Below, in pieces: positions 1 to 64,000 of a stretch of DNA of 64,000 bases. The notes beneath the pieces are model-generated. The model was not told where the DNA came from. It worked only from the letters and a program-made list of their open reading frames with translations, and made no database searches. The stretch is from an uncultured Treponema sp. (GTDB lineage Bacteria > Spirochaetota > Spirochaetia > Treponematales > Treponemataceae), in contig CAMKEG010000001.1 of NCBI GenBank assembly GCA_946411505.1, positions 1 to 64,000 of the forward strand, written 5' to 3'. The stretch's first letter is position 1; the number at the start of each line of letters is the position of its first letter. The position numbers and the translations under genes were made by a program.

Positions 1-47
1 CGCCGATGATAGTGCCCTTGCGGCGCGAAAGTAGGTGGCTGCCGGGC
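1..47 (+). rRNA. rrf: 5S rRNA, 3' end only (truncated by window start)
   Basis: cgccgatgatagtgcccttgcggcgcgaaagtaggtggctgccgggc matches the conserved 5S 3' half (GCCGATGATAGT...GCGAGAGTAGG..GCTGCCGGGC) and is followed by T8. Confidence 0.8.
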
Positions 48-59
48 TTTTTTTTGTTT

Positions 60-99
60 AAATCCCCGCCGGGCGCGGAGCGCGGCGGGGGATTTTTTT
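60..99 (+). terminator. Rho-independent terminator after 5S rRNA
   Basis: Stem aatccccgcc / ggcgggggatt followed by ttttttt. Confidence 0.7.
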
Positions 100-140
100 G
101 TCCGCCCGAAAAGTCTCGGGCTTGCGTCCGAGGCTTTCGT

Positions 141-765
141 GCCGCGTTATGGGCTTGCGAAGCCTTTTGGTTACAAACCGTTCGTTAGTTGTCTTCCCGA
201 CGCTTGGCGCGTAAGTAGGCAGGGAGCGGCCTTTGCCGTTCGCGCCGCTTGGTTCGGAACGGTATGGCAGGAAAAATATTTTCGCCGTGATTGAGTTTGC
301 GAAGCCGGAGGCTGCCGGGCTTTTTTTTGTCTTTTAGTCTTTTTTGCGGGCGGAGGCCTTTGCTTTTCAGCGGTCGTTCCGACTTCGGCAGCCGCCTGCG
401 GCGGCCGCCTGCGGCGGCCCGCCCCGGGGCGGTCCGAGCCCGGTTTTATGGACGGGCCTAAAAAGCGCTGGCGCGCTTTTCTTCATGGCCCCTCCATTTT
501 GGGCAGGCTGCCGGGCTTTTTTTTTATTTAAAGGCTTGGAATGGTCGGAGGCCGAACTGTTTTTGCAAGCCCATGTGGCGCCGCGCCGCGTTATGGGCTT
601 GTGGCAGTTTTTGGCCATAAAACTTTCGTTTGTTTTTCTTTCCTTCAATTTGCGCGTAAGTAGGTAGGGAGCGGCGGCAACGCCGTTCGCGCCGCTGGTT
701 CGGAACTGTATGGCCGGAAAATGTTTTGGCCTTGGCTGAAGTTTGCGAAGCCGGAGGCTGCCGGA
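141..765 (+). repeat. Two imperfect ~180-nt direct repeats (141-319 and 585-765) with 5S-tail-like segments
   Basis: Both start gccgcgttatgggcttg, share gcgcgtaagtagg(c/t)agggagcgg, gttcgcgccgc(t)tggttcggaac(g/t)gtatgg and end tttgcgaagccggaggctgccgg. Confidence 0.75.
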
Positions 766-826
766 TTGTGGCCTTGCTAACAATTTCCGCTTTTAGCATT
801 AATTTTCTCCTTTGCAAAATTTTCCC

Positions 827-856
827 TTGACAAATCCAGATGGGGGGGGGTATTAT
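827..856 (+). promoter_or_regulatory. Sigma70-type promoter with G9 tract in the spacer
   Basis: TTGACA (827-832), 18-nt spacer containing ggggggggg (842-850), TATTAT (851-856); SD caggag 877-882; ATG at 889. Confidence 0.75.
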
Positions 857-888
857 ATAGAAGAATAAATGTTTATCAGGAGAAAGCT

Positions 889-2088
889 ATGAAAAAGTTT
901 GGAAAAATTGCGGCGCTTGTTGCCGCGTTGGGAACCGCGCTCGCTCTTTGCGCCGTTTCTTGCAGCAATTCCAGCGACACGCCGACGCCTACTCCTACGC
1001 CGGCCGCGACTTACACCGTCACTTGCGGGTCGTTTGCGAACGGAAGCGTTGCCGCAAGCCCCGCCACTGCGGCAGAGGGAACGGAAATCACGCTGACAGC
1101 ATCCCCCGCGACCGGATATGAGCTTGCAACGCTGACGGTGACCGCCGCTGACTCAACCGCCGTCGCGACAAGCGGAAGCGGCAACACTCGGACGTTCACC
1201 ATGCCCGCAAAAGATGTCACTGTGACCGCGGCATTCTCGGTAATTGGCGAATACAAAAAGGTGGACACGGAAACAATAAACGGAAAAACCTACGACCTAG
1301 TCACCTTCGGCCTGTGGCCGCAAACAATTAAGGCGGACAGCGTTACGGTAAACGAAAGCGTGACTGAAACCCACGGCGCCTTTACCTACTGCAAGGGAAG
1401 CGACGGCGAGTGGTACGTCAAGCAGGCCGAAAAATGGTTCAAGGTGGAGCCGATAAAGTGGCGCGTGCTTTCGGAAAACTATTTCGGCGCAAAGTTGTTG
1501 CTTGCCGAAAGCATTTTGACAGGCGGCATGTATTACCTGAACGAATACGACCGCGGCACAGTCTGCGCCAACAACTACAAGTATTCCACAATCCGCGCCT
1601 GGCTTAACGGCTCTTACGAAGCGGACGACACGCAGGCGACTACGCATGACGGAAAGGGCTTTTTGCAAAGCGCCTTTACCGCCGCGCAGCGGGCCGCGAT
1701 ACCGGCGACAACCGTTGACAACAGCGCCGCGAGCACGACTGACGTCAGCGGAACCATTGCTCAAGTCGACGAAAGCCACGCCTGCGCCAACACAATCGAC
1801 AAAATCTTTTTGCTGAGCGAAAAGGAGGTTACGACAAGCGCCTACGGCTTTGACGTTTATTACGCTAGAGGAACGGGCAACAAGCGCATCCGCGCGACAA
1901 CGGACTTTGCCAAGGCCACAGGCGCGGACGGTTTGTGGTGGCTGCGCTCTCCCACCAAAGGTTTTGGCGTCCGCGCGAACTGCGTCAACGACGATGGCGG
2001 CGTCAAAGAGGGCGATAGCCACTACGGCTTCGGCTCCTACGTAGACCGCTATCGCGGTGTTGTGCCGGCTTTGTCCATTGCGAATTAG
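889..2088 (+). CDS. Lipoprotein with InlB/Flg_new-type bacterial repeat and C-terminal DUF6273-like domain
   Basis: Signal peptide with lipobox ALCAVSC; repeat TYTVTCGSFANGSVAASPATAAEGTEITLTASPATGYEL; C-terminal GLWWLRSP...VVPALSI. Confidence 0.8.
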   Translation: MKKFGKIAALVAALGTALALCAVSCSNSSDTPTPTPTPAATYTVTCGSFANGSVAASPATAAEGTEITLTASPATGYELATLTVTAADSTAVATSGSGNTRTFTMPAKDVTVTAAFSVIGEYKKVDTETINGKTYDLVTFGLWPQTIKADSVTVNESVTETHGAFTYCKGSDGEWYVKQAEKWFKVEPIKWRVLSENYFGAKLLLAESILTGGMYYLNEYDRGTVCANNYKYSTIRAWLNGSYEADDTQATTHDGKGFLQSAFTAAQRAAIPATTVDNSAASTTDVSGTIAQVDESHACANTIDKIFLLSEKEVTTSAYGFDVYYARGTGNKRIRATTDFAKATGADGLWWLRSPTKGFGVRANCVNDDGGVKEGDSHYGFGSYVDRYRGVVPALSIAN

Positions 2089-2092
2089 CCTC

Positions 2093-4975
2093 TTACTTCG
2101 TCTGCATTGTATACACGCCGTCCCAGACTTCGGGGATGCCGTCTTTGATGAAGTCGGAGCAGCGTTGGGAGAAGACTGCGCTTGAGGCGTCGGTGGCGTA
2201 AAGCTCGGCGGCCATGTCAAAGTATTTTTTTGCTTCCTCCAGTTCCGACTGCGGCTTTTGGTAGCCGGGCGAAGAGCTTCCCTTCATGTAATAGTCCATT
2301 CCCTTGTTGAAAATGGCGGCTGCCTTAAGTTGCGCGTCGCCCAACTTGTTCCTAAAGCCCAGAATATTGAAGATGCGCACTGGCTTTTCAACGTTGATTA
2401 CGCGGACCGCGTCAAAACTGCGGGTGACGATTTCTTCGGCGCGGCTGGACTTTTGCAAAAGTTCGTAGGTGCTTTGCGAACATATTATCCATGAGCCGTA
2501 AACCTTGTTGGTTCCTTCAAGGCGCGACGCGAGGTTCACGTTGTTTCCCATAATCGTGTAGTTGAGCTTTTTTTCGGTTCCCATGTTGCCTACGACCATG
2601 CGGCCGCTGTTGAGGCCAACTCGCGACTGCAAGAGCATTGGAATCCAGCCGTTGGAATTGTATTCGGCGACGTAGGCCAAATACTTTTTGGTCTGCTCGT
2701 CGCTCCAGTTTTCCTCGGCGGCGACTTCCTTCCAAGGCCGCTCGGCGCACTTGGCGTATTTGAATTCCTTGTAAAATTCCTTGTTGATTTTTTCTTCGGC
2801 CTCGCGCATTTTGATTGCGGCCGCGCATGAGTGGAAGGCGTGGTCCGGGTCGTCGATAGGCGCGCCGAAGAAGGACACGATTTCGTCGCCGACATATTTG
2901 TCAATAGTTCCCTGTTCGCTTTGAATCGCGTCGCTAAGCGCGCCCAAGTAGTTGTTGAGGGCCGCGACCAATTGCTCGGCGCCGCGCTCCTCGCCGTTGA
3001 TGTTGTTGACGATTTCCGTGAATTTGGAAAATTTCCGCACGTCGCTGAATAGCGCGGTCAGCTCCTTGTTGTCGCCGCCTACTTGCGCGTATTTGGGGTT
3101 TTGGATGATTTGCTCTACGACTTCCGGCGCGACATATGCTCCGAACTTTGACTTAATCAAGGCGCGTTCCTTTTCGTTGGAGGCGAAGCGCAAAATCATC
3201 AATGTAAGGTAGGCGCTAAATTCAATCAAGACGGCCGCGACAATTGGAATGTAGACGCCAAAAAGCGTCATCATCAAAACTGCGGCGACTATTGAAAGCG
3301 CGATTATCAGTCCGCCCGTTATGTTTTGAATGGACGGCTTTGCCTTTGCCGTGGCGAGCGTGAAAATGAAAAAGAGAAGCGCGGCGACTCCGATTGCCCA
3401 CCAGGAGGAAAGAGGCGTTATGAACTGGCCGCTTGTGATTGTGTTGTAGACGTTTGCGTGCGTTCCAACGTTGGGGTAGTAGTTCTTGAAAGGCGTGTTT
3501 CCCAAATCGGTGGAGCCTGTGGCCATGTTTCCAATGATGCAAAACGCTCCGTTCAATTTTTTTTGGATTCCGTCAAAGGTGTCCAAATACAATTCCGTCA
3601 AGCTTTTTATGCCGTCAAATGTTTCGTCAAAAAAAGCGGAAATGGACTGCGCGTCTTGCGAGTCGATGGCTCCCGTTCCCAAGAGGCTTTCGACGGCCAC
3701 TTGGATTTCCGATTGGTATGGACCCGTATAAAAATTTTGGACGCGCTTGAAAAAGTCTTTCCGCGCCTCAAAGTAGGCCGCCTGCAATTCCTGGACGCTT
3801 TCTCCCATCGCCGACTCGCTTGCAACCAAGTTTCCGTCGATGTCGTAGCCGTTCAAGTTGTCAAATATGTAGGAGCGAAAATTTTTAATGTATTCCCAAT
3901 CCTCAAAAATTGCCTGGACTTCCGCGTTGTATGAAAGGGGGGCGCCTTCGGCGTCGGTCAAGGAAATCCGTGTCAATTCCGCCAAATTGTTCAGCAGCGC
4001 CTTTTCGCATTCGCCGAGCTGGTTTATTATCATGACGCTTTCATGCTTGAAGCTGTCAACGTATTCTCCCGGCGCCCAATGGACAAACATGCAGCCGTTT
4101 TTGTCAAGCGGAATTTTTATGTCGCCGCGCGTTCCGTCTTTCTTGAGCGCGTCATGCAGGATGAGCGTCCTTCTTGTCCTTGTGATTTCCTTTGCGTCAA
4201 GTTCTTTTAAAAGAGGGGCGAACACAAGCTGGCCCAAATAGCCGCCTTCTTGCTTGTTCAGAAGCTCGACGCGGCGGCGGGTTCCGTCCTTGTCTACAAT
4301 GATGTTGGTGAAGCCCGCGCCGGCGGCCATTTGGACAAAGCGATGATGGGCGGGCGAAAAGCCTTGCGCGGTTCCGTTGATTTTGTTTTCCGCGTCGTTT
4401 CCCTTTTTTATCAAGTCGTTTTTGTCGTCGATGCCATTTATCAAAAAGCGGCGGCGGGCGTATTCGTCGTCTTCCTCGCTTACGGAAACGATTTGCTCTT
4501 TGTTAATCGTGAGCCAAGTGTTGCCGAAAAATTGGACGGCCTTTGAAAAGAATTCATCGTTGTCGCGGAATACTTCCGCCGCGATTTTGGCGCCTTCGCT
4601 TGTTCCCGCCTTTTCCTTTAAAAGCTGGGCGTCGTCGGGATTGACGGCCACTTTTGACAGGGAAAGGTATTCGATATCGAAGACGGCGGTCCTGGCTCCG
4701 ACTTCCCGCAAGCGCAAAAGTACGTCGGCGATTATGTCGCGGCTCCAAGGCCAGGGACCAAGCTTGTCGAGCGAGGCGTCGTCGACTTCCACAAGCGCCA
4801 AGTCAGCGGCTTTTTCCGTTATCGGCTTTGTGGCCAAGAAAATGTCGTAAACGCGAAGCTCGAATTTTTGCAAAAGGCCCGCGCCTGAAAATATTGACCA
4901 CAACGCCGTCGTTGCGGCGACCGCGGCAAGGGCGGACTTGATTCCGCCTGTCTTAACTTTGACTTTCTTTTCCAT
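2093..4975 (-). CDS. CHASE2-domain adenylate/guanylate cyclase
   Basis: MEKKVKVKTGG start (internal to the 5128 ORF); CHASE2-like extracellular region, TM segments, class III cyclase domain (LTALFSDVRKFSKFTE...YVGDEIVSFFGAP...GLNSGRMVVGNMG). Confidence 0.88.
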   Translation of the reverse strand: MEKKVKVKTGGIKSALAAVAATTALWSIFSGAGLLQKFELRVYDIFLATKPITEKAADLALVEVDDASLDKLGPWPWSRDIIADVLLRLREVGARTAVFDIEYLSLSKVAVNPDDAQLLKEKAGTSEGAKIAAEVFRDNDEFFSKAVQFFGNTWLTINKEQIVSVSEEDDEYARRRFLINGIDDKNDLIKKGNDAENKINGTAQGFSPAHHRFVQMAAGAGFTNIIVDKDGTRRRVELLNKQEGGYLGQLVFAPLLKELDAKEITRTRRTLILHDALKKDGTRGDIKIPLDKNGCMFVHWAPGEYVDSFKHESVMIINQLGECEKALLNNLAELTRISLTDAEGAPLSYNAEVQAIFEDWEYIKNFRSYIFDNLNGYDIDGNLVASESAMGESVQELQAAYFEARKDFFKRVQNFYTGPYQSEIQVAVESLLGTGAIDSQDAQSISAFFDETFDGIKSLTELYLDTFDGIQKKLNGAFCIIGNMATGSTDLGNTPFKNYYPNVGTHANVYNTITSGQFITPLSSWWAIGVAALLFFIFTLATAKAKPSIQNITGGLIIALSIVAAVLMMTLFGVYIPIVAAVLIEFSAYLTLMILRFASNEKERALIKSKFGAYVAPEVVEQIIQNPKYAQVGGDNKELTALFSDVRKFSKFTEIVNNINGEERGAEQLVAALNNYLGALSDAIQSEQGTIDKYVGDEIVSFFGAPIDDPDHAFHSCAAAIKMREAEEKINKEFYKEFKYAKCAERPWKEVAAEENWSDEQTKKYLAYVAEYNSNGWIPMLLQSRVGLNSGRMVVGNMGTEKKLNYTIMGNNVNLASRLEGTNKVYGSWIICSQSTYELLQKSSRAEEIVTRSFDAVRVINVEKPVRIFNILGFRNKLGDAQLKAAAIFNKGMDYYMKGSSSPGYQKPQSELEEAKKYFDMAAELYATDASSAVFSQRCSDFIKDGIPEVWDGVYTMQTK

Positions 4976-4981
4976 AAAAAA

Positions 4982-5014
4982 ATTATAGCCTAAATTCCAA
5001 ATTTGCGCTATAAT
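4982..5014. promoter_or_regulatory. Divergent back-to-back -10 elements
   Basis: attata 4982-4987 (TATAAT on -) is 6 nt from the ATG at 4975; tataat 5009-5014 (+) is 7 nt from the ATG at 5022; no SD for either. Confidence 0.55.
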
Positions 5015-5021
5015 ATTTGGC

Positions 5022-6248
5022 ATGATTTCTGCATATTTTAAAAATCTTCTTAACGACAAAACCGCCTCCGCGATTAGAAAAATGTTCGAGGAGGGAAAAA
5101 TCTTAAAGGCAAAATATGGAGCCGACAAGGTTTACGACTTTAGCTTGGGAAACCCCGACCTTGACCCGCCGCAAGAAGTCCTTGACGCGATAAAGGAAGT
5201 CGCCGCCGACACCAGCCACGGCGCCCACGGATATATGTCCAACGCCGGCTACGACGACTGCCGCGCCGCGATGGCCCAAAAAGAAAGCCAAGAGCAGGGC
5301 GTAAATGTCGACCCTTCTTGCGTTATTATGACGGTGGGCGCGGCCTCGGCGATTTCTTCCGTAATAAAGGCCCTTATAATGCCCGGCGAGGAAGTCCTTG
5401 TTCCGTCCCCGTTTTTTGCCGAATACACGCATTACGCCCACAACCACGGCGGCGTCCTTGTTCCCGTTCCGACAAAAAAAGACTTTTCGCTTGACGTGGA
5501 CGCGATAAAGGCCGCGCTCAACAAAAAGACTGTCGCGGTGATTATAAACTCGCCCAACAATCCGACCGGAAAAATTTATTCCGCCGCCGAAATCCGCGAG
5601 CTTTGTTCCGCGCTAAAGGAATTTGGAAAGGCCAACGGCCGCTATCCCTACTTGATTTGCGACGAGCCGTACCGCGCGATTGTCTACGACAATGTCGAAG
5701 TTCCGCCGGTGTTCCCCGAATACGAATACTCATGTGTTGTCACAAGCTTTGCCAAAAATTTAAGCTTGCCCGGCGAGCGCGTGGGCTACATTTGCGTAAA
5801 CCCCGCAAATCCCGAAAAGGCGGAATTTGTCGCGGCGGCCACGATGGCCTTTAGAATTTCCGGCTGCGTCAACGCTCCGGCCTTTTTCCAAAAGGTCGTC
5901 GCCAAAAGCTGGAACGCGCCGGTCGACTATTCCTCTTACTTAAAGAGGCGAAACTTATTGATGGAAGTTTTGGACAACGCGGGAATCGAGTACGTGAAGC
6001 CCCAAGGCGCCTTTTACATTTTCGCCAAAGTTCCGCCCGCCTTTGGCGACGACGATTCGGCCTTTGTCGAGGTTTTGGAAAAGAACTTGATTTTGTGCGC
6101 GCCCGGAAAAGGCTTTGGAATGAAGGGCTATTTTAGAATAGCCTATTGCGTTCCTGAAAAGACAATCGTAAATTCCAGGGAAGCCTTTTACAAGGCCGCC
6201 CATAGCAGCGGCAAGATAATCGCTGGCAAGCCCAAAAGTGTTTGCTAG
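5022..6248 (+). CDS. Pyridoxal phosphate-dependent class I/II aminotransferase
   Basis: VYDFSLGNPDLDPP, NSPNNPTGKIYS, SFAKNLSLPGERVGY (PLP lysine region). Confidence 0.9.
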   Translation: MISAYFKNLLNDKTASAIRKMFEEGKILKAKYGADKVYDFSLGNPDLDPPQEVLDAIKEVAADTSHGAHGYMSNAGYDDCRAAMAQKESQEQGVNVDPSCVIMTVGAASAISSVIKALIMPGEEVLVPSPFFAEYTHYAHNHGGVLVPVPTKKDFSLDVDAIKAALNKKTVAVIINSPNNPTGKIYSAAEIRELCSALKEFGKANGRYPYLICDEPYRAIVYDNVEVPPVFPEYEYSCVVTSFAKNLSLPGERVGYICVNPANPEKAEFVAAATMAFRISGCVNAPAFFQKVVAKSWNAPVDYSSYLKRRNLLMEVLDNAGIEYVKPQGAFYIFAKVPPAFGDDDSAFVEVLEKNLILCAPGKGFGMKGYFRIAYCVPEKTIVNSREAFYKAAHSSGKIIAGKPKSVC

Positions 6249-6299
6249 CCGCATAAGCCGCAACATTCGCGCTCGCAACCAAGCTCGCGCGAACAGCGG
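6249..6299 (+). repeat. Intergenic hairpin element, copy 1 (upstream of glgA)
   Basis: CCGC-AACA-TTCGCGC-N14-GCGCGAA-CA-GCGG preceded by ccgcataag; equal-length copy at 52315-52365. Confidence 0.65.
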
Positions 6300-6317
6300 T
6301 AATATTTTGGAGGTTCT

Positions 6318-7784
6318 ATGAAAATTTTAATGGTAAGTTCTGAGGCGGTTCCTTTTGCAAAGACAGGCGGTTTGGCCGACGCGGTGAGCGCGCTTTCAAT
6401 CGCTTTGACCAATATGGGCCACGAAGTGAAAATCGTGATTCCCCGCTACTATAAAATAGACAGAAAGACGCTCACGCCGCTTGCGGGCGCCATGGGAGTC
6501 GGCGTTGGCGGAGGCGAGGCTTGGACGGAAGTTTACAAGACCAAAATGCCCGGCTGTCCCAAGTGCGAGGTCTTTTTCATCGACCACGAGCAGAGCTTTG
6601 GCCGCGACGGAATTTACGGCGTTCCGGGCGAGACCGACTTTCACGACAACCCATACCGCTTTTCAATCCTTTGCCACGGCGCCTTCCAGCTTTGCCGAAA
6701 AATCAATTGGATGCCCGACATCATCCACGCTCACGACTGGTCGGCCGCGCTGGCCTTGGCGCTTTTAAAGCACGTTTACCGCTGGCAGGATTTTGGAAAC
6801 ACGGCCGGCGTTCTTTCAATCCACAACTTGGGCTACCAAGGCCAGTATTCCAAGGACAGTTTTCCCGCGCTGGGAATCGACTGGGGCCTTTACTACGGAG
6901 CGGGCTTTGAGCGAAACGGAGCGATAAACTTTTTGCAGGCCGGCATTTCTTGCGCCGACATGATAACGACCGTTTCTCCGACATACGCGCGCGAAATCCA
7001 AACGCCAGAAGGCGGCTTTGGAATGGACGGCCTTTTGCGCGTGCGAAGCGACGTAGTGAAGGGCATCCTTAACGGCTGCGACTTAAAGGCATGGAATCCC
7101 GCCGTTGACAAAAAAATTCCGGCCACATATTCCGTTAAGAGCATGAAGGGAAAGGCCGTCTGCAAGGCGGAATTGCAAAAGCAGTTTGGGCTGCCCGTAA
7201 ATCCAAACATTCCGATTTTTGGCGTGGTGACCCGCTTGGTCGACCAAAAGGGAATCGCCGAGCTTTTCGCGCCGACATACGGCTGCGTCTACAGCCTTTG
7301 CGCCAACATGGACATTCAGTTTGTGGTCCTTGGATCGGGCGAGTCTTGGTGCGAGAACGAAATCAACGTCTTGCAGTCAAAGCTTCCCAACTTCCGCGCC
7401 TACATCGGCTACAACGACGCGCTCAGCCACCTTATCGAAGCCGGAAGCGATTTCTTTGTCATGCCCAGCCACTATGAGCCTTGCGGCCTTAACCAAATCT
7501 ACTCGCTTATTTACGGAACGCTTCCGATTGTCCGCAACACCGGCGGCTTGGCGGACACCGTTCAAAACTACAACGAGCGGACAGGCGAGGGAACCGGCTT
7601 TATGTTCGACGCGATAAGCCCCAGCGCTGTTTACAACACAATCGGCTGGGCGGTTTACGCCTACTACAACAAAAAGGACCACATCAAGAAAATGCAGGAG
7701 CGCGGAATGAAGAGCGTCTTTAGCTGGGAAGACTCCGCCAAGCAGTACCTCGACGTTTATGACGAGGCTTTGGCAAGGAAGTAG
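6318..7784 (+). CDS. glgA: Glycogen synthase (GT5)
   Basis: MKILMVSSEAVPFAKTGGLADAVSAL, HAHDWSAAL, KTGG motif; C-terminal SHYEPCGLNQIYSLIYGTLPIVRNTGGLADTV. Confidence 0.95.
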   Translation: MKILMVSSEAVPFAKTGGLADAVSALSIALTNMGHEVKIVIPRYYKIDRKTLTPLAGAMGVGVGGGEAWTEVYKTKMPGCPKCEVFFIDHEQSFGRDGIYGVPGETDFHDNPYRFSILCHGAFQLCRKINWMPDIIHAHDWSAALALALLKHVYRWQDFGNTAGVLSIHNLGYQGQYSKDSFPALGIDWGLYYGAGFERNGAINFLQAGISCADMITTVSPTYAREIQTPEGGFGMDGLLRVRSDVVKGILNGCDLKAWNPAVDKKIPATYSVKSMKGKAVCKAELQKQFGLPVNPNIPIFGVVTRLVDQKGIAELFAPTYGCVYSLCANMDIQFVVLGSGESWCENEINVLQSKLPNFRAYIGYNDALSHLIEAGSDFFVMPSHYEPCGLNQIYSLIYGTLPIVRNTGGLADTVQNYNERTGEGTGFMFDAISPSAVYNTIGWAVYAYYNKKDHIKKMQERGMKSVFSWEDSAKQYLDVYDEALARK

Positions 7785-7790
7785 AGGCTG

Positions 7791-9680
7791 CTAAAATTCT
7801 ACAATCTGATTCTTGCTGTCGATGTACCAGTCCGCCAGCGGAATCGGCTGCTCCACGTTGTACCAAGTCACGCTTGAGTCTTCGTTGAGGGCGGCCACTT
7901 GTTCCTGGCATCTTGCCATGTCAACGGCAAGCGAAGCCCCGCTTTTTAGGGAATGCTTTTTTAGCGTCTTTGTGTTTATCACGCTTATGTTCTTTGCGCC
8001 CATGTTGGTGAACACAAGGGGGAACACGGGGCGGACAAAAGCCTCGCTTTCTTCCTTTGCCGATGAAGCCAGTTCCTTTAAGGTGAGCGCCTTCACGCCC
8101 AGGCAAAAGGCGCTTGTCGTGTAGCCGCCGCCCGAAGAAATCAAGCGCGAGCCAAAAAGAAAGCCCGCGCTTTCCTCTACGCTTACGGTTATGTCTCCGT
8201 CCATTTTTACAGGAACGGTTTCGCGCGTTTTCATGTTGACCAAGACAAGCGCGGACGTCGGGTTTGTGGAGGCGGTCTTTGCCACAGCCAGCGTGTTGTT
8301 CTCAAGCGCGGCCGCGTCTTGGATGCCGCTTCCAATGTAGAGTTCGGTCAATTCGGCGCTGTCGTATGAATAAAAGTTGACCCTTGAATTTTCTATTTCC
8401 AAAAAGCCTTTTTGCTTGTTCACCGTCGCTTCCCGGATTTTTTTGACTCTGTTTTGGGGAGCGAACAAGGCCGCGGCGTTTCCTGTGTTTGGATCCATCG
8501 CGTATAGTCCGTCCGCGCGGTTTTCGGAGCGCAAGATTAGCTTTCCGTTGGCGTGGTCTATTTTTGTCCATTCGCGCGAGTTTTTGAAAATTGTCGGATT
8601 GGCGTTTTTGTAGTCGGTTTTTATTATCGCGGCGCTTGTAAGAAAATAGATTTTTTCGCCGTCCGAACATATTCCGAGAATCTTTTGGTAGACTTCGTTT
8701 GAAATCAGCGCCAAGTCCGTCGGCAAAGAGTTTTCGCTTGCGTCGGCGCTAAAGACGTTTCCGTCCGCCGAGCCCAAAAATATTTTTCCGTTTTGGCCGA
8801 ACGCCGAGGTAAATTCTTTTGGGCCGTCGCTTTTAATGTTCTTGCAAATCTCTGGCCCCTTCAAGGAGTTTTCGGCTATGAAAATTTTATAGACTGAATA
8901 AAGGCCCGCCGTTCCGTCGATGAAGCGCAGCGAGTCGGAGCCTTCAAAAATCAACGGCGACTTCGCGGCCCAAGCCTTTACCTTGGCGCCGCTTTCCGCG
9001 TTAAGCGTGAAGATTGTGTTGTTCTTCACGCCGGCCAAAAGGCTGTTGCGCGCGAAAAGGCAAAGGTTTTCCAGGCCTTGCTCCGCGGCGACGCTTTTTA
9101 TCGCCTTTCCTGTCTTGAAGCTGTAGTAGGCCAACGTTCCTTCCGAAGCGGAGTAGAGCAAAAGGTTTTTTTCGCTTTCGCTTGTCTTTGCCCATGAGGC
9201 GGTCATTCCAAAGTCCTTGATTTTTGTGAAGGGCTTTCCGCTTGAGGCGTTGTAAAAATAAATTCCGTTTCGCTCCGGAGTTGTGGCGATGATGTATGTT
9301 CCCTTGGCGCTGTATGTCAAGCTTGTGACTTGTGACTTCAGCAGGATTGAGCGCGTAACTTTCTTTGAGGCGGCGTTCCAAACTTTTACGCTGTGAAAGA
9401 TGCCGCCGTCAGTTTCATAAAAGGCGATGTCCTTGCCGTTGGGCGAAGCCGCTGCAAGCTCGATTTTGTTTTCCGAAACTTGAAAATGCTCGCCGATTCC
9501 GTTTTCCCAACGAATTAAAAATCCGTCTTGGCCGGCGGTGTAAAAGGCGGCGCTTTTTGAATTTGCCTCCGCAAATGCGGCCACAACTTTTCCCTTGTGG
9601 CCTTGGCTTGAAAAGCGCGGCTGCGCGTATGCCGCCGCCGCCATAAGAACGGCCGCCGTCAAAACAAAAAATTTTCTCAT
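7791..9680 (-). CDS. Secreted WD40-like beta-propeller protein
   Basis: Signal peptide MRKFFVLTAAVLMAAAAYA; repeats such as FSSQGHKGKVVAAFAEANSKSAAFYTAGQDGFLIRW; 4-nt overlap with rseP. Confidence 0.7.
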   Translation of the reverse strand: MRKFFVLTAAVLMAAAAYAQPRFSSQGHKGKVVAAFAEANSKSAAFYTAGQDGFLIRWENGIGEHFQVSENKIELAAASPNGKDIAFYETDGGIFHSVKVWNAASKKVTRSILLKSQVTSLTYSAKGTYIIATTPERNGIYFYNASSGKPFTKIKDFGMTASWAKTSESEKNLLLYSASEGTLAYYSFKTGKAIKSVAAEQGLENLCLFARNSLLAGVKNNTIFTLNAESGAKVKAWAAKSPLIFEGSDSLRFIDGTAGLYSVYKIFIAENSLKGPEICKNIKSDGPKEFTSAFGQNGKIFLGSADGNVFSADASENSLPTDLALISNEVYQKILGICSDGEKIYFLTSAAIIKTDYKNANPTIFKNSREWTKIDHANGKLILRSENRADGLYAMDPNTGNAAALFAPQNRVKKIREATVNKQKGFLEIENSRVNFYSYDSAELTELYIGSGIQDAAALENNTLAVAKTASTNPTSALVLVNMKTRETVPVKMDGDITVSVEESAGFLFGSRLISSGGGYTTSAFCLGVKALTLKELASSAKEESEAFVRPVFPLVFTNMGAKNISVINTKTLKKHSLKSGASLAVDMARCQEQVAALNEDSSVTWYNVEQPIPLADWYIDSKNQIVEF

Positions 9681-10813
9681 AACTTCACTCCGCCAATTTT
9701 ATTTATAAAATATTTTATGTCGCCGCCCACTCCAACCAAAAAGAGGAGCAAAATCACGGCAACGCCCGCAACCTGAATTTTGTATTGAATCCGGGGCGGG
9801 ATTTGCCTTTTTGTCACGGTCTGGATGAGCGCGAACAAAATCAAGCCGCCGTCAAGGATTGGAATCGGAAGCAAGTTCATTATAAAAAGGGAGACGCTTA
9901 TCAAGGCCATGAATTGAAGCAATACAATCCAGCCCGTTTTCATTCCGGCGGAAAATCCTTCCTTGGCGCTTTCCCCCAACATGCTTGAAATGCGCGCCGG
10001 GCCGGAGACCGCGTTTGTTATGTCCACTCCCTTAAAGAGAATTCCAATGCTTTTCAATGTTTGGCCTAAAAGTTTTCCTGTTTCCAAAAAGCCCTTTTTT
10101 AGCGCCGGAAAAAGCGAAAGCGCCTTGACTTCCTTTTGAATGGTGTCGCCCGACGCCATTACGCCCAAAATGCCGTTGCCCTCTTTTTTGTTCAGCAAAG
10201 TGTGGACCGTAAAGACAAGGCGCTCTTGGCCGCCCAAATCCGTCGGCCGCGAAACCACAACCTCAACGTCCTCGTCGCCGCGAAGCGCCACTTGCTCGTA
10301 AATGTCGGAAAAGTCGGCTATCTCTTTGCCCGCGATTTTTACAATCGTGTCGCCGCTTTTGATTCCCGCCTCGCGCGCCGGCGACTTAAAGGCCGGGTCG
10401 TCGGGAATTTGAATCGTGGCGCTTCTTGTGACGTATGTGTATCCAAGCGTCGCGATAATCGTTGACGCCGCGAACGCGAAGAACAAGTTGAAGAAGGGGC
10501 CCGCAAAGCCTATCAAGGCGCGCTTCAAGGGGTGCGTTCCAAAAAGCGAGTCCTTCCCCCCGGGAACATATCCAAGGCCGTCCTCAACCGCTTTTGAAAA
10601 ATCCTTCTCGCCCTTCATCTGGCAGTAGCCGCCGATGGGCAGCAGGGAAAGCCTGTAGTCCGTCCTTCCGATTTTTTTGTGGAGAAGAACCGGCCCCATG
10701 AAAATAGAAAAGGCCTCGACCTCAACGCCGCAAAGCCGCGCCAACAAAAAATGTCCCAGCTCGTGGAAGAAAACCAAAAAGCTTAAAATCAAGAGGCCGG
10801 TCACGATTGTCAT
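9677..10813 (-). CDS. rseP: RIP metalloprotease RseP (site-2 protease)
   Basis: FHELGHFLLARLCGVEVEAFSIFMGP; PDZ region; LLPIPILDGG. Confidence 0.93.
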   Translation of the reverse strand: MTIVTGLLILSFLVFFHELGHFLLARLCGVEVEAFSIFMGPVLLHKKIGRTDYRLSLLPIGGYCQMKGEKDFSKAVEDGLGYVPGGKDSLFGTHPLKRALIGFAGPFFNLFFAFAASTIIATLGYTYVTRSATIQIPDDPAFKSPAREAGIKSGDTIVKIAGKEIADFSDIYEQVALRGDEDVEVVVSRPTDLGGQERLVFTVHTLLNKKEGNGILGVMASGDTIQKEVKALSLFPALKKGFLETGKLLGQTLKSIGILFKGVDITNAVSGPARISSMLGESAKEGFSAGMKTGWIVLLQFMALISVSLFIMNLLPIPILDGGLILFALIQTVTKRQIPPRIQYKIQVAGVAVILLLFLVGVGGDIKYFINKIGGVKL

Positions 10814-11895
10814 AGCGCGGCCTCCGTTAGCGCGCGCGCCTTTTTGTCGGCCTCAAAGACGTCGTCAAAGTCGCGCGGTTCGCTGGCCCAATCCGCCGCC
10901 ATTGTCTTTTGGACAAGCTCTGATATTTTAAGGAAGCCGATTTTTTCTTCGATAAAGGCGTTGGCCGCTATTTCGTCGGCGGCGTTAAAGGCGATTGAAA
11001 AGGAGCCGCCCAAGTCCGCCGCTTTTTCCGCCAATTCCAGCAAGGGAAAGTCGTCGCGCCTTGGCTCGTAAAAGCTCATGGCGCGGCCGGCCAAAGAAAA
11101 TTTTTCCAAGCCGCTGTCGACGTATTCCGGCCAGCAAAGCGCCCCCATAATCGGGTGCCTCATGTCGGGCTCGGAAATTTGCGCGTAAAGAATTCCGTCG
11201 CTTGTCCTGACTAGCGAATGTATCAGGCTTTCCGGGTGGACCACCACGCTTATGTTCTGGACGTTCGTGTCAAAAAGGCGGCGGGCCTCGATGACTTCAA
11301 GGCCTTTGTTGGCCAAGGTCGCCGAATCCACCGTGATTTTTTTTCCCATCTTCCAAGTGGGGTGCTTCAAGGCGTCTTGCAAGGTGATTTTTTCCAGTTG
11401 CTGGCGGGAATAATTTCTAAAAGGCCCGCCGCTGGCTGTGATTACGATTTCGGCGATGTTCTTGGCTCCGCAAAAGTGAATCAAGTTGAATATCGCGGAA
11501 TGTTCCGAGTCCACGGGAATGATATGGGCGCCGCTTTTGTCCGCCAATGACTTTATCAGGGGCCAGGCCATGACGACCGTTTCCTTGTTGGCCAAGGCCA
11601 AGTCGATTCCGCGCTCCAAGACCAGTTTGCTAGGAAGAAGGCCGGCCGCGCCCGCTATTCCGTTGACCACGATGTCGGGCTTGGCCTTGTCCAAAAGGCG
11701 CTCCATTCCGTCAATGCCGTCTTTGCTTGTAAGAGTGTAGGGGCAGCCGAACTCGGCGGCCAGCGCCCTTGTCTTTTCGTCGGAAGAATTTGCCTGCAGG
11801 CCGGCGACGCAAAACAAGTCCTTGTGGCGCCTTGCCAAGTCCAAGGCGCTGCTTCCAATCGAGCCTGTGCTTCCCAATACAAGAACTTTTTTCAT
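10810..11895 (-). CDS. dxr: 1-deoxy-D-xylulose-5-phosphate reductoisomerase
   Basis: VLGSTGSIGSSALDLARRH; ALANKETVVMAW; IPVDSEHSAIF. Confidence 0.96.
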   Translation of the reverse strand: MKKVLVLGSTGSIGSSALDLARRHKDLFCVAGLQANSSDEKTRALAAEFGCPYTLTSKDGIDGMERLLDKAKPDIVVNGIAGAAGLLPSKLVLERGIDLALANKETVVMAWPLIKSLADKSGAHIIPVDSEHSAIFNLIHFCGAKNIAEIVITASGGPFRNYSRQQLEKITLQDALKHPTWKMGKKITVDSATLANKGLEVIEARRLFDTNVQNISVVVHPESLIHSLVRTSDGILYAQISEPDMRHPIMGALCWPEYVDSGLEKFSLAGRAMSFYEPRRDDFPLLELAEKAADLGGSFSIAFNAADEIAANAFIEEKIGFLKISELVQKTMAADWASEPRDFDDVFEADKKARALTEAAL

Positions 11896-12734
11896 GAGAA
11901 CAAAATCTGGATTAAAAAGTAGAAGAATGGCGCGGCCATGAAAATTGAGTCAACGCTGTCCAACACGCCGCCTCGGCCCAAGACTACGTTTCCCGAGTCC
12001 TTGACCTCCGCGCTTCGCTTAAATACGCTTTCCGCCAAGTCGCCGATAATGGCCGCCGCGCAAACGCAAATTGAAAGGGCCGCCGTTTTTGCCAAAAGAT
12101 TTTCGCACGCAAAGACATTTTTGAAAATCAGCAAGGTCATCAGCGCGGCGAAGACAAAGCTTCCAAGAAAGGCGCCAAAGAAGCCCGCGACGCTTTTGTT
12201 GGGGCTTGCCAAAAGGACGCCCCTGTTGTTTTTTCCAAAGAGAATTCCAAAAAGCCAGGCGGCGCTGTCGCTTATGAAGACAATCACCAAGAAAGTGGCG
12301 ATTTTTGCGAACGAGTTTTCAAGGCCCGTAAGCCTTGTGATGAACGAGGGCAAAAAGCCTGTGTACAAAATTACGCACAAGGAGCGGGCGATTCTTGCGT
12401 TGGACATCGCGAATTCCTTTGCGGTGAAAATTTCAAATGCAAAGACCGTGAACGAAGCCGCGATTAGCGCGATTGTCGACAAATAATCCAAGCCAAAAAT
12501 GATGTTCAAGTATTCCGCCAGCGGAACAAGGGGCGCCAACGCCATCAAAAGGGGGCGGGGCAACGTTTGTCCGTTGGTTCCGAACATCAATGAAAGTTCG
12601 TAGGCGGCGAACGAGGAAACGCCGATGACCATAAGGTTTAGCGGCAAGTGGCGCATGAATGGAATGTAGACGACTGCCAAAATAAATGGCACTCCGACAA
12701 AAAATATAATCAAGCGCTCGAAAAGTTTTTTCAT
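11892..12734 (-). CDS. cdsA: Phosphatidate cytidylyltransferase
   Basis: Multi-TM; C-terminal GDLAESVFKRSAEVKDSGNVVLGRGGVLDSVDSIFMAAPFFY signature. Confidence 0.93.
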   Translation of the reverse strand: MKKLFERLIIFFVGVPFILAVVYIPFMRHLPLNLMVIGVSSFAAYELSLMFGTNGQTLPRPLLMALAPLVPLAEYLNIIFGLDYLSTIALIAASFTVFAFEIFTAKEFAMSNARIARSLCVILYTGFLPSFITRLTGLENSFAKIATFLVIVFISDSAAWLFGILFGKNNRGVLLASPNKSVAGFFGAFLGSFVFAALMTLLIFKNVFACENLLAKTAALSICVCAAAIIGDLAESVFKRSAEVKDSGNVVLGRGGVLDSVDSIFMAAPFFYFLIQILFS

Positions 12735-13447
12735 TTTGCCGCTCCTTGCTTGTTCTCTATTCCGCCAAAGCGTCTGCTTCTGTTTTCAAATTCCAAAATG
12801 TCTTTTTTAAATTCTTCAACTGTGTAGTCCGGCCATAATGTGTCGGAAAAAATAAATTCCGCGTAGGCCGCCTGCCAAAGCAAAAAGTTTGAAAGGCGCT
12901 TCTCTCCGCCGGTCCTTATCAATAAGTCCACGTCTGGAAGCTCGGGCAGGTCGCAGTTGGCGCTTATGTCGCTTTCCTCAAGGCGGCTTTTTCCGGCGGC
13001 GATGGCCTTGTTGGCCGCGCGCGTAATTTCATCCCGGCTTCCGTAATTGATGGCCAGGACGCAAGTGGTTCCCGTGAAGTTTTCTGTGTCTTTTATCGCG
13101 TTGAGGATTTCTGTCTGGACGTCCTTAGGAAGGCCTTCCAGGTCGCCGATGTGCTGGACCCTAATTTGGTTCTCTTTGTAAAATTCAAATTCCGCGCGAA
13201 GGTGGGACTTTATCAAGCCCATCAAATAGCCGACTTCGTCCTGCGTCCTTTTCCAGTTTTCGGTGGAGAAGGTGTAGAGCGTTATGTACTTGATTCCCAA
13301 GTCGGCGGCGGCGCGGACTATTCTCTTGGCCGCTTCCAATCCTTCCTTGTGGCCGGCTGTTCTGGCGCGTCCTCGTTGTTGCGCCCAGCGGCCGTTTCCG
13401 TCCATTATTACTGCTACATGTTTTGGAAGGTTAGAAGCGGAATCCAA
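12731..13447 (-). CDS. uppS: Isoprenyl (undecaprenyl diphosphate) synthase
   Basis: HVAVIMDGNGRWAQQRGRARTAGHKEG; LLIRTGGEKRLSNFLLWQAAYAE. Confidence 0.96.
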   Translation of the reverse strand: MDSASNLPKHVAVIMDGNGRWAQQRGRARTAGHKEGLEAAKRIVRAAADLGIKYITLYTFSTENWKRTQDEVGYLMGLIKSHLRAEFEFYKENQIRVQHIGDLEGLPKDVQTEILNAIKDTENFTGTTCVLAINYGSRDEITRAANKAIAAGKSRLEESDISANCDLPELPDVDLLIRTGGEKRLSNFLLWQAAYAEFIFSDTLWPDYTVEEFKKDILEFENRSRRFGGIENKQGAAK

Positions 13448-13451
13448 GGCT

Positions 13452-13988
13452 TTACTCCATTATTTCCTTTTCTTTGGCCGCGTAGATTGAGTCAATCTCG
13501 GCGATGAACTTGTCCGTCGTCTTTTGCAATTCGTCGGTCATCTTCTTAAGGTCGTCTTCGGTGATTTCGCCGGCCTTTTGCTTTTTCTTAAGGTCTTCGT
13601 TTCCGTCGCGGCGGATGTTGCGGATTGAAGTGCGGGAATTTTCAGCCATGGCCTTGGCCTGCTTAATCAGTTCCTTGCGGCGGTCTGCCGTTAGCGGCGG
13701 AATCGCGATGCGAATCACCTTTCCGTCGTTGGAAGGGTTAAGGCCCAAGTCAGCCGTCAAAATGGCCTTTTCGATTTCCGTAATCAATGATTTGTCAAAG
13801 GGGTTTACAATTACCGAGCGGGCTTCGGGAATTGAAACTGTGGCCACTTGGTTGAGCGGAGACTTTTGCCCGTAGTAGTCAACGCGCACTCTGTCAAAAA
13901 TAGAGGCTGACGCGCGGCCTGTTCTGATGCCGTTAAAAGACTCCTTAAGAGCCGCGATTGTTTTTTCCATTCTTTCGTTATCTGCCAT
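13452..13988 (-). CDS. frr: Ribosome recycling factor
   Basis: GIRTGRASASIFDRVRVDYYGQKSPLNQVA; start at MADNERMEK. Confidence 0.95.
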   Translation of the reverse strand: MADNERMEKTIAALKESFNGIRTGRASASIFDRVRVDYYGQKSPLNQVATVSIPEARSVIVNPFDKSLITEIEKAILTADLGLNPSNDGKVIRIAIPPLTADRRKELIKQAKAMAENSRTSIRNIRRDGNEDLKKKQKAGEITEDDLKKMTDELQKTTDKFIAEIDSIYAAKEKEIME

Positions 13989-14009
13989 ATTATTCCCCTT
14001 GTAAAAAGC

Positions 14010-14043
14010 CAAGAAGAAAGTTTCAACTTTCGATTGGCTTTTT
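14010..14043. terminator. Hairpin in tsf-frr intergenic region
   Basis: gccaagaagaaagtttcaactttcgattggcttttt; inverted repeat flanked by T/A tract. Confidence 0.45.
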
Positions 14044-14097
14044 AGCGTCCGCGGGAGCGGACAGTTTAATATCGAGTTTCTGAAAGAAACTCGTCAG

Positions 14098-14132
14098 AAC
14101 AAAAGGCCGGCTGCAATAGCCGGACTTTTGTT
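14098..14132. terminator. Bidirectional terminator-like hairpin downstream of tsf
   Basis: aacaaaaggccggctgcaatagccggacttttgtt; near-perfect inverted repeat. Confidence 0.6.
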
Positions 14133-14146
14133 CATTCCCCTTATTC

Positions 14147-14980
14147 CTACTTTCCAAGAACGTCCAAGACGATTTCGCCAAATTCAAGCTGGGCTCCGGC
14201 GGCCTTTGAAACTTCCTCAAGCTTCTTGGCTACGGAAACCTTGTCGTCCTTTACGAACATCTGGTCAACGAAGCAGATTTCGGCCACGTGCTTGGCCACC
14301 TTGCTCTTAAGGATGTTGTCCTTGATGTTCTGGGGCTTGGAGGCCATCTTTTCGTCCTGGTCCATCTGTCCCTTGAAGATTTCGGTCTGCTCGTCGATGT
14401 AAGACTGCGGAACGTCCTTCTGGTAGATGTAGGCCGGAGTGAAGGCGGCCAAGTGCAAGCAGCAGTCGTGGGCGAACTGCTTTACCACGTCGGCTGTGGA
14501 GCCCTTTACGACAACGGCGCTGGCTGTCTTGAAGTTGGAGTGAACGTATGTCTCGGCGACGGCGTTGTCGGGAACGTTGATGACGTTTACCTTGGCGACA
14601 GTCATGTTCTCGCGGGTCTTTGTGGCCAAGTCAAGCAAAACGTCCTTGTGGGCCTGCTCAACCTGAGTGTAGCCGTTGGCGAAAGTGATGTCCAAAAGCT
14701 TTTCGCCGGCCGCGATGAAGTCCGCGTTGTTGGCCACGAAGTCTGTCTCGCAAGTAACTTCGATGAGGGCGATTTTCTTGTCCTGCGCGCGGACAAAAAC
14801 GCGGCCCTCGGAAGTCGCGCGTTCGGCGCGCTTGGCGACGGCGGCCAAGCCTTTTTCCTTAAGAATCTTTTCGGCTTCCTTTGCGTCGCCGTTGGCTTCG
14901 GTCAAGGCCTTCTTGCAGTCCATGAGGCCGGCGCCTGTGGCTTCGCGCAAAGCCTTTACGTCAGATGCTTTGATTTCCAT
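14147..14980 (-). CDS. tsf: Elongation factor Ts
   Basis: VKALREATGAGLMDCKKALTEANGDAKEAEKILKEKGLAAVAKRA; ETDFVANN. Confidence 0.96.
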   Translation of the reverse strand: MEIKASDVKALREATGAGLMDCKKALTEANGDAKEAEKILKEKGLAAVAKRAERATSEGRVFVRAQDKKIALIEVTCETDFVANNADFIAAGEKLLDITFANGYTQVEQAHKDVLLDLATKTRENMTVAKVNVINVPDNAVAETYVHSNFKTASAVVVKGSTADVVKQFAHDCCLHLAAFTPAYIYQKDVPQSYIDEQTEIFKGQMDQDEKMASKPQNIKDNILKSKVAKHVAEICFVDQMFVKDDKVSVAKKLEEVSKAAGAQLEFGEIVLDVLGK

Positions 14981-15006
14981 AAAATTTTCCTTTTGTTAAA
15001 TTTAAA

Positions 15007-15876
15007 TTACTTGTAGAGCTTGTCCTCGTCAACCATCTGGCTGGCGGAATCTTCCTCGTCGGCCTTGTCCTCGTCCTTAGTCTCTGTGGGCTGGTAGTTG
15101 GAGTAGTCGTCGATCTCAACGTCCTCGCGCTTTACGGCGGCGTCAGTCTGAACGTCGTCCTCGTCGCCGAGGTTCTCGATAATCTTAAGGCCTTCTTCGT
15201 TGTTGGCTTCCATTACGGCGTTGGCGATAATCGAAGTGAACAAAGTGATGGCGCGGATGGCGTCGTCGTTGCCCGGAATGGGGTAGTCGATGCCTTCGGG
15301 GTTGGAGTTTGTGTCGACAACGGCCACGACGGGGATTCCCATGCGGCGGGCTTCGGCCACGGCGATGGCTTCCTTGTGGGTGTCGATTACGAAGATGGCT
15401 CCCGGCAATTCCTTCATCTCTTTGATGCCGCCGAGGTTCTTCTCAAGCTTGGCCTTTTCTTTCTGGAGTCCGGCGACTTCCTTTTTTGTGAGGTTGTCGA
15501 AAGTTCCGTCAACTTCCATCTTTTCGATTTTCTTAAGGCGCTGGAGTGATTTTTTGATTGTGCTGAAGTTTGTAAGCATGCCGCCAAGCCAGCGGTTGTT
15601 TACGTAGAACTGTCCGCAGCGCTCGGCTTCCTTCTGGATGGCCTGCTGGGCCTGCTTTTTTGTTCCTACAAAAAGAACTGATTTGCCGTCGGCGGCGATT
15701 TTGCGTACCGCTTCGTAGCTTTCTTTGATTGCAGCGATTGTCTTCTGCAAGTCGATGATGTGGATTCCGTTGCGAGAGCCAAAAATGTATTTGGCCATGC
15801 GGGGATCCCAACGCTTCACTTGGTGGCCAAAATGAACGCCAGACTCAAGCAAACTCTTCATGGTAACAACAGCCAT
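15007..15876 (-). CDS. rpsB: 30S ribosomal protein S2
   Basis: [46 protein letters not shown]; start is M60 of the longer ORF; acidic C-terminal extension. Confidence 0.96.
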
Positions 15877-16049
15877 GATTTTCTCCTTCACTGGAAAAGA
15901 CTTTTGCGGCCCTTTTGCCGCCGCTTTTCCTGCCAACTCTGTTACTCGAAAGGTCCGCCCTTGGGGTTTTCCAATCGGAAAAATTTCGGAAAACGTTTTG
16001 GCCGACGGCCTCGGCGCCTTCCGGCAAGAAATCCCGCCGCCGATTTGAT

Positions 16050-16640
16050 TCAATCGATGAGCGAATAACCTTGCTCTTTTAACATATCATAAAGTTCAAA
16101 AATAGGCAAGCCCACCACGCAAGAATTTGTTCCCTCTATCTTTGAGATGAAGCAGCTGGCCATGCCCTGAATCCTGTAGCCGCCTGCCGCTCCGTGCCAG
16201 TCGCCGGTGTCGATGTACCATTCAATCTCTTCCTTGGACATCGGCGCGAACGTCACCTTCGTTGCTGCCGTCCGGACGCTTGTGATGTGGCTGCGGCCGT
16301 TGTAGAGGGCCAGCGACGTTATGACTTGGTGCGTCCTGTCCTGCAGCGCCGACAAAAACTCAAAGGCCTCCTCGTGGTCCTTGGGCTTTCCGTAAACCTT
16401 GCCGCCCATCACGACCAGCGTGTCCGCGCCCAAAATCCAAGGAATCACTTGCTTTTGCGGCCTTGAGCGGGCCACCGCCTGAACCTTTGCCTTTGCCAAA
16501 ATTTCCGGCAGCTCCGCCGGGTTCTTGGCGACAAAGGCGGACTCGTCCACGTTGGGCAAAACCGCTTGGAAGGGGATTCCCATGGACTTAAGTATTTCCT
16601 GCCTTCTGGGGGATGACGACGCTAGTATTATGTTTTCCAT
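16050..16640 (-). CDS. maf: Maf-like nucleotide pyrophosphatase
   Basis: [44 protein letters not shown]. Confidence 0.93.
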
Positions 16641-16649
16641 TGCCTTTCC

Positions 16650-16678
16650 TTGACTAAAAGATTTTATTTTTTTATAAT
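16650..16678 (+). promoter_or_regulatory. Promoter of tRNA-Arg
   Basis: TTGACT (16650-16655), 17-nt spacer, TATAAT (16673-16678). Confidence 0.75.
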
Positions 16679-16694
16679 TCGCTCTTGCTAAAAC

Positions 16695-16768
16695 GAGAGA
16701 TTAGCGCAACTGGATAGAGCGTCGGCCTCCGGAGCCGAAGGCTGCGGGTTCAAATCCCGCATCTCTCA
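16695..16768 (+). tRNA. tRNA-Arg (anticodon CCG)
   Basis: Acceptor gagagat/atctctc, anticodon stem tcggc-CTCCGGA-gccga, T arm gcggg-TTCAAAT-cccgc, discriminator a; CCA not encoded. Confidence 0.93.
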
Positions 16769-16864
16769 TTATGCGTCCGGTCAAGGCGCGCTGCGCTTAA
16801 AGCCTTGACTCGGCCGCTTTGCGGCGCGAGCGCGATTGTCGCGCCGCAATCTCTCATTAAAAAA

Positions 16865-16888
16865 GGCTGCCGCAGGGCAGCCTTTTTT
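16865..16888. terminator. Bidirectional Rho-independent terminator
   Basis: aaaaaa-ggctgcc-gcag-ggcagcc-tttttt between tRNA-Arg (+) and the HEAT-repeat gene (-). Confidence 0.85.
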
Positions 16889-16907
16889 GTCTGTTGTTTT
16901 GTCGCTT

Positions 16908-17612
16908 TTAGCGCTCGTTCTTTTTGCTGTTCTCTTCGCCGCGAAGGTTGTTCAAAACCTCTTTGGCGCGGTTGCGGACAGGCTTGGCCAAGCGGTAGTC
17001 AACCGCGATTCTCTGCAAAGAAGAAAGAATCGGCTTTTTGTCCTTTGTCTTGGGAGCCAGCTTCTCGTAGGCGTTGACGATTTCAAGCGCCAAAGAGCTG
17101 GTCGGGTTCAAAGTCTCAAAGCGGTCGGAGTAGAAGGCGATTGTGTTTGTGGTCTCGTCGTTGTCGTTGAAGCCTATTTCTCCAAGGGAGTTGATGGCGG
17201 CCGAAAGGACCATAGGCTCGTTGTCGGCCTTTACGATTTTGTTGAGGCTCTTGGCGGCTTCGGGAGTTCCGACTTTGCCAAGAATGCGGCAGGCCTCGCG
17301 GCGGACTTCGGGGAAGTTGTTGCTCACGCGGCCCTTTGTGCGGCTTTGCGTGTTGGTTCCTTCTCCGGCCAAGTGGTCAAGCGAGACCATCATGTCGGGG
17401 GAAACTTTTCCGTTGTTGGCGGCTTCCTCCAAGAACTGCAACGCCATCAGCTTGTTTTCAAGCTCGTCGGAATTAGAAAGCTCCTGGACGACCACGTCCT
17501 CCATCGAGCTCATGTATTCGCCTTCTACAGTTGATTCCTCTTCCTCGGCGAAAGCGGCCCAAGACAAAAGAGTGGCTGCGGCCAGAAGAGTGGCAATTTT
17601 CTTAATTTTCAT
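16908..17612 (-). CDS. Secreted HEAT-repeat protein
   Basis: Signal peptide MKIKKIATLLAAATLLSWAAFA; VRREACRILGKVGTPEAAKSLNKIVKADNEPMVLSAAINSLGEIG. Confidence 0.8.
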   Translation of the reverse strand: MKIKKIATLLAAATLLSWAAFAEEEESTVEGEYMSSMEDVVVQELSNSDELENKLMALQFLEEAANNGKVSPDMMVSLDHLAGEGTNTQSRTKGRVSNNFPEVRREACRILGKVGTPEAAKSLNKIVKADNEPMVLSAAINSLGEIGFNDNDETTNTIAFYSDRFETLNPTSSLALEIVNAYEKLAPKTKDKKPILSSLQRIAVDYRLAKPVRNRAKEVLNNLRGEENSKKNER

Positions 17613-17676
17613 AAGCGCTCCTATAAATATTCCTATATAGTATCGGCAAAAAATAAATAAATCAATATATTTTTAG

Positions 17677-18234
17677 TTACAGTTGGGGAAGCTCCACCTT
17701 CCAGTCGCCGTTTTCCTTGACAAAGTTGTAGTAAACGGTGATTTTGGTCTTGTCGTCTTCGGTCTTGGTCACTTGGACGGCCTTGACAGATTCCGCCGAA
17801 TTGTAACGGATCTCGTCTATTTGGCGGCCCTTTCTTGAAGGAATGAAAACGTAGTTGAAGTAGTCGCCCAAATTCTTTAGCTTCACTCCCTTCAGCTCCT
17901 TGGGAAGCTTTTCGGAAGCCTTGGCCAATGTGTAGTTGTCGGACCAATATTTCTTTGAGTCCGCGGCGATGTAGTTGAGCCAAGAGCTGTAGTCCTTCTT
18001 TGACATTATGTTGTTTAGCTCCGCTATCTTTTTCATGATGGCGGCTTTGTCCGCGTTGAAAGTTTCCTTAGAGACCGCGCTGCCTTCAATCTTGTTGATT
18101 GAGCGCTGGTATTCCAAGTCGTCCTCTGTGGGCTCTTGAACAGCGGCCGGAGCCTCTTGCTTTGTGGACTCGCATGAAATCAGCGAAAGCGCCAACGCCG
18201 CCGAGGCCAAAAATATAATCGCGTTTTTCTTCAT
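17677..18234 (-). CDS. Hypothetical lipoprotein
   Basis: MKKNAIIFLASAALALSLISCES lipobox; upstream in-frame codons are likely non-coding. Confidence 0.65.
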   Translation of the reverse strand: MKKNAIIFLASAALALSLISCESTKQEAPAAVQEPTEDDLEYQRSINKIEGSAVSKETFNADKAAIMKKIAELNNIMSKKDYSSWLNYIAADSKKYWSDNYTLAKASEKLPKELKGVKLKNLGDYFNYVFIPSRKGRQIDEIRYNSAESVKAVQVTKTEDDKTKITVYYNFVKENGDWKVELPQL

Positions 18235-18367
18235 AAGGAACATTATACAGCGCCTTGTCTTAAAAATCAAGATGCGCGCCGCAAAAAAAACGGCTTGCGC
18301 CCGCGCCGCTTCAAATCGCGCGGAACTCTTGACATTTTCTATAATAAGGTGGAAAATAGCGGTATTT

Positions 18368-21300
18368 ATGATAAAAAGTTTAAAGTTGAACAATGTCTAT
18401 GCCTATTTATGTTTGGCCTGCGCCCAAAATAAATTATTTTCCCGAGCGGCGATTTTGCTCGCGGCGCTTTTTTTCTCTCTGTCAATTTTTTCATGCGACA
18501 ATTCCTCTAGCGACAACATGGCTCTTTTTGCGGCGCCAACGCCCGCGCAGCCTGCCGCGACCGTAAACGAAAACGGAAAACAAATGGTTTCCTTTTCAGG
18601 CTGCCTGGGGGGAGCGGCGGGCGCCTTTCCCGCGCGAATGTCGGCGCAAGTTTCCGCGCTGCTTGACGGCGGACAAAGCGACGGCCTTTCCATGAGCGCC
18701 GCGCCTACGCTTGACACGGAAGCGGGCGGCGGCTACGAAATGTTCGCCACGGCCACGGCGGAAGGCGTGCCTGCCGTTGAAGGAGTCTTTGGAACGACCG
18801 CCGCCGACAAGCGCTTCTTTAGCATGAGCCTTGAGGTTGGAAAGACTTGGAGCGTTGTTTGCGGAATCCGGGCCGCGGGCGGCGGCTCCGTCATGGAGGA
18901 CTCTTTCGACTTTGAGGCCAAAATAACTTCCCCGGTCCTTTCTCACACATTCAACCTTACGCCCAAAAAAGACGGAAGCGGCTCCGTGGCCCTTTCCGTT
19001 ACGGCGGATTCAACAGTGGACAAAGCCGTGGCCCTGTGCTTTGACGAAGCCTGGATGCAGGCGGCGCCTGAGGGCGCGGAAAAGGCGCTTGACTTGACCT
19101 CTACCGCCGCGCTGAGCGTGGGCTCGTTAAAGAGCGGCTCTTATGAAGTTAGCCTTAACTTTTTTAAGGACGACGGAAGCGGCGGCCGCGTCTTCTTGTA
19201 TTCTGTTTTGCAGACCATAAACGTCTTTGACAACGCCGCCACCGACATGTGGATTTCTTCTGCCGGCGAGGGAAAAATCCAGACGGCCGCGGACGGAAAG
19301 ACTTCGCTTGTCGTTGACGGCTCGGAAATAATGGCCTCCGCGCGAACGATTTTTTACGTAAGCGACGCGGCTGGAGCGGCGGCCTTGAGAGTTTCCGTCC
19401 CCAGCGACTCCAACAGCGGAAGCGCCTACGAGCCGCTTGAAAGCCTTGAGCGCGTGGCGCAAATAATCTCCGCCGCCGGAAATTCCGCCAACAAAAAAGA
19501 GTATAAAATTTTTATAAACGGAAATGTTCCCTGCAACGCAAGCTTGGACTCAAGCCTAGACGCGGTGGCCTCCGGAATAACGATAACGGGCCTTGGCGCG
19601 TCCGGCTCTTCCGACGCGCTGCAAGGAAACGGTTCAAATAGCGTCGTGACGCTTGCGACAAAGGCTCCCGTCACGATAAAGAATTTAAGCGTTACAGGCG
19701 GCGGCGGCTCCAGCGGCGCGGGCGTCAACATTGCCGCAAGCGGGGCGCGTCTTGTCTTGGCGAGCGGCGCCAAAGTTGTTGGAAACACGGCGGCTTCCTC
19801 CGGCGGCGGCGTGAGCGTTTGCGCCGGAGCGGAGCTTGACATGCTGGCCGGCTCCGAAATCAGCGCGAACGTATGCGATGGAAGCGGCGCCGGCGGAGTT
19901 CAAAACCACGGAACTTTTAAAATGTCCGGCGGAACCATCGAAAACAACAAGGCCAACTATGTTGGAGCCGTCTTTGTTGAAGAAGGCTCTATTTTTGAAA
20001 TAAGCGGCTCCGCCTCAATTCCTTACGGGGCGTTGGACTCAAGCGGAAATCTTGTGACGGGCGAAGGAAAGAACGACGTTTTTCTTTCCGCGATTACTGG
20101 CGGCGGCGGAGCCGTTGAAACAATCACCGTGGCGGGAAACCTTTACGCAAGCGGCTCTGTGGCGACAATCCACGCCAAGGACTGGCCGCGCGGAAAGCAA
20201 GTCTTGGTCGCCGGAGGAAGCGTGTCCTCGCTGTCTGACGACATCTTGGAAAAGTTTGACTTTACCGACACGGACTTTCATGTAAACATAAACAAAAGCG
20301 ACGCGCGGCAGGGCCTTCTTGCCGGAGACATTTACGTGGCAGGAAGCGGCTACCGCCATTGCCTTGCCGCCGGAAGCGACGCGGACGGAGTTGCCGGAAC
20401 AAAGAACGCGCCGTTCGCTTCTATAAGTTACGCCGCGTCAAAGATTTTGGACGGCGGAAAGAACACGATTCTTGTGGACGGAAGCCTGGGCGCCCAAGAA
20501 ATCACAAGCGGCCTTCTCGCGGCCAACTGTTCCGAGCTTACGATAAAAGGCTGGAGCGACGCCACGCATCCAGCGCTTGGCGACGACGGCCTTCCTGTAA
20601 ACAAACTCGACGCTGGCGGAAGCGGAAGCGTCTTTACTACGCAAAGCGCCGTTCCAATTGTAATGGAAAACCTTATGATTACCCGCGGAAACAACACTGT
20701 CGGCGACGGAAAAGGCGGCGGCATTTACGTGGCCGGCGGAGCGGACGTTACGCTAAAGGCGGGCGCTGTGGTCGCGGGCAACACGGCTAAAAAAGGCGGC
20801 GGCGTTTATGTTGACGGAAGCTTTACCCTTGACGGAGGAACGATAGGCGACGCAAGCAAGACTGAACACGCGACGCGCCTTGGATATTCAAATAACGCCA
20901 CTGACACTTATTCTTTTGGCGGAGGCATTTTCTTTTCCAACACAGGAAAAGTGAACATAAAAAGCGGCGTCATCGCATATAACTTTGCCTTTAGAGGCGG
21001 CGGAATAGCAAGCGAATACACCGCATACAGCCCGGACTCGCAGTTGACAATTGAGGGCGGCGAAATACGCCATAATTGCAGCTATTCGGAAAATGGAAAT
21101 CTTGGAAATAATTCTTTTGGCGGCGGAGTTTTTGTAAACGGCTCCAAATTTTCTTTTACGGGCGGAGAAATCTACGAAAATTATGGATGTGATGGCGGCG
21201 GAGGACTCTTCCTGCAAAACGCAAGCGGCGCTTCAATGTCTGGCGGAAGCATTCATGACAATGCGTATACCGACGGGCTCGGCTGCATGAAACGCGCCAC

Positions 21301-24300
21301 AGACCTTTTGCTGTGGGACAACGCTGTTTTGAACATGAGCGGCGGAAAGATTTATTCCGCCAGTCAAAAGGAGCGCGGCGTCATCATTTGGAACGCGACG
21401 GACTCGCTGAGCATGAGCGGAAGCGCTTTTATAAGCCAAAACACGCCGGTCTTGCTTGGCGAGCCTGGCGGCAGCGTCAACACTTGCATAACAGTCGCGG
21501 GCGCTCTAACCCAGCCCGACCCGGACGACGAGAACGTCAAGAACGCCTACATTGTTCCTCTCCAGTGGACGCGCGGCCTGCAAGTTTTAAACGCGAGCGC
21601 CTCCATTCCCGCAGCGGAGCGGACAGCCCTTATCGCCGCAAACATAGGCCGCTTTGGGACGGTTGACGAAGAATTTGACGTAAAGGCAAAGGGCGCCGCG
21701 GGCTTCATAAGCGCGCCGATTTGCGTGGCGGCCTCGAACGGCACCCGAAGGTCTCCGGTCAACGAGGGCGCTTTGGGCCAAAAAGATTGGGGCGCGCCAA
21801 GCGAGCTGGACAGCGCTCGCGGAACCAGAAGCGAGCCTTTTGCCAAGATGAGCCAAGCCGTGGCGCAAATGACAGACAATACCGCTCCCTACGAGATTCT
21901 TATAAACGGAACTATAAAAGGCTACGACTACGCCCACGCGGAATTTGACGGCGCGAAAGTTGGCGACGTGACAATCAGGGGCGTGAACGGCGACAACTCC
22001 ATCGACGTTCTTGACGTTGACAAACTTGGCGCGGGCAACACGTCCAAATCTATAGCCCTTCAGTTTAGCGGAACTGGCGCGGCAAGCAAGATGTCCGCGA
22101 CAATCCAAAACCTAAAGATAACCGGCGCCAACAATCTGGGCGGCGGCGACTCTTATCCTCACGGCGGCGGAATCTACGCGCATTATGCCAATATAAGCCT
22201 TGGAAAAGGCGTCTTGATTACCGGGAACAAGGCCTATTATGGCGGCGGCGTTTACCTTGACGGCAGCAATCTTTTTGTTTACGCCGACGCGCGCATAGGC
22301 CAAGACGCAAGCGGAACCGCGACAGGCGAGAGCGATTGTTCCAACTACGCGTCCAGCGAAGGCGGCGGCATTTATTGCGCTGGCGGCGACGTTTACCTTG
22401 GCTACAAGGAAGACAAGACTGTGGCCGCTGGCGACGACGCGTGGACTGGCGGAATTTACCGCAACTGCTCATACGGCGGCGGTGGAATTCGAATTGGCAA
22501 TGGAAGCCAAATCCAAATTGCGGCTGGAAACATAAGCCGCAATTTGGCAACTAAAGAAGGCGGCGGCATTTACATACAGTCGGGAGAAAACAACGCCGTT
22601 ATATCAGGCGGAAAAATAGAAGAAAACCAATCCAAGGCGACAGGACTTTATGAGGGTGGCGGAGGCATTTGCAATTTGGGTTCTCTTGTCGTAAAAGATG
22701 ACGCTGAAATCTTGGGCAACAAAGCCAATAAGGGCGGCGGCGTTTATAACGGCTACTCCGGAGGCGCACTTTTTGTTCTAGGCGGAAAAATCCATGACAA
22801 CACGGCGGATACCTCGGGCGGCGCCGTGTGCCATATAGCTGGAACGTTCAGCATGGGCGGAACGGCCTGGATTCCCTACGGAGTGACAACTAGCGGCGGC
22901 GGAACGACAACTACAGCCACGGGCGCGGGCAAAAACGACGTTTTCATTTGGGATGAAAAATATATCACGATAGCCAGCGCTCTTTCTTTGCCAACAGGCG
23001 CAAGCGGCGCCAACGCCACAATCACGCCGTACCAATGGAAGCGCGGAACTGTAATCGCAAAGGGCAAGGACGGCGGCGTTATTCCGTCAGGAGGCAACGG
23101 CGGTATCGCGCTTGCGGCCGAGAGCGCCTTAGACCGGTGGAGGATGTATCTTTCCAGCGACAAAAAGAAAATAAAAATAATGGCTCCGATTTGCGTGGCT
23201 CCCGCCGATTATTCCGAAACGCCGGGCTCAAATTCCAACATCGGAACATACTCAAAGCCCTACGCGACTGTGACGAAGGCTTTGACGGATTTGAACGACC
23301 CCGAAGTGGACTACGAGATTTACATAAAGGGAACAATCATCGACCATGTGACTATAGACCAAACAACGACGGAAAACGCAAAAAGCCTTACCCTTGAAGG
23401 CTACAATTACAGCACGCTTGGTTCTTCTGCGAACGACACCTTGTCCGGCGGCTGCGACGCGGACACGGCATGGGAGGCTACTGGCATCGGCAGAACGCTT
23501 GGCATAATGGGCGACGTTCCTGTGACGATTAAGGGGTTGATGATTACAGGCGGAAAAGACAGCAACAACGGCGGCGGAATCTTTGTAGGAAGCGGCGCCA
23601 ATTTGACCTTGAGCTACTTTACCCGCGTTAAGGAAAACTACTCCGCGGCGAACGGCGCCGGCGTTTATGTGAACGCAGGCGGAACATTGAACGTCAAAAA
23701 AAATGTCACGGTCAAGGACAACAAAATGATTGACGCCAGTACGGGAGCGCAAACAAACAGCAACGTGTTCCTTTCCAGCGGAAAAGTCATAAACATCCTA
23801 GATAGCCTTAAAGGCTTAGGCTCGGAAGGCGATTCCGAAATATGGGTGTCCACAGAGGACCAGCCTACGATAAGCGGCTCGACCGTATACACGGTGACCA
23901 TAACGTATAACTACAGCTACGCAAACAGCGACCATCCAAGCAAATTCTTTACAAGCGACCAAAATTACGGATTTGCTTCTTGGAACGGTGATGACGAGGC
24001 CGAGTTGGGCGTTCACGGCGGCGGCATCAGCATAGAGGACATGTACAAGGATGTGGCGCTTAGCCTCGACAAGACTTGGGCGCAAAAGGGAGGCGACGAC
24101 AAGATTACTGCAGGCGGAACGGTTGGCGGCCAGCCTATGGACTTTGACGACGACACAAGCGAAAACTACACGACCCTTGCATTTGACGTTAAAACACACG
24201 GAGAGTCTGCCGCCGGATATTATTCAAAAGTCGGAAACAACGCCGTCAAGTTTAGCGGCTCCAAGGGCAAGCTTCCCGCAGGCGACTACGTTTTGCTTGT

Positions 24301-25243
24301 CACTGGCGTTCATGGCGGAAAGACCTACAGCGCGAGCTTTGACATAAGGATTATGGAAAACGCGACCGTTCCGGACGGCTATGTCATGACCGGCGGCGAA
24401 ACGGTCACGGGCGCTGTTGGAACGGAGTCTCCTTCCAATGTGTTCATAGCCGGACGAAGCGTGGCGATTCCCGTCATCATCGCGTGCGACCACGAGGTCA
24501 CTCAAAGCGAATACGAAAAGTATTGCTGTTACGACGGAACCAATCGTCCTGATGAAGTGACGGGCAAGGGAGAAAACTATCCTGTCTACTATGTAAACTG
24601 GTGCGACGCGATTGTTTACTGCAACCTAAAAAGCCTTGCCGACGGACTAACGCCTGTTTACAGCATTGACGGAGTGACAAACCCGCTAAACTGGAAGACA
24701 AGCGGCAACGTGACTGAGGGAACCGGCGACGAGGCCGGAAAATACTATGTTCCCGGGGCCATGTCCACCGCCGTCCAAAACAAATGGAAAAACATAGTCT
24801 TTGACCAAAGCGCGGACGGCTGGCGCCTCCCCACCGAGGTTGAATGGGAATACCTTGCCCGCGCGGCCAACAAAGAGGATTATGGTTACAGCGGAAGCGA
24901 CACTGTCAACGACGTCGCTTGGTGGTCCGGAAACAGCGCGGTAGACGGCGTGAAGAAAACTCATGAAGTCAAGACGAACAAAACTGGCGTAGACTGCTTC
25001 AACAGCCTTGGCATTTACGACATGAGCGGAAACGTCTTCGAATTATGCTGGGACTGGAGAGCCGCGTCGATATCAGCCGATACTAAGTACACCGGCCCCG
25101 ACAGCGGCTCTGAAAAAGTTCGACGCGGCGGCTCTTACGCTGAAGCAAACTCATACTCTAGCGTTTCAAATCGAGATAGGTCATTGCTTCTGTATGTACC
25201 GAATGAACAGACGGGCTTCCGCGTGGTCCGCACAGTTCGCTAG
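18368..25243 (+). CDS. Giant lipoprotein: repeated parallel beta-helix (Pmp/adhesin-like) modules with C-terminal SUMF1/FGE-fold domain
   Basis: Lipobox LFFSLSIFSC; many G(N/D)xAxxGGGVYV repeats; C-terminal DGWRLPTEVEWEYLARAA...GIYDMSGNVFELCWDW...RRGGSY...TGFRVVR. Start M69 of the ORF. Confidence 0.85.
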   Translation: MIKSLKLNNVYAYLCLACAQNKLFSRAAILLAALFFSLSIFSCDNSSSDNMALFAAPTPAQPAATVNENGKQMVSFSGCLGGAAGAFPARMSAQVSALLDGGQSDGLSMSAAPTLDTEAGGGYEMFATATAEGVPAVEGVFGTTAADKRFFSMSLEVGKTWSVVCGIRAAGGGSVMEDSFDFEAKITSPVLSHTFNLTPKKDGSGSVALSVTADSTVDKAVALCFDEAWMQAAPEGAEKALDLTSTAALSVGSLKSGSYEVSLNFFKDDGSGGRVFLYSVLQTINVFDNAATDMWISSAGEGKIQTAADGKTSLVVDGSEIMASARTIFYVSDAAGAAALRVSVPSDSNSGSAYEPLESLERVAQIISAAGNSANKKEYKIFINGNVPCNASLDSSLDAVASGITITGLGASGSSDALQGNGSNSVVTLATKAPVTIKNLSVTGGGGSSGAGVNIAASGARLVLASGAKVVGNTAASSGGGVSVCAGAELDMLAGSEISANVCDGSGAGGVQNHGTFKMSGGTIENNKANYVGAVFVEEGSIFEISGSASIPYGALDSSGNLVTGEGKNDVFLSAITGGGGAVETITVAGNLYASGSVATIHAKDWPRGKQVLVAGGSVSSLSDDILEKFDFTDTDFHVNINKSDARQGLLAGDIYVAGSGYRHCLAAGSDADGVAGTKNAPFASISYAASKILDGGKNTILVDGSLGAQEITSGLLAANCSELTIKGWSDATHPALGDDGLPVNKLDAGGSGSVFTTQSAVPIVMENLMITRGNNTVGDGKGGGIYVAGGADVTLKAGAVVAGNTAKKGGGVYVDGSFTLDGGTIGDASKTEHATRLGYSNNATDTYSFGGGIFFSNTGKVNIKSGVIAYNFAFRGGGIASEYTAYSPDSQLTIEGGEIRHNCSYSENGNLGNNSFGGGVFVNGSKFSFTGGEIYENYGCDGGGGLFLQNASGASMSGGSIHDNAYTDGLGCMKRATDLLLWDNAVLNMSGGKIYSASQKERGVIIWNATDSLSMSGSAFISQNTPVLLGEPGGSVNTCITVAGALTQPDPDDENVKNAYIVPLQWTRGLQVLNASASIPAAERTALIAANIGRFGTVDEEFDVKAKGAAGFISAPICVAASNGTRRSPVNEGALGQKDWGAPSELDSARGTRSEPFAKMSQAVAQMTDNTAPYEILINGTIKGYDYAHAEFDGAKVGDVTIRGVNGDNSIDVLDVDKLGAGNTSKSIALQFSGTGAASKMSATIQNLKITGANNLGGGDSYPHGGGIYAHYANISLGKGVLITGNKAYYGGGVYLDGSNLFVYADARIGQDASGTATGESDCSNYASSEGGGIYCAGGDVYLGYKEDKTVAAGDDAWTGGIYRNCSYGGGGIRIGNGSQIQIAAGNISRNLATKEGGGIYIQSGENNAVISGGKIEENQSKATGLYEGGGGICNLGSLVVKDDAEILGNKANKGGGVYNGYSGGALFVLGGKIHDNTADTSGGAVCHIAGTFSMGGTAWIPYGVTTSGGGTTTTATGAGKNDVFIWDEKYITIASALSLPTGASGANATITPYQWKRGTVIAKGKDGGVIPSGGNGGIALAAESALDRWRMYLSSDKKKIKIMAPICVAPADYSETPGSNSNIGTYSKPYATVTKALTDLNDPEVDYEIYIKGTIIDHVTIDQTTTENAKSLTLEGYNYSTLGSSANDTLSGGCDADTAWEATGIGRTLGIMGDVPVTIKGLMITGGKDSNNGGGIFVGSGANLTLSYFTRVKENYSAANGAGVYVNAGGTLNVKKNVTVKDNKMIDASTGAQTNSNVFLSSGKVINILDSLKGLGSEGDSEIWVSTEDQPTISGSTVYTVTITYNYSYANSDHPSKFFTSDQNYGFASWNGDDEAELGVHGGGISIEDMYKDVALSLDKTWAQKGGDDKITAGGTVGGQPMDFDDDTSENYTTLAFDVKTHGESAAGYYSKVGNNAVKFSGSKGKLPAGDYVLLVTGVHGGKTYSASFDIRIMENATVPDGYVMTGGETVTGAVGTESPSNVFIAGRSVAIPVIIACDHEVTQSEYEKYCCYDGTNRPDEVTGKGENYPVYYVNWCDAIVYCNLKSLADGLTPVYSIDGVTNPLNWKTSGNVTEGTGDEAGKYYVPGAMSTAVQNKWKNIVFDQSADGWRLPTEVEWEYLARAANKEDYGYSGSDTVNDVAWWSGNSAVDGVKKTHEVKTNKTGVDCFNSLGIYDMSGNVFELCWDWRAASISADTKYTGPDSGSEKVRRGGSYAEANSYSSVSNRDRSLLLYVPNEQTGFRVVRTVR

Positions 25244-25256
25244 CAGGAAGGGGGGA

Positions 25257-28200
25257 ATGATGATGAAGATGAACAAGATTTTTTCAATAAACACAATCCT
25301 CCGCTTGGCGGCTGGCGCGATTTTGGCGGCGGCGCTTTTTGGCTGCGCCAACATGGGGGAATCTCCCGCGTCAAGCGCGGGAGTGACAGGCGGCGCTGGA
25401 GTGGGTGCTGGCGCGGGAGCTGGAAGCGGCTCGGCCACGGTGAGCGGCTCGCTTTGCTTTAGCGGCGCTATGCCCAGCGAGATTGCCGCGCTTGTCGCCC
25501 CTGTGTCATTGTCGGGCGCGTCCCGACAATCTTTTGACAATACCTCCCGGTCGGCCTTTCCGCAAACGCCAAGCGCGAGCGGCTTGACAATCACGGTCTA
25601 CGCCGAAGAAGTGACGGAAAGCGAGACAAAGCTGAGTTATAGCGGAACAGTTACTGACGACGGTTCCGGAAACGTAAGCTACACTGTGGGAATCCCCGTG
25701 ACCAGCGGAAAAAAATACCGCGTCCACGCGGTTGCCAAAAAGGACGACGAAAAGCTTCTTTTTGGAACGAGCGATCTTTTGGACTTTACGGAAAACGCGG
25801 AACAATTTTACACAAGCTGCGACATAACGCTTGGCGCGGGGCAATCCGATACAGGCAAGGGCGGTGTGAACCTTACTGTGAATGTACAAGGCTTGGACGT
25901 GTCCACCGCCAAGATGATTTACAAACCAAAAGGCTCAACGGAGTCAATAAGTGAATATGGCTCGTCCGGTTTAGGCGGCAACGTGCGGGTTTTTTCCGTA
26001 GGATTTGAAGAAGGCGAGTTCGATCCGATTTCTGCCATTGCGTCCGGCGAATATACTATGATATTTGAATTTTATTCGGGCGCGGAAAGTTCCGAGAATC
26101 TATTGTATTCATTCACGGAGAACGTAAGCGTTTTTGACAGGCTTGTGACCGACACTTGGGTAAAAAACGGCGCCGAGCCCTGGCTTACGCCCGACTCGTC
26201 AGGAAACATCGCTTGCAAAATCACCAGCGCTATGGTCGACGGCTTTAAGCTTACGGAAATCTACGTGGACACAAGCAAGCAGACTACAAACCCGAATGCT
26301 GAAGATGGTTCATACACAACTGCGAGCGGAACCTTCCTCAACCCCAAGACATCGTTTGCCGACGCGCTGGCCATGCTGCAGGACGCAAGCAAGGATTACA
26401 CGATTTTCATCAAGGGAAAGATTGGCCCCCAGACGATTCCTGACAGGCTGAAAAAATCTGGCTCAGGCGGCGGGTACACCTACGCCAAAAGCCTTACCCT
26501 TTGCGGGGCGGGCGACCCCGAAGACGGAGTTCCCACGGACATCATTGACGCGGCCGGCGCGGCAGGAACCTCCGCCCTCACAATAGCGACGACAGTTCCC
26601 GTAACGATAAAAAATCTAAAGATTACAGGCGGAACGGGAACATTAATAAATGGCACCGGGTCGTTTGGCTCTTCAATAGCTTATGGCGGAGGAATTTATC
26701 TTTCCGCCACTGGCGGCTCCCTTACCCTTGGGAAAGGCGCCTATGTGTCGGACAACAGCGCGGATCCTAGCTCTGGCAGCTGCAGCTCAAAACAAAGCTA
26801 TGGCGGCGGAATTTGCGCAACCACTCCATGCGAACTGAACCTTTTGAGCGGCTCCGTGGTGTCGGCTAACAACGCTAAAGGCACCGGCCAGGGCGGAGGA
26901 ATTGCAATATTTAAGCCTGCGGACTCAAGCGACGGCTCAGGCAACGTGAACATTTATGACGGCGCTGTGATAGAGAAGAACCAATCAAATTGGGTTGGAG
27001 GAGGAATTTTTTACTTTGCTGACACTTCTGTAGAAACTACGATGAGCGGCGGCCGCATAAGCGGAAACACCGCTACAAGTAACGGCGGCGCGATTTTCGG
27101 CTCCAGCGGAACGTTTACTATGACAGGCGGCGTGATAGGAGATGATTCTTCTACGATAACCAGAGCCGCAAAATACGGCGAGCGGACGTCCGTCAAGACC
27201 AACAAAGCGGGAGATTACGGCGGCGCCTTTTATTTTGTCAATGAAAGCACAGTCGGGAATAAATTTAATATAAACATTTGCGGCGGAACCGTCGCCTACA
27301 ATTGCGCGCAAAAGAACGGCGGCGCCTTTTACGTGTGGGGCGGCAACTTGACCGTCCAAGGCGCCCAAGTAAAATGGAACGGAGCCTACGGCGTAAGCGC
27401 CACAAGCGCTGGCGGCGGCGCGATTCATTTGAAAGAATGCAGCGAACTCCATCTTGACGGCTGTTCAATCATCGGGAATGAATGTTATGACACCTACAGC
27501 CATGGCGGCGCTATTTGTATTCCCCATATTTCCACAATCGCTAAAGTTCCAAAAGTATATTTAAAAGGCGCTGTTTCCATTCCGAGCGACGCCGCGAAAA
27601 AGAACGACATCGGCCTAATGAGCTATAGCTCATCGAGCGATTATATGGCATATCCCTCGTTATATATTGAAGGAAAACTAACAGGAAGCGGAACCGTCGC
27701 CACAATCACGCCCACTTTGTATAACATTAATCGCCAAGTCCTCCAGCTTGCCGACGGCGTCACGGACGTAAACTTCGCGCTGGAGTGCTACAAGTTCGCC
27801 GTCACCCCGCAAGCAAGCGCGACCCCCGCGCAAGAGTGGGCGGTCGCCGGCGACGGATATTTGGCCAAGGTCACCACGCTGACGGGGACAAGCATTGATG
27901 GTTTTACTGTGGATGACTTTAACGAAGGCGACAAGGTCGTTTATGCCTTTGACTCAAGTGTTACCAACGATCAGATTGATGCGTTTACAAGAAAGCTATA
28001 CAATAAAACGGAAAACCAAAACCTAAGCGGAAAAAAAGTGGGCGAAGGCTCTGTCCTTGACTTTTCAAAAGCCACCAATCTTACAAGCTTGGGATTTAGT
28101 TGGACAAACAATGGTGTTTTTCAGCCCTTTGACATAATTCTTCCGCCCAATTTTGATACTTCCAAGTTTAGCAACCAAACATTTGCTTGGGCAATTAAGA

Positions 28201-28718
28201 ACGCAAAGAATGTTATTGCGACGCCAAAGGCAAGCGGCGGCCTTGTCTCGGAGGACGGCGTTGTTTACAACAAGAACAAAACGACGATCTTCTTCTATCC
28301 CGGCGGAAAAACCGCAACATCGTTTGTTGTTCCAGACGGCGTGACGACCATTCCGCGAAATTCGTTCTCGTACAACATTTACCTTAAGAACATAACATTG
28401 CCTGAGGGAGTCACTTCTATCGCTTGGAATGCTTGTTGCGCCACCTCGATTGAGTCTATCAACGTTCCGTCAACCGTAAAAACAATAGCGAATGAAGCGT
28501 TCAGCAATTCAGCGTCTTTCACTTCGCTTGCTTTTGCAAATCCAAACGGCTGGAAATTAGGCCCTTCCCAGGACTCTGCCATACCCGTAGAAGACTACCC
28601 CAGCGATCCAGCGGACCTCAGCGATCCAGCGGACGCCGCGAGATGGTATAAGACGAATGCATATAATGTTTCTGGCGCTACAAACAGCAACGGCTATAAA
28701 GTGCTATGGCATGACTAG
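25257..28718 (+). CDS. Large lipoprotein: beta-helix modules with BspA-type LRR_5 C-terminus
   Basis: MMMKMNKIFSINTILRLAAGAILAAALFGCAN lipobox; GNTATSNGGAIFGSSGTFTMTGG repeats; FVVPDGVTTIPRNSFSYNIYLKNITLPEGVTSIAWNACCATSIESINVPSTVKTIANEAF. Confidence 0.82.
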   Translation: MMMKMNKIFSINTILRLAAGAILAAALFGCANMGESPASSAGVTGGAGVGAGAGAGSGSATVSGSLCFSGAMPSEIAALVAPVSLSGASRQSFDNTSRSAFPQTPSASGLTITVYAEEVTESETKLSYSGTVTDDGSGNVSYTVGIPVTSGKKYRVHAVAKKDDEKLLFGTSDLLDFTENAEQFYTSCDITLGAGQSDTGKGGVNLTVNVQGLDVSTAKMIYKPKGSTESISEYGSSGLGGNVRVFSVGFEEGEFDPISAIASGEYTMIFEFYSGAESSENLLYSFTENVSVFDRLVTDTWVKNGAEPWLTPDSSGNIACKITSAMVDGFKLTEIYVDTSKQTTNPNAEDGSYTTASGTFLNPKTSFADALAMLQDASKDYTIFIKGKIGPQTIPDRLKKSGSGGGYTYAKSLTLCGAGDPEDGVPTDIIDAAGAAGTSALTIATTVPVTIKNLKITGGTGTLINGTGSFGSSIAYGGGIYLSATGGSLTLGKGAYVSDNSADPSSGSCSSKQSYGGGICATTPCELNLLSGSVVSANNAKGTGQGGGIAIFKPADSSDGSGNVNIYDGAVIEKNQSNWVGGGIFYFADTSVETTMSGGRISGNTATSNGGAIFGSSGTFTMTGGVIGDDSSTITRAAKYGERTSVKTNKAGDYGGAFYFVNESTVGNKFNINICGGTVAYNCAQKNGGAFYVWGGNLTVQGAQVKWNGAYGVSATSAGGGAIHLKECSELHLDGCSIIGNECYDTYSHGGAICIPHISTIAKVPKVYLKGAVSIPSDAAKKNDIGLMSYSSSSDYMAYPSLYIEGKLTGSGTVATITPTLYNINRQVLQLADGVTDVNFALECYKFAVTPQASATPAQEWAVAGDGYLAKVTTLTGTSIDGFTVDDFNEGDKVVYAFDSSVTNDQIDAFTRKLYNKTENQNLSGKKVGEGSVLDFSKATNLTSLGFSWTNNGVFQPFDIILPPNFDTSKFSNQTFAWAIKNAKNVIATPKASGGLVSEDGVVYNKNKTTIFFYPGGKTATSFVVPDGVTTIPRNSFSYNIYLKNITLPEGVTSIAWNACCATSIESINVPSTVKTIANEAFSNSASFTSLAFANPNGWKLGPSQDSAIPVEDYPSDPADLSDPADAARWYKTNAYNVSGATNSNGYKVLWHD

Positions 28719-28789
28719 GAGAGCGTTAGACGGTTCCGTTATGGTAAGGGAATAGGCCGCAATTCTTGGCGAGCCCAAGACCGTGCGGG

Positions 28790-28909
28790 CTAGGCTGTCG
28801 CGACGGCGGCCTTTAACGCTTCCAGTGCCTTGTCCAAGGGAGCGCCCATCTTTTCCGCCGCCACTTCCGGCGAGGCGCCAAATTCTTTTATGGCGACAAG
28901 CGCGCGCGG
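28790..28909 (-). pseudogene. Relic C-terminal tail of an Rpn-family protein
   Basis: Reverse-strand reading RALVAIKEFGASPEVAAEKMGAPLDKALEALKAAVATA* lies just beyond the Rpn stop codon, in another frame; no start or catalytic domain. Confidence 0.45.
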
Positions 28910-28911
28910 AC

Positions 28912-29094
28912 TTAGTTGGCGGGGACGGAGTCCTTTTGCAGGTTCAGCACTTGTTCCAAGGGCAGGCCGGTGATTTCGGCGATGTCTGATGTAGGGTAGT
29001 TCTTTTTGAGCATATTTCGCGCGTCTTCCACGGCCTTTTGCTGGGTTGCTTCTTCGGCGGCTTCGGTCATAATGTCAAAATCGTGCAAATTCAT
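28912..29094 (-). CDS. Candidate internally initiated small C-terminal Rpn product (60 aa)
   Basis: In-frame ATG (codon 214) with AAGGAG (29104-29109) and 9-nt spacing on the minus strand. Confidence 0.45.
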   Translation of the reverse strand: MNLHDFDIMTEAAEEATQQKAVEDARNMLKKNYPTSDIAEITGLPLEQVLNLQKDSVPAN

Positions 29095-29733
29095 TTCGGC
29101 AAACTCCTTTCTGAATTTTTCGTTTTCCTTGACTTTTGCCACGAACTCGGAAAGGCGCTTTGAAAAGTCGTCCTCGCCCGGCTCGTTGGTCTGGATAAAG
29201 CGCAAGAGCGCGCGGACTTTTGGATCTTCCACGCTCTTGTAAGCGCTTGCATTATACACGACTTTGGAGCATTTGTCATCCAAATTCACGGAGTTTTCTT
29301 CGACGCAAATGTTTTGGAATGTGTAGCGTGGCAAGCCGTAGCCGTTTTTTGCGGCGTCGCGGAAGGGGTCAAATTTGCAGATGAACAAAATGTAGCTTTC
29401 CCTTAGCTTGGTGTATGGCTGGCCTTTCATAAGGCAGTCGCAGTCAACCATCGATTGGTAGTAGCGCATTCGCTTGCCCAAGGCTTTTTGCGGGTAGGTC
29501 TGCAACTCCACGTCAATCGCCTTGTCCTCGTCCTTAAGGTAAACGTCCAGCCGCACGCCCTTGCTGGTGTAGTAGGGCTCTATGGCCTTTTCAAGTTCCG
29601 GGTACTCCACTTGCTTGACGCGGACTCCCAAAAGCCGTTCCACCAGCTCCGCCGAAAGCTCAGGATTTTTCATTACCGCTTGGAACATTCCGTCGTCGGC
29701 GAAGGTGAGCTCGTCAAAAGATTTTCTTTTCAT
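28912..29733 (-). CDS. Rpn-family recombination-promoting nuclease / PD-(D/E)XK transposase-like protein
   Basis: MKRKSFDELTFADDGMFQAVMKNPELSAELVERLLGVRVKQVEY...GVRLDVYLKDEDKAIDVELQ (D...ExQ catalytic motif). Confidence 0.88.
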   Translation of the reverse strand: MKRKSFDELTFADDGMFQAVMKNPELSAELVERLLGVRVKQVEYPELEKAIEPYYTSKGVRLDVYLKDEDKAIDVELQTYPQKALGKRMRYYQSMVDCDCLMKGQPYTKLRESYILFICKFDPFRDAAKNGYGLPRYTFQNICVEENSVNLDDKCSKVVYNASAYKSVEDPKVRALLRFIQTNEPGEDDFSKRLSEFVAKVKENEKFRKEFAEMNLHDFDIMTEAAEEATQQKAVEDARNMLKKNYPTSDIAEITGLPLEQVLNLQKDSVPAN

Positions 29734-29748
29734 AAAACATCTCCTGAT

Positions 29749-29779
29749 AAAAAAAGCGGGAACCGTTTTTTCGGTTCCC
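29749..29779 (-). terminator. Terminator-like hairpin in the rpn 5' leader
   Basis: Minus strand GGGAACCG-AAAAAA-CGGTTCCC-GC-TTTTTTT, then ATC-AGGAG-ATGTTTT-ATG. Confidence 0.65.
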
Positions 29780-29937
29780 TTATGCATATAAGATAGAGTT
29801 TTTTGTTCAAAAATTAGCGGTTTTTTGGAAAAAAATGAATTTATTTTTTGCTTTCCGTCGTCGGAAGCCTTGTCAAATGTTTTGGCCGCGTCCTTCGGAC
29901 GCTTGCCTAATGGGCGGGATTGCGCTAATATGGCGGA

Positions 29938-30414
29938 ATGGTTAGCGCAGTTTTTCCGGGCTCCTTTGATCCGCCCACTTACGGCCACTTGAACGTGATT
30001 GAGCGCGCGTCGGCTCTTTTTGACATGATTGACGTTTTGGTTTCCGTCAATCCGGGAAAGAAGTCGCTTTTTTCGGCGGAAGAGCGCGTCTCGCTTTTGA
30101 CAGAGCTTACAAAGAATTTCAAGAACGTGCAGGTCCATTCCTGCGACACGCTTGTGGTGGAATACGCAAAAAAAATCGGCGCCAAGGCCCTTTTGCGCGG
30201 AGTGAGGAACGCCGCCGACTTTTCATACGAGTTCGACTTGGCGCTCGTAAACCGTTCCCTCAACGACGGCGTTGAGACCATCCTTATTCCGACAGACCCC
30301 AAGTATTTTTCGGTCCGCTCAAGCGCCATCAAGGAATTGGCGGGCTTTGGCGGCGACGTCAGCAAGATGGTTCCGCCTGTCGTGCAGGAAGCGCTAAAAA
30401 AGAAATTTTCTTGA
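29938..30414 (+). CDS. coaD: Pantetheine-phosphate adenylyltransferase
   Basis: AVFPGSFDPPTYGHLNVIERA; FSVRSSAIKELAGFGGDVS. Confidence 0.96.
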   Translation: MVSAVFPGSFDPPTYGHLNVIERASALFDMIDVLVSVNPGKKSLFSAEERVSLLTELTKNFKNVQVHSCDTLVVEYAKKIGAKALLRGVRNAADFSYEFDLALVNRSLNDGVETILIPTDPKYFSVRSSAIKELAGFGGDVSKMVPPVVQEALKKKFS

Positions 30415-30439
30415 CAAGGAATCCCGTCCGCGCTAGAAT
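30411..30439 (+). promoter_or_regulatory. Promoter of ilvD overlapping the coaD stop codon
   Basis: TTGACA (30411-30416), 17-nt spacer, TAGAAT (30434-30439). Confidence 0.65.
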
Positions 30440-30512
30440 GCGCTTGTTTACTAATACTTAAAATCTTTATAAATAATTCAATTTGCAGCGAATGATTTTA
30501 TAGGAGAAAAAT

Positions 30513-32255
30513 ATGGCAGCTACAAAAGAGACAAAGAAGGCCGCGGCGAAAGGCGCCGCCACCAAAGGAAAGAAAAGCGACAGCGCCACAAAAGGCGCCG
30601 CCCGCGCTCCCCACAGAAGCCTTTTTTACGCGATGGGCTACACCGACGAAGAGCTTGACCGCCCGCTGGTCGGCGTTTGCTGCGCCAAAAACGAAATAAT
30701 TCCCGGCCACTTTGAGCTGGACAAAATCGCCGAAGCCGTCAAGGCCGGAATCCGCATGGCCGGCGGCACCCCGATTGAGTTCCCCGCCATCGGCGTTTGC
30801 GACGGAATCGCGATGGGTCACGAAGGAATGAAGTACTCGCTTGTAACCCGCGAACTTATAGCCGACAGCGTTGAGTGCGTCGCAAAAGCCCACCAGTTTG
30901 ACGCGCTTGTAATGATTCCCAACTGCGACAAAATCGTTCCCGGAATGTTGATTGCCGCCGCGCGCTTGGATTTGCCAACGGTCTTCTGTTCGGGCGGCCC
31001 GATGATGCCCGGCCACCTTCCAGGCCGCGACGCGACAAATCCATATTCTGGAAAGAACCTTTCGCTTTCTGACATGTTCGAGGCCGTCGGAGGCCTTTCC
31101 GCCGGAAAAATCAACGCGGCGCAATTGCGCGAGCTTGAGCAAGTGGCTTGCCCGGGCTGCGGCGCTTGCTCCGGCATGTTCACCGCCAACAGCATGAACT
31201 GCTTGACCGAAGTTTTGGGCTTGGGCCTTCCCGGAAACGGAACGATTCCCGCCGTGCAGGGCCGCCGCTTGGCGCTTGCAAAGCATGCCGGAATGCAGGT
31301 TATGGAATTGTATAGAAGGGGAATCACCGCGCGCGCGATGATGACTAAGGATTCCTTTAGGAACGCTCTCACGGCCGACATGGCCTTGGGCTGCTCGTCA
31401 AACACAATCTTGCACGTTCCGGCCATCGCGCATGAGGCCGGAGTTCCGCTTGACCTTCACATGATTAACGAAATCAGCGAAAGGACGCCCAACCTTTGCC
31501 ACTTGGCTCCGGCCGGCCACACCTTTATGTGCGAGCTTGACGACGCGGGCGGAGTTCAGGCGGTTTTGGCGGAACTTGCCAAAAAGAACCTCATCAAGAC
31601 AAGCCTCATCACCGCGACAGGAAAGACAATCGCGCAAAACATCAAGGGCGTAAAAAACCGCAACCCGGAAATTTTGCGCCCGATAGAAAACCCTTATTCC
31701 GACAACGGAGGAATCGCGATTCTCTTTGGAAACTTGGCCCCGCGCGGAACTGTCGTAAAGAGAAGCGCCTGCGCCAAGGAATTGATGAAGCACACTGGCC
31801 CCGCGCGCGTCTTTAACGACGAAAGCGACGCGATGAAGGCCGTCCAGGCCCGCAAAATCAAGCCCGGCGACGTAGTCGTTATCCGCTACGAAGGCCCCAA
31901 GGGAGGACCTGGCATGCGCGAAATGCTCGCGGTGACCGCCGCGCTCGCCGGCCAGGGCTTGGACAAGCAGGTCGCGCTCATCACCGACGGCCGCTTCTCG
32001 GGAGCCACCCGCGGAGCTTCTCTTGGCCACTGTTCGCCCGAGGCCGCGGAAGGCGGCCCCATCGCGCTTGTAAAGGAAGGCGACATGATTACGCTTGACA
32101 TCAACAACTACAAGATTCACCTAGAGGTGAGCGACGCGGAGTTGGAAAAGCGCCGCAAGTCTTGGAAAGCCCCCGAGCCAAAGGTCAAAACCGGCTACCT
32201 CGCTCGCTACGCCAAATTGGTCAGCAGCGCCGATAAGGGAGCAATTTTAGAATAA
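30513..32255 (+). CDS. ilvD: Dihydroxy-acid dehydratase
   Basis: [67 protein letters not shown]. Confidence 0.96.
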
Positions 32256-32359
32256 ATGGATAACGCGAGTTTTGCTTGCAAAACTCGTTAAGCGGTCGCA
32301 AGACCGCGACACAAAGGCGCGATCCTTGAGTAGCGCTTTTTGTAGTAAAGCAAAACGAT

Positions 32360-32462
32360 AAAAAACACGCGGAAGCGGAGTTCCGACGCGAAAAAAATTC
32401 TGCACAAGCGAAGCGCGGAAGCCTTTTTTCGCGTCGGGTTTCCGCTGGGAGCGTGTTTTTTA
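32360..32462. repeat. Long imperfect inverted repeat between ilvD and ilvB
   Basis: aaaaaacacgcggaagcggagttccgacgcgaaaaaa opposite ttttttcgcgtcgggtttccgctgggagcgtgtttttta. Confidence 0.7.
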
Positions 32463-32528
32463 TTTTGGTATTGAATTTTTTATATTGTTATAGTATAATT
32501 TTATAATTACAAGAAAAAGGGTGTGGAA

Positions 32529-34268
32529 ATGAAAATCTCAGGTTCTCAAGTAGTAATCGAATGCCTTGTCGAGCAGGGCGTTGACACAATATTCGGATAT
32601 CCGGGCGGCGCGATTCTTAACATTTACGACGAGTTGTACAAAAACTCCAAGCGCATCCGCCACATTCTTACGGCCCACGAGCAGGGCGCCGCGCACGCGG
32701 CCGACGGCTACGCGCGTTCCACCGGAAAAGTCGGCGTTTGCATGGCCACTAGCGGACCGGGCGCTACGAACCTTGTCACCGGAATCGCCACGGCCTACAT
32801 GGACTCAAGCCCGATCGTCGCCATCACTTGCAACGTCGCGACAAGCCTTTTGGGAAAAGACTCCTTCCAGGAAATCGACATTTGCGGCGTGACGATGCCG
32901 ATAACAAAGCACAACTTCATGGTAAAAAAAATCGAGGACTTGGCCGACACGATTCGCGCCGCCTTCCTTATCGCAAAGAGCGGCCGCCCGGGCCCGGTCT
33001 TGATTGACATTCCCAAGGAAGTCACAGACCCAAAAAATTTGATAGACTTCAAGCCGCTAAAAAAAATGGACGACTCCAAAAAGCTTTTGGAAAAATTCGC
33101 GCCCAACCTTAAGCGCGTCTTTAGCGTGGCAAAGCCCTCTGATTCTGAAATAAAGGCGGCCGCGAAGCTCATAAACTCAAGCAAGCAGCCTGTCATTTAC
33201 GCGGGCGGCGGCGTTATGATTTCAAACGCCACAAAAGAGCTTTTTGACTTTGCCACAAAGGCAAACATTCCGGTCTCGGAAAGCCTTATGGCCCGCGCGG
33301 CCTTTCCGTCAAGCAATCCGCTTTGCACATGGATGGTCGGAATGCACGGAACAAAGGCCAGCAATATGGCCGTCACCGAATGCGACCTTTTGATAACTTT
33401 GGGCGCGCGCTTCAGCGACCGCGTTCTTTCGGACGCGTCAAAGTTCGCCAAGGGCGCGAAGATTTTGCACATTGACATCGACCCCGCTGAGATAGGAAAG
33501 AATGTCAGCGCCGACTTGCACTTGGTCGGAGACCTTAAGGCCGTTCTTTCGCGCCTGCTTCCGCTTGTGGAGGAAAAGCCGCGAAAGGATTGGCTCAAAA
33601 AGATTTCCGCTTGGAAAAAGGAAGTTCCTCCGACATACTCAAAGGAGCCAAAGGACTCAATCAACCCGAAATTCATTTGCGAAGAAATCCACCGCGTGGC
33701 CGGAGACTCGGCCTTTGTCACGACCGAAGTAGGCGAGCACCAAATGTGGACCGCGCAGTTCTATCCCTTCGCCAAGCCCAGGACTTTCATCACTTCAGGC
33801 GGCTTGGGAACGATGGGCTTTGGAACTGGAGCGGCGATTGGAACGCAGTTCGCAAACCCAAAAGGCCGCGTCGTGGCGATTGCCGGCGACGGCTCCTTTA
33901 GAATGAACTGCAACGAGCTTGCGACAATCCAGCACTACAACCTTCCGATTGTAATCGTAGTCATAAACAACGGCACGCTCGGAAACGTGCGCCTTTGGCA
34001 AAAGCTTTTTTACGGAAAGCGATATTCTGCCACGACGCTTGACTTTGGCCCCGACTGGTCAAAGCTTGCCGCCGCCTACGGAATAGACGCCTACAAGGCC
34101 AAGAACGCCAAGGAATTCGCCGACGTTTTTGCCAAGGCCTTCAAGTCCAAAAAGCCCTGCGTCATCGACGCAAAGGTTGACATCGACGAGCTTGTCCTTC
34201 CGATGGTTCCGGGCGGAAAGGCGATATACGACCAAATAATGCAAGTGAACGAAGCGGCGTTTAGATGA
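32529..34268 (+). CDS. ilvB: Acetolactate synthase large subunit
   Basis: GYPGGAILNIYDELY, EQGAAHAADGYARSTGKVGVCMATSGPGATNLVTGIATAYMDS, AIAGDGSFRMNCNELATI. Confidence 0.95.
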   Translation: MKISGSQVVIECLVEQGVDTIFGYPGGAILNIYDELYKNSKRIRHILTAHEQGAAHAADGYARSTGKVGVCMATSGPGATNLVTGIATAYMDSSPIVAITCNVATSLLGKDSFQEIDICGVTMPITKHNFMVKKIEDLADTIRAAFLIAKSGRPGPVLIDIPKEVTDPKNLIDFKPLKKMDDSKKLLEKFAPNLKRVFSVAKPSDSEIKAAAKLINSSKQPVIYAGGGVMISNATKELFDFATKANIPVSESLMARAAFPSSNPLCTWMVGMHGTKASNMAVTECDLLITLGARFSDRVLSDASKFAKGAKILHIDIDPAEIGKNVSADLHLVGDLKAVLSRLLPLVEEKPRKDWLKKISAWKKEVPPTYSKEPKDSINPKFICEEIHRVAGDSAFVTTEVGEHQMWTAQFYPFAKPRTFITSGGLGTMGFGTGAAIGTQFANPKGRVVAIAGDGSFRMNCNELATIQHYNLPIVIVVINNGTLGNVRLWQKLFYGKRYSATTLDFGPDWSKLAAAYGIDAYKAKNAKEFADVFAKAFKSKKPCVIDAKVDIDELVLPMVPGGKAIYDQIMQVNEAAFR

Positions 34269-36235
34269 AAGAAAACAAGCGAGTGGGAGTCATCGTAAAT
34301 ACAATTTACTCGGAGTATTCGGTTTCCTTCATGAAAGGGGTTGACCGCTATTGCGCCGAAAACAAATGCTCCTACTATTTGTTCCCCTTGGAACATGGAA
34401 AAAATTCCGGCATCTACGACTACCATTGCGAGACTTTGCTGACGTTCATCAACAAAAACAATTTGGACGGACTTGTCTTCGCTTCGTCAACCTTGGCCAA
34501 CAACTACAAGTCCGACCTTCCGCGCTTGGTCGAGTCGATAAAGATGCTGCCTCCGATTCCAAAAGTTTCCGTAGGCTTGGAGATTGAGGGAATCCCGACG
34601 ATAAAAATCAACGCTAAAAAAGCGATAAAGGATTTGACCTCGCATTTGATTGAGGAGCACGGCTGCAAAAAATTTGCGCTGATGCGCTGCGACTCCGGCA
34701 ACTTTGAGAGCGTGGAGCGCGAGAATTGCGTCGTCGAAAGCCTTTCCGAGCACGGACTTGAGTTGAACCCCAAGTGGATTCTTAACGGAAACTTTTTGTT
34801 CGACAACGCCTATTCGTCGATGTCAAACTTTTTGAGGACCAATCCCACCGCCGACTTTGACGCCGTGGTTTGCCTGAACGACTCAATGGCGATGGGCGTG
34901 ATGAACTGCCTTGTCGACAGGGGCGTAAGCGTTCCCGAGCGCGTCAAGATTACGGGCTTCGACAATGTCTTTGAGACCTATCCCGCCGAGCTGAACATAA
35001 CGACGGTGGACCAAAAGATTGAGGATTTTTCTTTCAAGGCCATGGAGGGCGTTTGCAAGCTTATAGACGGCGGCAGGCTTCCTCCGCTGGAATTGGTGGA
35101 CGCTGCGGTAAAGCTGCGCGGCTCTTGCGGCTGCGTGGAAAAGGAGCCGCTTCCCGCCAAAAAACTTTTTGAGCCGGAGCTTAAGCGCCGCTATGAAATT
35201 TTCCGCATGGGCGGAAACCAGCTTTACATGCTCCATTATTTTTTGATGGAAACGCAAACTCCGGTTCCGCTTGAAAATTTGTACAGCCGCCTGCATTACA
35301 GCCTTTGCCTTTTTGACATCCGGGGAATGGTTTTGGTCCTTTACAACCATTCGGTTTACTTTGAGCGCGACAGCGACTTCAAGCGGCCGGACTCCGCCAG
35401 AGTCGCCATGACTTTTTTCAACGACAGGAACTACGAGCGGCCCGACATAATTTTCAACCCCAACGCCTTGATTGTTCCTCCGGAAGTCAGCGAAAAGCTT
35501 GTTGATGGCGGCTACACGATTTATCCGATTTACGCGGAAAGCTTCCAGTACGGATACATTTTGCTAAAGCTGGGCCGCTTTGAAAGAATTTTCTACCAGT
35601 CGGTCTTTGAGCTTATTTCAAAGGAAATCGTCACTTCGATAAAAATCACCGGCGAGCAAACCGAAAAGAATTCTTTGAGAAACCAAAACGTCACCCTTGA
35701 GCAGTACTCGGAAAAGATGCACAAGCTTTCATTCACCGACGAAATGACGGGCCTCTTGAACAGGCGCGGCTTTTACGAATACGCCCGCCGGCAAATCCAA
35801 AGCTCCTTGCTTGCGGACAGAACCGGCCTCGTGATTTACTGCGACATGGACGGCCTAAAGAAAATCAACGACACTTACGGACACGACGTGGGCGACCGCG
35901 CGATAAAATACGAGGCCGAGGTTTTAAAGAACATTTTCCGCTCCAGTGACATTTCGGGCCGTCTTGGCGGCGACGAGTTCGCGGTCTTGGCGGTGGACAT
36001 GAAGCAAAAGGACTTTCCCAGAATCAAGCGCGCCTTGGCCGCGGAATGCGAAAAAATTAATTCCGGAAGCCTTGAGCCGTTCACGCTTTCGATGAGCGTG
36101 GGCTGCGCGGAGTTCGGACCGGGAAACAACGACATCGAAGAATTGATTAATTCCGCGGACAGCTCTCAATACGAAGACAAGAGGGCAAAGAAAGAGGCGC
36201 AAAAAAAGAAGAAAAAATTCTGGTGGCAAAAATAA
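34265..36235 (+). CDS. LacI/Peripla_BP_3-type sensor fused to a GGDEF diguanylate cyclase
   Basis: NTIYSEYSVSFMKGVDRYCAE...VKITGFDNVFETYPAELNITTVDQ (LacI sensor); TGLLNRRGFYEYARR...SGRLGGDEFAVLAVD (GGDEF); ATGA overlap with ilvB. Confidence 0.88.
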   Translation: MKENKRVGVIVNTIYSEYSVSFMKGVDRYCAENKCSYYLFPLEHGKNSGIYDYHCETLLTFINKNNLDGLVFASSTLANNYKSDLPRLVESIKMLPPIPKVSVGLEIEGIPTIKINAKKAIKDLTSHLIEEHGCKKFALMRCDSGNFESVERENCVVESLSEHGLELNPKWILNGNFLFDNAYSSMSNFLRTNPTADFDAVVCLNDSMAMGVMNCLVDRGVSVPERVKITGFDNVFETYPAELNITTVDQKIEDFSFKAMEGVCKLIDGGRLPPLELVDAAVKLRGSCGCVEKEPLPAKKLFEPELKRRYEIFRMGGNQLYMLHYFLMETQTPVPLENLYSRLHYSLCLFDIRGMVLVLYNHSVYFERDSDFKRPDSARVAMTFFNDRNYERPDIIFNPNALIVPPEVSEKLVDGGYTIYPIYAESFQYGYILLKLGRFERIFYQSVFELISKEIVTSIKITGEQTEKNSLRNQNVTLEQYSEKMHKLSFTDEMTGLLNRRGFYEYARRQIQSSLLADRTGLVIYCDMDGLKKINDTYGHDVGDRAIKYEAEVLKNIFRSSDISGRLGGDEFAVLAVDMKQKDFPRIKRALAAECEKINSGSLEPFTLSMSVGCAEFGPGNNDIEELINSADSSQYEDKRAKKEAQKKKKKFWWQK

Positions 36236-36248
36236 GGGGTAGGCGGGC

Positions 36249-37799
36249 GTGAAATTTATTGTCCTTTTGCATTCCGACGGAAACGAGTTCCAGGATAAAA
36301 AGCTTTTTCCAAGTTCAAGCGGCGTTCTAAAAAGCGCCCGCGAGCGTTCGATGGAATGGGCGCAGGCTTTGTCGTTTGATGGCGCCCAAAAGGAAGTCGT
36401 CCTTTTGGAAGGAAAGAATTGGACTGGCGGCCAGCTGCTTGAGAACATCGTCCAAGCCGCGCAAAAGGCCGCCGCGGACTTTGTCGTTTACGCAAACGCC
36501 TCGGCCGCGTTCTTGGACTTGCCCCTTTCAAAAAAACTGATTCAAGACCATGTTGAATTCAAGGCCGAATACACCTTTGCCGACGGATATCCTTCCGGCT
36601 TTGCCCCCGAAATTCTAGATCGCGGCGCGGCGTCCATAATGCTTGAACTTTGCAAAAGCGCGAGCGCCGAAGAGGCTGAAAAGCCGGTCTCAAAGGACAG
36701 CCTTTTCAACTTGATAAAAGGCGACGTAAATTCTTTTGAAATCGAGACGGAAATAGCGAGCGTTGACTACAGGCTTTTGCGCCTGGATTTTTTGTGCTCC
36801 ACAAAGCGCGCCGCGCTCGCCGCCGAGGCTCTTGCAAAAAAATTGGCTTCGGGCGAAGGCAAGAAGCTTTTGGACTTGGACAACGAGAAGGTTGGCGAGG
36901 AAAACGTTTTGGCCATTTGCCGGGAGGCCGCCGACGAGCCGGGCGTCTTGAAGACAGTTCCCGCCTTTTACAACGTTCAAATTGAAGGCCGCGTTTTCTC
37001 AAAGGACGCCTTTTCGCCCTACAAGGCCCGCGAAGAAAGAATGCCTTTTGAAAGCTTTAAAAGCCTTGCAGGCAAAATCAAGGACTTTTCCGGCGACGCC
37101 GTGGTGTCCCTTTCGCTTTTTGGAGAGGCGGCCTTGCATCCTGACTTTGACAAATTTGTCGTGGCCCTGGCGCAAGCAGGCCTTGGAGTCTTTGCGGAAA
37201 TTGACGGCGGCCTTTTGCCGGACTTTGTCAGGGGGGAGGCCTTCAAGAAAATTGTCGCCGCCTTGCCGGACAAAAGCTTGAGGGATAAAATTTATTTTGT
37301 CGTTTGCCTTGACGCGGCCACGCAAGAAACTTTTTCCAAATTTCATTCAGGCGGCTTGCAGGAAGCTGTTTTGGCCGTAAAAGAAATGGCCGCGGAGTTT
37401 CCAGAAACTTACCCGCAGTTGGTCCGCGTCAAAGACAACGAGGACGAGCTTGAGGCCTTCTTCCGCTTTTGGTCGGACAAAAATTCTCCCTCAAACGGAA
37501 AAATCATCGTTCAAAAGTATGACAATTTTTGCGGCCTTTTGCCGGACGAGAAGAGCGCGGATTTGTCGCCCTTGACAAGGGATCCCTGCTGGCATTTGCG
37601 CCGCGACTTTGACATTTTGCTTGACGGCTCGGCCATTCTTTGCAGGGACAGGTTCAATGACGGAGCGTTGGGCAACGTCTTTGAGGAAGGCTTGGACGCC
37701 ATTTGGAAAAAGAAAGATTCGCTTTTAGCTGAACACATTCAAAAGCGATATTGCGGCGCTTGCGGAAATTGCGATGAGTGGTACACGTTCAATTTTTAA
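36249..37799 (+). CDS. Spiro-SPASM-like protein with radical-SAM-fold domain lacking CxxxCxxC
   Basis: SPASM-type cysteines CWHLRRDFDILLDGSAILCRDRFND...YCGACGNC; radical-SAM-like VVSLSLFGEAALHPDFDKFVVAL without upstream cysteine triad; GTG start. Confidence 0.7.
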   Translation: MKFIVLLHSDGNEFQDKKLFPSSSGVLKSARERSMEWAQALSFDGAQKEVVLLEGKNWTGGQLLENIVQAAQKAAADFVVYANASAAFLDLPLSKKLIQDHVEFKAEYTFADGYPSGFAPEILDRGAASIMLELCKSASAEEAEKPVSKDSLFNLIKGDVNSFEIETEIASVDYRLLRLDFLCSTKRAALAAEALAKKLASGEGKKLLDLDNEKVGEENVLAICREAADEPGVLKTVPAFYNVQIEGRVFSKDAFSPYKAREERMPFESFKSLAGKIKDFSGDAVVSLSLFGEAALHPDFDKFVVALAQAGLGVFAEIDGGLLPDFVRGEAFKKIVAALPDKSLRDKIYFVVCLDAATQETFSKFHSGGLQEAVLAVKEMAAEFPETYPQLVRVKDNEDELEAFFRFWSDKNSPSNGKIIVQKYDNFCGLLPDEKSADLSPLTRDPCWHLRRDFDILLDGSAILCRDRFNDGALGNVFEEGLDAIWKKKDSLLAEHIQKRYCGACGNCDEWYTFNF

Positions 37800-38730
37800 C
37801 GACAAGCAGTTGAATTGCCTCATTTTGGGCGGCCTTCATCCTGAGAGCGCGCCGTCCTTGAGCGTTTCCGCAATTTTGCTTAACAGCGGAAACAGCCACA
37901 TGCGCCTTCAGAATTTGGAATGCCTAAGCGCGATGGGCTTTGAAAAAATTGTTTCCGTGGAAAACGACTCCAAAAACTACAACATCGAGGATTTCGCGCA
38001 AAAATTTCCCAGCGTGAAATTCATCGTTCCCTTGGAAAAGGCCGCGGACGGCGACTTGATTAATGTGGCCGTCTCGGAAATTCCGTCAAAGAGCTTTTTG
38101 GTTTTGCGAGATTCGCTTAACGTGACGCCGTCGCTTTTAAACGCCAACTTGGCGCAAAAGCTTTCCGCCGAAAACGTCTTTTGCGTCGCGCCAAGAATTT
38201 TTTCCAGGGCGGGGCAAAGCGTTCCCGTCCAGCTGATTCCAAGCGCAAAGAAGTCTGTTCTAAAAATAGAGTCGTCCATCTATGTGACGGACGGCGTTCC
38301 GACGATTTTTCCCTTCAATTATTTGGGGCTCTACGACACGCAAAAATTCAAGGACTTGGGCGGATACGACGGCGGCATAAAAAGCTCCTACTGGCAAAAT
38401 TTGGACTTGTCTTTTCGCGCGTGGCTTTGGGGCGAAAGGATAAAAATTTCAACTTCGTTCACGATGACCTACGCGGAGGAAATCCCTTCTATGGACTCAA
38501 CTCCCGATTTGTCGCAGCTGAGATTTTTCTTAAAGAACATGGCTCCTGTCTATAAAAACGAAAGGGCGGAAATTCCCGCCTTTAAGTTTTGGGGCTACAG
38601 GGCCAGGTCGTCTTGCGGGCTTTTTGAGGCTTTGAGCCAATTTTCGGACGCCCGCGCCTGGGTAAGAAAAAATCGCTGCCGCTTTAAGATGGACGCCTAT
38701 AAATTAATTTCTGAATGGGGAAGCTTTTAA
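37774..38730 (+). CDS. Glycosyltransferase-like protein
   Basis: FPFNYLGLYDTQKFKDLGGYDGGIKSSYWQNLDLSFRAWLWGERI resembles the C-terminal part of family 2 glycosyltransferases; overlaps both neighbours. Confidence 0.5.
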   Translation: MSGTRSIFNDKQLNCLILGGLHPESAPSLSVSAILLNSGNSHMRLQNLECLSAMGFEKIVSVENDSKNYNIEDFAQKFPSVKFIVPLEKAADGDLINVAVSEIPSKSFLVLRDSLNVTPSLLNANLAQKLSAENVFCVAPRIFSRAGQSVPVQLIPSAKKSVLKIESSIYVTDGVPTIFPFNYLGLYDTQKFKDLGGYDGGIKSSYWQNLDLSFRAWLWGERIKISTSFTMTYAEEIPSMDSTPDLSQLRFFLKNMAPVYKNERAEIPAFKFWGYRARSSCGLFEALSQFSDARAWVRKNRCRFKMDAYKLISEWGSF

Positions 38731-41225
38731 TGGCGGCGGGCGTTTTCAAGAACATCGCGGTGATTGTCCAATGCCGCCTTTCTTCTACGCGGCTTCCGCA
38801 AAAGGCCCTTAAAATTTTGGGCTCAAAGGAATGCCTTTGCTGGACTTTGGACGCGATGAAAAAAGTCAAGGCCGCGCGGCATTTTTTGGCGTGCGACTAC
38901 GACTCTCAAAAAGATTTGGAGCCTTTGGCAAAAAAATGCGGCTGGGAATTGTTCGCCGGCGACCGTGACGACGTGCTCGGCCGTTTTTGCTCCCTTGTAA
39001 AAAGCCGCTTTCCTGAATGCGACTTGATTGTCCGCGCGACCGGCGACAACCCCTTTTTGTTTTGGGAGGCCGCGCAAGAATCGATTTTGGACTTTGAGAA
39101 AAATCATTTTGAAGCCGATTACTTCACGTACTCGGGCCTTCCGCATGGAAGCGGAGTGGAGCTTTTTAAGGCCGCGTCAATAATAAGGGCCCAAAGCCTG
39201 ACGGACTCTCCCTACGACAAGGAGCACGTCGGCCCCGCGCTTTACGGCCATCCTGAAAATTTTGTCTCCGTGTTCAAGCGCGCTCCGGATGAATTTTTCG
39301 CGCCGGAATTGCGGACTACGATAGACACGTTCGCGGACTACAAGCGGGCCGTCCGCCTCCAAGACTTTTTGTCCACCCAAAATGCGGGCGCGCCTTTTCG
39401 CGCCAAGGACGTCTTGGACGCGCTTAAAAATCCTTCGCTCCAAAAAACTGTCTTGCTAGTTCCAAGCGTCAAGGCGGGCAGGGGAACCGGCCATTTAAGG
39501 CGCGCCCTTTTTGTCGCCAAGGAAACCGGCGCCTTTGTCCACGTTCCCAACGGCGCGTCCTTAAAGGAGAGCGCGGCCTTGGTCAAAGAGGCTCTTGAAG
39601 GCGGCCTTAAAGAATGGCAGCTTGTCGAAACTTTGTCGGGCGGCTGGGACTTGGTCGCGCTTGACTTGTTCCGTTCCACAAAAGAGGAAATCAAGGCCTT
39701 TTCAAGGTTAGGCCCCCTTTGCTCTATTGACGACGGCGGCGCCTTTTCCCAAGCCTCGGACTATTTGCTTGACGTCATCCCCTCGATGCCAAGAAAAGCG
39801 GACAAAATCGGCCCAAACCTGATGTCGCCCGCCCTCGTCGAACTTCCCAAAAATCGAAGGGCGGACTTTCCAAAGAAAATAAAAAAAGTTTTGGCTTGCG
39901 TAGGCGGCGAGGACGCGCTCGGGCTTTCGGAAAGCGCCGGAAAAGCCTTGGCCGCGCTGGGCCTTCAAACAAGAGTCGTCAGCCCAAAGAATCCTGTTCC
40001 GGCCTTGCGCGAGTCATTGGCTCAATACGATTTGGTCGTAAGCCATTACGGCTTCACGGCCTTTGAGGCTGTCGCGGCCAATTGCGCCGTCCTCCTGCTT
40101 TCAAGCAGCGGCCTCCATAAAAAGCTTTCAAAAAAATACGGCTTCGTCTGCCTGGACAAAAAAGATTTGTCTCCCAAAAAGCTCAAGGCCCTTTTGGAAA
40201 AGCCGGAGCTTTTGGAAAACAAAAAATTCAAGGCGCTTCTTGCCTCCGCGCCTCTCGGCCTAGCAAAGCCTTTTGGCCTTGCTCAATCCGGTCTTTCGCC
40301 GCTTTCCTCATTTGTCCAAGAGCTTTCTTTTGCCGAAAAGTTTTCTTGCCCGATTTGCGGCCGGACGGAAGGCGCGGCCTTTGACAAGGTTGTCGCAAGG
40401 ACAAGGAGCCACACTTTCCGCCGCTGCAAAAATTGCGGAGGCCTTTACCTTGCCTTTTCCTCCGACAGCCGCGTCCAGTACGAGGCCGACTATTTTGGAA
40501 GCGAGTACAAGGCGCAGTACGGCAGGACTTACTTGGACGACTTTGACTCGATAAAGGCCCAGGGCCTCCGCCGCGCCAAGATAATTTTGTCGGCCGGACA
40601 TTTTTGCGGCAGTTCCGGGCCTTTAAAAAGCCCGCCCCGGCTCCTTGACATAGGCTGCGCGTACGGGCCGTTTTTGTCGGCCGCCAAAGACTTGGGCTTT
40701 GAGCCCTACGGAACCGACATTTCCCAAAGCGCCTTGGACTATGTGAAAAATTCGCTGGGCTTTTCCTGCGTCCTGTCGTCGTTCGCGGACTTTGACGTAA
40801 AAAAGCTTTTCGGCTTCGAGGCCTTTGACGCCGTCACCATGTGGTATGTCATAGAGCATTGCCGCGACCTAAAAAGCCTTTTGCTCCGGGTCAACGCTCT
40901 TTTAAGGAAAGACGGCGTCTTCGCTTTTTCCACGCCCAGCGCGCAAGGCGTGAGCGGCCGCTTCGACCGCAAGAATTTTTTTGAGCGAAGCCCGCGCGAC
41001 CATTACACGCTTTGGGAGCCTTCAAGGGCCGCGTCGCTTTTGAAAAAGTTTGGCTTTAAGGTCGTGAAAGTCGTTCCCACCGGCATTCACCCGGAAAGAA
41101 TTCCGATGTTAAAAAATCTTGCCCAAAAGCCTTTTATTTTTAAGCTTCTTTCGTTATTCTGTAAGAGGTTGGCGCTTGGCGACACGTTTGAAATCTATTG
41201 CAAAAAAACAAGGAGCGCGCGATGA
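38730..41225 (+). CDS. Trifunctional fusion: SpsF-type cytidylyltransferase + PseG-like domain + Zn-ribbon/SAM methyltransferase
   Basis: AVIVQCRLSSTRLPQKALKILGSKECL...ATGDNPFLF; VKAGRGTGHLRRALFVAKETGAF; CPICGRTEG...CKNCGGLYL; LLDIGCAYGPFLSAAKDLGFEPYGTDIS. Start 38715 is also possible. Confidence 0.8.
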   Translation: MAAGVFKNIAVIVQCRLSSTRLPQKALKILGSKECLCWTLDAMKKVKAARHFLACDYDSQKDLEPLAKKCGWELFAGDRDDVLGRFCSLVKSRFPECDLIVRATGDNPFLFWEAAQESILDFEKNHFEADYFTYSGLPHGSGVELFKAASIIRAQSLTDSPYDKEHVGPALYGHPENFVSVFKRAPDEFFAPELRTTIDTFADYKRAVRLQDFLSTQNAGAPFRAKDVLDALKNPSLQKTVLLVPSVKAGRGTGHLRRALFVAKETGAFVHVPNGASLKESAALVKEALEGGLKEWQLVETLSGGWDLVALDLFRSTKEEIKAFSRLGPLCSIDDGGAFSQASDYLLDVIPSMPRKADKIGPNLMSPALVELPKNRRADFPKKIKKVLACVGGEDALGLSESAGKALAALGLQTRVVSPKNPVPALRESLAQYDLVVSHYGFTAFEAVAANCAVLLLSSSGLHKKLSKKYGFVCLDKKDLSPKKLKALLEKPELLENKKFKALLASAPLGLAKPFGLAQSGLSPLSSFVQELSFAEKFSCPICGRTEGAAFDKVVARTRSHTFRRCKNCGGLYLAFSSDSRVQYEADYFGSEYKAQYGRTYLDDFDSIKAQGLRRAKIILSAGHFCGSSGPLKSPPRLLDIGCAYGPFLSAAKDLGFEPYGTDISQSALDYVKNSLGFSCVLSSFADFDVKKLFGFEAFDAVTMWYVIEHCRDLKSLLLRVNALLRKDGVFAFSTPSAQGVSGRFDRKNFFERSPRDHYTLWEPSRAASLLKKFGFKVVKVVPTGIHPERIPMLKNLAQKPFIFKLLSLFCKRLALGDTFEIYCKKTRSAR

Positions 41226-42826
41226 AGGATTCGATTTTAATTTTGGGCGCCGGAACGATGCAGCGGCCGGCGATTTTGGCCTCTAAAAAGCTGGGCTTGG
41301 AAATCTATGTCGTTGACGCAAACCCGGACGCGCCTTGCGTGGCGGACGCCGACCACTTTGAGCGCATCGACTTGAAAAACCGCGACGAAATCGCCGACTA
41401 CGCCCAAAGCCTTGCCGCCGGACAAAACTTGAAGGCTGTCTTCACGGCGGGAACCGATTTTAGCGCCAACGTCGCCTACGCCGCCCAAAAATGCGGCTTC
41501 AAGGGCCACAGCTACGAGGCCGCGGTCAACGCAAGCGACAAGGCCTTGATGCGCCAGTGCTTCAGGAACGCGCGGGTTCCCAGCCCCCATTTTATTTTGA
41601 TTGAAAAAAAATATTTGAAGAACACTTTGACGACGCAAATGGTCGGCGGCTTGAAGTTTCCCTATGTGGTCAAGCCTGTCGACAACATGGGCGCCCGCGG
41701 CTGCCGCATGGTCAGAAACCGCGACGAGCTTTTTGCCGCCGTTGACGACGCCCTTAAGTTTTCCCGAAGCGGCCGCGCCCTCTTGGAAGAATGCATGGAT
41801 GGGCCTGAGTTTTCGATAGACGCCATTGTCTATGACGGAACTTTCACGGTGACAGGATTCGCCGACAGGCACATATTTTTTGAGCCGTACTTTGTCGAGC
41901 TGGGCCACACAATGCCGACTAACATCGACTATCAAAAATACATCGAGCTTGTAAAAACTTTCGCGCTCGGAGCCAAGGCGCTGGGCCTTTCGCGCGGCGC
42001 GGCCAAGGCCGACATAAAGTGGACCGACAAGGGGCCGATGATTGGCGAAATCGCGGCGCGGCTTTCAGGCGGCTACATGTCGGGCTGGACTTTCCCTTAT
42101 TCAAGCGACTTGAACCTTACGGAGCAAGCGATTGAGGTCGCGCTCGGACGGCGGCCCGAAGTCCTTGAGTCCTACCGCTTTCCGTTGTCGGTCGAAGGCG
42201 CGCCCTTCCAAATGTTCGCCTACAATTCACAGCGCTCGTCGGCGGAGCGCGCCTGGATTTCCATTCCGGGCCGCGTAAAGGAAGTGGTCGGCTTGGCGGA
42301 CGCATCCAAGATACAGGGCGTAAGGGACATATTCCCAAGAGTCAAGGCCGGGGACCGGGTCGTCTTTCCGCGCAACAACGTGGAGAAGTGCGGCAACGTC
42401 GTTTCCGTCGCCGCGACTAGGGAGGAGGCCGTAAGCGCGGCCGAGCGCGCGATAAAGCGAATAACCGTCGTCTTGGAAAAAGGAAATCCGGAGACCGACG
42501 ACTTTTTAAGGATGAAGCGGGCAAAAGAGGAGGGCGCCTTTCCACCCGAAGCCTTCCAGCTTCCCAAGGAAGTGGAGCGGGCCTTTAACTTTGAGCTTGA
42601 CTGCGAGGCCGAGCGCAAGATAAGCGAGTTTGACTTGATTTCAAACTGCGTTCCGCATTCTTTGGTCTCGTGCCTGAAAATAAAGGATTGGAATTATTTG
42701 ACGCTCGGCGAAACCATTGAAAAATTTGACAAAATGAATTTAAATCATGGAGAGTTGAACTACAAAAAATTTTGGCTCGCGTTGATTCGCGGCGGAATTC
42801 AGGGGGCTTTGTATGTTTCAAAATAA
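41222..42826 (+). CDS. ATP-grasp protein (carbamoyl-phosphate-synthase-large-subunit-like)
   Basis: ILILGAGTMQRPAILASKKLGLEIYVVDANPDAP; KFPYVVKPVDNMGARGCRMVRNRDEL; ATGA overlap with the previous CDS. Confidence 0.82.
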   Translation: MKDSILILGAGTMQRPAILASKKLGLEIYVVDANPDAPCVADADHFERIDLKNRDEIADYAQSLAAGQNLKAVFTAGTDFSANVAYAAQKCGFKGHSYEAAVNASDKALMRQCFRNARVPSPHFILIEKKYLKNTLTTQMVGGLKFPYVVKPVDNMGARGCRMVRNRDELFAAVDDALKFSRSGRALLEECMDGPEFSIDAIVYDGTFTVTGFADRHIFFEPYFVELGHTMPTNIDYQKYIELVKTFALGAKALGLSRGAAKADIKWTDKGPMIGEIAARLSGGYMSGWTFPYSSDLNLTEQAIEVALGRRPEVLESYRFPLSVEGAPFQMFAYNSQRSSAERAWISIPGRVKEVVGLADASKIQGVRDIFPRVKAGDRVVFPRNNVEKCGNVVSVAATREEAVSAAERAIKRITVVLEKGNPETDDFLRMKRAKEEGAFPPEAFQLPKEVERAFNFELDCEAERKISEFDLISNCVPHSLVSCLKIKDWNYLTLGETIEKFDKMNLNHGELNYKKFWLALIRGGIQGALYVSK

Positions 42827-43859
42827 AATGAAGGCGGCGCGTTCTTTAGTTTTGTTCGCGCTTTTCGCGCTTTGCGGCCGCCTTTTCGCGCAAAGCCTTT
42901 CGCTTTTGGAACAGAGCGCGCAAAAGGGCCAGACCCTTTACTGGGACACATTGACGCAAAGCGGCGCCCTGGAAAAAAACGGAAAGCAAGTTTACTTCCG
43001 CGCCGGCTCAAACGTGATTTTGCTTGACAACGAGCGCTTCGCCTTCACCGACGCGCCGCAAGTTTCCGGCGGACAAATAATGGTCAGCCAAAAATTCATC
43101 CAAGACTCCGAGGAATGGTTTGAGCTAAGGTCCGCTGGCGGCGAAAACTTCAAGGTCGGCGCCATATTAATCGATCCCGGCCACGGAGGAAAAGACCCGG
43201 GCGCGTCGATGACGCATAAAATCAACGGAAAGAACGTCACGATAAAAGAAAAGGACGTCAACCTTTCCGTGGCCAAAATGCTCGCCGCCAGGCTAAGGAC
43301 GGCCTATCCGCAAAAGCAAATCATAATGACGCGCGACAAGGACGTTTTCATAAGCCTCCAGCAGCGCACCGAAATCGCCAACTCCGTAAAGCTCAAGGAC
43401 CACGAGGCCGTCCTTTACATTTCGATTCACGTCAACTCCTCGTTGGACAAAAAGGCGCGCGGCTACGAAGTTTGGTACCTTTCGCCCGGCTATCGAAGGA
43501 CAGTCCTTGACCACGGCAAGGCGGACGACCCCAAGCTTTTCCCGATTTTAAATTCGATGATGGAAGAGGAGTACACCACGGAAAGCATTTTGATCGCCAA
43601 GTTCATAATGGACGGCCTTGCCGCGCAAATCGGAAACCTAAGCTCGCCGCGCGGCATCAAGGCGGAGGAATGGTTTGTCGTCCGCAATTCCAACATGCCC
43701 AGCGTTTTGGTGGAAGTGGGCTTTGTCTCCAACTACGAGGAGGCCAAGCTTTTGAACGACGAAAGCTACTTGCAAAAAACAGCCTTTGGAATATATAATG
43801 GAATCGCCGCTTTTGTGACGCACTTCGAGCGTTCGCGCGGCTTTACGGGAACAAAATGA
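42813..43859 (+). CDS. N-acetylmuramoyl-L-alanine amidase (Amidase_3)
   Basis: ILIDPGHGGKDPGA...MTRDKDVFISLQQRTEIAN...SIHVNSSLDKKARGYEVWYLS...PSVLVEVGFVSNYEEAKLL. Confidence 0.93.
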   Translation: MFQNKMKAARSLVLFALFALCGRLFAQSLSLLEQSAQKGQTLYWDTLTQSGALEKNGKQVYFRAGSNVILLDNERFAFTDAPQVSGGQIMVSQKFIQDSEEWFELRSAGGENFKVGAILIDPGHGGKDPGASMTHKINGKNVTIKEKDVNLSVAKMLAARLRTAYPQKQIIMTRDKDVFISLQQRTEIANSVKLKDHEAVLYISIHVNSSLDKKARGYEVWYLSPGYRRTVLDHGKADDPKLFPILNSMMEEEYTTESILIAKFIMDGLAAQIGNLSSPRGIKAEEWFVVRNSNMPSVLVEVGFVSNYEEAKLLNDESYLQKTAFGIYNGIAAFVTHFERSRGFTGTK

Positions 43860-44326
43860 ATCTTAAGACTTTAATTCAAAAAATCAAGGGACCCAAGGAA
43901 ATTCTCGCGGCGGCTCTTGCGGCAATCTTTGTCTTTTCGCTCGCGGCCTATTTGGCCAAGACTCCAAAAATCCGCTACAGCTTCCGCTTCCAGTCCGTGG
44001 ACTCCGGGCGCGACAACATCGAGTGGCGGCTTTTGCCTTATAGAAAAGGCTCGCAAAAAGTTGTCCTTTATGTGGAGGAACTTTTGCTGGGCCCAAAAAC
44101 GGAGCGCAGCCGCCCGGTGTTCTCTCCGGGAACGAGGGTGGATTTTTGCTTTGAACGCGGCAAGGTCCTTTACGTGGGCCTCACTCCGGCCTTGCTGGAG
44201 AAGTCCGGAAACGCCAGCGAAATCATGGACGGAATCCAGCTTTTCAAGAAGAACGTGCGTTCCGCTTTTCCAAAATTCAAGCAAATCGAGATATACATCG
44301 ACAAAAAGGGTTTGATTGGAGATTAG
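43856..44326 (+). CDS. GerMN-domain membrane-anchored protein
   Basis: N-terminal TM; KVVLYVEELLLGPKTERSRPVFSPGTRVDFCFERGKVLYVGLTPALL. Confidence 0.72.
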   Translation: MNLKTLIQKIKGPKEILAAALAAIFVFSLAAYLAKTPKIRYSFRFQSVDSGRDNIEWRLLPYRKGSQKVVLYVEELLLGPKTERSRPVFSPGTRVDFCFERGKVLYVGLTPALLEKSGNASEIMDGIQLFKKNVRSAFPKFKQIEIYIDKKGLIGD

Positions 44327-44375
44327 GCTTTGCGCGGGGGGAACGGCAAAAAAAATATTTTTTTTTGCAAAAACC

Positions 44376-44404
44376 TTGACAAAATCCCTTTCTTATTAGA
44401 TAAT
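44376..44404 (+). promoter_or_regulatory. flaA promoter with A/T-rich UP-like element
   Basis: TTGACA (44376-44381), 17-nt spacer, GATAAT (44399-44404); aaaaaaaatattttttttt directly upstream. Confidence 0.7.
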
Positions 44405-44457
44405 ATTAGAAAATAGACAAGGCTACATCTATAAAAATAATTAAAGGAGTTTTTCAA

Positions 44458-45552
44458 ATGAAGAGAACTTTCTATTTATTCGCGACAGCGCTTTTGCTCG
44501 CCGGTTCCTTGGCGTTCGCAGACGAGTCAATGCTCATCGACTTCACACAGCTTCAGGCTGACTGCTGCAACGATGACAACGGCAATCCGACGCAGAACAA
44601 ACGCACTGTAATGGATTTCTCTGTTGCAGCCGGCGCCACGTTCACCGACGACCAAAAAGACTTGATGAAGACCTCTCTTGCATTGCCTGAATGGGAAGTT
44701 TCTCTCAACTCTTCCGCCCGCAATGTTGGAAGCCTCGCGGATTCAAGAGTTGTCGCCGCCCCTGTAAAGGACAGCGCCAACGTTCCGTTCGCCGGAAAGC
44801 AGGTTATGGGCGTTCGCGTCATTTTCCCCGACTGGGCCAGCAACGCAAACGCGGTCATCCACCCTGCGTTCGACATTCCCGCCTACGAGCCTTTGGCTGA
44901 CGCCGACGACAACGGAGTTCGCCAGGAGCCCACAGACGAGCAGAAGGCTTCACAGAAGACTTTGTTCGAAGACGGCTTCGGAGTTGTAAAGAACGTCGGA
45001 ACGCTCAAGTCAATCGCCGTCACTACAATGGGCATGAACTATCCTCACTCATTGTACGTTCTTCTTAAGGACAACGACAACATCGAGCGCCGCTACTTCA
45101 TGGGCTACCTCGGATTCGACGGCTGGAAGACTTTGATTTGGAACAACCCCCAGTACATCTCTGAAATCCGCAACCGCGAAATTCGCGTATACCCGATTTA
45201 TCCTCGCGGACTTCCTTTCGTGAAGTTCGCTGGTTTCCAGGTTTGCCGCGACGGAGCCCACATCGGCGGAAACTACATCGGATACTTCAAGGACGTAAAG
45301 GTAATTTACGACAAAGCCTTGCTTACATCTGACCGCGACATCGCTGACGAAGACCTTTGGGGAATCATCACAAAGAAAGAGTCAGAGCGCCAGACTGCCG
45401 AGATGCAGCGCTTCGGCAACAAGCAGGTCAACCGCTATCTCGAAAAGGCTAAGTTGGCCACAGAAACTGAGTTCTCTAGCAGCTTGAACGAAGGATCTTC
45501 TTCTAACGCTCAGCAGAACTCTGGAGAAGCCGCTTCAGCCAGCGAGCGCTAA
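44458..45552 (+). CDS. flaA: Flagellar filament outer layer (sheath) protein FlaA
   Basis: MKRTFYLFATALLLAGSLAFADESMLIDFTQL...QVMGVRVIFPDWASNANAVIHPAFDIPAYEP; typical Treponema FlaA. Confidence 0.92.
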   Translation: MKRTFYLFATALLLAGSLAFADESMLIDFTQLQADCCNDDNGNPTQNKRTVMDFSVAAGATFTDDQKDLMKTSLALPEWEVSLNSSARNVGSLADSRVVAAPVKDSANVPFAGKQVMGVRVIFPDWASNANAVIHPAFDIPAYEPLADADDNGVRQEPTDEQKASQKTLFEDGFGVVKNVGTLKSIAVTTMGMNYPHSLYVLLKDNDNIERRYFMGYLGFDGWKTLIWNNPQYISEIRNREIRVYPIYPRGLPFVKFAGFQVCRDGAHIGGNYIGYFKDVKVIYDKALLTSDRDIADEDLWGIITKKESERQTAEMQRFGNKQVNRYLEKAKLATETEFSSSLNEGSSSNAQQNSGEAASASER

Positions 45553-45591
45553 TTCTCAGGAAACTTAGTTTCTTAAAGTTAGCTTCAGCAT

Positions 45592-45624
45592 AAGGGTTGC
45601 CCAAAATTGCGGCAACCCTTTTTT
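45592..45624 (+). terminator. Rho-independent terminator of flaA
   Basis: aagggttgcc-caaaattgc-ggcaaccctttttt. Confidence 0.88.
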
Positions 45625-45646
45625 CTTTGTGTTTTTAGAAGGCGAT

Positions 45647-46918
45647 ATGGATTCATCAATGCCCAGCAAAAGCAACATAGAAGAGCGCTACAACTCTTAC
45701 TATCCGATTTTTTCTTGCATTTTAAACAACATTCAAAATATGCTTGCTAGCGACTTGGATTTGAATCCTAGGCCAGTTCTAAAATCCAGGATAAAGTCTT
45801 TTAAAAGCTACTACGCCAAGGTCGTGCGCCAACGGTCGGACGAAATCTACCAAAAGGACCAGTTGGTTTGCTTGACCGACATGATTGGAATCCGCGTCGT
45901 ATGCGCCTTTTTGGAGGACATTCCGAGCGTCGTCAAGCAGATTTCCAGCAAGTACCAAGTTCGTGAAATTGAGCGCAAGGGCGAAAGCATGAGCTTCAAG
46001 GAATTTGGCTACGAGTCCGTTCATGTTTTGATAGAGATTCCTCCTGAATGCCTTGACTTGAGCGTCTTGAATCCAGGCCTTGTGGCTAAGCTTCCGATTC
46101 CAAAAGAATTGTGCTGCGAAATTCAAGTGCGGACGATTTTGCAAGACGCTTGGGCGGAGGTGGAGCACGAGCTTATATACAAGACCGAGTTCACTCCCTT
46201 TGACGCGCCGCTTAGAAGAAAGTTGGCCTGCGTCAACGCCTCGCTTTCTTTGGCCGACACAATCTTTCAGGAAATCCGCGACTACCAAAAGAATTTTCAG
46301 CGCGCGGTTGACGAGCGGCGCGAAAGCTTTTACCAAAAGGCCGACGTCATCACTGACCAAGAAAACGGCTTGCAGGCTCCCGCCGCCGCCGAACAAAAGC
46401 CCGAGGAAATTGGCCGCGTAAGCCCCTATGTCCGTGGTACGATAGACGACATGATTTTGCGCGCCCTGCAGGCGCACAACAGCGGCAACTTGGATTTGGC
46501 GGTCAACATTTATTCGGAAATACTTTCCTCGTCGTCGCAGTTGAACGACACTGTCCTTTCGGTAATCCACAAGCACCGGGGAATGGCCTTCTTTGCCCAG
46601 AACAAGTACCAGGAGGCGCTTGACGATTTTGAAAAGAGCGCCAATTACGGAAAGGACAATTTCCGCTCGATTTATTACATGGGAATCGTTTACGGCGTCA
46701 CCGGCCAAAACGAAAAGGCGCTTGAGGCCTTTACAAAGTCGCTTGAAATAAATTCGTTCCAGTCGCACGCCTATTACCGCCGGGCCTTGACTTACTACAA
46801 TTTGTCGGACTTTCAAAAGTCGCTTGAGGACCTTAACGCCGCCAGCCGCCTTGGCTTGGACAACGACGAGTGCAAGGCCCTGCGCGCCAAGCTCAACAAA
46901 AAGTTCGACATGATGTAG
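45647..46918 (+). CDS. RelA/SpoT-type (p)ppGpp synthetase domain protein with C-terminal TPRs
   Basis: YQKDQLVCLTDMIGIRVVCAFLEDIP; CEIQVRTILQDAWAEVEHELIYKT; TPRs HKHRGMAFFAQNKYQEALDDFEKSANYGKDNFRSIYYMGIVYGVTGQNEKALEAFTKSLE. Confidence 0.85.
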   Translation: MDSSMPSKSNIEERYNSYYPIFSCILNNIQNMLASDLDLNPRPVLKSRIKSFKSYYAKVVRQRSDEIYQKDQLVCLTDMIGIRVVCAFLEDIPSVVKQISSKYQVREIERKGESMSFKEFGYESVHVLIEIPPECLDLSVLNPGLVAKLPIPKELCCEIQVRTILQDAWAEVEHELIYKTEFTPFDAPLRRKLACVNASLSLADTIFQEIRDYQKNFQRAVDERRESFYQKADVITDQENGLQAPAAAEQKPEEIGRVSPYVRGTIDDMILRALQAHNSGNLDLAVNIYSEILSSSSQLNDTVLSVIHKHRGMAFFAQNKYQEALDDFEKSANYGKDNFRSIYYMGIVYGVTGQNEKALEAFTKSLEINSFQSHAYYRRALTYYNLSDFQKSLEDLNAASRLGLDNDECKALRAKLNKKFDMM

Positions 46919-46940
46919 CCGTTTTTTTTCGCGCCGCTAC

Positions 46941-46969
46941 TTGACACTTTTTCTCTTTTGCGCTAATAT
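46941..46969 (+). promoter_or_regulatory. Promoter of tRNA-Glu
   Basis: TTGACA (46941-46946), 17-nt spacer, TAATAT (46964-46969). Confidence 0.75.
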
Positions 46970-46994
46970 CCCATTGTTGACTTTAAGTCAGCGT

Positions 46995-47066
46995 GTCTCC
47001 TTCGTCTAGTGGTTAGGACATCGGGTTTTCATCCCGACAACATGGGTTCAATTCCCGTAGGAGATG
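46995..47066 (+). tRNA. tRNA-Glu (anticodon TTC)
   Basis: gtctcct...tcggg-TTTTCAT-cccga...atggg-TTCAATT-cccgt-aggagat-g; canonical tRNA-Glu, no encoded CCA. Confidence 0.92.
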
Positions 47067-47120
47067 TGAACGGCGCGCAAAGCTTTTTGCTTTGGCGCTT
47101 TTTTTTTTGGGTGGGAAAAA

Positions 47121-49571
47121 ATGAGGGCGGAAGAGCGGATTTCGATGCCGGCAATCATCAAAATGCGGCGCGAGATTCAAGACGCCGGCGGAAACGAAGT
47201 TTTTTTTGTCGGACAAATCAACGAAAACTGCATTGTCACTTCCATAAAAGCCTGCGCGCGCGGAAACGAGCATAGCGTGGGCGTAAACTTTTTTGAAACC
47301 CGCGAGCCCTGCGTCTTCATCCACAACCATCCCGGCGGAGACCTTACGCCAAGCAACGCGGACATGGCCGTGGCCAGCCGAGCCAATGAAAACCTTTGCG
47401 GCTTTTTTATAGTTGACAACGACGTTCAAAGCGTTTATGTCGTGATGGAGGCCGTTCCGCCAAAAAAATTGCTCGCCCTTGACGAGGACGAGGCGGCCTC
47501 GTACATACAGGAAGGCGGCCCCTTAAGCAAAATGTCGGACAGCTTTGAGGAGCGCGGCGTCCAAGTCGAGCTTTTGCGGAACATCGCCCGCGCCTTCAAC
47601 GAAAACTCCGTCGCGGCCTTTGAGGCCGGAACTGGAGTCGGAAAAAGTTTCGCATATTTGATTCCGTCGATGCTTTGGGCCTTGAGAAACAAGGAGCGCG
47701 TCGTAATATCGACCGGAACAATCAACCTTCAGCAGCAGCTTAGCGAAAAGGACATTCCGGCCGCGAAGAAAATTTTGGGCGTTGACTTGAAGGCGGTTTT
47801 GCTTAAGGGCCGCAACAATTACGTGTGCCTGCGCCGCCTTGAGGAGCTTGGAAAGGAGCGCGACCTTTTTTCTACGGAAACCGAGGCCTTGGAAAAAATC
47901 GCCGAATGGGCGAAGACCAGTCCTAGCGGAAGCCGGAGCGACCTTTCGTTCAACCCAAGCGAAAACATTTGGGGCCGCGTTTGCTCGGAAAGCGACGCCT
48001 GCATGGGCATGCATTGCCCGTATCGCGACAAGTGCTTTGTGATGGCCGCGCGCAGGGAGGCGAGCGACGCCCAGCTTTTGGTCGTCAACCACCATCTTTT
48101 GTTCGCCGACATTGAAAGCCGGATGAACGCGGTGGGCTATGACGACGCGGCGGTTTTGCCGCCCTACAAGCGGATTGTTTTTGACGAGGCGCACGGAATT
48201 GAAAGCGCGGCCACAAGCTTTTTTAGCGAACAAGTGACGCGCTTTAAAATCATCAAGCAGCTTAACCTTTTGTACAGGGAGCGCCGCTCAAGCCTTGCGG
48301 GCTACATATTCACCTTGACGGCTCTTTCAAACGGCCCCGACAACACGGAGAAAGTGGGGGAGGCGGTCGGCCGCATAAAGGACTGCATTAAAAGCCTTGA
48401 AACCGCCGCCCTGGACCTTTTGGAAAACGAATGGACTTGCCGCCTTTACGAAAAAAACGCCGCGGCTTTTTCTCCGCTTCTTTCCTTGTTGACAAGCCTT
48501 GGAGGGGAGCTTAGCCGCCTTGTCGCCCTTGTCAGGGAAATTTGCGACAACGTTCCGGACGAGGACAAAACGGAAAACGCCTACTGGGAGACAAAGGCCG
48601 TCGCGCGGCGTTTGGAGGACGCGGCGGGCGTATGCAAGGACTTTAGCTTTTGGGACGAAAAGCGCGACCAAGTTTTTTGGATGCAAAAGCAGCGGCTTAA
48701 CGAGGAATTTGCCAAGGACGGGCTTCCGTTTTACGTCACGTTTTCCCGCACGCCCTTGGACATCGCGCCCTTGATGAACACCGGAGTCTTTGAGCCGATG
48801 GAAAGCGTCGTTTGCGCGAGCGCCACCTTGAAGATTGCCGGCGGCTTTGACTTTTGGATAAGAAGGACCGGCCTTTCCTTTGTGGATGAGGAGAGGATGA
48901 AAACGGCGGCCTTTGACTCTCCCTTTCCATACGACAAAAACGTCCTTTTTGCCTGCCCCAAGGACATTCCCTTTCCTGACAGCATAGAGTTCCAGCAATA
49001 CGTGGAGCTTTCCCTGATAAAGCTTATAAACGCCTCAAAAGGCCGCGCTCTCGTTTTGTTCACTTCCTACGATTCCCTAAAATCCGCCTACAGCACGTGC
49101 CAATACGAGCTTTCCAAGAACGGAATAAACGTCTTCAAGCAGGGGGACGACGACCGCTTCAGGCTCTTGGACAAGTTCAAAAACGACGAGACGAGCGCCC
49201 TTTTTGCCACCGACTCCTTTTGGCAAGGCATCGACGTTCCGGGCAGCTCCTTGAGCCAAGTGATTATCGTAAAGCTTCCCTTTAGCGTGCCCAACGACCC
49301 CGTTTTTGCGGCCCGGGCGGAAGAGGTTGAGCGGCGCGGCGGCTCGTCTTTCATGGAGCTGAGCGTTCCCGAGGCGGTGATAAAATTTAGGCAGGGCTTT
49401 GGCCGTCTGGCGCGCCGGTCCACCGACAAGGGTGCGGTTGTCGTCCTTGACCGCCGCGTGATGGAAAAGCGCTACGGCCGCATTTTTTTGGACAGCCTTC
49501 CCAAAACTATGCGAATGTATTCAAGCCTTGCGGAAATAACGGCCGCCGTCGAGGAGCTTTTGGGCGATTGA
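47121..49571 (+). CDS. DinG-family (XPD-like) helicase with N-terminal RadC/JAMM-like domain
   Basis: FIHNHPGGDLTPSNADMAVA (JAMM); FEAGTGVGKSFAYLIPS (Walker A); CSESDACMGMHCPYRDKC (FeS cysteines); FDEAHGIE (DEAH); FRQGFGRLARRSTDKG. Confidence 0.88.
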   Translation: MRAEERISMPAIIKMRREIQDAGGNEVFFVGQINENCIVTSIKACARGNEHSVGVNFFETREPCVFIHNHPGGDLTPSNADMAVASRANENLCGFFIVDNDVQSVYVVMEAVPPKKLLALDEDEAASYIQEGGPLSKMSDSFEERGVQVELLRNIARAFNENSVAAFEAGTGVGKSFAYLIPSMLWALRNKERVVISTGTINLQQQLSEKDIPAAKKILGVDLKAVLLKGRNNYVCLRRLEELGKERDLFSTETEALEKIAEWAKTSPSGSRSDLSFNPSENIWGRVCSESDACMGMHCPYRDKCFVMAARREASDAQLLVVNHHLLFADIESRMNAVGYDDAAVLPPYKRIVFDEAHGIESAATSFFSEQVTRFKIIKQLNLLYRERRSSLAGYIFTLTALSNGPDNTEKVGEAVGRIKDCIKSLETAALDLLENEWTCRLYEKNAAAFSPLLSLLTSLGGELSRLVALVREICDNVPDEDKTENAYWETKAVARRLEDAAGVCKDFSFWDEKRDQVFWMQKQRLNEEFAKDGLPFYVTFSRTPLDIAPLMNTGVFEPMESVVCASATLKIAGGFDFWIRRTGLSFVDEERMKTAAFDSPFPYDKNVLFACPKDIPFPDSIEFQQYVELSLIKLINASKGRALVLFTSYDSLKSAYSTCQYELSKNGINVFKQGDDDRFRLLDKFKNDETSALFATDSFWQGIDVPGSSLSQVIIVKLPFSVPNDPVFAARAEEVERRGGSSFMELSVPEAVIKFRQGFGRLARRSTDKGAVVVLDRRVMEKRYGRIFLDSLPKTMRMYSSLAEITAAVEELLGD

Positions 49572-49692
49572 CGCGCTTGGCGTCTTGGCGCCGCTTTCAA
49601 TTTATTTTTTTTAGTAGACAATTTTTAGATAGTATGTTATAATTGAAATTCAGGGAAGAGTGCTTCCTTTTACAATGGAGTAAAATACATAG

Positions 49693-50856
49693 ATGGCGTC
49701 CGGAAAAAAATTCATGCTCGACTTGCCGCTCAAAATAATTTTGACGGAAGATGGAACTTCAAATTTCATTAGTCATAAAAAGAAGCTTCTTCGAATCAAG
49801 ATGGCTGACAATGTCGAAGAGTATGGAATTTCCCTTAACAAATTTTCGCCCCAGTCAATCCAAAACATGATTTTGATTGACTACATTTCCAAAATTGAAA
49901 TCTCAATGTCGGAATTTGTCTCCAAGCGTCAGGAAATCATGGACCTTTCAAAGCTGGTCGTTTACTCCGTCATGTACAAGCAGTTTGACCGCGAGATTTT
50001 CCAGGCTCTTATCGAGACGGACTGCGTCAGAAAATACAACCGTACGCACGCTGGAAGCCTCATCGACGAAAAGACCCAAATATCCGACAAGCAGCTGCGC
50101 GCCGAGCTTTCAAACAAAAACGCCTTGATTGACCAAGTGCGAAAAAACATTTTGACTCCGATTTGGAAAAACGTCATGACCAACAAGGAGTATTCGGCGG
50201 AAGAAAAGAACATCTATCTTTTGATGTCGGAAAAATTCATGAACCGCCTGAGCCTGCTCAACTGGCACATTTTCACCTTGTTCCACAAGGACGAGGGCTT
50301 CGCGGAATTGGTGAGCCAAACAAGAATGGTCCTTTCGCGCTACATGGACAAGAGCCGCGTGGCCGACTACATTTCCACTATGATCATGGAATTGGCCTTG
50401 AACAGCGAAAACACCAACATCACAAAAGAAGCGCAAAACATGTATCCCGGCAGGGACGACATCAACATGCTTATCCTTGACCCCGACGTCCGCAAGAAAA
50501 TTGTCCACGAGCTTGAGGCCAAGGGCGAGTTGGTTTTCTTGAGCTGGAAGTTGGGCGGCGGCTCCACCTCAATCGGAAAGCAGGGCCGCTTGCAAATTAC
50601 TATTTACAACAAGACCGACGAGTTCCAGGAAGTCAAGGACACGATTGACGCGGCCCAGCAGGCCAACACCAACAAGCGCTCCCTCGTTGATTTCTACCGC
50701 GAAATGCCGGAAGGCCAGGAAGGAACCGACTTGGGAATGTACTACCTTTCGTATCTTGACGACGCGTGCAAAAAGGTCAAGGTTAAGTTTGACTCGTTGG
50801 TGAACCAGTTCTCCGCCAACGACTTGACGGTTATCACGCTCACATTCAACTTCTAG
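49693..50856 (+). CDS. Conserved hypothetical protein, possibly histidine-kinase-like ATPase fold
   Basis: Long uninterrupted ORF with good codon usage; YISTMIMELALNSENTN resembles an HATPase N-box only weakly. Confidence 0.6.
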   Translation: MASGKKFMLDLPLKIILTEDGTSNFISHKKKLLRIKMADNVEEYGISLNKFSPQSIQNMILIDYISKIEISMSEFVSKRQEIMDLSKLVVYSVMYKQFDREIFQALIETDCVRKYNRTHAGSLIDEKTQISDKQLRAELSNKNALIDQVRKNILTPIWKNVMTNKEYSAEEKNIYLLMSEKFMNRLSLLNWHIFTLFHKDEGFAELVSQTRMVLSRYMDKSRVADYISTMIMELALNSENTNITKEAQNMYPGRDDINMLILDPDVRKKIVHELEAKGELVFLSWKLGGGSTSIGKQGRLQITIYNKTDEFQEVKDTIDAAQQANTNKRSLVDFYREMPEGQEGTDLGMYYLSYLDDACKKVKVKFDSLVNQFSANDLTVITLTFNF

Positions 50857-50857
50857 T

Positions 50858-51565
50858 ATGAACAAGCCTCCGCCTGAAACTAATTGCCGCCGGCCGTCTT
50901 CGTTTTTTGCCTTTGCCGCAGCCTTTTTTTGGGGGTCGGCCTTGTGCGCGGCGGCTTTTTGCTCTTGTTCCGACGATCCGATAAACTTTTCTTATGTCCA
51001 ACCGTATTTTGTTCTGGATTGGGAGGACGCCGAGGCTTTGCCCAAGCAGCGGCTGAGCGTTTTTATCAATTTTTCGTCAAATGTAAGGCGCCTGGATTCG
51101 TTCTCCGTAAAAAACTCAAATTATTTGTGGAATGTCGAGGCGCCCGTCTTGCTGCAAGCCGGCGACAGGCAGTGGGCGGGCAGCGTCCATTTGGAGCCGC
51201 CTGTTTTTTTGAACGGCGAGGCCGGTTCCTTTTCAAGCGGGCTTTATGAGGTTGAGTGCGTTGACGCCGCCGGAAAATCCTCAAAGGGAAATTTTTCCCT
51301 TGGATACAACGCGGCGCTTTTTGAAGCCAAGGCGGACGATGTTGAGAAAATCTTGAGCGGTCCGATGAAAAGGGTGGCCGTGTATTCCGAAAGCTCAGAA
51401 CTTTTGTACTTTGACGTCGAGAAGCCGGAATGGCTGTCCGACGAGAGCGTTTTTAAGTCTGTGAAAAATTCTTCTTTTTTGAGAAGGACATTGACGGCAG
51501 GAAATGTAATTTGTTTTATGCCAAAAATATACAAGGATGGAGAAAAGTCTGATGGACTTGAGTGA
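50858..51565 (+). CDS. Hypothetical lipoprotein
   Basis: Hydrophobic N-terminus ending GSALCAAAFCSCSDD; immediately downstream of 50856. Confidence 0.6.
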   Translation: MNKPPPETNCRRPSSFFAFAAAFFWGSALCAAAFCSCSDDPINFSYVQPYFVLDWEDAEALPKQRLSVFINFSSNVRRLDSFSVKNSNYLWNVEAPVLLQAGDRQWAGSVHLEPPVFLNGEAGSFSSGLYEVECVDAAGKSSKGNFSLGYNAALFEAKADDVEKILSGPMKRVAVYSESSELLYFDVEKPEWLSDESVFKSVKNSSFLRRTLTAGNVICFMPKIYKDGEKSDGLE

Positions 51566-52274
51566 CAGTTCCGGCGACGCGCCGGGCGATTCGACAAGCG
51601 AAAATTCATTTTATCGAACGATTAAAACCTATGTGATGAGGGCCGGCCGAATGACCGCCGCGCAGGAAAAGGCCTACAACGAGCTTTCGCACATTTATTG
51701 CGTTCCCTTCCAAGAAACGCCCTTGAATTTTGTCGAGATTTTTGGAAACACAAATCCGATTGTCGTGGAAATCGGCTTTGGAATGGGCGCGGCGACAATT
51801 CAAATGGCAAAGGAAAATCCCAACATAAACTATTTGGGAATAGAAGTCCACAAGCCCGGCGTGGGCCGCGTTTTGAGCGAAATCCGCGCGAACGACTTGA
51901 AAAACCTTTACGTGATTGAGCATGACGCGCTTGACGTTTTGGAAAAAATGATTGGCGAAAACTCCGTGGACGGCTTTCACGTTTTCTTTCCCGACCCTTG
52001 GCCAAAGAAAAAGCACCACAAGCGCCGCCTTATGAGAAGGCCCAACACAAACTTGCTGCAAAAAAAATTGCGCGAGGGCGGCTACCTTTACATGTGCACC
52101 GATTGGGAGGAATACGCCCAAGAGGCCCTTGAAGAGCTAATGGCGACGGAAGGCCTTAAAAACAAATACGAAGCCTTCGCTCCCCACCAAGAGTGGCGGC
52201 CAATGACAAAGTTTGAGCGGAAGGGAATCGAGGCCGGCCGCGAAATTCGCGAGCTGTTTTTTGTTAAGGATTAG
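51552..52274 (+). CDS. trmB: tRNA (guanine-N7-)-methyltransferase
   Basis: PIVVEIGFGMGAATIQMAKENPNINYLGIEVHKPGVGRVL; FHVFFPDPWPKKKHHKRRLM. Confidence 0.94.
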   Translation: MDLSDSSGDAPGDSTSENSFYRTIKTYVMRAGRMTAAQEKAYNELSHIYCVPFQETPLNFVEIFGNTNPIVVEIGFGMGAATIQMAKENPNINYLGIEVHKPGVGRVLSEIRANDLKNLYVIEHDALDVLEKMIGENSVDGFHVFFPDPWPKKKHHKRRLMRRPNTNLLQKKLREGGYLYMCTDWEEYAQEALEELMATEGLKNKYEAFAPHQEWRPMTKFERKGIEAGREIRELFFVKD

Positions 52275-52314
52275 CGGCAATATAAGCGGACGCAAGCCAA
52301 AAAGCGTTCGCTGG

Positions 52315-52365
52315 CCGCATAAGCGGCAACATCCGCGCTCGTGACTCAACTCGCGCGGACAGCCG
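52315..52365 (+). repeat. Intergenic hairpin element, copy 2 (upstream of ligA)
   Basis: CGGC-AACA-TCCGCGC-N14-GCGCGGA-CA-GCCG preceded by ccgcataag; same length as copy 1, compensatory changes in both stems. Confidence 0.65.
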
Positions 52366-52383
52366 TACTGATGGAGGGTTCTT

Positions 52384-54306
52384 ATGGCCGACTTGTTCGA
52401 AAGCGCCCGCATAGACGAGCTTGCTTCTCTTATAAAAAAATACCAGGACTCCTACTACAACGGCGAGGCCGAAATCGAGGACGCCGAATTTGACAAGCTT
52501 TGGGACGAGCTAAAGGCCCTTGACCCAAACAATCCAATCCTAAAAAAAGTCGGCGCCGATTCGGGAAACTTTGAAAAGGCCGCGCACGTTATGCCGATGG
52601 GAAGCCAGGAAAAGGCCGCCGACCCCGAGCAGTTTTTGGCCTGGGCTCAAAAGCATGTTTACCCCGAATACTTGGTTGAATACAAGCTGGACGGCGCTTC
52701 GCTTGAGCTTCAGTACCAAAAGGGCCGCCTTGTCCGCGCTGTGACCAGAGGCGACGGCTCTGTCGGCGACGACATAACGGCAAACGCAAAAAAAATGAAG
52801 GGCGTTTTAAGCGTCTTGGAAAAGTCGCCTGACTTTACCGGAGGAGTTCGCGGCGAGGTCATCATGACCCACAGCGTCCACAAAAAATATTTTTCCGACA
52901 AGGCCAATTGCCGCAACGCCGCCAACGGCCTTATGAAGCGTAAGGACGGCGAAAAATCGGAGTTCCTTTGCCTTATAACTTACGACGCGCTTGCGACTGA
53001 CGGCGGCGCGAATCCCTTTAAGGACGAAGAGGAAAAAATAGCTTGGCTTGTCCAAAACGGCTTTGAAAGCGTTCCCCTTAAGATTTGCAAAAGCCCGGAG
53101 GAAGTCATAGACTACCGCGCCGCCGTCATGGAAAAGCGGCCAAGCTTGGAATACGACATCGACGGCCTTGTAATAAAGGAGCGCGAGATAAACCTTGACG
53201 ACGCAAGCCGCGCCCGCCCCGACAGGCAGATAGCCTTTAAGTTTTCGCTTGAAGAGGCGGTGAGCGTAGTGCGCGATGTTGAATGGAGCGAAAACGGCGC
53301 GACTTACACGCCTGTCGCGATTTTTGACGCGGTTCAGCTTGCCGGAACGACAGTCCAGCGCGCGAGCCTTGCAAACCCCGACACGCTAAGAAAGCTAGGC
53401 GTCCAAATCGGAAGCCATGTTGTTGTCGTAAAGCGCGGCGAAATCATTCCAAAAATCGTGGGGCTGGTCGCGCATGAGGACGACGCCAAAAACTGCAAGC
53501 CGATTGTCTTTCCAAAAAAATGCTCGGTTTGCGGCGCCTCTCTTATGGACACGCCAAGCCGCCTTTACTGTCCCAACAAGGCTTGCCCCAAGCGAGTCCT
53601 GCACCAAATCTTTAAGTGGATTGAATGCGCCGACATACGCGAAATGGGCGACGCTTTGGTAAACGCGCTTTTTAACGACAAAAAGCTGCGTTCGATTTCC
53701 GACATTTACTCTTTGGACGAAGCGGCGCTTACGCCTTACTTTTTAAACCAAGAAAGCATCGAAAAGGAAAAGAATTCTCTTGGAGCCAAGAACGTCGTCG
53801 CGTCGATAAAGGCGCATTCCACGTTAAGCCTTGCGCAATTTGTGGCGGGCTTTGACATTGAGGGTATCGGCGAGCAAATGGTGGAGAAGGCGGTAGAAGG
53901 CGGCTTTGACAGCCTTGAAAAGCTTTTGTCCGCCACGCCGGAGGAATTTGAAAGCGTTTACGGCTTTGCCCAAATCACCGCCGCCGCCTTCGCGCAAGGC
54001 TTGGCCGAGAACGCCGCCGAAATGCGCTCTTTGGCCAAAAGCGGCGCGATAACGATAAAGGAAAAAAAATCCGGCGCCTTGGCAGGCCTTTCATTTTGCT
54101 TTACCGGCGAGCTAAAGACAATGAAGCGCGCGGACGCGGAAGCCTTGGTAAAAGAGAAGGGCGGCTCGGCAAAAAGTTCTGTCACAAAGGATTTGTCATA
54201 TCTAGTCACAAACGATAAAAATAGCGGCTCTGGCAAAAACGCCAAAGCCGCCAAATTTGGAATCCAGATTATTGACGAAGATGAATTCTTAAGGCTCGTT
54301 AAATGA
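52384..54306 (+). CDS. ligA: NAD-dependent DNA ligase
   Basis: VEYKLDGASLELQYQKGRLVRAVTRGDGSVGDDIT; Zn finger CSVCGASLMDTPSRLYCPNKACPKR; C-terminal BRCT. Confidence 0.95.
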   Translation: MADLFESARIDELASLIKKYQDSYYNGEAEIEDAEFDKLWDELKALDPNNPILKKVGADSGNFEKAAHVMPMGSQEKAADPEQFLAWAQKHVYPEYLVEYKLDGASLELQYQKGRLVRAVTRGDGSVGDDITANAKKMKGVLSVLEKSPDFTGGVRGEVIMTHSVHKKYFSDKANCRNAANGLMKRKDGEKSEFLCLITYDALATDGGANPFKDEEEKIAWLVQNGFESVPLKICKSPEEVIDYRAAVMEKRPSLEYDIDGLVIKEREINLDDASRARPDRQIAFKFSLEEAVSVVRDVEWSENGATYTPVAIFDAVQLAGTTVQRASLANPDTLRKLGVQIGSHVVVVKRGEIIPKIVGLVAHEDDAKNCKPIVFPKKCSVCGASLMDTPSRLYCPNKACPKRVLHQIFKWIECADIREMGDALVNALFNDKKLRSISDIYSLDEAALTPYFLNQESIEKEKNSLGAKNVVASIKAHSTLSLAQFVAGFDIEGIGEQMVEKAVEGGFDSLEKLLSATPEEFESVYGFAQITAAAFAQGLAENAAEMRSLAKSGAITIKEKKSGALAGLSFCFTGELKTMKRADAEALVKEKGGSAKSSVTKDLSYLVTNDKNSGSGKNAKAAKFGIQIIDEDEFLRLVK

Positions 54307-55257
54307 CCAATCGTTTTCGATAAAATAGTCGGGGTTTACGATTACCGAGTTAAGCCTGACTTCCCAGTGCAAGTGGGGGCCTGTGGCGAATCCTGTCGCG
54401 CCGCTTAGTCCCAACAAGTCGCCCTGCTGGACGTTTTGTCCTTCCTTGACTTTTAGCTGGCTTAAATGGTAGTACATCGAGTAAAGGCCCGGAAGGTGCT
54501 CTATTATGACAGTCCAGCCGGTCGCGATGCGGTTTTCGGCAAGCATGACTTTGCCGCTAGCCGGCGCGACGATTTCCGTTCCTGTCGGAATGCCGTAGTC
54601 GATTCCGGCGTGGGTTGTCGTGCTTTCCTTTCCGCTTGGGTATTTGTAAATGATTCGTTCCGCGAACGCCGTTGTGCGGCGGGTGGACTTTACCGGCGGA
54701 ACAAAGCGCTTTAAGTTGCATGCGCCGTCCTTGTTTGTTGAATTGATTATGTCGTTCAGCTTTTTTGACTGCGCCACTTTTTCCGGGCTTGTGTTTTTTG
54801 AGATGCTGTTCATCGTTTGGTTAAGCGTGATGACGCCGCTTTCAAAATTTTTTTCTCCAATGTCAAGGGGCAGCTCAAACGATTTTTCCTTTTCGTCGTT
54901 GGTTTTGTACAGAACGGCGATTTTGCAGGCGCCGCTTTTTGCCCAGCTGGAAATTGGAAGGCCGGCCATGTAGTCAAGCAAGCCTTTTTTGTCGTTGACA
55001 AGAAAAAAATCGCTCGCGCCGATTGTTTTGTCTTCGCTTATGATTTCGGCTTTTGCCGACTGGATGAAATTTTTTCTTTTTGTCTTGATGTTCTCAAAGC
55101 GCATCCTTATAAAAACAGGGTCGCCAGGAAGAACGCTGTCGTTGTAGTCCAGGCTGATGCTGTATTGGCTTCCGTCAAAGCGCGCGTTTTTGGCAAAAGC
55201 CGAGGCCGCCGCAAGGGCGAGCGCAAGGAATGCCAATGTTATTTTTGCAATTTTCAT
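54289..55257 (-). CDS. Secreted M23-family metallopeptidase
   Basis: Signal peptide MKIAKITLAFLALALAAASAFA; THAGIDYGIPTGTEIVAPASGKVMLAE...GPHLHWEVRLNS. Converges with ligA. Confidence 0.9.
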   Translation of the reverse strand: MKIAKITLAFLALALAAASAFAKNARFDGSQYSISLDYNDSVLPGDPVFIRMRFENIKTKRKNFIQSAKAEIISEDKTIGASDFFLVNDKKGLLDYMAGLPISSWAKSGACKIAVLYKTNDEKEKSFELPLDIGEKNFESGVITLNQTMNSISKNTSPEKVAQSKKLNDIINSTNKDGACNLKRFVPPVKSTRRTTAFAERIIYKYPSGKESTTTHAGIDYGIPTGTEIVAPASGKVMLAENRIATGWTVIIEHLPGLYSMYYHLSQLKVKEGQNVQQGDLLGLSGATGFATGPHLHWEVRLNSVIVNPDYFIENDWSFNEP

Positions 55258-55418
55258 TTTAAACTCCGTCACTTTATTATCGACACATTGGCGGCAAATT
55301 TTATTGCTTGCAAGAATAAAAATTGAAAGATTGCCGCGTAAGTCGCAACGCTTCGCTTGCGGATTTTTTGTAAATGCGCTAGAATAGTCAGGATATATTC
55401 AATTAAAGGAGCTTTGTT

Positions 55419-58400
55419 TTGTATAAGCCGGTAGATCCCAAAGCGGAATTTCCCAAGCAGGAAGAAGAAATCTTAAAATATTGGAGCGACAACGACATCT
55501 TTAAAAAGTCCATCTCCCAGCGCGAGGGCGCGGAAGAGTTCATCTTTTACGACGGACCGCCCTTTGCAACGGGCCTTCCTCACTTTGGCCACTTCATTCC
55601 TTCGACAATAAAAGACATCATTCCCCGATACCAGACTATGCGCGGAAAGCGCGTAGACCGCCGCTTTGGCTGGGACTGCCACGGCCTTCCGGTGGAAAAT
55701 TTGATAGAAAAAGAGCTTGGAATCAACTCCAAGCATGAAATCGAAGAGTACGGCGTGGCAAACTTCAACGAAAAGTGCCGCGCTTCTGTCCTTAAATACA
55801 CGGGCGAATGGCGAAAAACCATCACTCGCATGGGCCGCTGGGTTGACTTTGACCGCGACTACAAGACGATGAACCCCGACTATATGGAGTCGATTTGGTG
55901 GGTTGCAAAAAGCCTTTGGGACAAGGGCTTGATTTACGAGGGAAAGTACATCCTTCCTTACTGCCCGCGCTGTTCCACTGTTCTTTCAAGCCACGAATTG
56001 GCGCAGGGCTACAAGGAAGTCCAAGACCCGGCGATTACGATTCGCTTTAAGATTACCGCCGCGCCAAAGGGAATTGACGACCCAAGCTTGGCTGACGGAA
56101 AGACATACTTTTTGGCCTGGACAACGACTCCGTGGACGCTGCCTTCTAACCAAGGCTTGGCGATGGGCCCGGACATCGACTACGTAAAAATCTTGGACAA
56201 GGATTCTGGCGACCATTACATCTTGGCCGAAAGCCGCCTTGGCGCCTACTACAAGGACGCGGCCGAATACGAGGTGGTCTACAAGAAAAAGGGAAAGGAC
56301 TTTGTCGGCGCAAAATACGAGCCGCTCTTTCCTTACTTTGAAAAGCTTTCCAAAAACGAAGACGGCTCAGACGGCGCCTTTAGGCTCTTTAACGCCGACT
56401 ACGTTTCGACGGAAGACGGAACTGGCATCGTCCACTTGGCTCCCAGCTTTGGCGAAGACGACAGCCAAGTCTTTAAAAAGGAAAACGCCGGAAAAGACGC
56501 GAAGGCGCAGATTCCTTTTGTGGAGCCGATTGACGCCGAATGCAAATTCACAAAGGAAGTTCCCGACTACCAAGGCCGCTTTGTAAAGGAAGCGGACAAG
56601 GACATCATGGACCGCCTTAAAAAAGAAGGAAAGCTTGTAAAGCGCGACCAAATAAAGCACCAATACCCGCACTGCTGGAGATGCGGCTCTCCGCTGATTT
56701 ACCGCGGAATCGGAAGCTGGTTCGTAAAGGTCGCCGGAAAGAACGACAAGCTTTTAAAGGCCAACAGCCAAATCAAATGGCAGCCGGGCCACATAAAGGA
56801 AGGCCGCTTCGGAAAGTGGCTTGAAGGCGCTCGCGACTGGGCCGTAAGCCGAAACCGCTATTGGGGAAACCCGATTCCGATTTGGAAGTGCCCCGACTGC
56901 GGAAAAACTGTATGCGTCGGAAGCCGCCAAGAGCTAAAGGAGCTTAGCGGAATTTATCCCGACGACTTGCACAAGCAGTTTGTGGACAAAATTGAAATCC
57001 CATGTTCTTGCGGCGGCAAGATGAAGCGCATTCCCGAAGTCTTTGACTGCTGGTTTGAGTCGGGCAGCATGCCTTACGCGCAGCTTCACTATCCCTTTGA
57101 GAACAAGGAGTTTTTTGAAAAGCATTTCCCCGCCGACTTCATCAGCGAAGGCCTTGACCAAACGCGCGGCTGGTTCTACACGCTCACGGTTTTGGCCGCC
57201 GAGCTTTTTGACAAGCCCGCATTCAAAAACTGCATCGTAAACGGCTTGGTTTTGGCAAGCGACGGCCGCAAGATGTCCAAGTCGCTCAAAAACTACACCG
57301 ACCCTGTAGAAGCGATAAACATGTTCGGAGCGGACGCCTTGCGCTTGTTCCTGATGCACTCGGCGGTGGTGAAGGCCGACGACCTTCGCTATTCCGACGA
57401 CGGAGTAAAGGAAGTCCTTAAGTCGATCTTGATTCCGCTTTGGAACAGCTACTCGTTCTTTGTCACATACGCCAACATCGACAAGATTCAGCCCAACGGA
57501 AAGCTGTTTGAAAAAGCCTTGCCGCAAAATCCGCTTGACCGCTGGATTTTGAGCGTGACCCAGTCTTTGGTGAAGAACGTGGGCGAGGCTCTTGACGACT
57601 ACGACCTTAGCGGAGCGATTGACCCGATCGTGGCCTTCATCGACCAGCTGAACAACTGGTACATCCGCCGAAGCCGCCGCCGCTTTTGGAAGAGCGAAAA
57701 CGATTCCGACAAGTCGGAAGCCTACGAGGCCTTGTACTTGGCGCTTAAGACATTCGCGCAAGTCAGCGCTCCCTTCGTTCCCTTTATCGCCGAGCAGATT
57801 TGGCAAAACCTAAAAGTCTCTGGCGACGCCGAAAGCGTTCACCTTAGCGACTGGCCGGCCTACAATGAGGCTTGGCATGACCAGGCCCTTGAGTTCAAGA
57901 TGGCCACCGTTCAAAAGGCCGTGTCAATGGGCCACAGCCTTAGAAACCAGTTCAACATAAAGAACCGCCAGCCCTTGGCCGCCGTCGCCCTTGTGACGCG
58001 CGACGCCGAGGAAAAGAAAGTCTTGGCCGAGATGGAAGACGCGATTCGCGAAGAGCTTAACGTAAAGAAAGTCGTTTTCCATGACCGCGAGGACGAGCTT
58101 GTCGAATACAAGGCCAAGGCCAACTTTAAGGTTCTTGGAAAAGAGCTTGGCGGCTTGATGAAGCTTGCCGCCACAAAAATCGCCGCGCTTGGCCAGGAAG
58201 AAATCCAGTCAATCTTGGACGGCTCAAAGCTTTCTCTTGACGTTGAAGGAAAGAGCGTCGACTTGACCGAAGAAAAAATCATCGTCGAGCGAATCGAAAA
58301 GGAAGGCCTTAAGGTTGTCAACGACGGAACGCTTACCGTGGGTCTTGAGACCAACATCACCGACGAGCTTAAGAAGGAAGGCTGGGCGCGCGACTTGGTT

Positions 58401-58622
58401 CGCGGTATCCAAAACCTCCGCAAGGAATCCGGCCTTAGCGTTACCGACCGAATCAAGCTTATGGTCTTTGGCGACGACGAGCTTAAGGACGCGTGGACAA
58501 TGTTCGCGGACTTTGTGGCCGGCGAAACCTTGGCCGCGAGCGCCGAGTGGACCGCGGTTGACGGCGGCGTTGTGATTGACGCCGACGACAAAAAATGGAG
58601 CGTCAAAATTGAAAAGAACTAG
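55419..58622 (+). CDS. ileS: Isoleucyl-tRNA synthetase (TTG start)
   Basis: GPPFATGLPHFGHF (HIGH), GRKMSKSLKNYTDPV (KMSKS), SD aaaggag 55405-55411, TTG at 55419. Confidence 0.96.
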   Translation: MYKPVDPKAEFPKQEEEILKYWSDNDIFKKSISQREGAEEFIFYDGPPFATGLPHFGHFIPSTIKDIIPRYQTMRGKRVDRRFGWDCHGLPVENLIEKELGINSKHEIEEYGVANFNEKCRASVLKYTGEWRKTITRMGRWVDFDRDYKTMNPDYMESIWWVAKSLWDKGLIYEGKYILPYCPRCSTVLSSHELAQGYKEVQDPAITIRFKITAAPKGIDDPSLADGKTYFLAWTTTPWTLPSNQGLAMGPDIDYVKILDKDSGDHYILAESRLGAYYKDAAEYEVVYKKKGKDFVGAKYEPLFPYFEKLSKNEDGSDGAFRLFNADYVSTEDGTGIVHLAPSFGEDDSQVFKKENAGKDAKAQIPFVEPIDAECKFTKEVPDYQGRFVKEADKDIMDRLKKEGKLVKRDQIKHQYPHCWRCGSPLIYRGIGSWFVKVAGKNDKLLKANSQIKWQPGHIKEGRFGKWLEGARDWAVSRNRYWGNPIPIWKCPDCGKTVCVGSRQELKELSGIYPDDLHKQFVDKIEIPCSCGGKMKRIPEVFDCWFESGSMPYAQLHYPFENKEFFEKHFPADFISEGLDQTRGWFYTLTVLAAELFDKPAFKNCIVNGLVLASDGRKMSKSLKNYTDPVEAINMFGADALRLFLMHSAVVKADDLRYSDDGVKEVLKSILIPLWNSYSFFVTYANIDKIQPNGKLFEKALPQNPLDRWILSVTQSLVKNVGEALDDYDLSGAIDPIVAFIDQLNNWYIRRSRRRFWKSENDSDKSEAYEALYLALKTFAQVSAPFVPFIAEQIWQNLKVSGDAESVHLSDWPAYNEAWHDQALEFKMATVQKAVSMGHSLRNQFNIKNRQPLAAVALVTRDAEEKKVLAEMEDAIREELNVKKVVFHDREDELVEYKAKANFKVLGKELGGLMKLAATKIAALGQEEIQSILDGSKLSLDVEGKSVDLTEEKIIVERIEKEGLKVVNDGTLTVGLETNITDELKKEGWARDLVRGIQNLRKESGLSVTDRIKLMVFGDDELKDAWTMFADFVAGETLAASAEWTAVDGGVVIDADDKKWSVKIEKN

Positions 58623-59529
58623 CGCTTTCGTATTTGCGGCCGCGGCTCTTTCCGCTTTTTTGTTCTTGGCCTCGTGCGCCACAGTGGCCGGAAAAAGCGT
58701 CAAGGTCAACGCCTTTGACACCCTTGATTCGGACGCCTTGGTTTATATGAGCGTTCCGGTGGGCGTTCACAGCGAGTTGACAAACGGCATCTTAAAGGCG
58801 ATGATTGGAAACGACGTTTCGGACAAGTACATAAAGAACGTCACCGACAGCATTTCGCGCGTTTATGTCGGAATCGGAAGCCCTGAGAATCGAAACCGCC
58901 TTCAAGTGGCTTGCGACGGAACGATGTCGACGGCCTCAAAATTGGCCTTGGCCACAAGCGGATATTTTGACAAACATGTTCAAAACGTCAACATGGCCGG
59001 CCTTTATCAAGTGTACACGGAAAAAAGGTCTGGAATTAAAATCTGCGTTCCGGGAAGCGACTTGATTTTGCTTGGAAGCGACATCGCTCCGCAAATAAAG
59101 AGGTATGACATTGAGGCCAACTCGCAGATTGTCTCAAGCTTCGTTTCCGTGGAAAACATGAACGATGTTGAATGGAAGGAGAGCGAGGCCTATAAGTTTG
59201 TGGGGGACGCCGAGACAAACAACGTTCGCCTTTTTATGAACAAGCCGATGTCGTTCATCACAAATCTTTTGGGAACAAGCCTTTCGTCCGCTATTTTCCA
59301 ATTGAACTACATAGAGGGCGAGTTTACAAAGTTGCCTTCAGGAAAGTATTCCGTTGACCTTAACATGGAATTTTCAAAGGACAACTTAATCGCAAAGGCC
59401 GCGGCCTTCCTTAAGGTCGCGCTTTTGATGACAGACTCAAAGGTCGTTCAAAACGACGAGCGCCATCTTTCCGTCCAAGGAATTCAAGTGTCGCTCTCTC
59501 AAATGCAAAAAATGCTCGGCATAAATTAA
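58609..59529 (+). CDS. Hypothetical lipoprotein (probable TTG start overlapping ileS)
   Basis: LKRTSAFVFAAAALSAFLFLASCATV lipobox. Confidence 0.65.
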   Translation: MKRTSAFVFAAAALSAFLFLASCATVAGKSVKVNAFDTLDSDALVYMSVPVGVHSELTNGILKAMIGNDVSDKYIKNVTDSISRVYVGIGSPENRNRLQVACDGTMSTASKLALATSGYFDKHVQNVNMAGLYQVYTEKRSGIKICVPGSDLILLGSDIAPQIKRYDIEANSQIVSSFVSVENMNDVEWKESEAYKFVGDAETNNVRLFMNKPMSFITNLLGTSLSSAIFQLNYIEGEFTKLPSGKYSVDLNMEFSKDNLIAKAAAFLKVALLMTDSKVVQNDERHLSVQGIQVSLSQMQKMLGIN

Positions 59530-59552
59530 CGGTAAAAATATAGGAGGCAATT

Positions 59553-60593
59553 ATGGCGGAAGACAAAATTATTCTAAAAGCGGAAGACCTTGACGGCTAT
59601 CTTACGGAAGGCGACCAGGCCGACCTTAAAAACTTGGCCGCAATGTACGAAGAGACGATGAAGGCTTTCGCGCCTCTTGACCAAGCCAAGACCATCGAAC
59701 AGTTTGACAAGATGGGCCATGTGATGCAGGACATCCTTAAAAAGCATCCCTCAATCAAAGTTTTTTCTTTTGAAACGGAGGAGGGAAGCCACGCCGAGGC
59801 AAGCCACGTAATCTCTAAGCTGCGCAACATCAAGACAGGAAACCACGAGTTTGTCTACTACACCCAGCGCGCGTACGAAATGCTTTTTAGGCTTGCCTAC
59901 ACTGGCCCGCATTCCGACAAAAAGAACTACATCGTCACTCCAACGCCGGTCAACAATCCCGTGCAAAATTACGCGGTGCACAAGATTCCTGACATTGACT
60001 CGGAGATTTCCAATTCCGTAATGTGCGTCATGTTGCGCGGCGCCCTTTTGCCCAGCATAATCATGTCAAAGGAAATAGAGGAGTATTCCTCAAACGGATA
60101 CGTCACGCCGTTCGCGCTCTTTAAAATCAACCGCGACGACACCAAGCACGAAAACGACATGCAGTACATTCTTGACTTAAAGAAGTCCTTCTTCAACCTT
60201 GAGCAGTTGGACGGAAAGGACTTGATTTTCGCCGACCCGATGAACGCCACGGGCGGCTCCCTTGTGACTGTCGTAAAATACCTTCAAAGCCAAGGCGTCA
60301 AGCCGCGCTCAATCAAGTTCTTCAACATCATCTCGGCGCTAAAGGGCTCTTTGCGCATCAGCCGCGCGCTTGAAAATTGCGTCTGCTACACATTGTGGAT
60401 GGATCCGGCCCTTAACAAGAGCGCCTACATCATGCCGGGCCTTGGCGACGCCGGAGACCGCCTTAACGGCTGCGACAAAAAGGAAAATCCCCGCAACATC
60501 ATTCGCCTTATCGCCAATTACGGAAGCACCATCAACGGTTTGTACAACTCGCAGCTTGCCGAAATTGAGTCGATGGTTTTGGACAAAAACTGA
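59553..60593 (+). CDS. Uracil phosphoribosyltransferase-like protein with N-terminal extension
   Basis: [36 protein letters not shown] (PRPP loop); [16 protein letters not shown]. Confidence 0.8.
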
Positions 60594-61240
60594 TGTCAAG
60601 AAGCGCCGCCTTAATCGCGATTTTTTTGCTGGGATTCGCCTCTTGCAGCACGACTCAATTTTTGGTTCCTGGAGCCAAGAAAGTCGCGATTGGAAATATT
60701 TATGTTGAGTATTACAACATAGCCGAGGAATACGCAAAAATTCCCAATTACACAAAGGCGGCGGAGTTTTATCTAAAGGCCGCCAGCAACAAGCAAATTT
60801 CAAACGCCGCTTATTTTAAGGCGGGACGGTCTTACGCCCTGGCAAAAAATTGGGAGAAGGCGCTTGAGGTTTATTCGGAAATTCAAAGGCATGACAAGGA
60901 CAATCTCAGCGTAAAGGAAAGTTTGGCTTACATCTACGCGATGAGCAATGACTTTGAAAAGGCGGAGCGTCTGTACCTTGAGCTGATAACGACAAATCCC
61001 AACGTTGCCCAGACCTTGGTTAACTATACGATTGTTCTTGTTACCTTGGAAAAGTACGAGGAAGCCGCAAAGCAGCTTGAAGTGATAAAAGAAAAATTTC
61101 CCGACGAAGAAAAAATCTCTTCTTTGGAAGAAAAAATCAAGGCGGCCCTTACGCCTCCGACAAACCAAAGCGAAGGGCAAATTCCGCCGGAATTGCAGCA
61201 GCCAGAGTTTGACTCAGGCTCCGGCAAAGTAGTCCCTTAA
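60593..61240 (+). CDS. TPR lipoprotein
   Basis: LIAIFLLGFASCSTT lipobox; NYTKAAEFYLKAASNKQISNAAYFKAGRSYALAKNWEKALEVYSEIQR; ATGA overlap with upstream gene. Confidence 0.75.
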   Translation: MSRSAALIAIFLLGFASCSTTQFLVPGAKKVAIGNIYVEYYNIAEEYAKIPNYTKAAEFYLKAASNKQISNAAYFKAGRSYALAKNWEKALEVYSEIQRHDKDNLSVKESLAYIYAMSNDFEKAERLYLELITTNPNVAQTLVNYTIVLVTLEKYEEAAKQLEVIKEKFPDEEKISSLEEKIKAALTPPTNQSEGQIPPELQQPEFDSGSGKVVP

Positions 61241-61241
61241 A

Positions 61242-62549
61242 TCATTCTTCCGTTGTTTCTGCGGCGGCTTCTGTCGTTTGGCCGCCAATAAATTTGCGGT
61301 ACTTGTCAGGATCCACCCTAAAAGCGATTATAGGAGAGTCCTCTTTTTCGCCGGCATGAAGCAAGGCTTGTTCGGCTTCGTTCTTCAGGCGCTCGGCGGA
61401 AATCAGGCGCAGGGAGCGGCTTGAGATTCCGATTTGCGGCTTTGTCTTTTCGCCTGCCGCCGTCAAGGTTCCCAGCAAGTTTGAGTGAAGGACTTCCGCG
61501 CTTTGCAAGGCTTGGTCAATGTCCTTGTTTTGCACTATGACGGCAAAAGCGTCTTCCTTATACTCAAAAATAAAGTCTTTGAACTGGAAGAAGTCCAGCA
61601 AACTTTGGCAAATGTTTCCGTAGTAGTCCGATTCTTTTGTCATGCCGGGAATTTTTATGATTGCAAGGGCCAAATCGTGCTCGCTTGACGCGGCCCTCAC
61701 CAATTCCGACTCAAGCCTGGCGTTAAGGTAAGACTCCCAGCCAAAGCCGCTTGTAGGGGAGAACAAGCCTTGCTCTCCTCTTGGCGCCGGAATGTCGTTG
61801 TCTTCCTGCGCCTCGCCTTGGCCTTCGGGCATTTGCGCCTGCTGGTCGGCGTAAGCGTTTTCAAGTGGATTGTAGTCAACCTTTTCGTCCTCGCTTGTTT
61901 CCTTTTCCAAGCCGTCCTGTTCCGGCTCCTCGCTTTGTTCGGGCGCGGCGTCGGCGGGAGCCTCTTCCTTTGTGTCGGCCTCTTCGTCAAAGAGGGATTC
62001 GCCAAAATCGTCCTTTACGTCAGTTTCCTTAAAGTTGACGTCGTCTTCGGATTTTTCTGAGACGCCAAGGTAAAGGTACATCAACAAGACGCAGGCGGCC
62101 AAGGTTCCTGCCAAGATTGCGATGAAGGCGATTTTTGCCCTGTAAAAAATGATTGCCGGGGGAACCGTGTAAATGCCGGCGCTCAAGCGGATGTCCGCGC
62201 CGTCTCCGCCGACAATCCTTGTGCTGAACGTCTTTACAAAGGCGGAAGTTTGCGACGCCCCGTTCATAGGATATTTGTAGGCTTCCTTTCCGTTGACCTC
62301 TAGGGAGATGGAGTCAAAGATGTCGGGCGAGCCGACGGCGGAATTGAAAAGATTTAGAAATTCTTTTGAGCCGCTTGCGTATATTCCGCTGGCTTCCGCC
62401 GCTCGGGAAGACAGCTTTTCAAATTTGGCTCCGGCGACCTTCAAGCCGGATTTATAGTCTGAATAAACGCAGACGCCCAATGCAATGATTGTCACGATGA
62501 AAACGCCGGCTATAGCCAGCGTCGCGATTGTTATGCCCCTCTTCTTCAT
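61242..62549 (-). CDS. Membrane protein with degenerate GGDEF-like domain
   Basis: Two TM segments, acidic linker, then SYLNARLESELVRAASSEHDLALAIIKI...FEYKEDAFAVIVQNKDIDQALQSAEVL...IGISSRSLRLISAERLKNEAEQALLHA. Confidence 0.6.
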   Translation of the reverse strand: MKKRGITIATLAIAGVFIVTIIALGVCVYSDYKSGLKVAGAKFEKLSSRAAEASGIYASGSKEFLNLFNSAVGSPDIFDSISLEVNGKEAYKYPMNGASQTSAFVKTFSTRIVGGDGADIRLSAGIYTVPPAIIFYRAKIAFIAILAGTLAACVLLMYLYLGVSEKSEDDVNFKETDVKDDFGESLFDEEADTKEEAPADAAPEQSEEPEQDGLEKETSEDEKVDYNPLENAYADQQAQMPEGQGEAQEDNDIPAPRGEQGLFSPTSGFGWESYLNARLESELVRAASSEHDLALAIIKIPGMTKESDYYGNICQSLLDFFQFKDFIFEYKEDAFAVIVQNKDIDQALQSAEVLHSNLLGTLTAAGEKTKPQIGISSRSLRLISAERLKNEAEQALLHAGEKEDSPIIAFRVDPDKYRKFIGGQTTEAAAETTEE

Positions 62550-64000
62550 ATCCTGCTATTATACAATAGAATTCTTTCTAGCGCAAGTTTTTTCGCTTCT
62601 TTTGTTGAAATTTTATTGGCTCCGGCCTTGTTCCTGCAAAAGGCCATGTAGGGCAAAAGCGCGGAAAGTTGCGGCAAAAGCTCGTCGCTGTTTTCAATTT
62701 CCTCAAGGCCGCTTTTTAACGCGGCCTTAAATTTGTCAAAGTCCATTTTGTTTTGGCTTAGAATTTTTTTGTTTTGCCCGCATGAAAGCTTGCAATGGTA
62801 GTCAAAGCCCTTTCTGCAGAAATTTTCCTTTCCCAAAAATTCTTCCAATGAATTTTGGTATGAAAGCAGAACCTCGTTTTGCAAAAAACCGGCGGCGTTT
62901 TTTTGGAGCGGCGTCCTGAACATCAACCTTGCGTAGGCGCTTTGGCTGTTATGGACGCGGCTTTCATCCTTCTTGTAAAGGTCGTCCAAGTAGCTTCCCC
63001 TGGCGTATGGCTTTCCTTGCGAGTAGGCGAAGTCCGCGCCAAAAATTTCAATGTCGGAAAAGCCGCAATTTTTGGCAAAGTCCAGCGCCGCCATCGTCAC
63101 CGTGCCGCCGCCGCTTTGAAGCCTTGCGAACGGGTTTTCGCAGCAAAGCCCCGCCAACGTAATTAATGGATGGCCGCCGTTTGAAAAAATAATCTTCCCG
63201 CCCTTATTATAAACAAAATTCGCGATTGAATGGTTTGCGGCCAAGTCCAGGACAAAAATTGTGTCCTTGTCAAAAGGCGCGTTGAAATGCTCCGCGCTCA
63301 AGGCTTGCGCGTCAATCGAGACGGCGGCGTCGACTTTAATGTTCCTTCGCTTCAAAATTTTGTAGCCGGTGTCGGTCGCTATTACAAAATATTTTTCCCT
63401 TCGCTCTTCAAGCGTCTTTAGGCTTTGGTCAAGGCTGGGGCCGGCGGCGATTATGGCCGCCGTCTTTTCCGTGTCAACATCGATTTCCTTGCGCGGCGAC
63501 TCTTGCGATTTTTTTAGCGTTTGCAAGTTGCAAAAAATGTTTTTTTGCCAAAGGCCGCCAAAGCGCGCCTGCACTGAATAATCCGCGCTCACTTTTTTTA
63601 GGCAGCCCTTTATTCTTTCCATGACGCTTTGGCACAGGCTTTCGTCTTCCTGCGCCCAAGGCCTTAAGGCCGCGATTTGCAAGTCCCCGTAATAGGCCGG
63701 CAAATAATTGTTGACAATCGCTTCCTCCAAATCGTTGGGGCGGGCGGCGGCGCAAAAAATAACCCTGCCGTCCCTAAACAGCTCGGAAACGCAAGGAATG
63801 TTTGTTTTTAAAAAATCCAGGTCTTCAAGACTGTTTTCAACCGCTATGATTTTTGAGCTGGGGTTTCTTTCAAGCAATGACTGTATGTGGTATCCGCCGC
63901 CCGCTCCTAAAATTATCGCGAACGAAAAATTTTGCGCTTGCGGCAAAAAGTTTTGGGCTTCCCGCTCCGGGTTGTACTTTGAGTGCGCCGGCCTTCCGGA
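62546..64000 (-). CDS. Motility-associated factor (Maf/DUF115) glycosyltransferase-family protein, N-terminus beyond window
   Basis: Reading frame stays open to 64000 (SGRPAHSKYNPEREAQNFLPQAQNF); FAIILGAGGGYHIQSLLER; AAIIAAGPSLDQSLKTLEERREKYFVIATDTGYKILKRRNIKVDAAVSIDAQ. Confidence 0.82.
   Translation of the reverse strand, partial: SGRPAHSKYNPEREAQNFLPQAQNFSFAIILGAGGGYHIQSLLERNPSSKIIAVENSLEDLDFLKTNIPCVSELFRDGRVIFCAAARPNDLEEAIVNNYLPAYYGDLQIAALRPWAQEDESLCQSVMERIKGCLKKVSADYSVQARFGGLWQKNIFCNLQTLKKSQESPRKEIDVDTEKTAAIIAAGPSLDQSLKTLEERREKYFVIATDTGYKILKRRNIKVDAAVSIDAQALSAEHFNAPFDKDTIFVLDLAANHSIANFVYNKGGKIIFSNGGHPLITLAGLCCENPFARLQSGGGTVTMAALDFAKNCGFSDIEIFGADFAYSQGKPYARGSYLDDLYKKDESRVHNSQSAYARLMFRTPLQKNAAGFLQNEVLLSYQNSLEEFLGKENFCRKGFDYHCKLSCGQNKKILSQNKMDFDKFKAALKSGLEEIENSDELLPQLSALLPYMAFCRNKAGANKISTKEAKKLALERILLYNSRI

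Follow-up and report, generated by a model that had tools for sequence, protein, structure and literature searches.

A dispersed two-hairpin repeat, placed mostly in sense between co-directional genes, in one clade of Treponema

Small palindromic repeats are common in proteobacteria, ERIC being an element of the enterobacteria. The ERIC repeat (also IRU or RU-1) is a 127 bp imperfect palindrome, found in dispersed intergenic copies that are co-transcribed with both neighbours, and its orientation matters for the effect that it has on the stability of the upstream mRNA (PMC2229807). YPAL (RU-2) of Yersinia, at 168 bp, is not A+T-rich, carries internal inverted repeats, generates variable direct repeats on insertion, is linked to upstream genes and has both filled and empty sites in close relatives (PMC2229807). 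The REPs and BIMEs tagged with GTAG or CGTC are palindromic and sit behind coding regions, where their end often supplies the TAG stop of the flanking open reading frame; the CGTC type has been reported in Spirochaetes, without a dedicated transposase (PMC3733652). The intergenic repeats NEMIS (of Neisseria), Ype and Efa give rise to RNA hairpins that have been proposed to alter the fate of the co-transcribed mRNA (PMC1590033, PMC2229807), and other stem-loop repeats are known near the 3' ends of genes (PMC1590033). A search of the literature for Treponema together with REP or intergenic repeats returned nothing on the repeat that we describe here.

The DNA analysed (‘the window’) is a stretch of 64,000 nucleotides from an uncultured Treponema sp. 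(assembly GCA_946411505.1, contig CAMKEG010000001.1, positions 1 to 64,000). A preliminary description had reported a 51-nt structured element upstream of glgA, with a ‘covarying twin’ upstream of ligA; both are found, at 6249-6299 and 52315-52365, with the stems, the AACA/CA internal loop and the 14-nt apical segment as described, and the two compensatory differences between them are genuine, one in the outer stem (C-G/G-C) and one in the inner stem (U-A/C-G). They do form a pair, but not only a pair, as the genome holds 54 full-length copies and the window a third, shortened one. Likewise, the 51 nt contain a true hairpin but not the full unit: similarity between the two window copies spans 95 nt (6207-6301 against 52273-52367, 81% identity), and the 51-nt stretch, a 3' hairpin preceded by the tail of a 5' one, forms the 3' portion of a two-hairpin repeat of ~96 nt (Table 1). 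The interior of the 5' hairpin (A) in copy 1 is variable and includes CAAGCCcAAAA. A consensus scan of the glgA junction found no local promoter or terminator; orthologues of glgA were present in all 16 of the 16 genomes searched. The genes flanking the third copy are apparently divergent.

Table 1. Positions of the repeat, its parts and its neighbours in the window, and of a second small repeat found nested within it
Feature	Position	Strand	Basis or remarks
Copy 1 (96-nt repeat), junction of PLP aminotransferase gene with glgA	6205-6300	+	Covariance model, 111.1 bits
Hairpin A, copy 1	6208-6252	+	GCGGC (6208-6212) / GCCGC (6248-6252); RNAalifold, pair counts
AUAA linker from hairpin A to hairpin B, copy 1	6253-6256	+	Alignment of host-genome copies
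Hairpin B, copy 1	6258-6299	+	CCGC-AACA-TTCGCGC-(14 nt)-GCGCGAA-CA-GCGG; same structure as in the preliminary description
TAG stop of aminotransferase gene, within repeat (end of module A)	6246-6248	+	ORF list, sequence
Pyridoxal phosphate-dependent aminotransferase, upstream gene of copy 1	5022-6248	+	NCBIfam NF005305, 496.6 bits
TTGGAGG, Shine-Dalgarno of glgA, 7 nt past hairpin B	6307-6313	+	Sequence
glgA (glycogen synthase), downstream of copy 1	6318-7784	+	TIGR02095, 301 bits, first 300 aa
Copy 2 (96-nt repeat), preceding ligA	52271-52366	+	Covariance model, 103.9 bits
TAG at 5' edge of copy 2, stop of upstream ORF 51537-52274	52272-52274	+	Sequence, ORF list
ligA (NAD-dependent DNA ligase), downstream of copy 2	52384-54306	+	TIGR00575, 244 bits, first 300 aa
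Third, shortened copy (hairpin A and short B: GTCGCAACGCTTCGCTTGCGGA)	55288-55363	+	Covariance model, 38.1 bits, E 1e-8
Second small repeat, four copies identical over 60 nt	G000:C9:91178-91237, C8:1884-1943, C1:511761-511820, C1:336686-336745		
Second small repeat, loci	L224, L225, L227-L229, L235-L237		

With the window copy as query, blastn returned 40 places at E < 1e-11 in the host genome (2.82 Mb, 14 contigs), window copies included; the 54 full copies are those scoring above 70 bits with a covariance model, which also picked up some 35 partial or composite copies at E values up to about 1e-3. Applied to 200 Treponema species genomes, the model, built from the host genome only, identified ten carriers and gave no match at E 0.001 in the other 190. 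These ten carriers fall into one clade in a tree of GlgA and LigA from 17 genomes, and are monophyletic among the genomes sampled; going by isolate names, the clade consists mainly of MAGs from rumen or reticulum. A pattern scan of GTDB gave, among the matches listed, Treponema RUG459, RGIG9962, RGIG7863, UBA4377, RUI024 and RUG239, and Spirochaetaceae RUG13809, RUG14489 and RUG14523, whilst a phylum-wide sample of 298 genomes yielded a single match outside the genus, at chance level. Weak matches in other families (G059, 24.9 bits; G378, 26.9 bits) and one on a Rudaea contig (L098) were likewise taken as chance, and a viral origin was set aside, there being no exact match among 2.9 million viral contigs. 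Rfam 15 contains no family that the repeat matches at gathering score (best weak match 17 bits, against 48), in agreement with the earlier remark that it matches no RNA family, and an Rfam scan of the window returned tRNAs only.

The 38 host-genome copies with standard architecture can be aligned throughout, reading nTAGCGGC, a variable interior with CAAGCCnAAAA, GCCGC and ATAA in the 5' part, and GCSGC AACA TTCGCGC TC..loop..TC GCGCGAA CA GCSG and TA in the 3' part. Hairpin A thus has a GCGGC/GCCGC stem and a long loop; hairpin B has a 4-bp outer stem, the AACA/CA internal loop, a 7-bp inner stem and then a 2-bp extension. RNAalifold assigns 18 pairs to this alignment, nine of them with double changes. 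Loci from other species, matched with the model from the host genome alone, served as an independent test set (115 matches, 99 distinct copies). In these copies 98.3% of paired cells are able to pair, compared with 92.1 +/- 0.3% in shuffles and at most 55% with slid partners, and two-sided changes occupy 97 cells against 26.8 +/- 3.6 in shuffles, cells that do not represent independent events, because the sequences are related. The alignment of other-species copies was fitted to the model and so leans towards the structure; the double changes are not a product of the fitting. They take the form of CG (58) and GC (40) states in the outer stem and of UA (70), CG (22) and AU (5) in the inner stem. 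One-sided changes number only five cells, every one of the G-U type, and G-U pairs account for 5 of 1773 cells. Folded singly, the two window copies give z scores of -1.7 and -2.9, which alone are not convincing; an inner stem within hairpin A has a self-pairing energy of -3.69, against -3.21 +/- 0.13 kcal/mol for swapped halves, with strong inner pairing in a minority of copies only.

The two-hairpin structure and its covariation are clearly kept by evolution. The ‘selected structure’ suspected from two copies is therefore evident in copies that played no part in the model, and the covariance search proposed with it did return many intergenic matches with covariation. In most functional RNA helices G-U pairs are less rare than in this repeat, and the near absence of G-U and one-sided intermediates means that the constraint may lie in the RNA or in a DNA hairpin, or may arise in part from palindrome correction; the rarity of G-U pairs may reflect selection on DNA hairpins.

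Copies at orthologous positions also evolve slowly in place. Across 28 orthologous pairs, with 25% divergence at the fourfold sites of adjacent genes, the stem arms of hairpin A are changed at 0.7% and 0% of positions (interior 12%) and those of hairpin B at 4.5% and 3.6% (internal loop 0-3.6%, B loop 7%), although apparent conservation is inflated in the linker and in B's 5' arm, as an exact pattern covering both was used to retrieve many of the loci; this pattern includes neither B's 3' arm nor A's 5' arm, yet the loci had to be recognisable. Most pairs with changes in the B stem have equal numbers on both arms (1+1, 2+2 or 3+3; for example L082/L168 with 1+1 and L112/L034 with 3+3), and some pairs of higher divergence may represent independent re-insertions.

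Flanking genes were predicted for 146 distinct copies with a purpose-written codon-usage ORF caller. The majority (102/146) lie in sense between two co-directional genes, 20 follow the 3' end of a sense gene and face a convergent one, and six stand between a divergent gene and a sense gene; at most two of the 146 are antisense to both neighbours, the remainder being ambiguous or at contig ends. The downstream start codon of sense-sense copies is usually 13-26 nt from the repeat, commonly 16-24, with a mode at 18-20. The upstream gene, for its part, often stops inside the repeat, at offset -4 in 37 copies, -15 in nine and -44 in four, such that the repeat's own TAG is the upstream stop in 37 copies (copy 2 shares this offset) and module A holds the stop in others. 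The left edge reads xTAG with x variable, GTAG being found in 15 of 166 copies, and TA stands at both edges of most copies. Among the genes that follow host-genome copies are glgA, ligA, fliW, flgK, thyX, two fabG, fabV, trpA and trpG, as well as fusA, cmk, panC, argJ, lgt, feoA, mscS and nif-like genes; as these share no function, the repeat is not a riboswitch regulon. The trait common to its neighbours is the sense position directly behind a stop codon.

Occupancy varies amongst the carriers. At the glgA junction, G000, G136 and G191 have the full repeat and G181 has a related composite, while G085, G129 and G035 carry short or possible remnants and G108, G192 and G166 lack it altogether; at the ligA junction, G000 and G108 have the repeat, G181 retains a remnant, G085 and G191 show apparent scars, and the other carriers have none. 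No copy can be indispensable, since even close species differ by gains and losses of copies. In 54 junctions without a full repeat the median stop-to-start distance is 19 nt, as compared to 111 nt in their filled orthologous counterparts; the genes at empty junctions, such as AGATAATATG (L107) and TTTTAGGAGGCAATATG (L254), are tightly packed, and are separated by the repeat where it is present. A comparison of L153 (filled) with L254 (empty) places the old Shine-Dalgarno to the left of the insert and a new one beside the start codon. Direct repeats of 9-12 nt surround the insert at few loci (L128, L268 and L092; p = 0.0025 for self against shuffled flanks), a weak statistical signal with few real cases, and no constant target-site duplication was found. 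At a nif-like gene junction (L128 and L039 compared with L271), 12-nt direct repeats occur on both sides and differ between species (GCGATAGGAGAA, TTGATAGGAGAA), as if the junction had been filled twice independently.

As regards the means of spread, the Y1/RAYT transposase domain PF01797 was found in none of the ten carriers (assemblies 82-99% complete), and is present in 2/10 non-carriers and 5/14 control genomes. A link to retro-elements was considered and dropped, RVT_1 being present in 2/10 carriers versus 1/10 non-carriers, which amounts to no association. Several copies contain a second small hairpin repeat (~60-70 nt, ACGG..CCGTTTTGC..AAGAA..TACTTGC-hairpin-GGGCAAT), nested at two fixed sites, with insertion into hairpin B (ACATT^CGCGC) or, for a related form, between A and B (GCAT^AAGC), and with no clear target duplication; its presence inside the 96-nt repeat indicates that carrier genomes hold more than one small-repeat family.

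Other repeats were noted in passing. A shortened form (hairpin A and a short B, GTCGCAACGCTKCGCTTGCGGA) occurs at 55288-55375 of the window and at L223 (C1:849459-849663), L226 and L231; it stands in tandem at C1:849459 and twice, where the intergenic region is longer, immediately precedes promoter-like sequence, and is possibly a separate subfamily. The start of the window contains terminator-like direct repeats around AGGCTGCCGGGCTTTTTTTT (36-68, 309-341 and 505-537), along with a 69-nt direct repeat around the same motif (250-318 and 696-764, 80% identical). Two very large ORFs at 18164-28718 (2359 and 1174 aa), with internal repeats of the GGCGGCGTTTAT type, perhaps encode repetitive surface proteins.

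Synthesising these observations, we give a probability of roughly 60% to the reading that this is a non-coding, lineage-restricted mobile repeat of the ERIC/YPAL/REP kind, which acts in mRNA as an intercistronic hairpin. The preliminary description had left the choice between a cis-regulatory RNA, a REP-like repeat and a protein-binding site; we favour the REP-like option because there are dozens of dispersed copies, with variable occupancy in close species and unrelated downstream genes, the last of which also counts against a cis-regulator of a shared gene set. We suggest that the repeat settles in short gaps between the genes of an operon or behind its last gene, almost only in sense, by a route for which the domain searches offered no enzyme. 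Transcribed within the mRNA, it would fold into hairpins A and B joined by AUAA, with its 5' part giving stop codons to the upstream gene and hairpin B placed directly upstream of the Shine-Dalgarno of the next. Post-transcriptional action seems the most likely, the hairpins marking a boundary that is protected or processed within the polycistronic mRNA; the two genes might at the same time be uncoupled in their translation, as a junction of ~19 nt would become one of ~111 nt with its own initiation site. By analogy with the published elements, we propose that the two hairpins stabilise the mRNA or serve in its processing, and also keep the translation of the two genes apart; the strictness of the sense orientation and the slow change of resident copies suggest that the repeat probably works in mRNA as well as being mobile.

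Selfish DNA is an unlikely explanation, but one to be taken seriously: the hairpins would be needed only for mobilisation, by an enzyme that recognises hairpins or single strands, with no role in mRNA, and position and orientation would follow from target choice and the purging of harmful insertions. The near absence of G-U pairs, the differing occupancy between close species, the nesting of a second small repeat and the direct repeats that flank a few inserts can all be read in this way, and a sense insertion beside the TA of an old stop would remake TAG. Saying this, a sense bias of 102 versus 2 between co-directional genes is hard to obtain from neutral insertion, orthologous copies change more slowly than fourfold sites, with paired changes in place, and neither the Y1 transposase (0/10 carriers) nor a reverse transcriptase (only 2/10) offers a ready vehicle. 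Somewhat more doubtful is an extended form of our preferred reading, a mobile ‘operon linker’, that is, a transposing module that carries a pair of insulating hairpins along with stop codons, and possibly a Shine-Dalgarno as well, and that selection on its RNA structure retains as a unit uncoupling neighbouring genes; here, sense-only insertion would suggest RNA- or transcription-linked targeting by some enzyme.

The paired changes might instead be mutational, with template switching from one arm of an imperfect palindrome to the other making the two match; such a process would produce 97 two-sided against 5 one-sided cells with hardly any G-U intermediates, but we think it improbable, as it accounts neither for how little the stems and the unpaired AACA/CA loop change nor for the orientation bias. 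Less credible still is a cis-regulator specific to a set of co-regulated genes, whether as riboswitch, leader or protein-bound regulon: whilst the site directly upstream of the Shine-Dalgarno, the strong covariation and conserved internal loops that could bind protein would suit such a role, the downstream genes are functionally unrelated, 20/146 copies lie at 3' ends with no gene downstream to regulate, and orthologues of the same genes in sister species are without the repeat. Recombination sites like the attC of integrons share the hairpin architecture and a sense site directly behind stop codons, but the flanking genes here are ordinary syntenic chromosomal genes rather than cassettes, and an RYYYAAC/GTTRRRY core pair was not seen by eye at the ends, leaving this the most far-fetched of the explanations considered.

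The repeat is unusually clean, in that it is sense-only, occupies a site from stop to RBS, shows double changes and is spread over ten close species with filled and empty junctions; whether inserted repeats alter operon output, and by what means repeats lacking a recognisable transposase come to spread in a single orientation, are now testable questions.

Set against the described families, the Treponema repeat resembles ERIC in being many-copy, intergenic, palindromic, similar in size and variably occupied between close relatives, and differs in consisting of two separate short hairpins that are almost exclusively in sense; to our knowledge there is no sequence relation with ERIC, nor with NEMIS, Ype or Efa. 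YPAL, like it in having internal inverted repeats, in not being A+T-rich and in the filled and empty sites of close relatives, is of another size and host, and only a minority of the Treponema copies have direct repeats. Tagged REPs, whose ends likewise often provide a TAG stop, are units of 20-40 bp, whereas the present repeat, though dispersed, palindromic and located behind genes, has ~96 nt and two hairpins; the unpaired GTAG end of the GTAG class is found in only 15/166 copies and its RAYT (PF01797) in 0/10 carriers, and in place of the unpaired CGTC, TGTC or CCTC on a single 8-9 bp stem of the CGTC class there are the ends nTAGCGGC and GCSGTA on two hairpins. The Neisseria elements have terminal inverted repeats, of which the Treponema repeat has no convincing example; nor does it have those of an IS-derived MITE, its ends GCGGCAA and CSGCTGT being inverted repeats, by eye, over a few bases only. 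We therefore regard it as one more small palindromic intergenic repeat, notable for its strict sense orientation at junctions between a stop codon and a Shine-Dalgarno.
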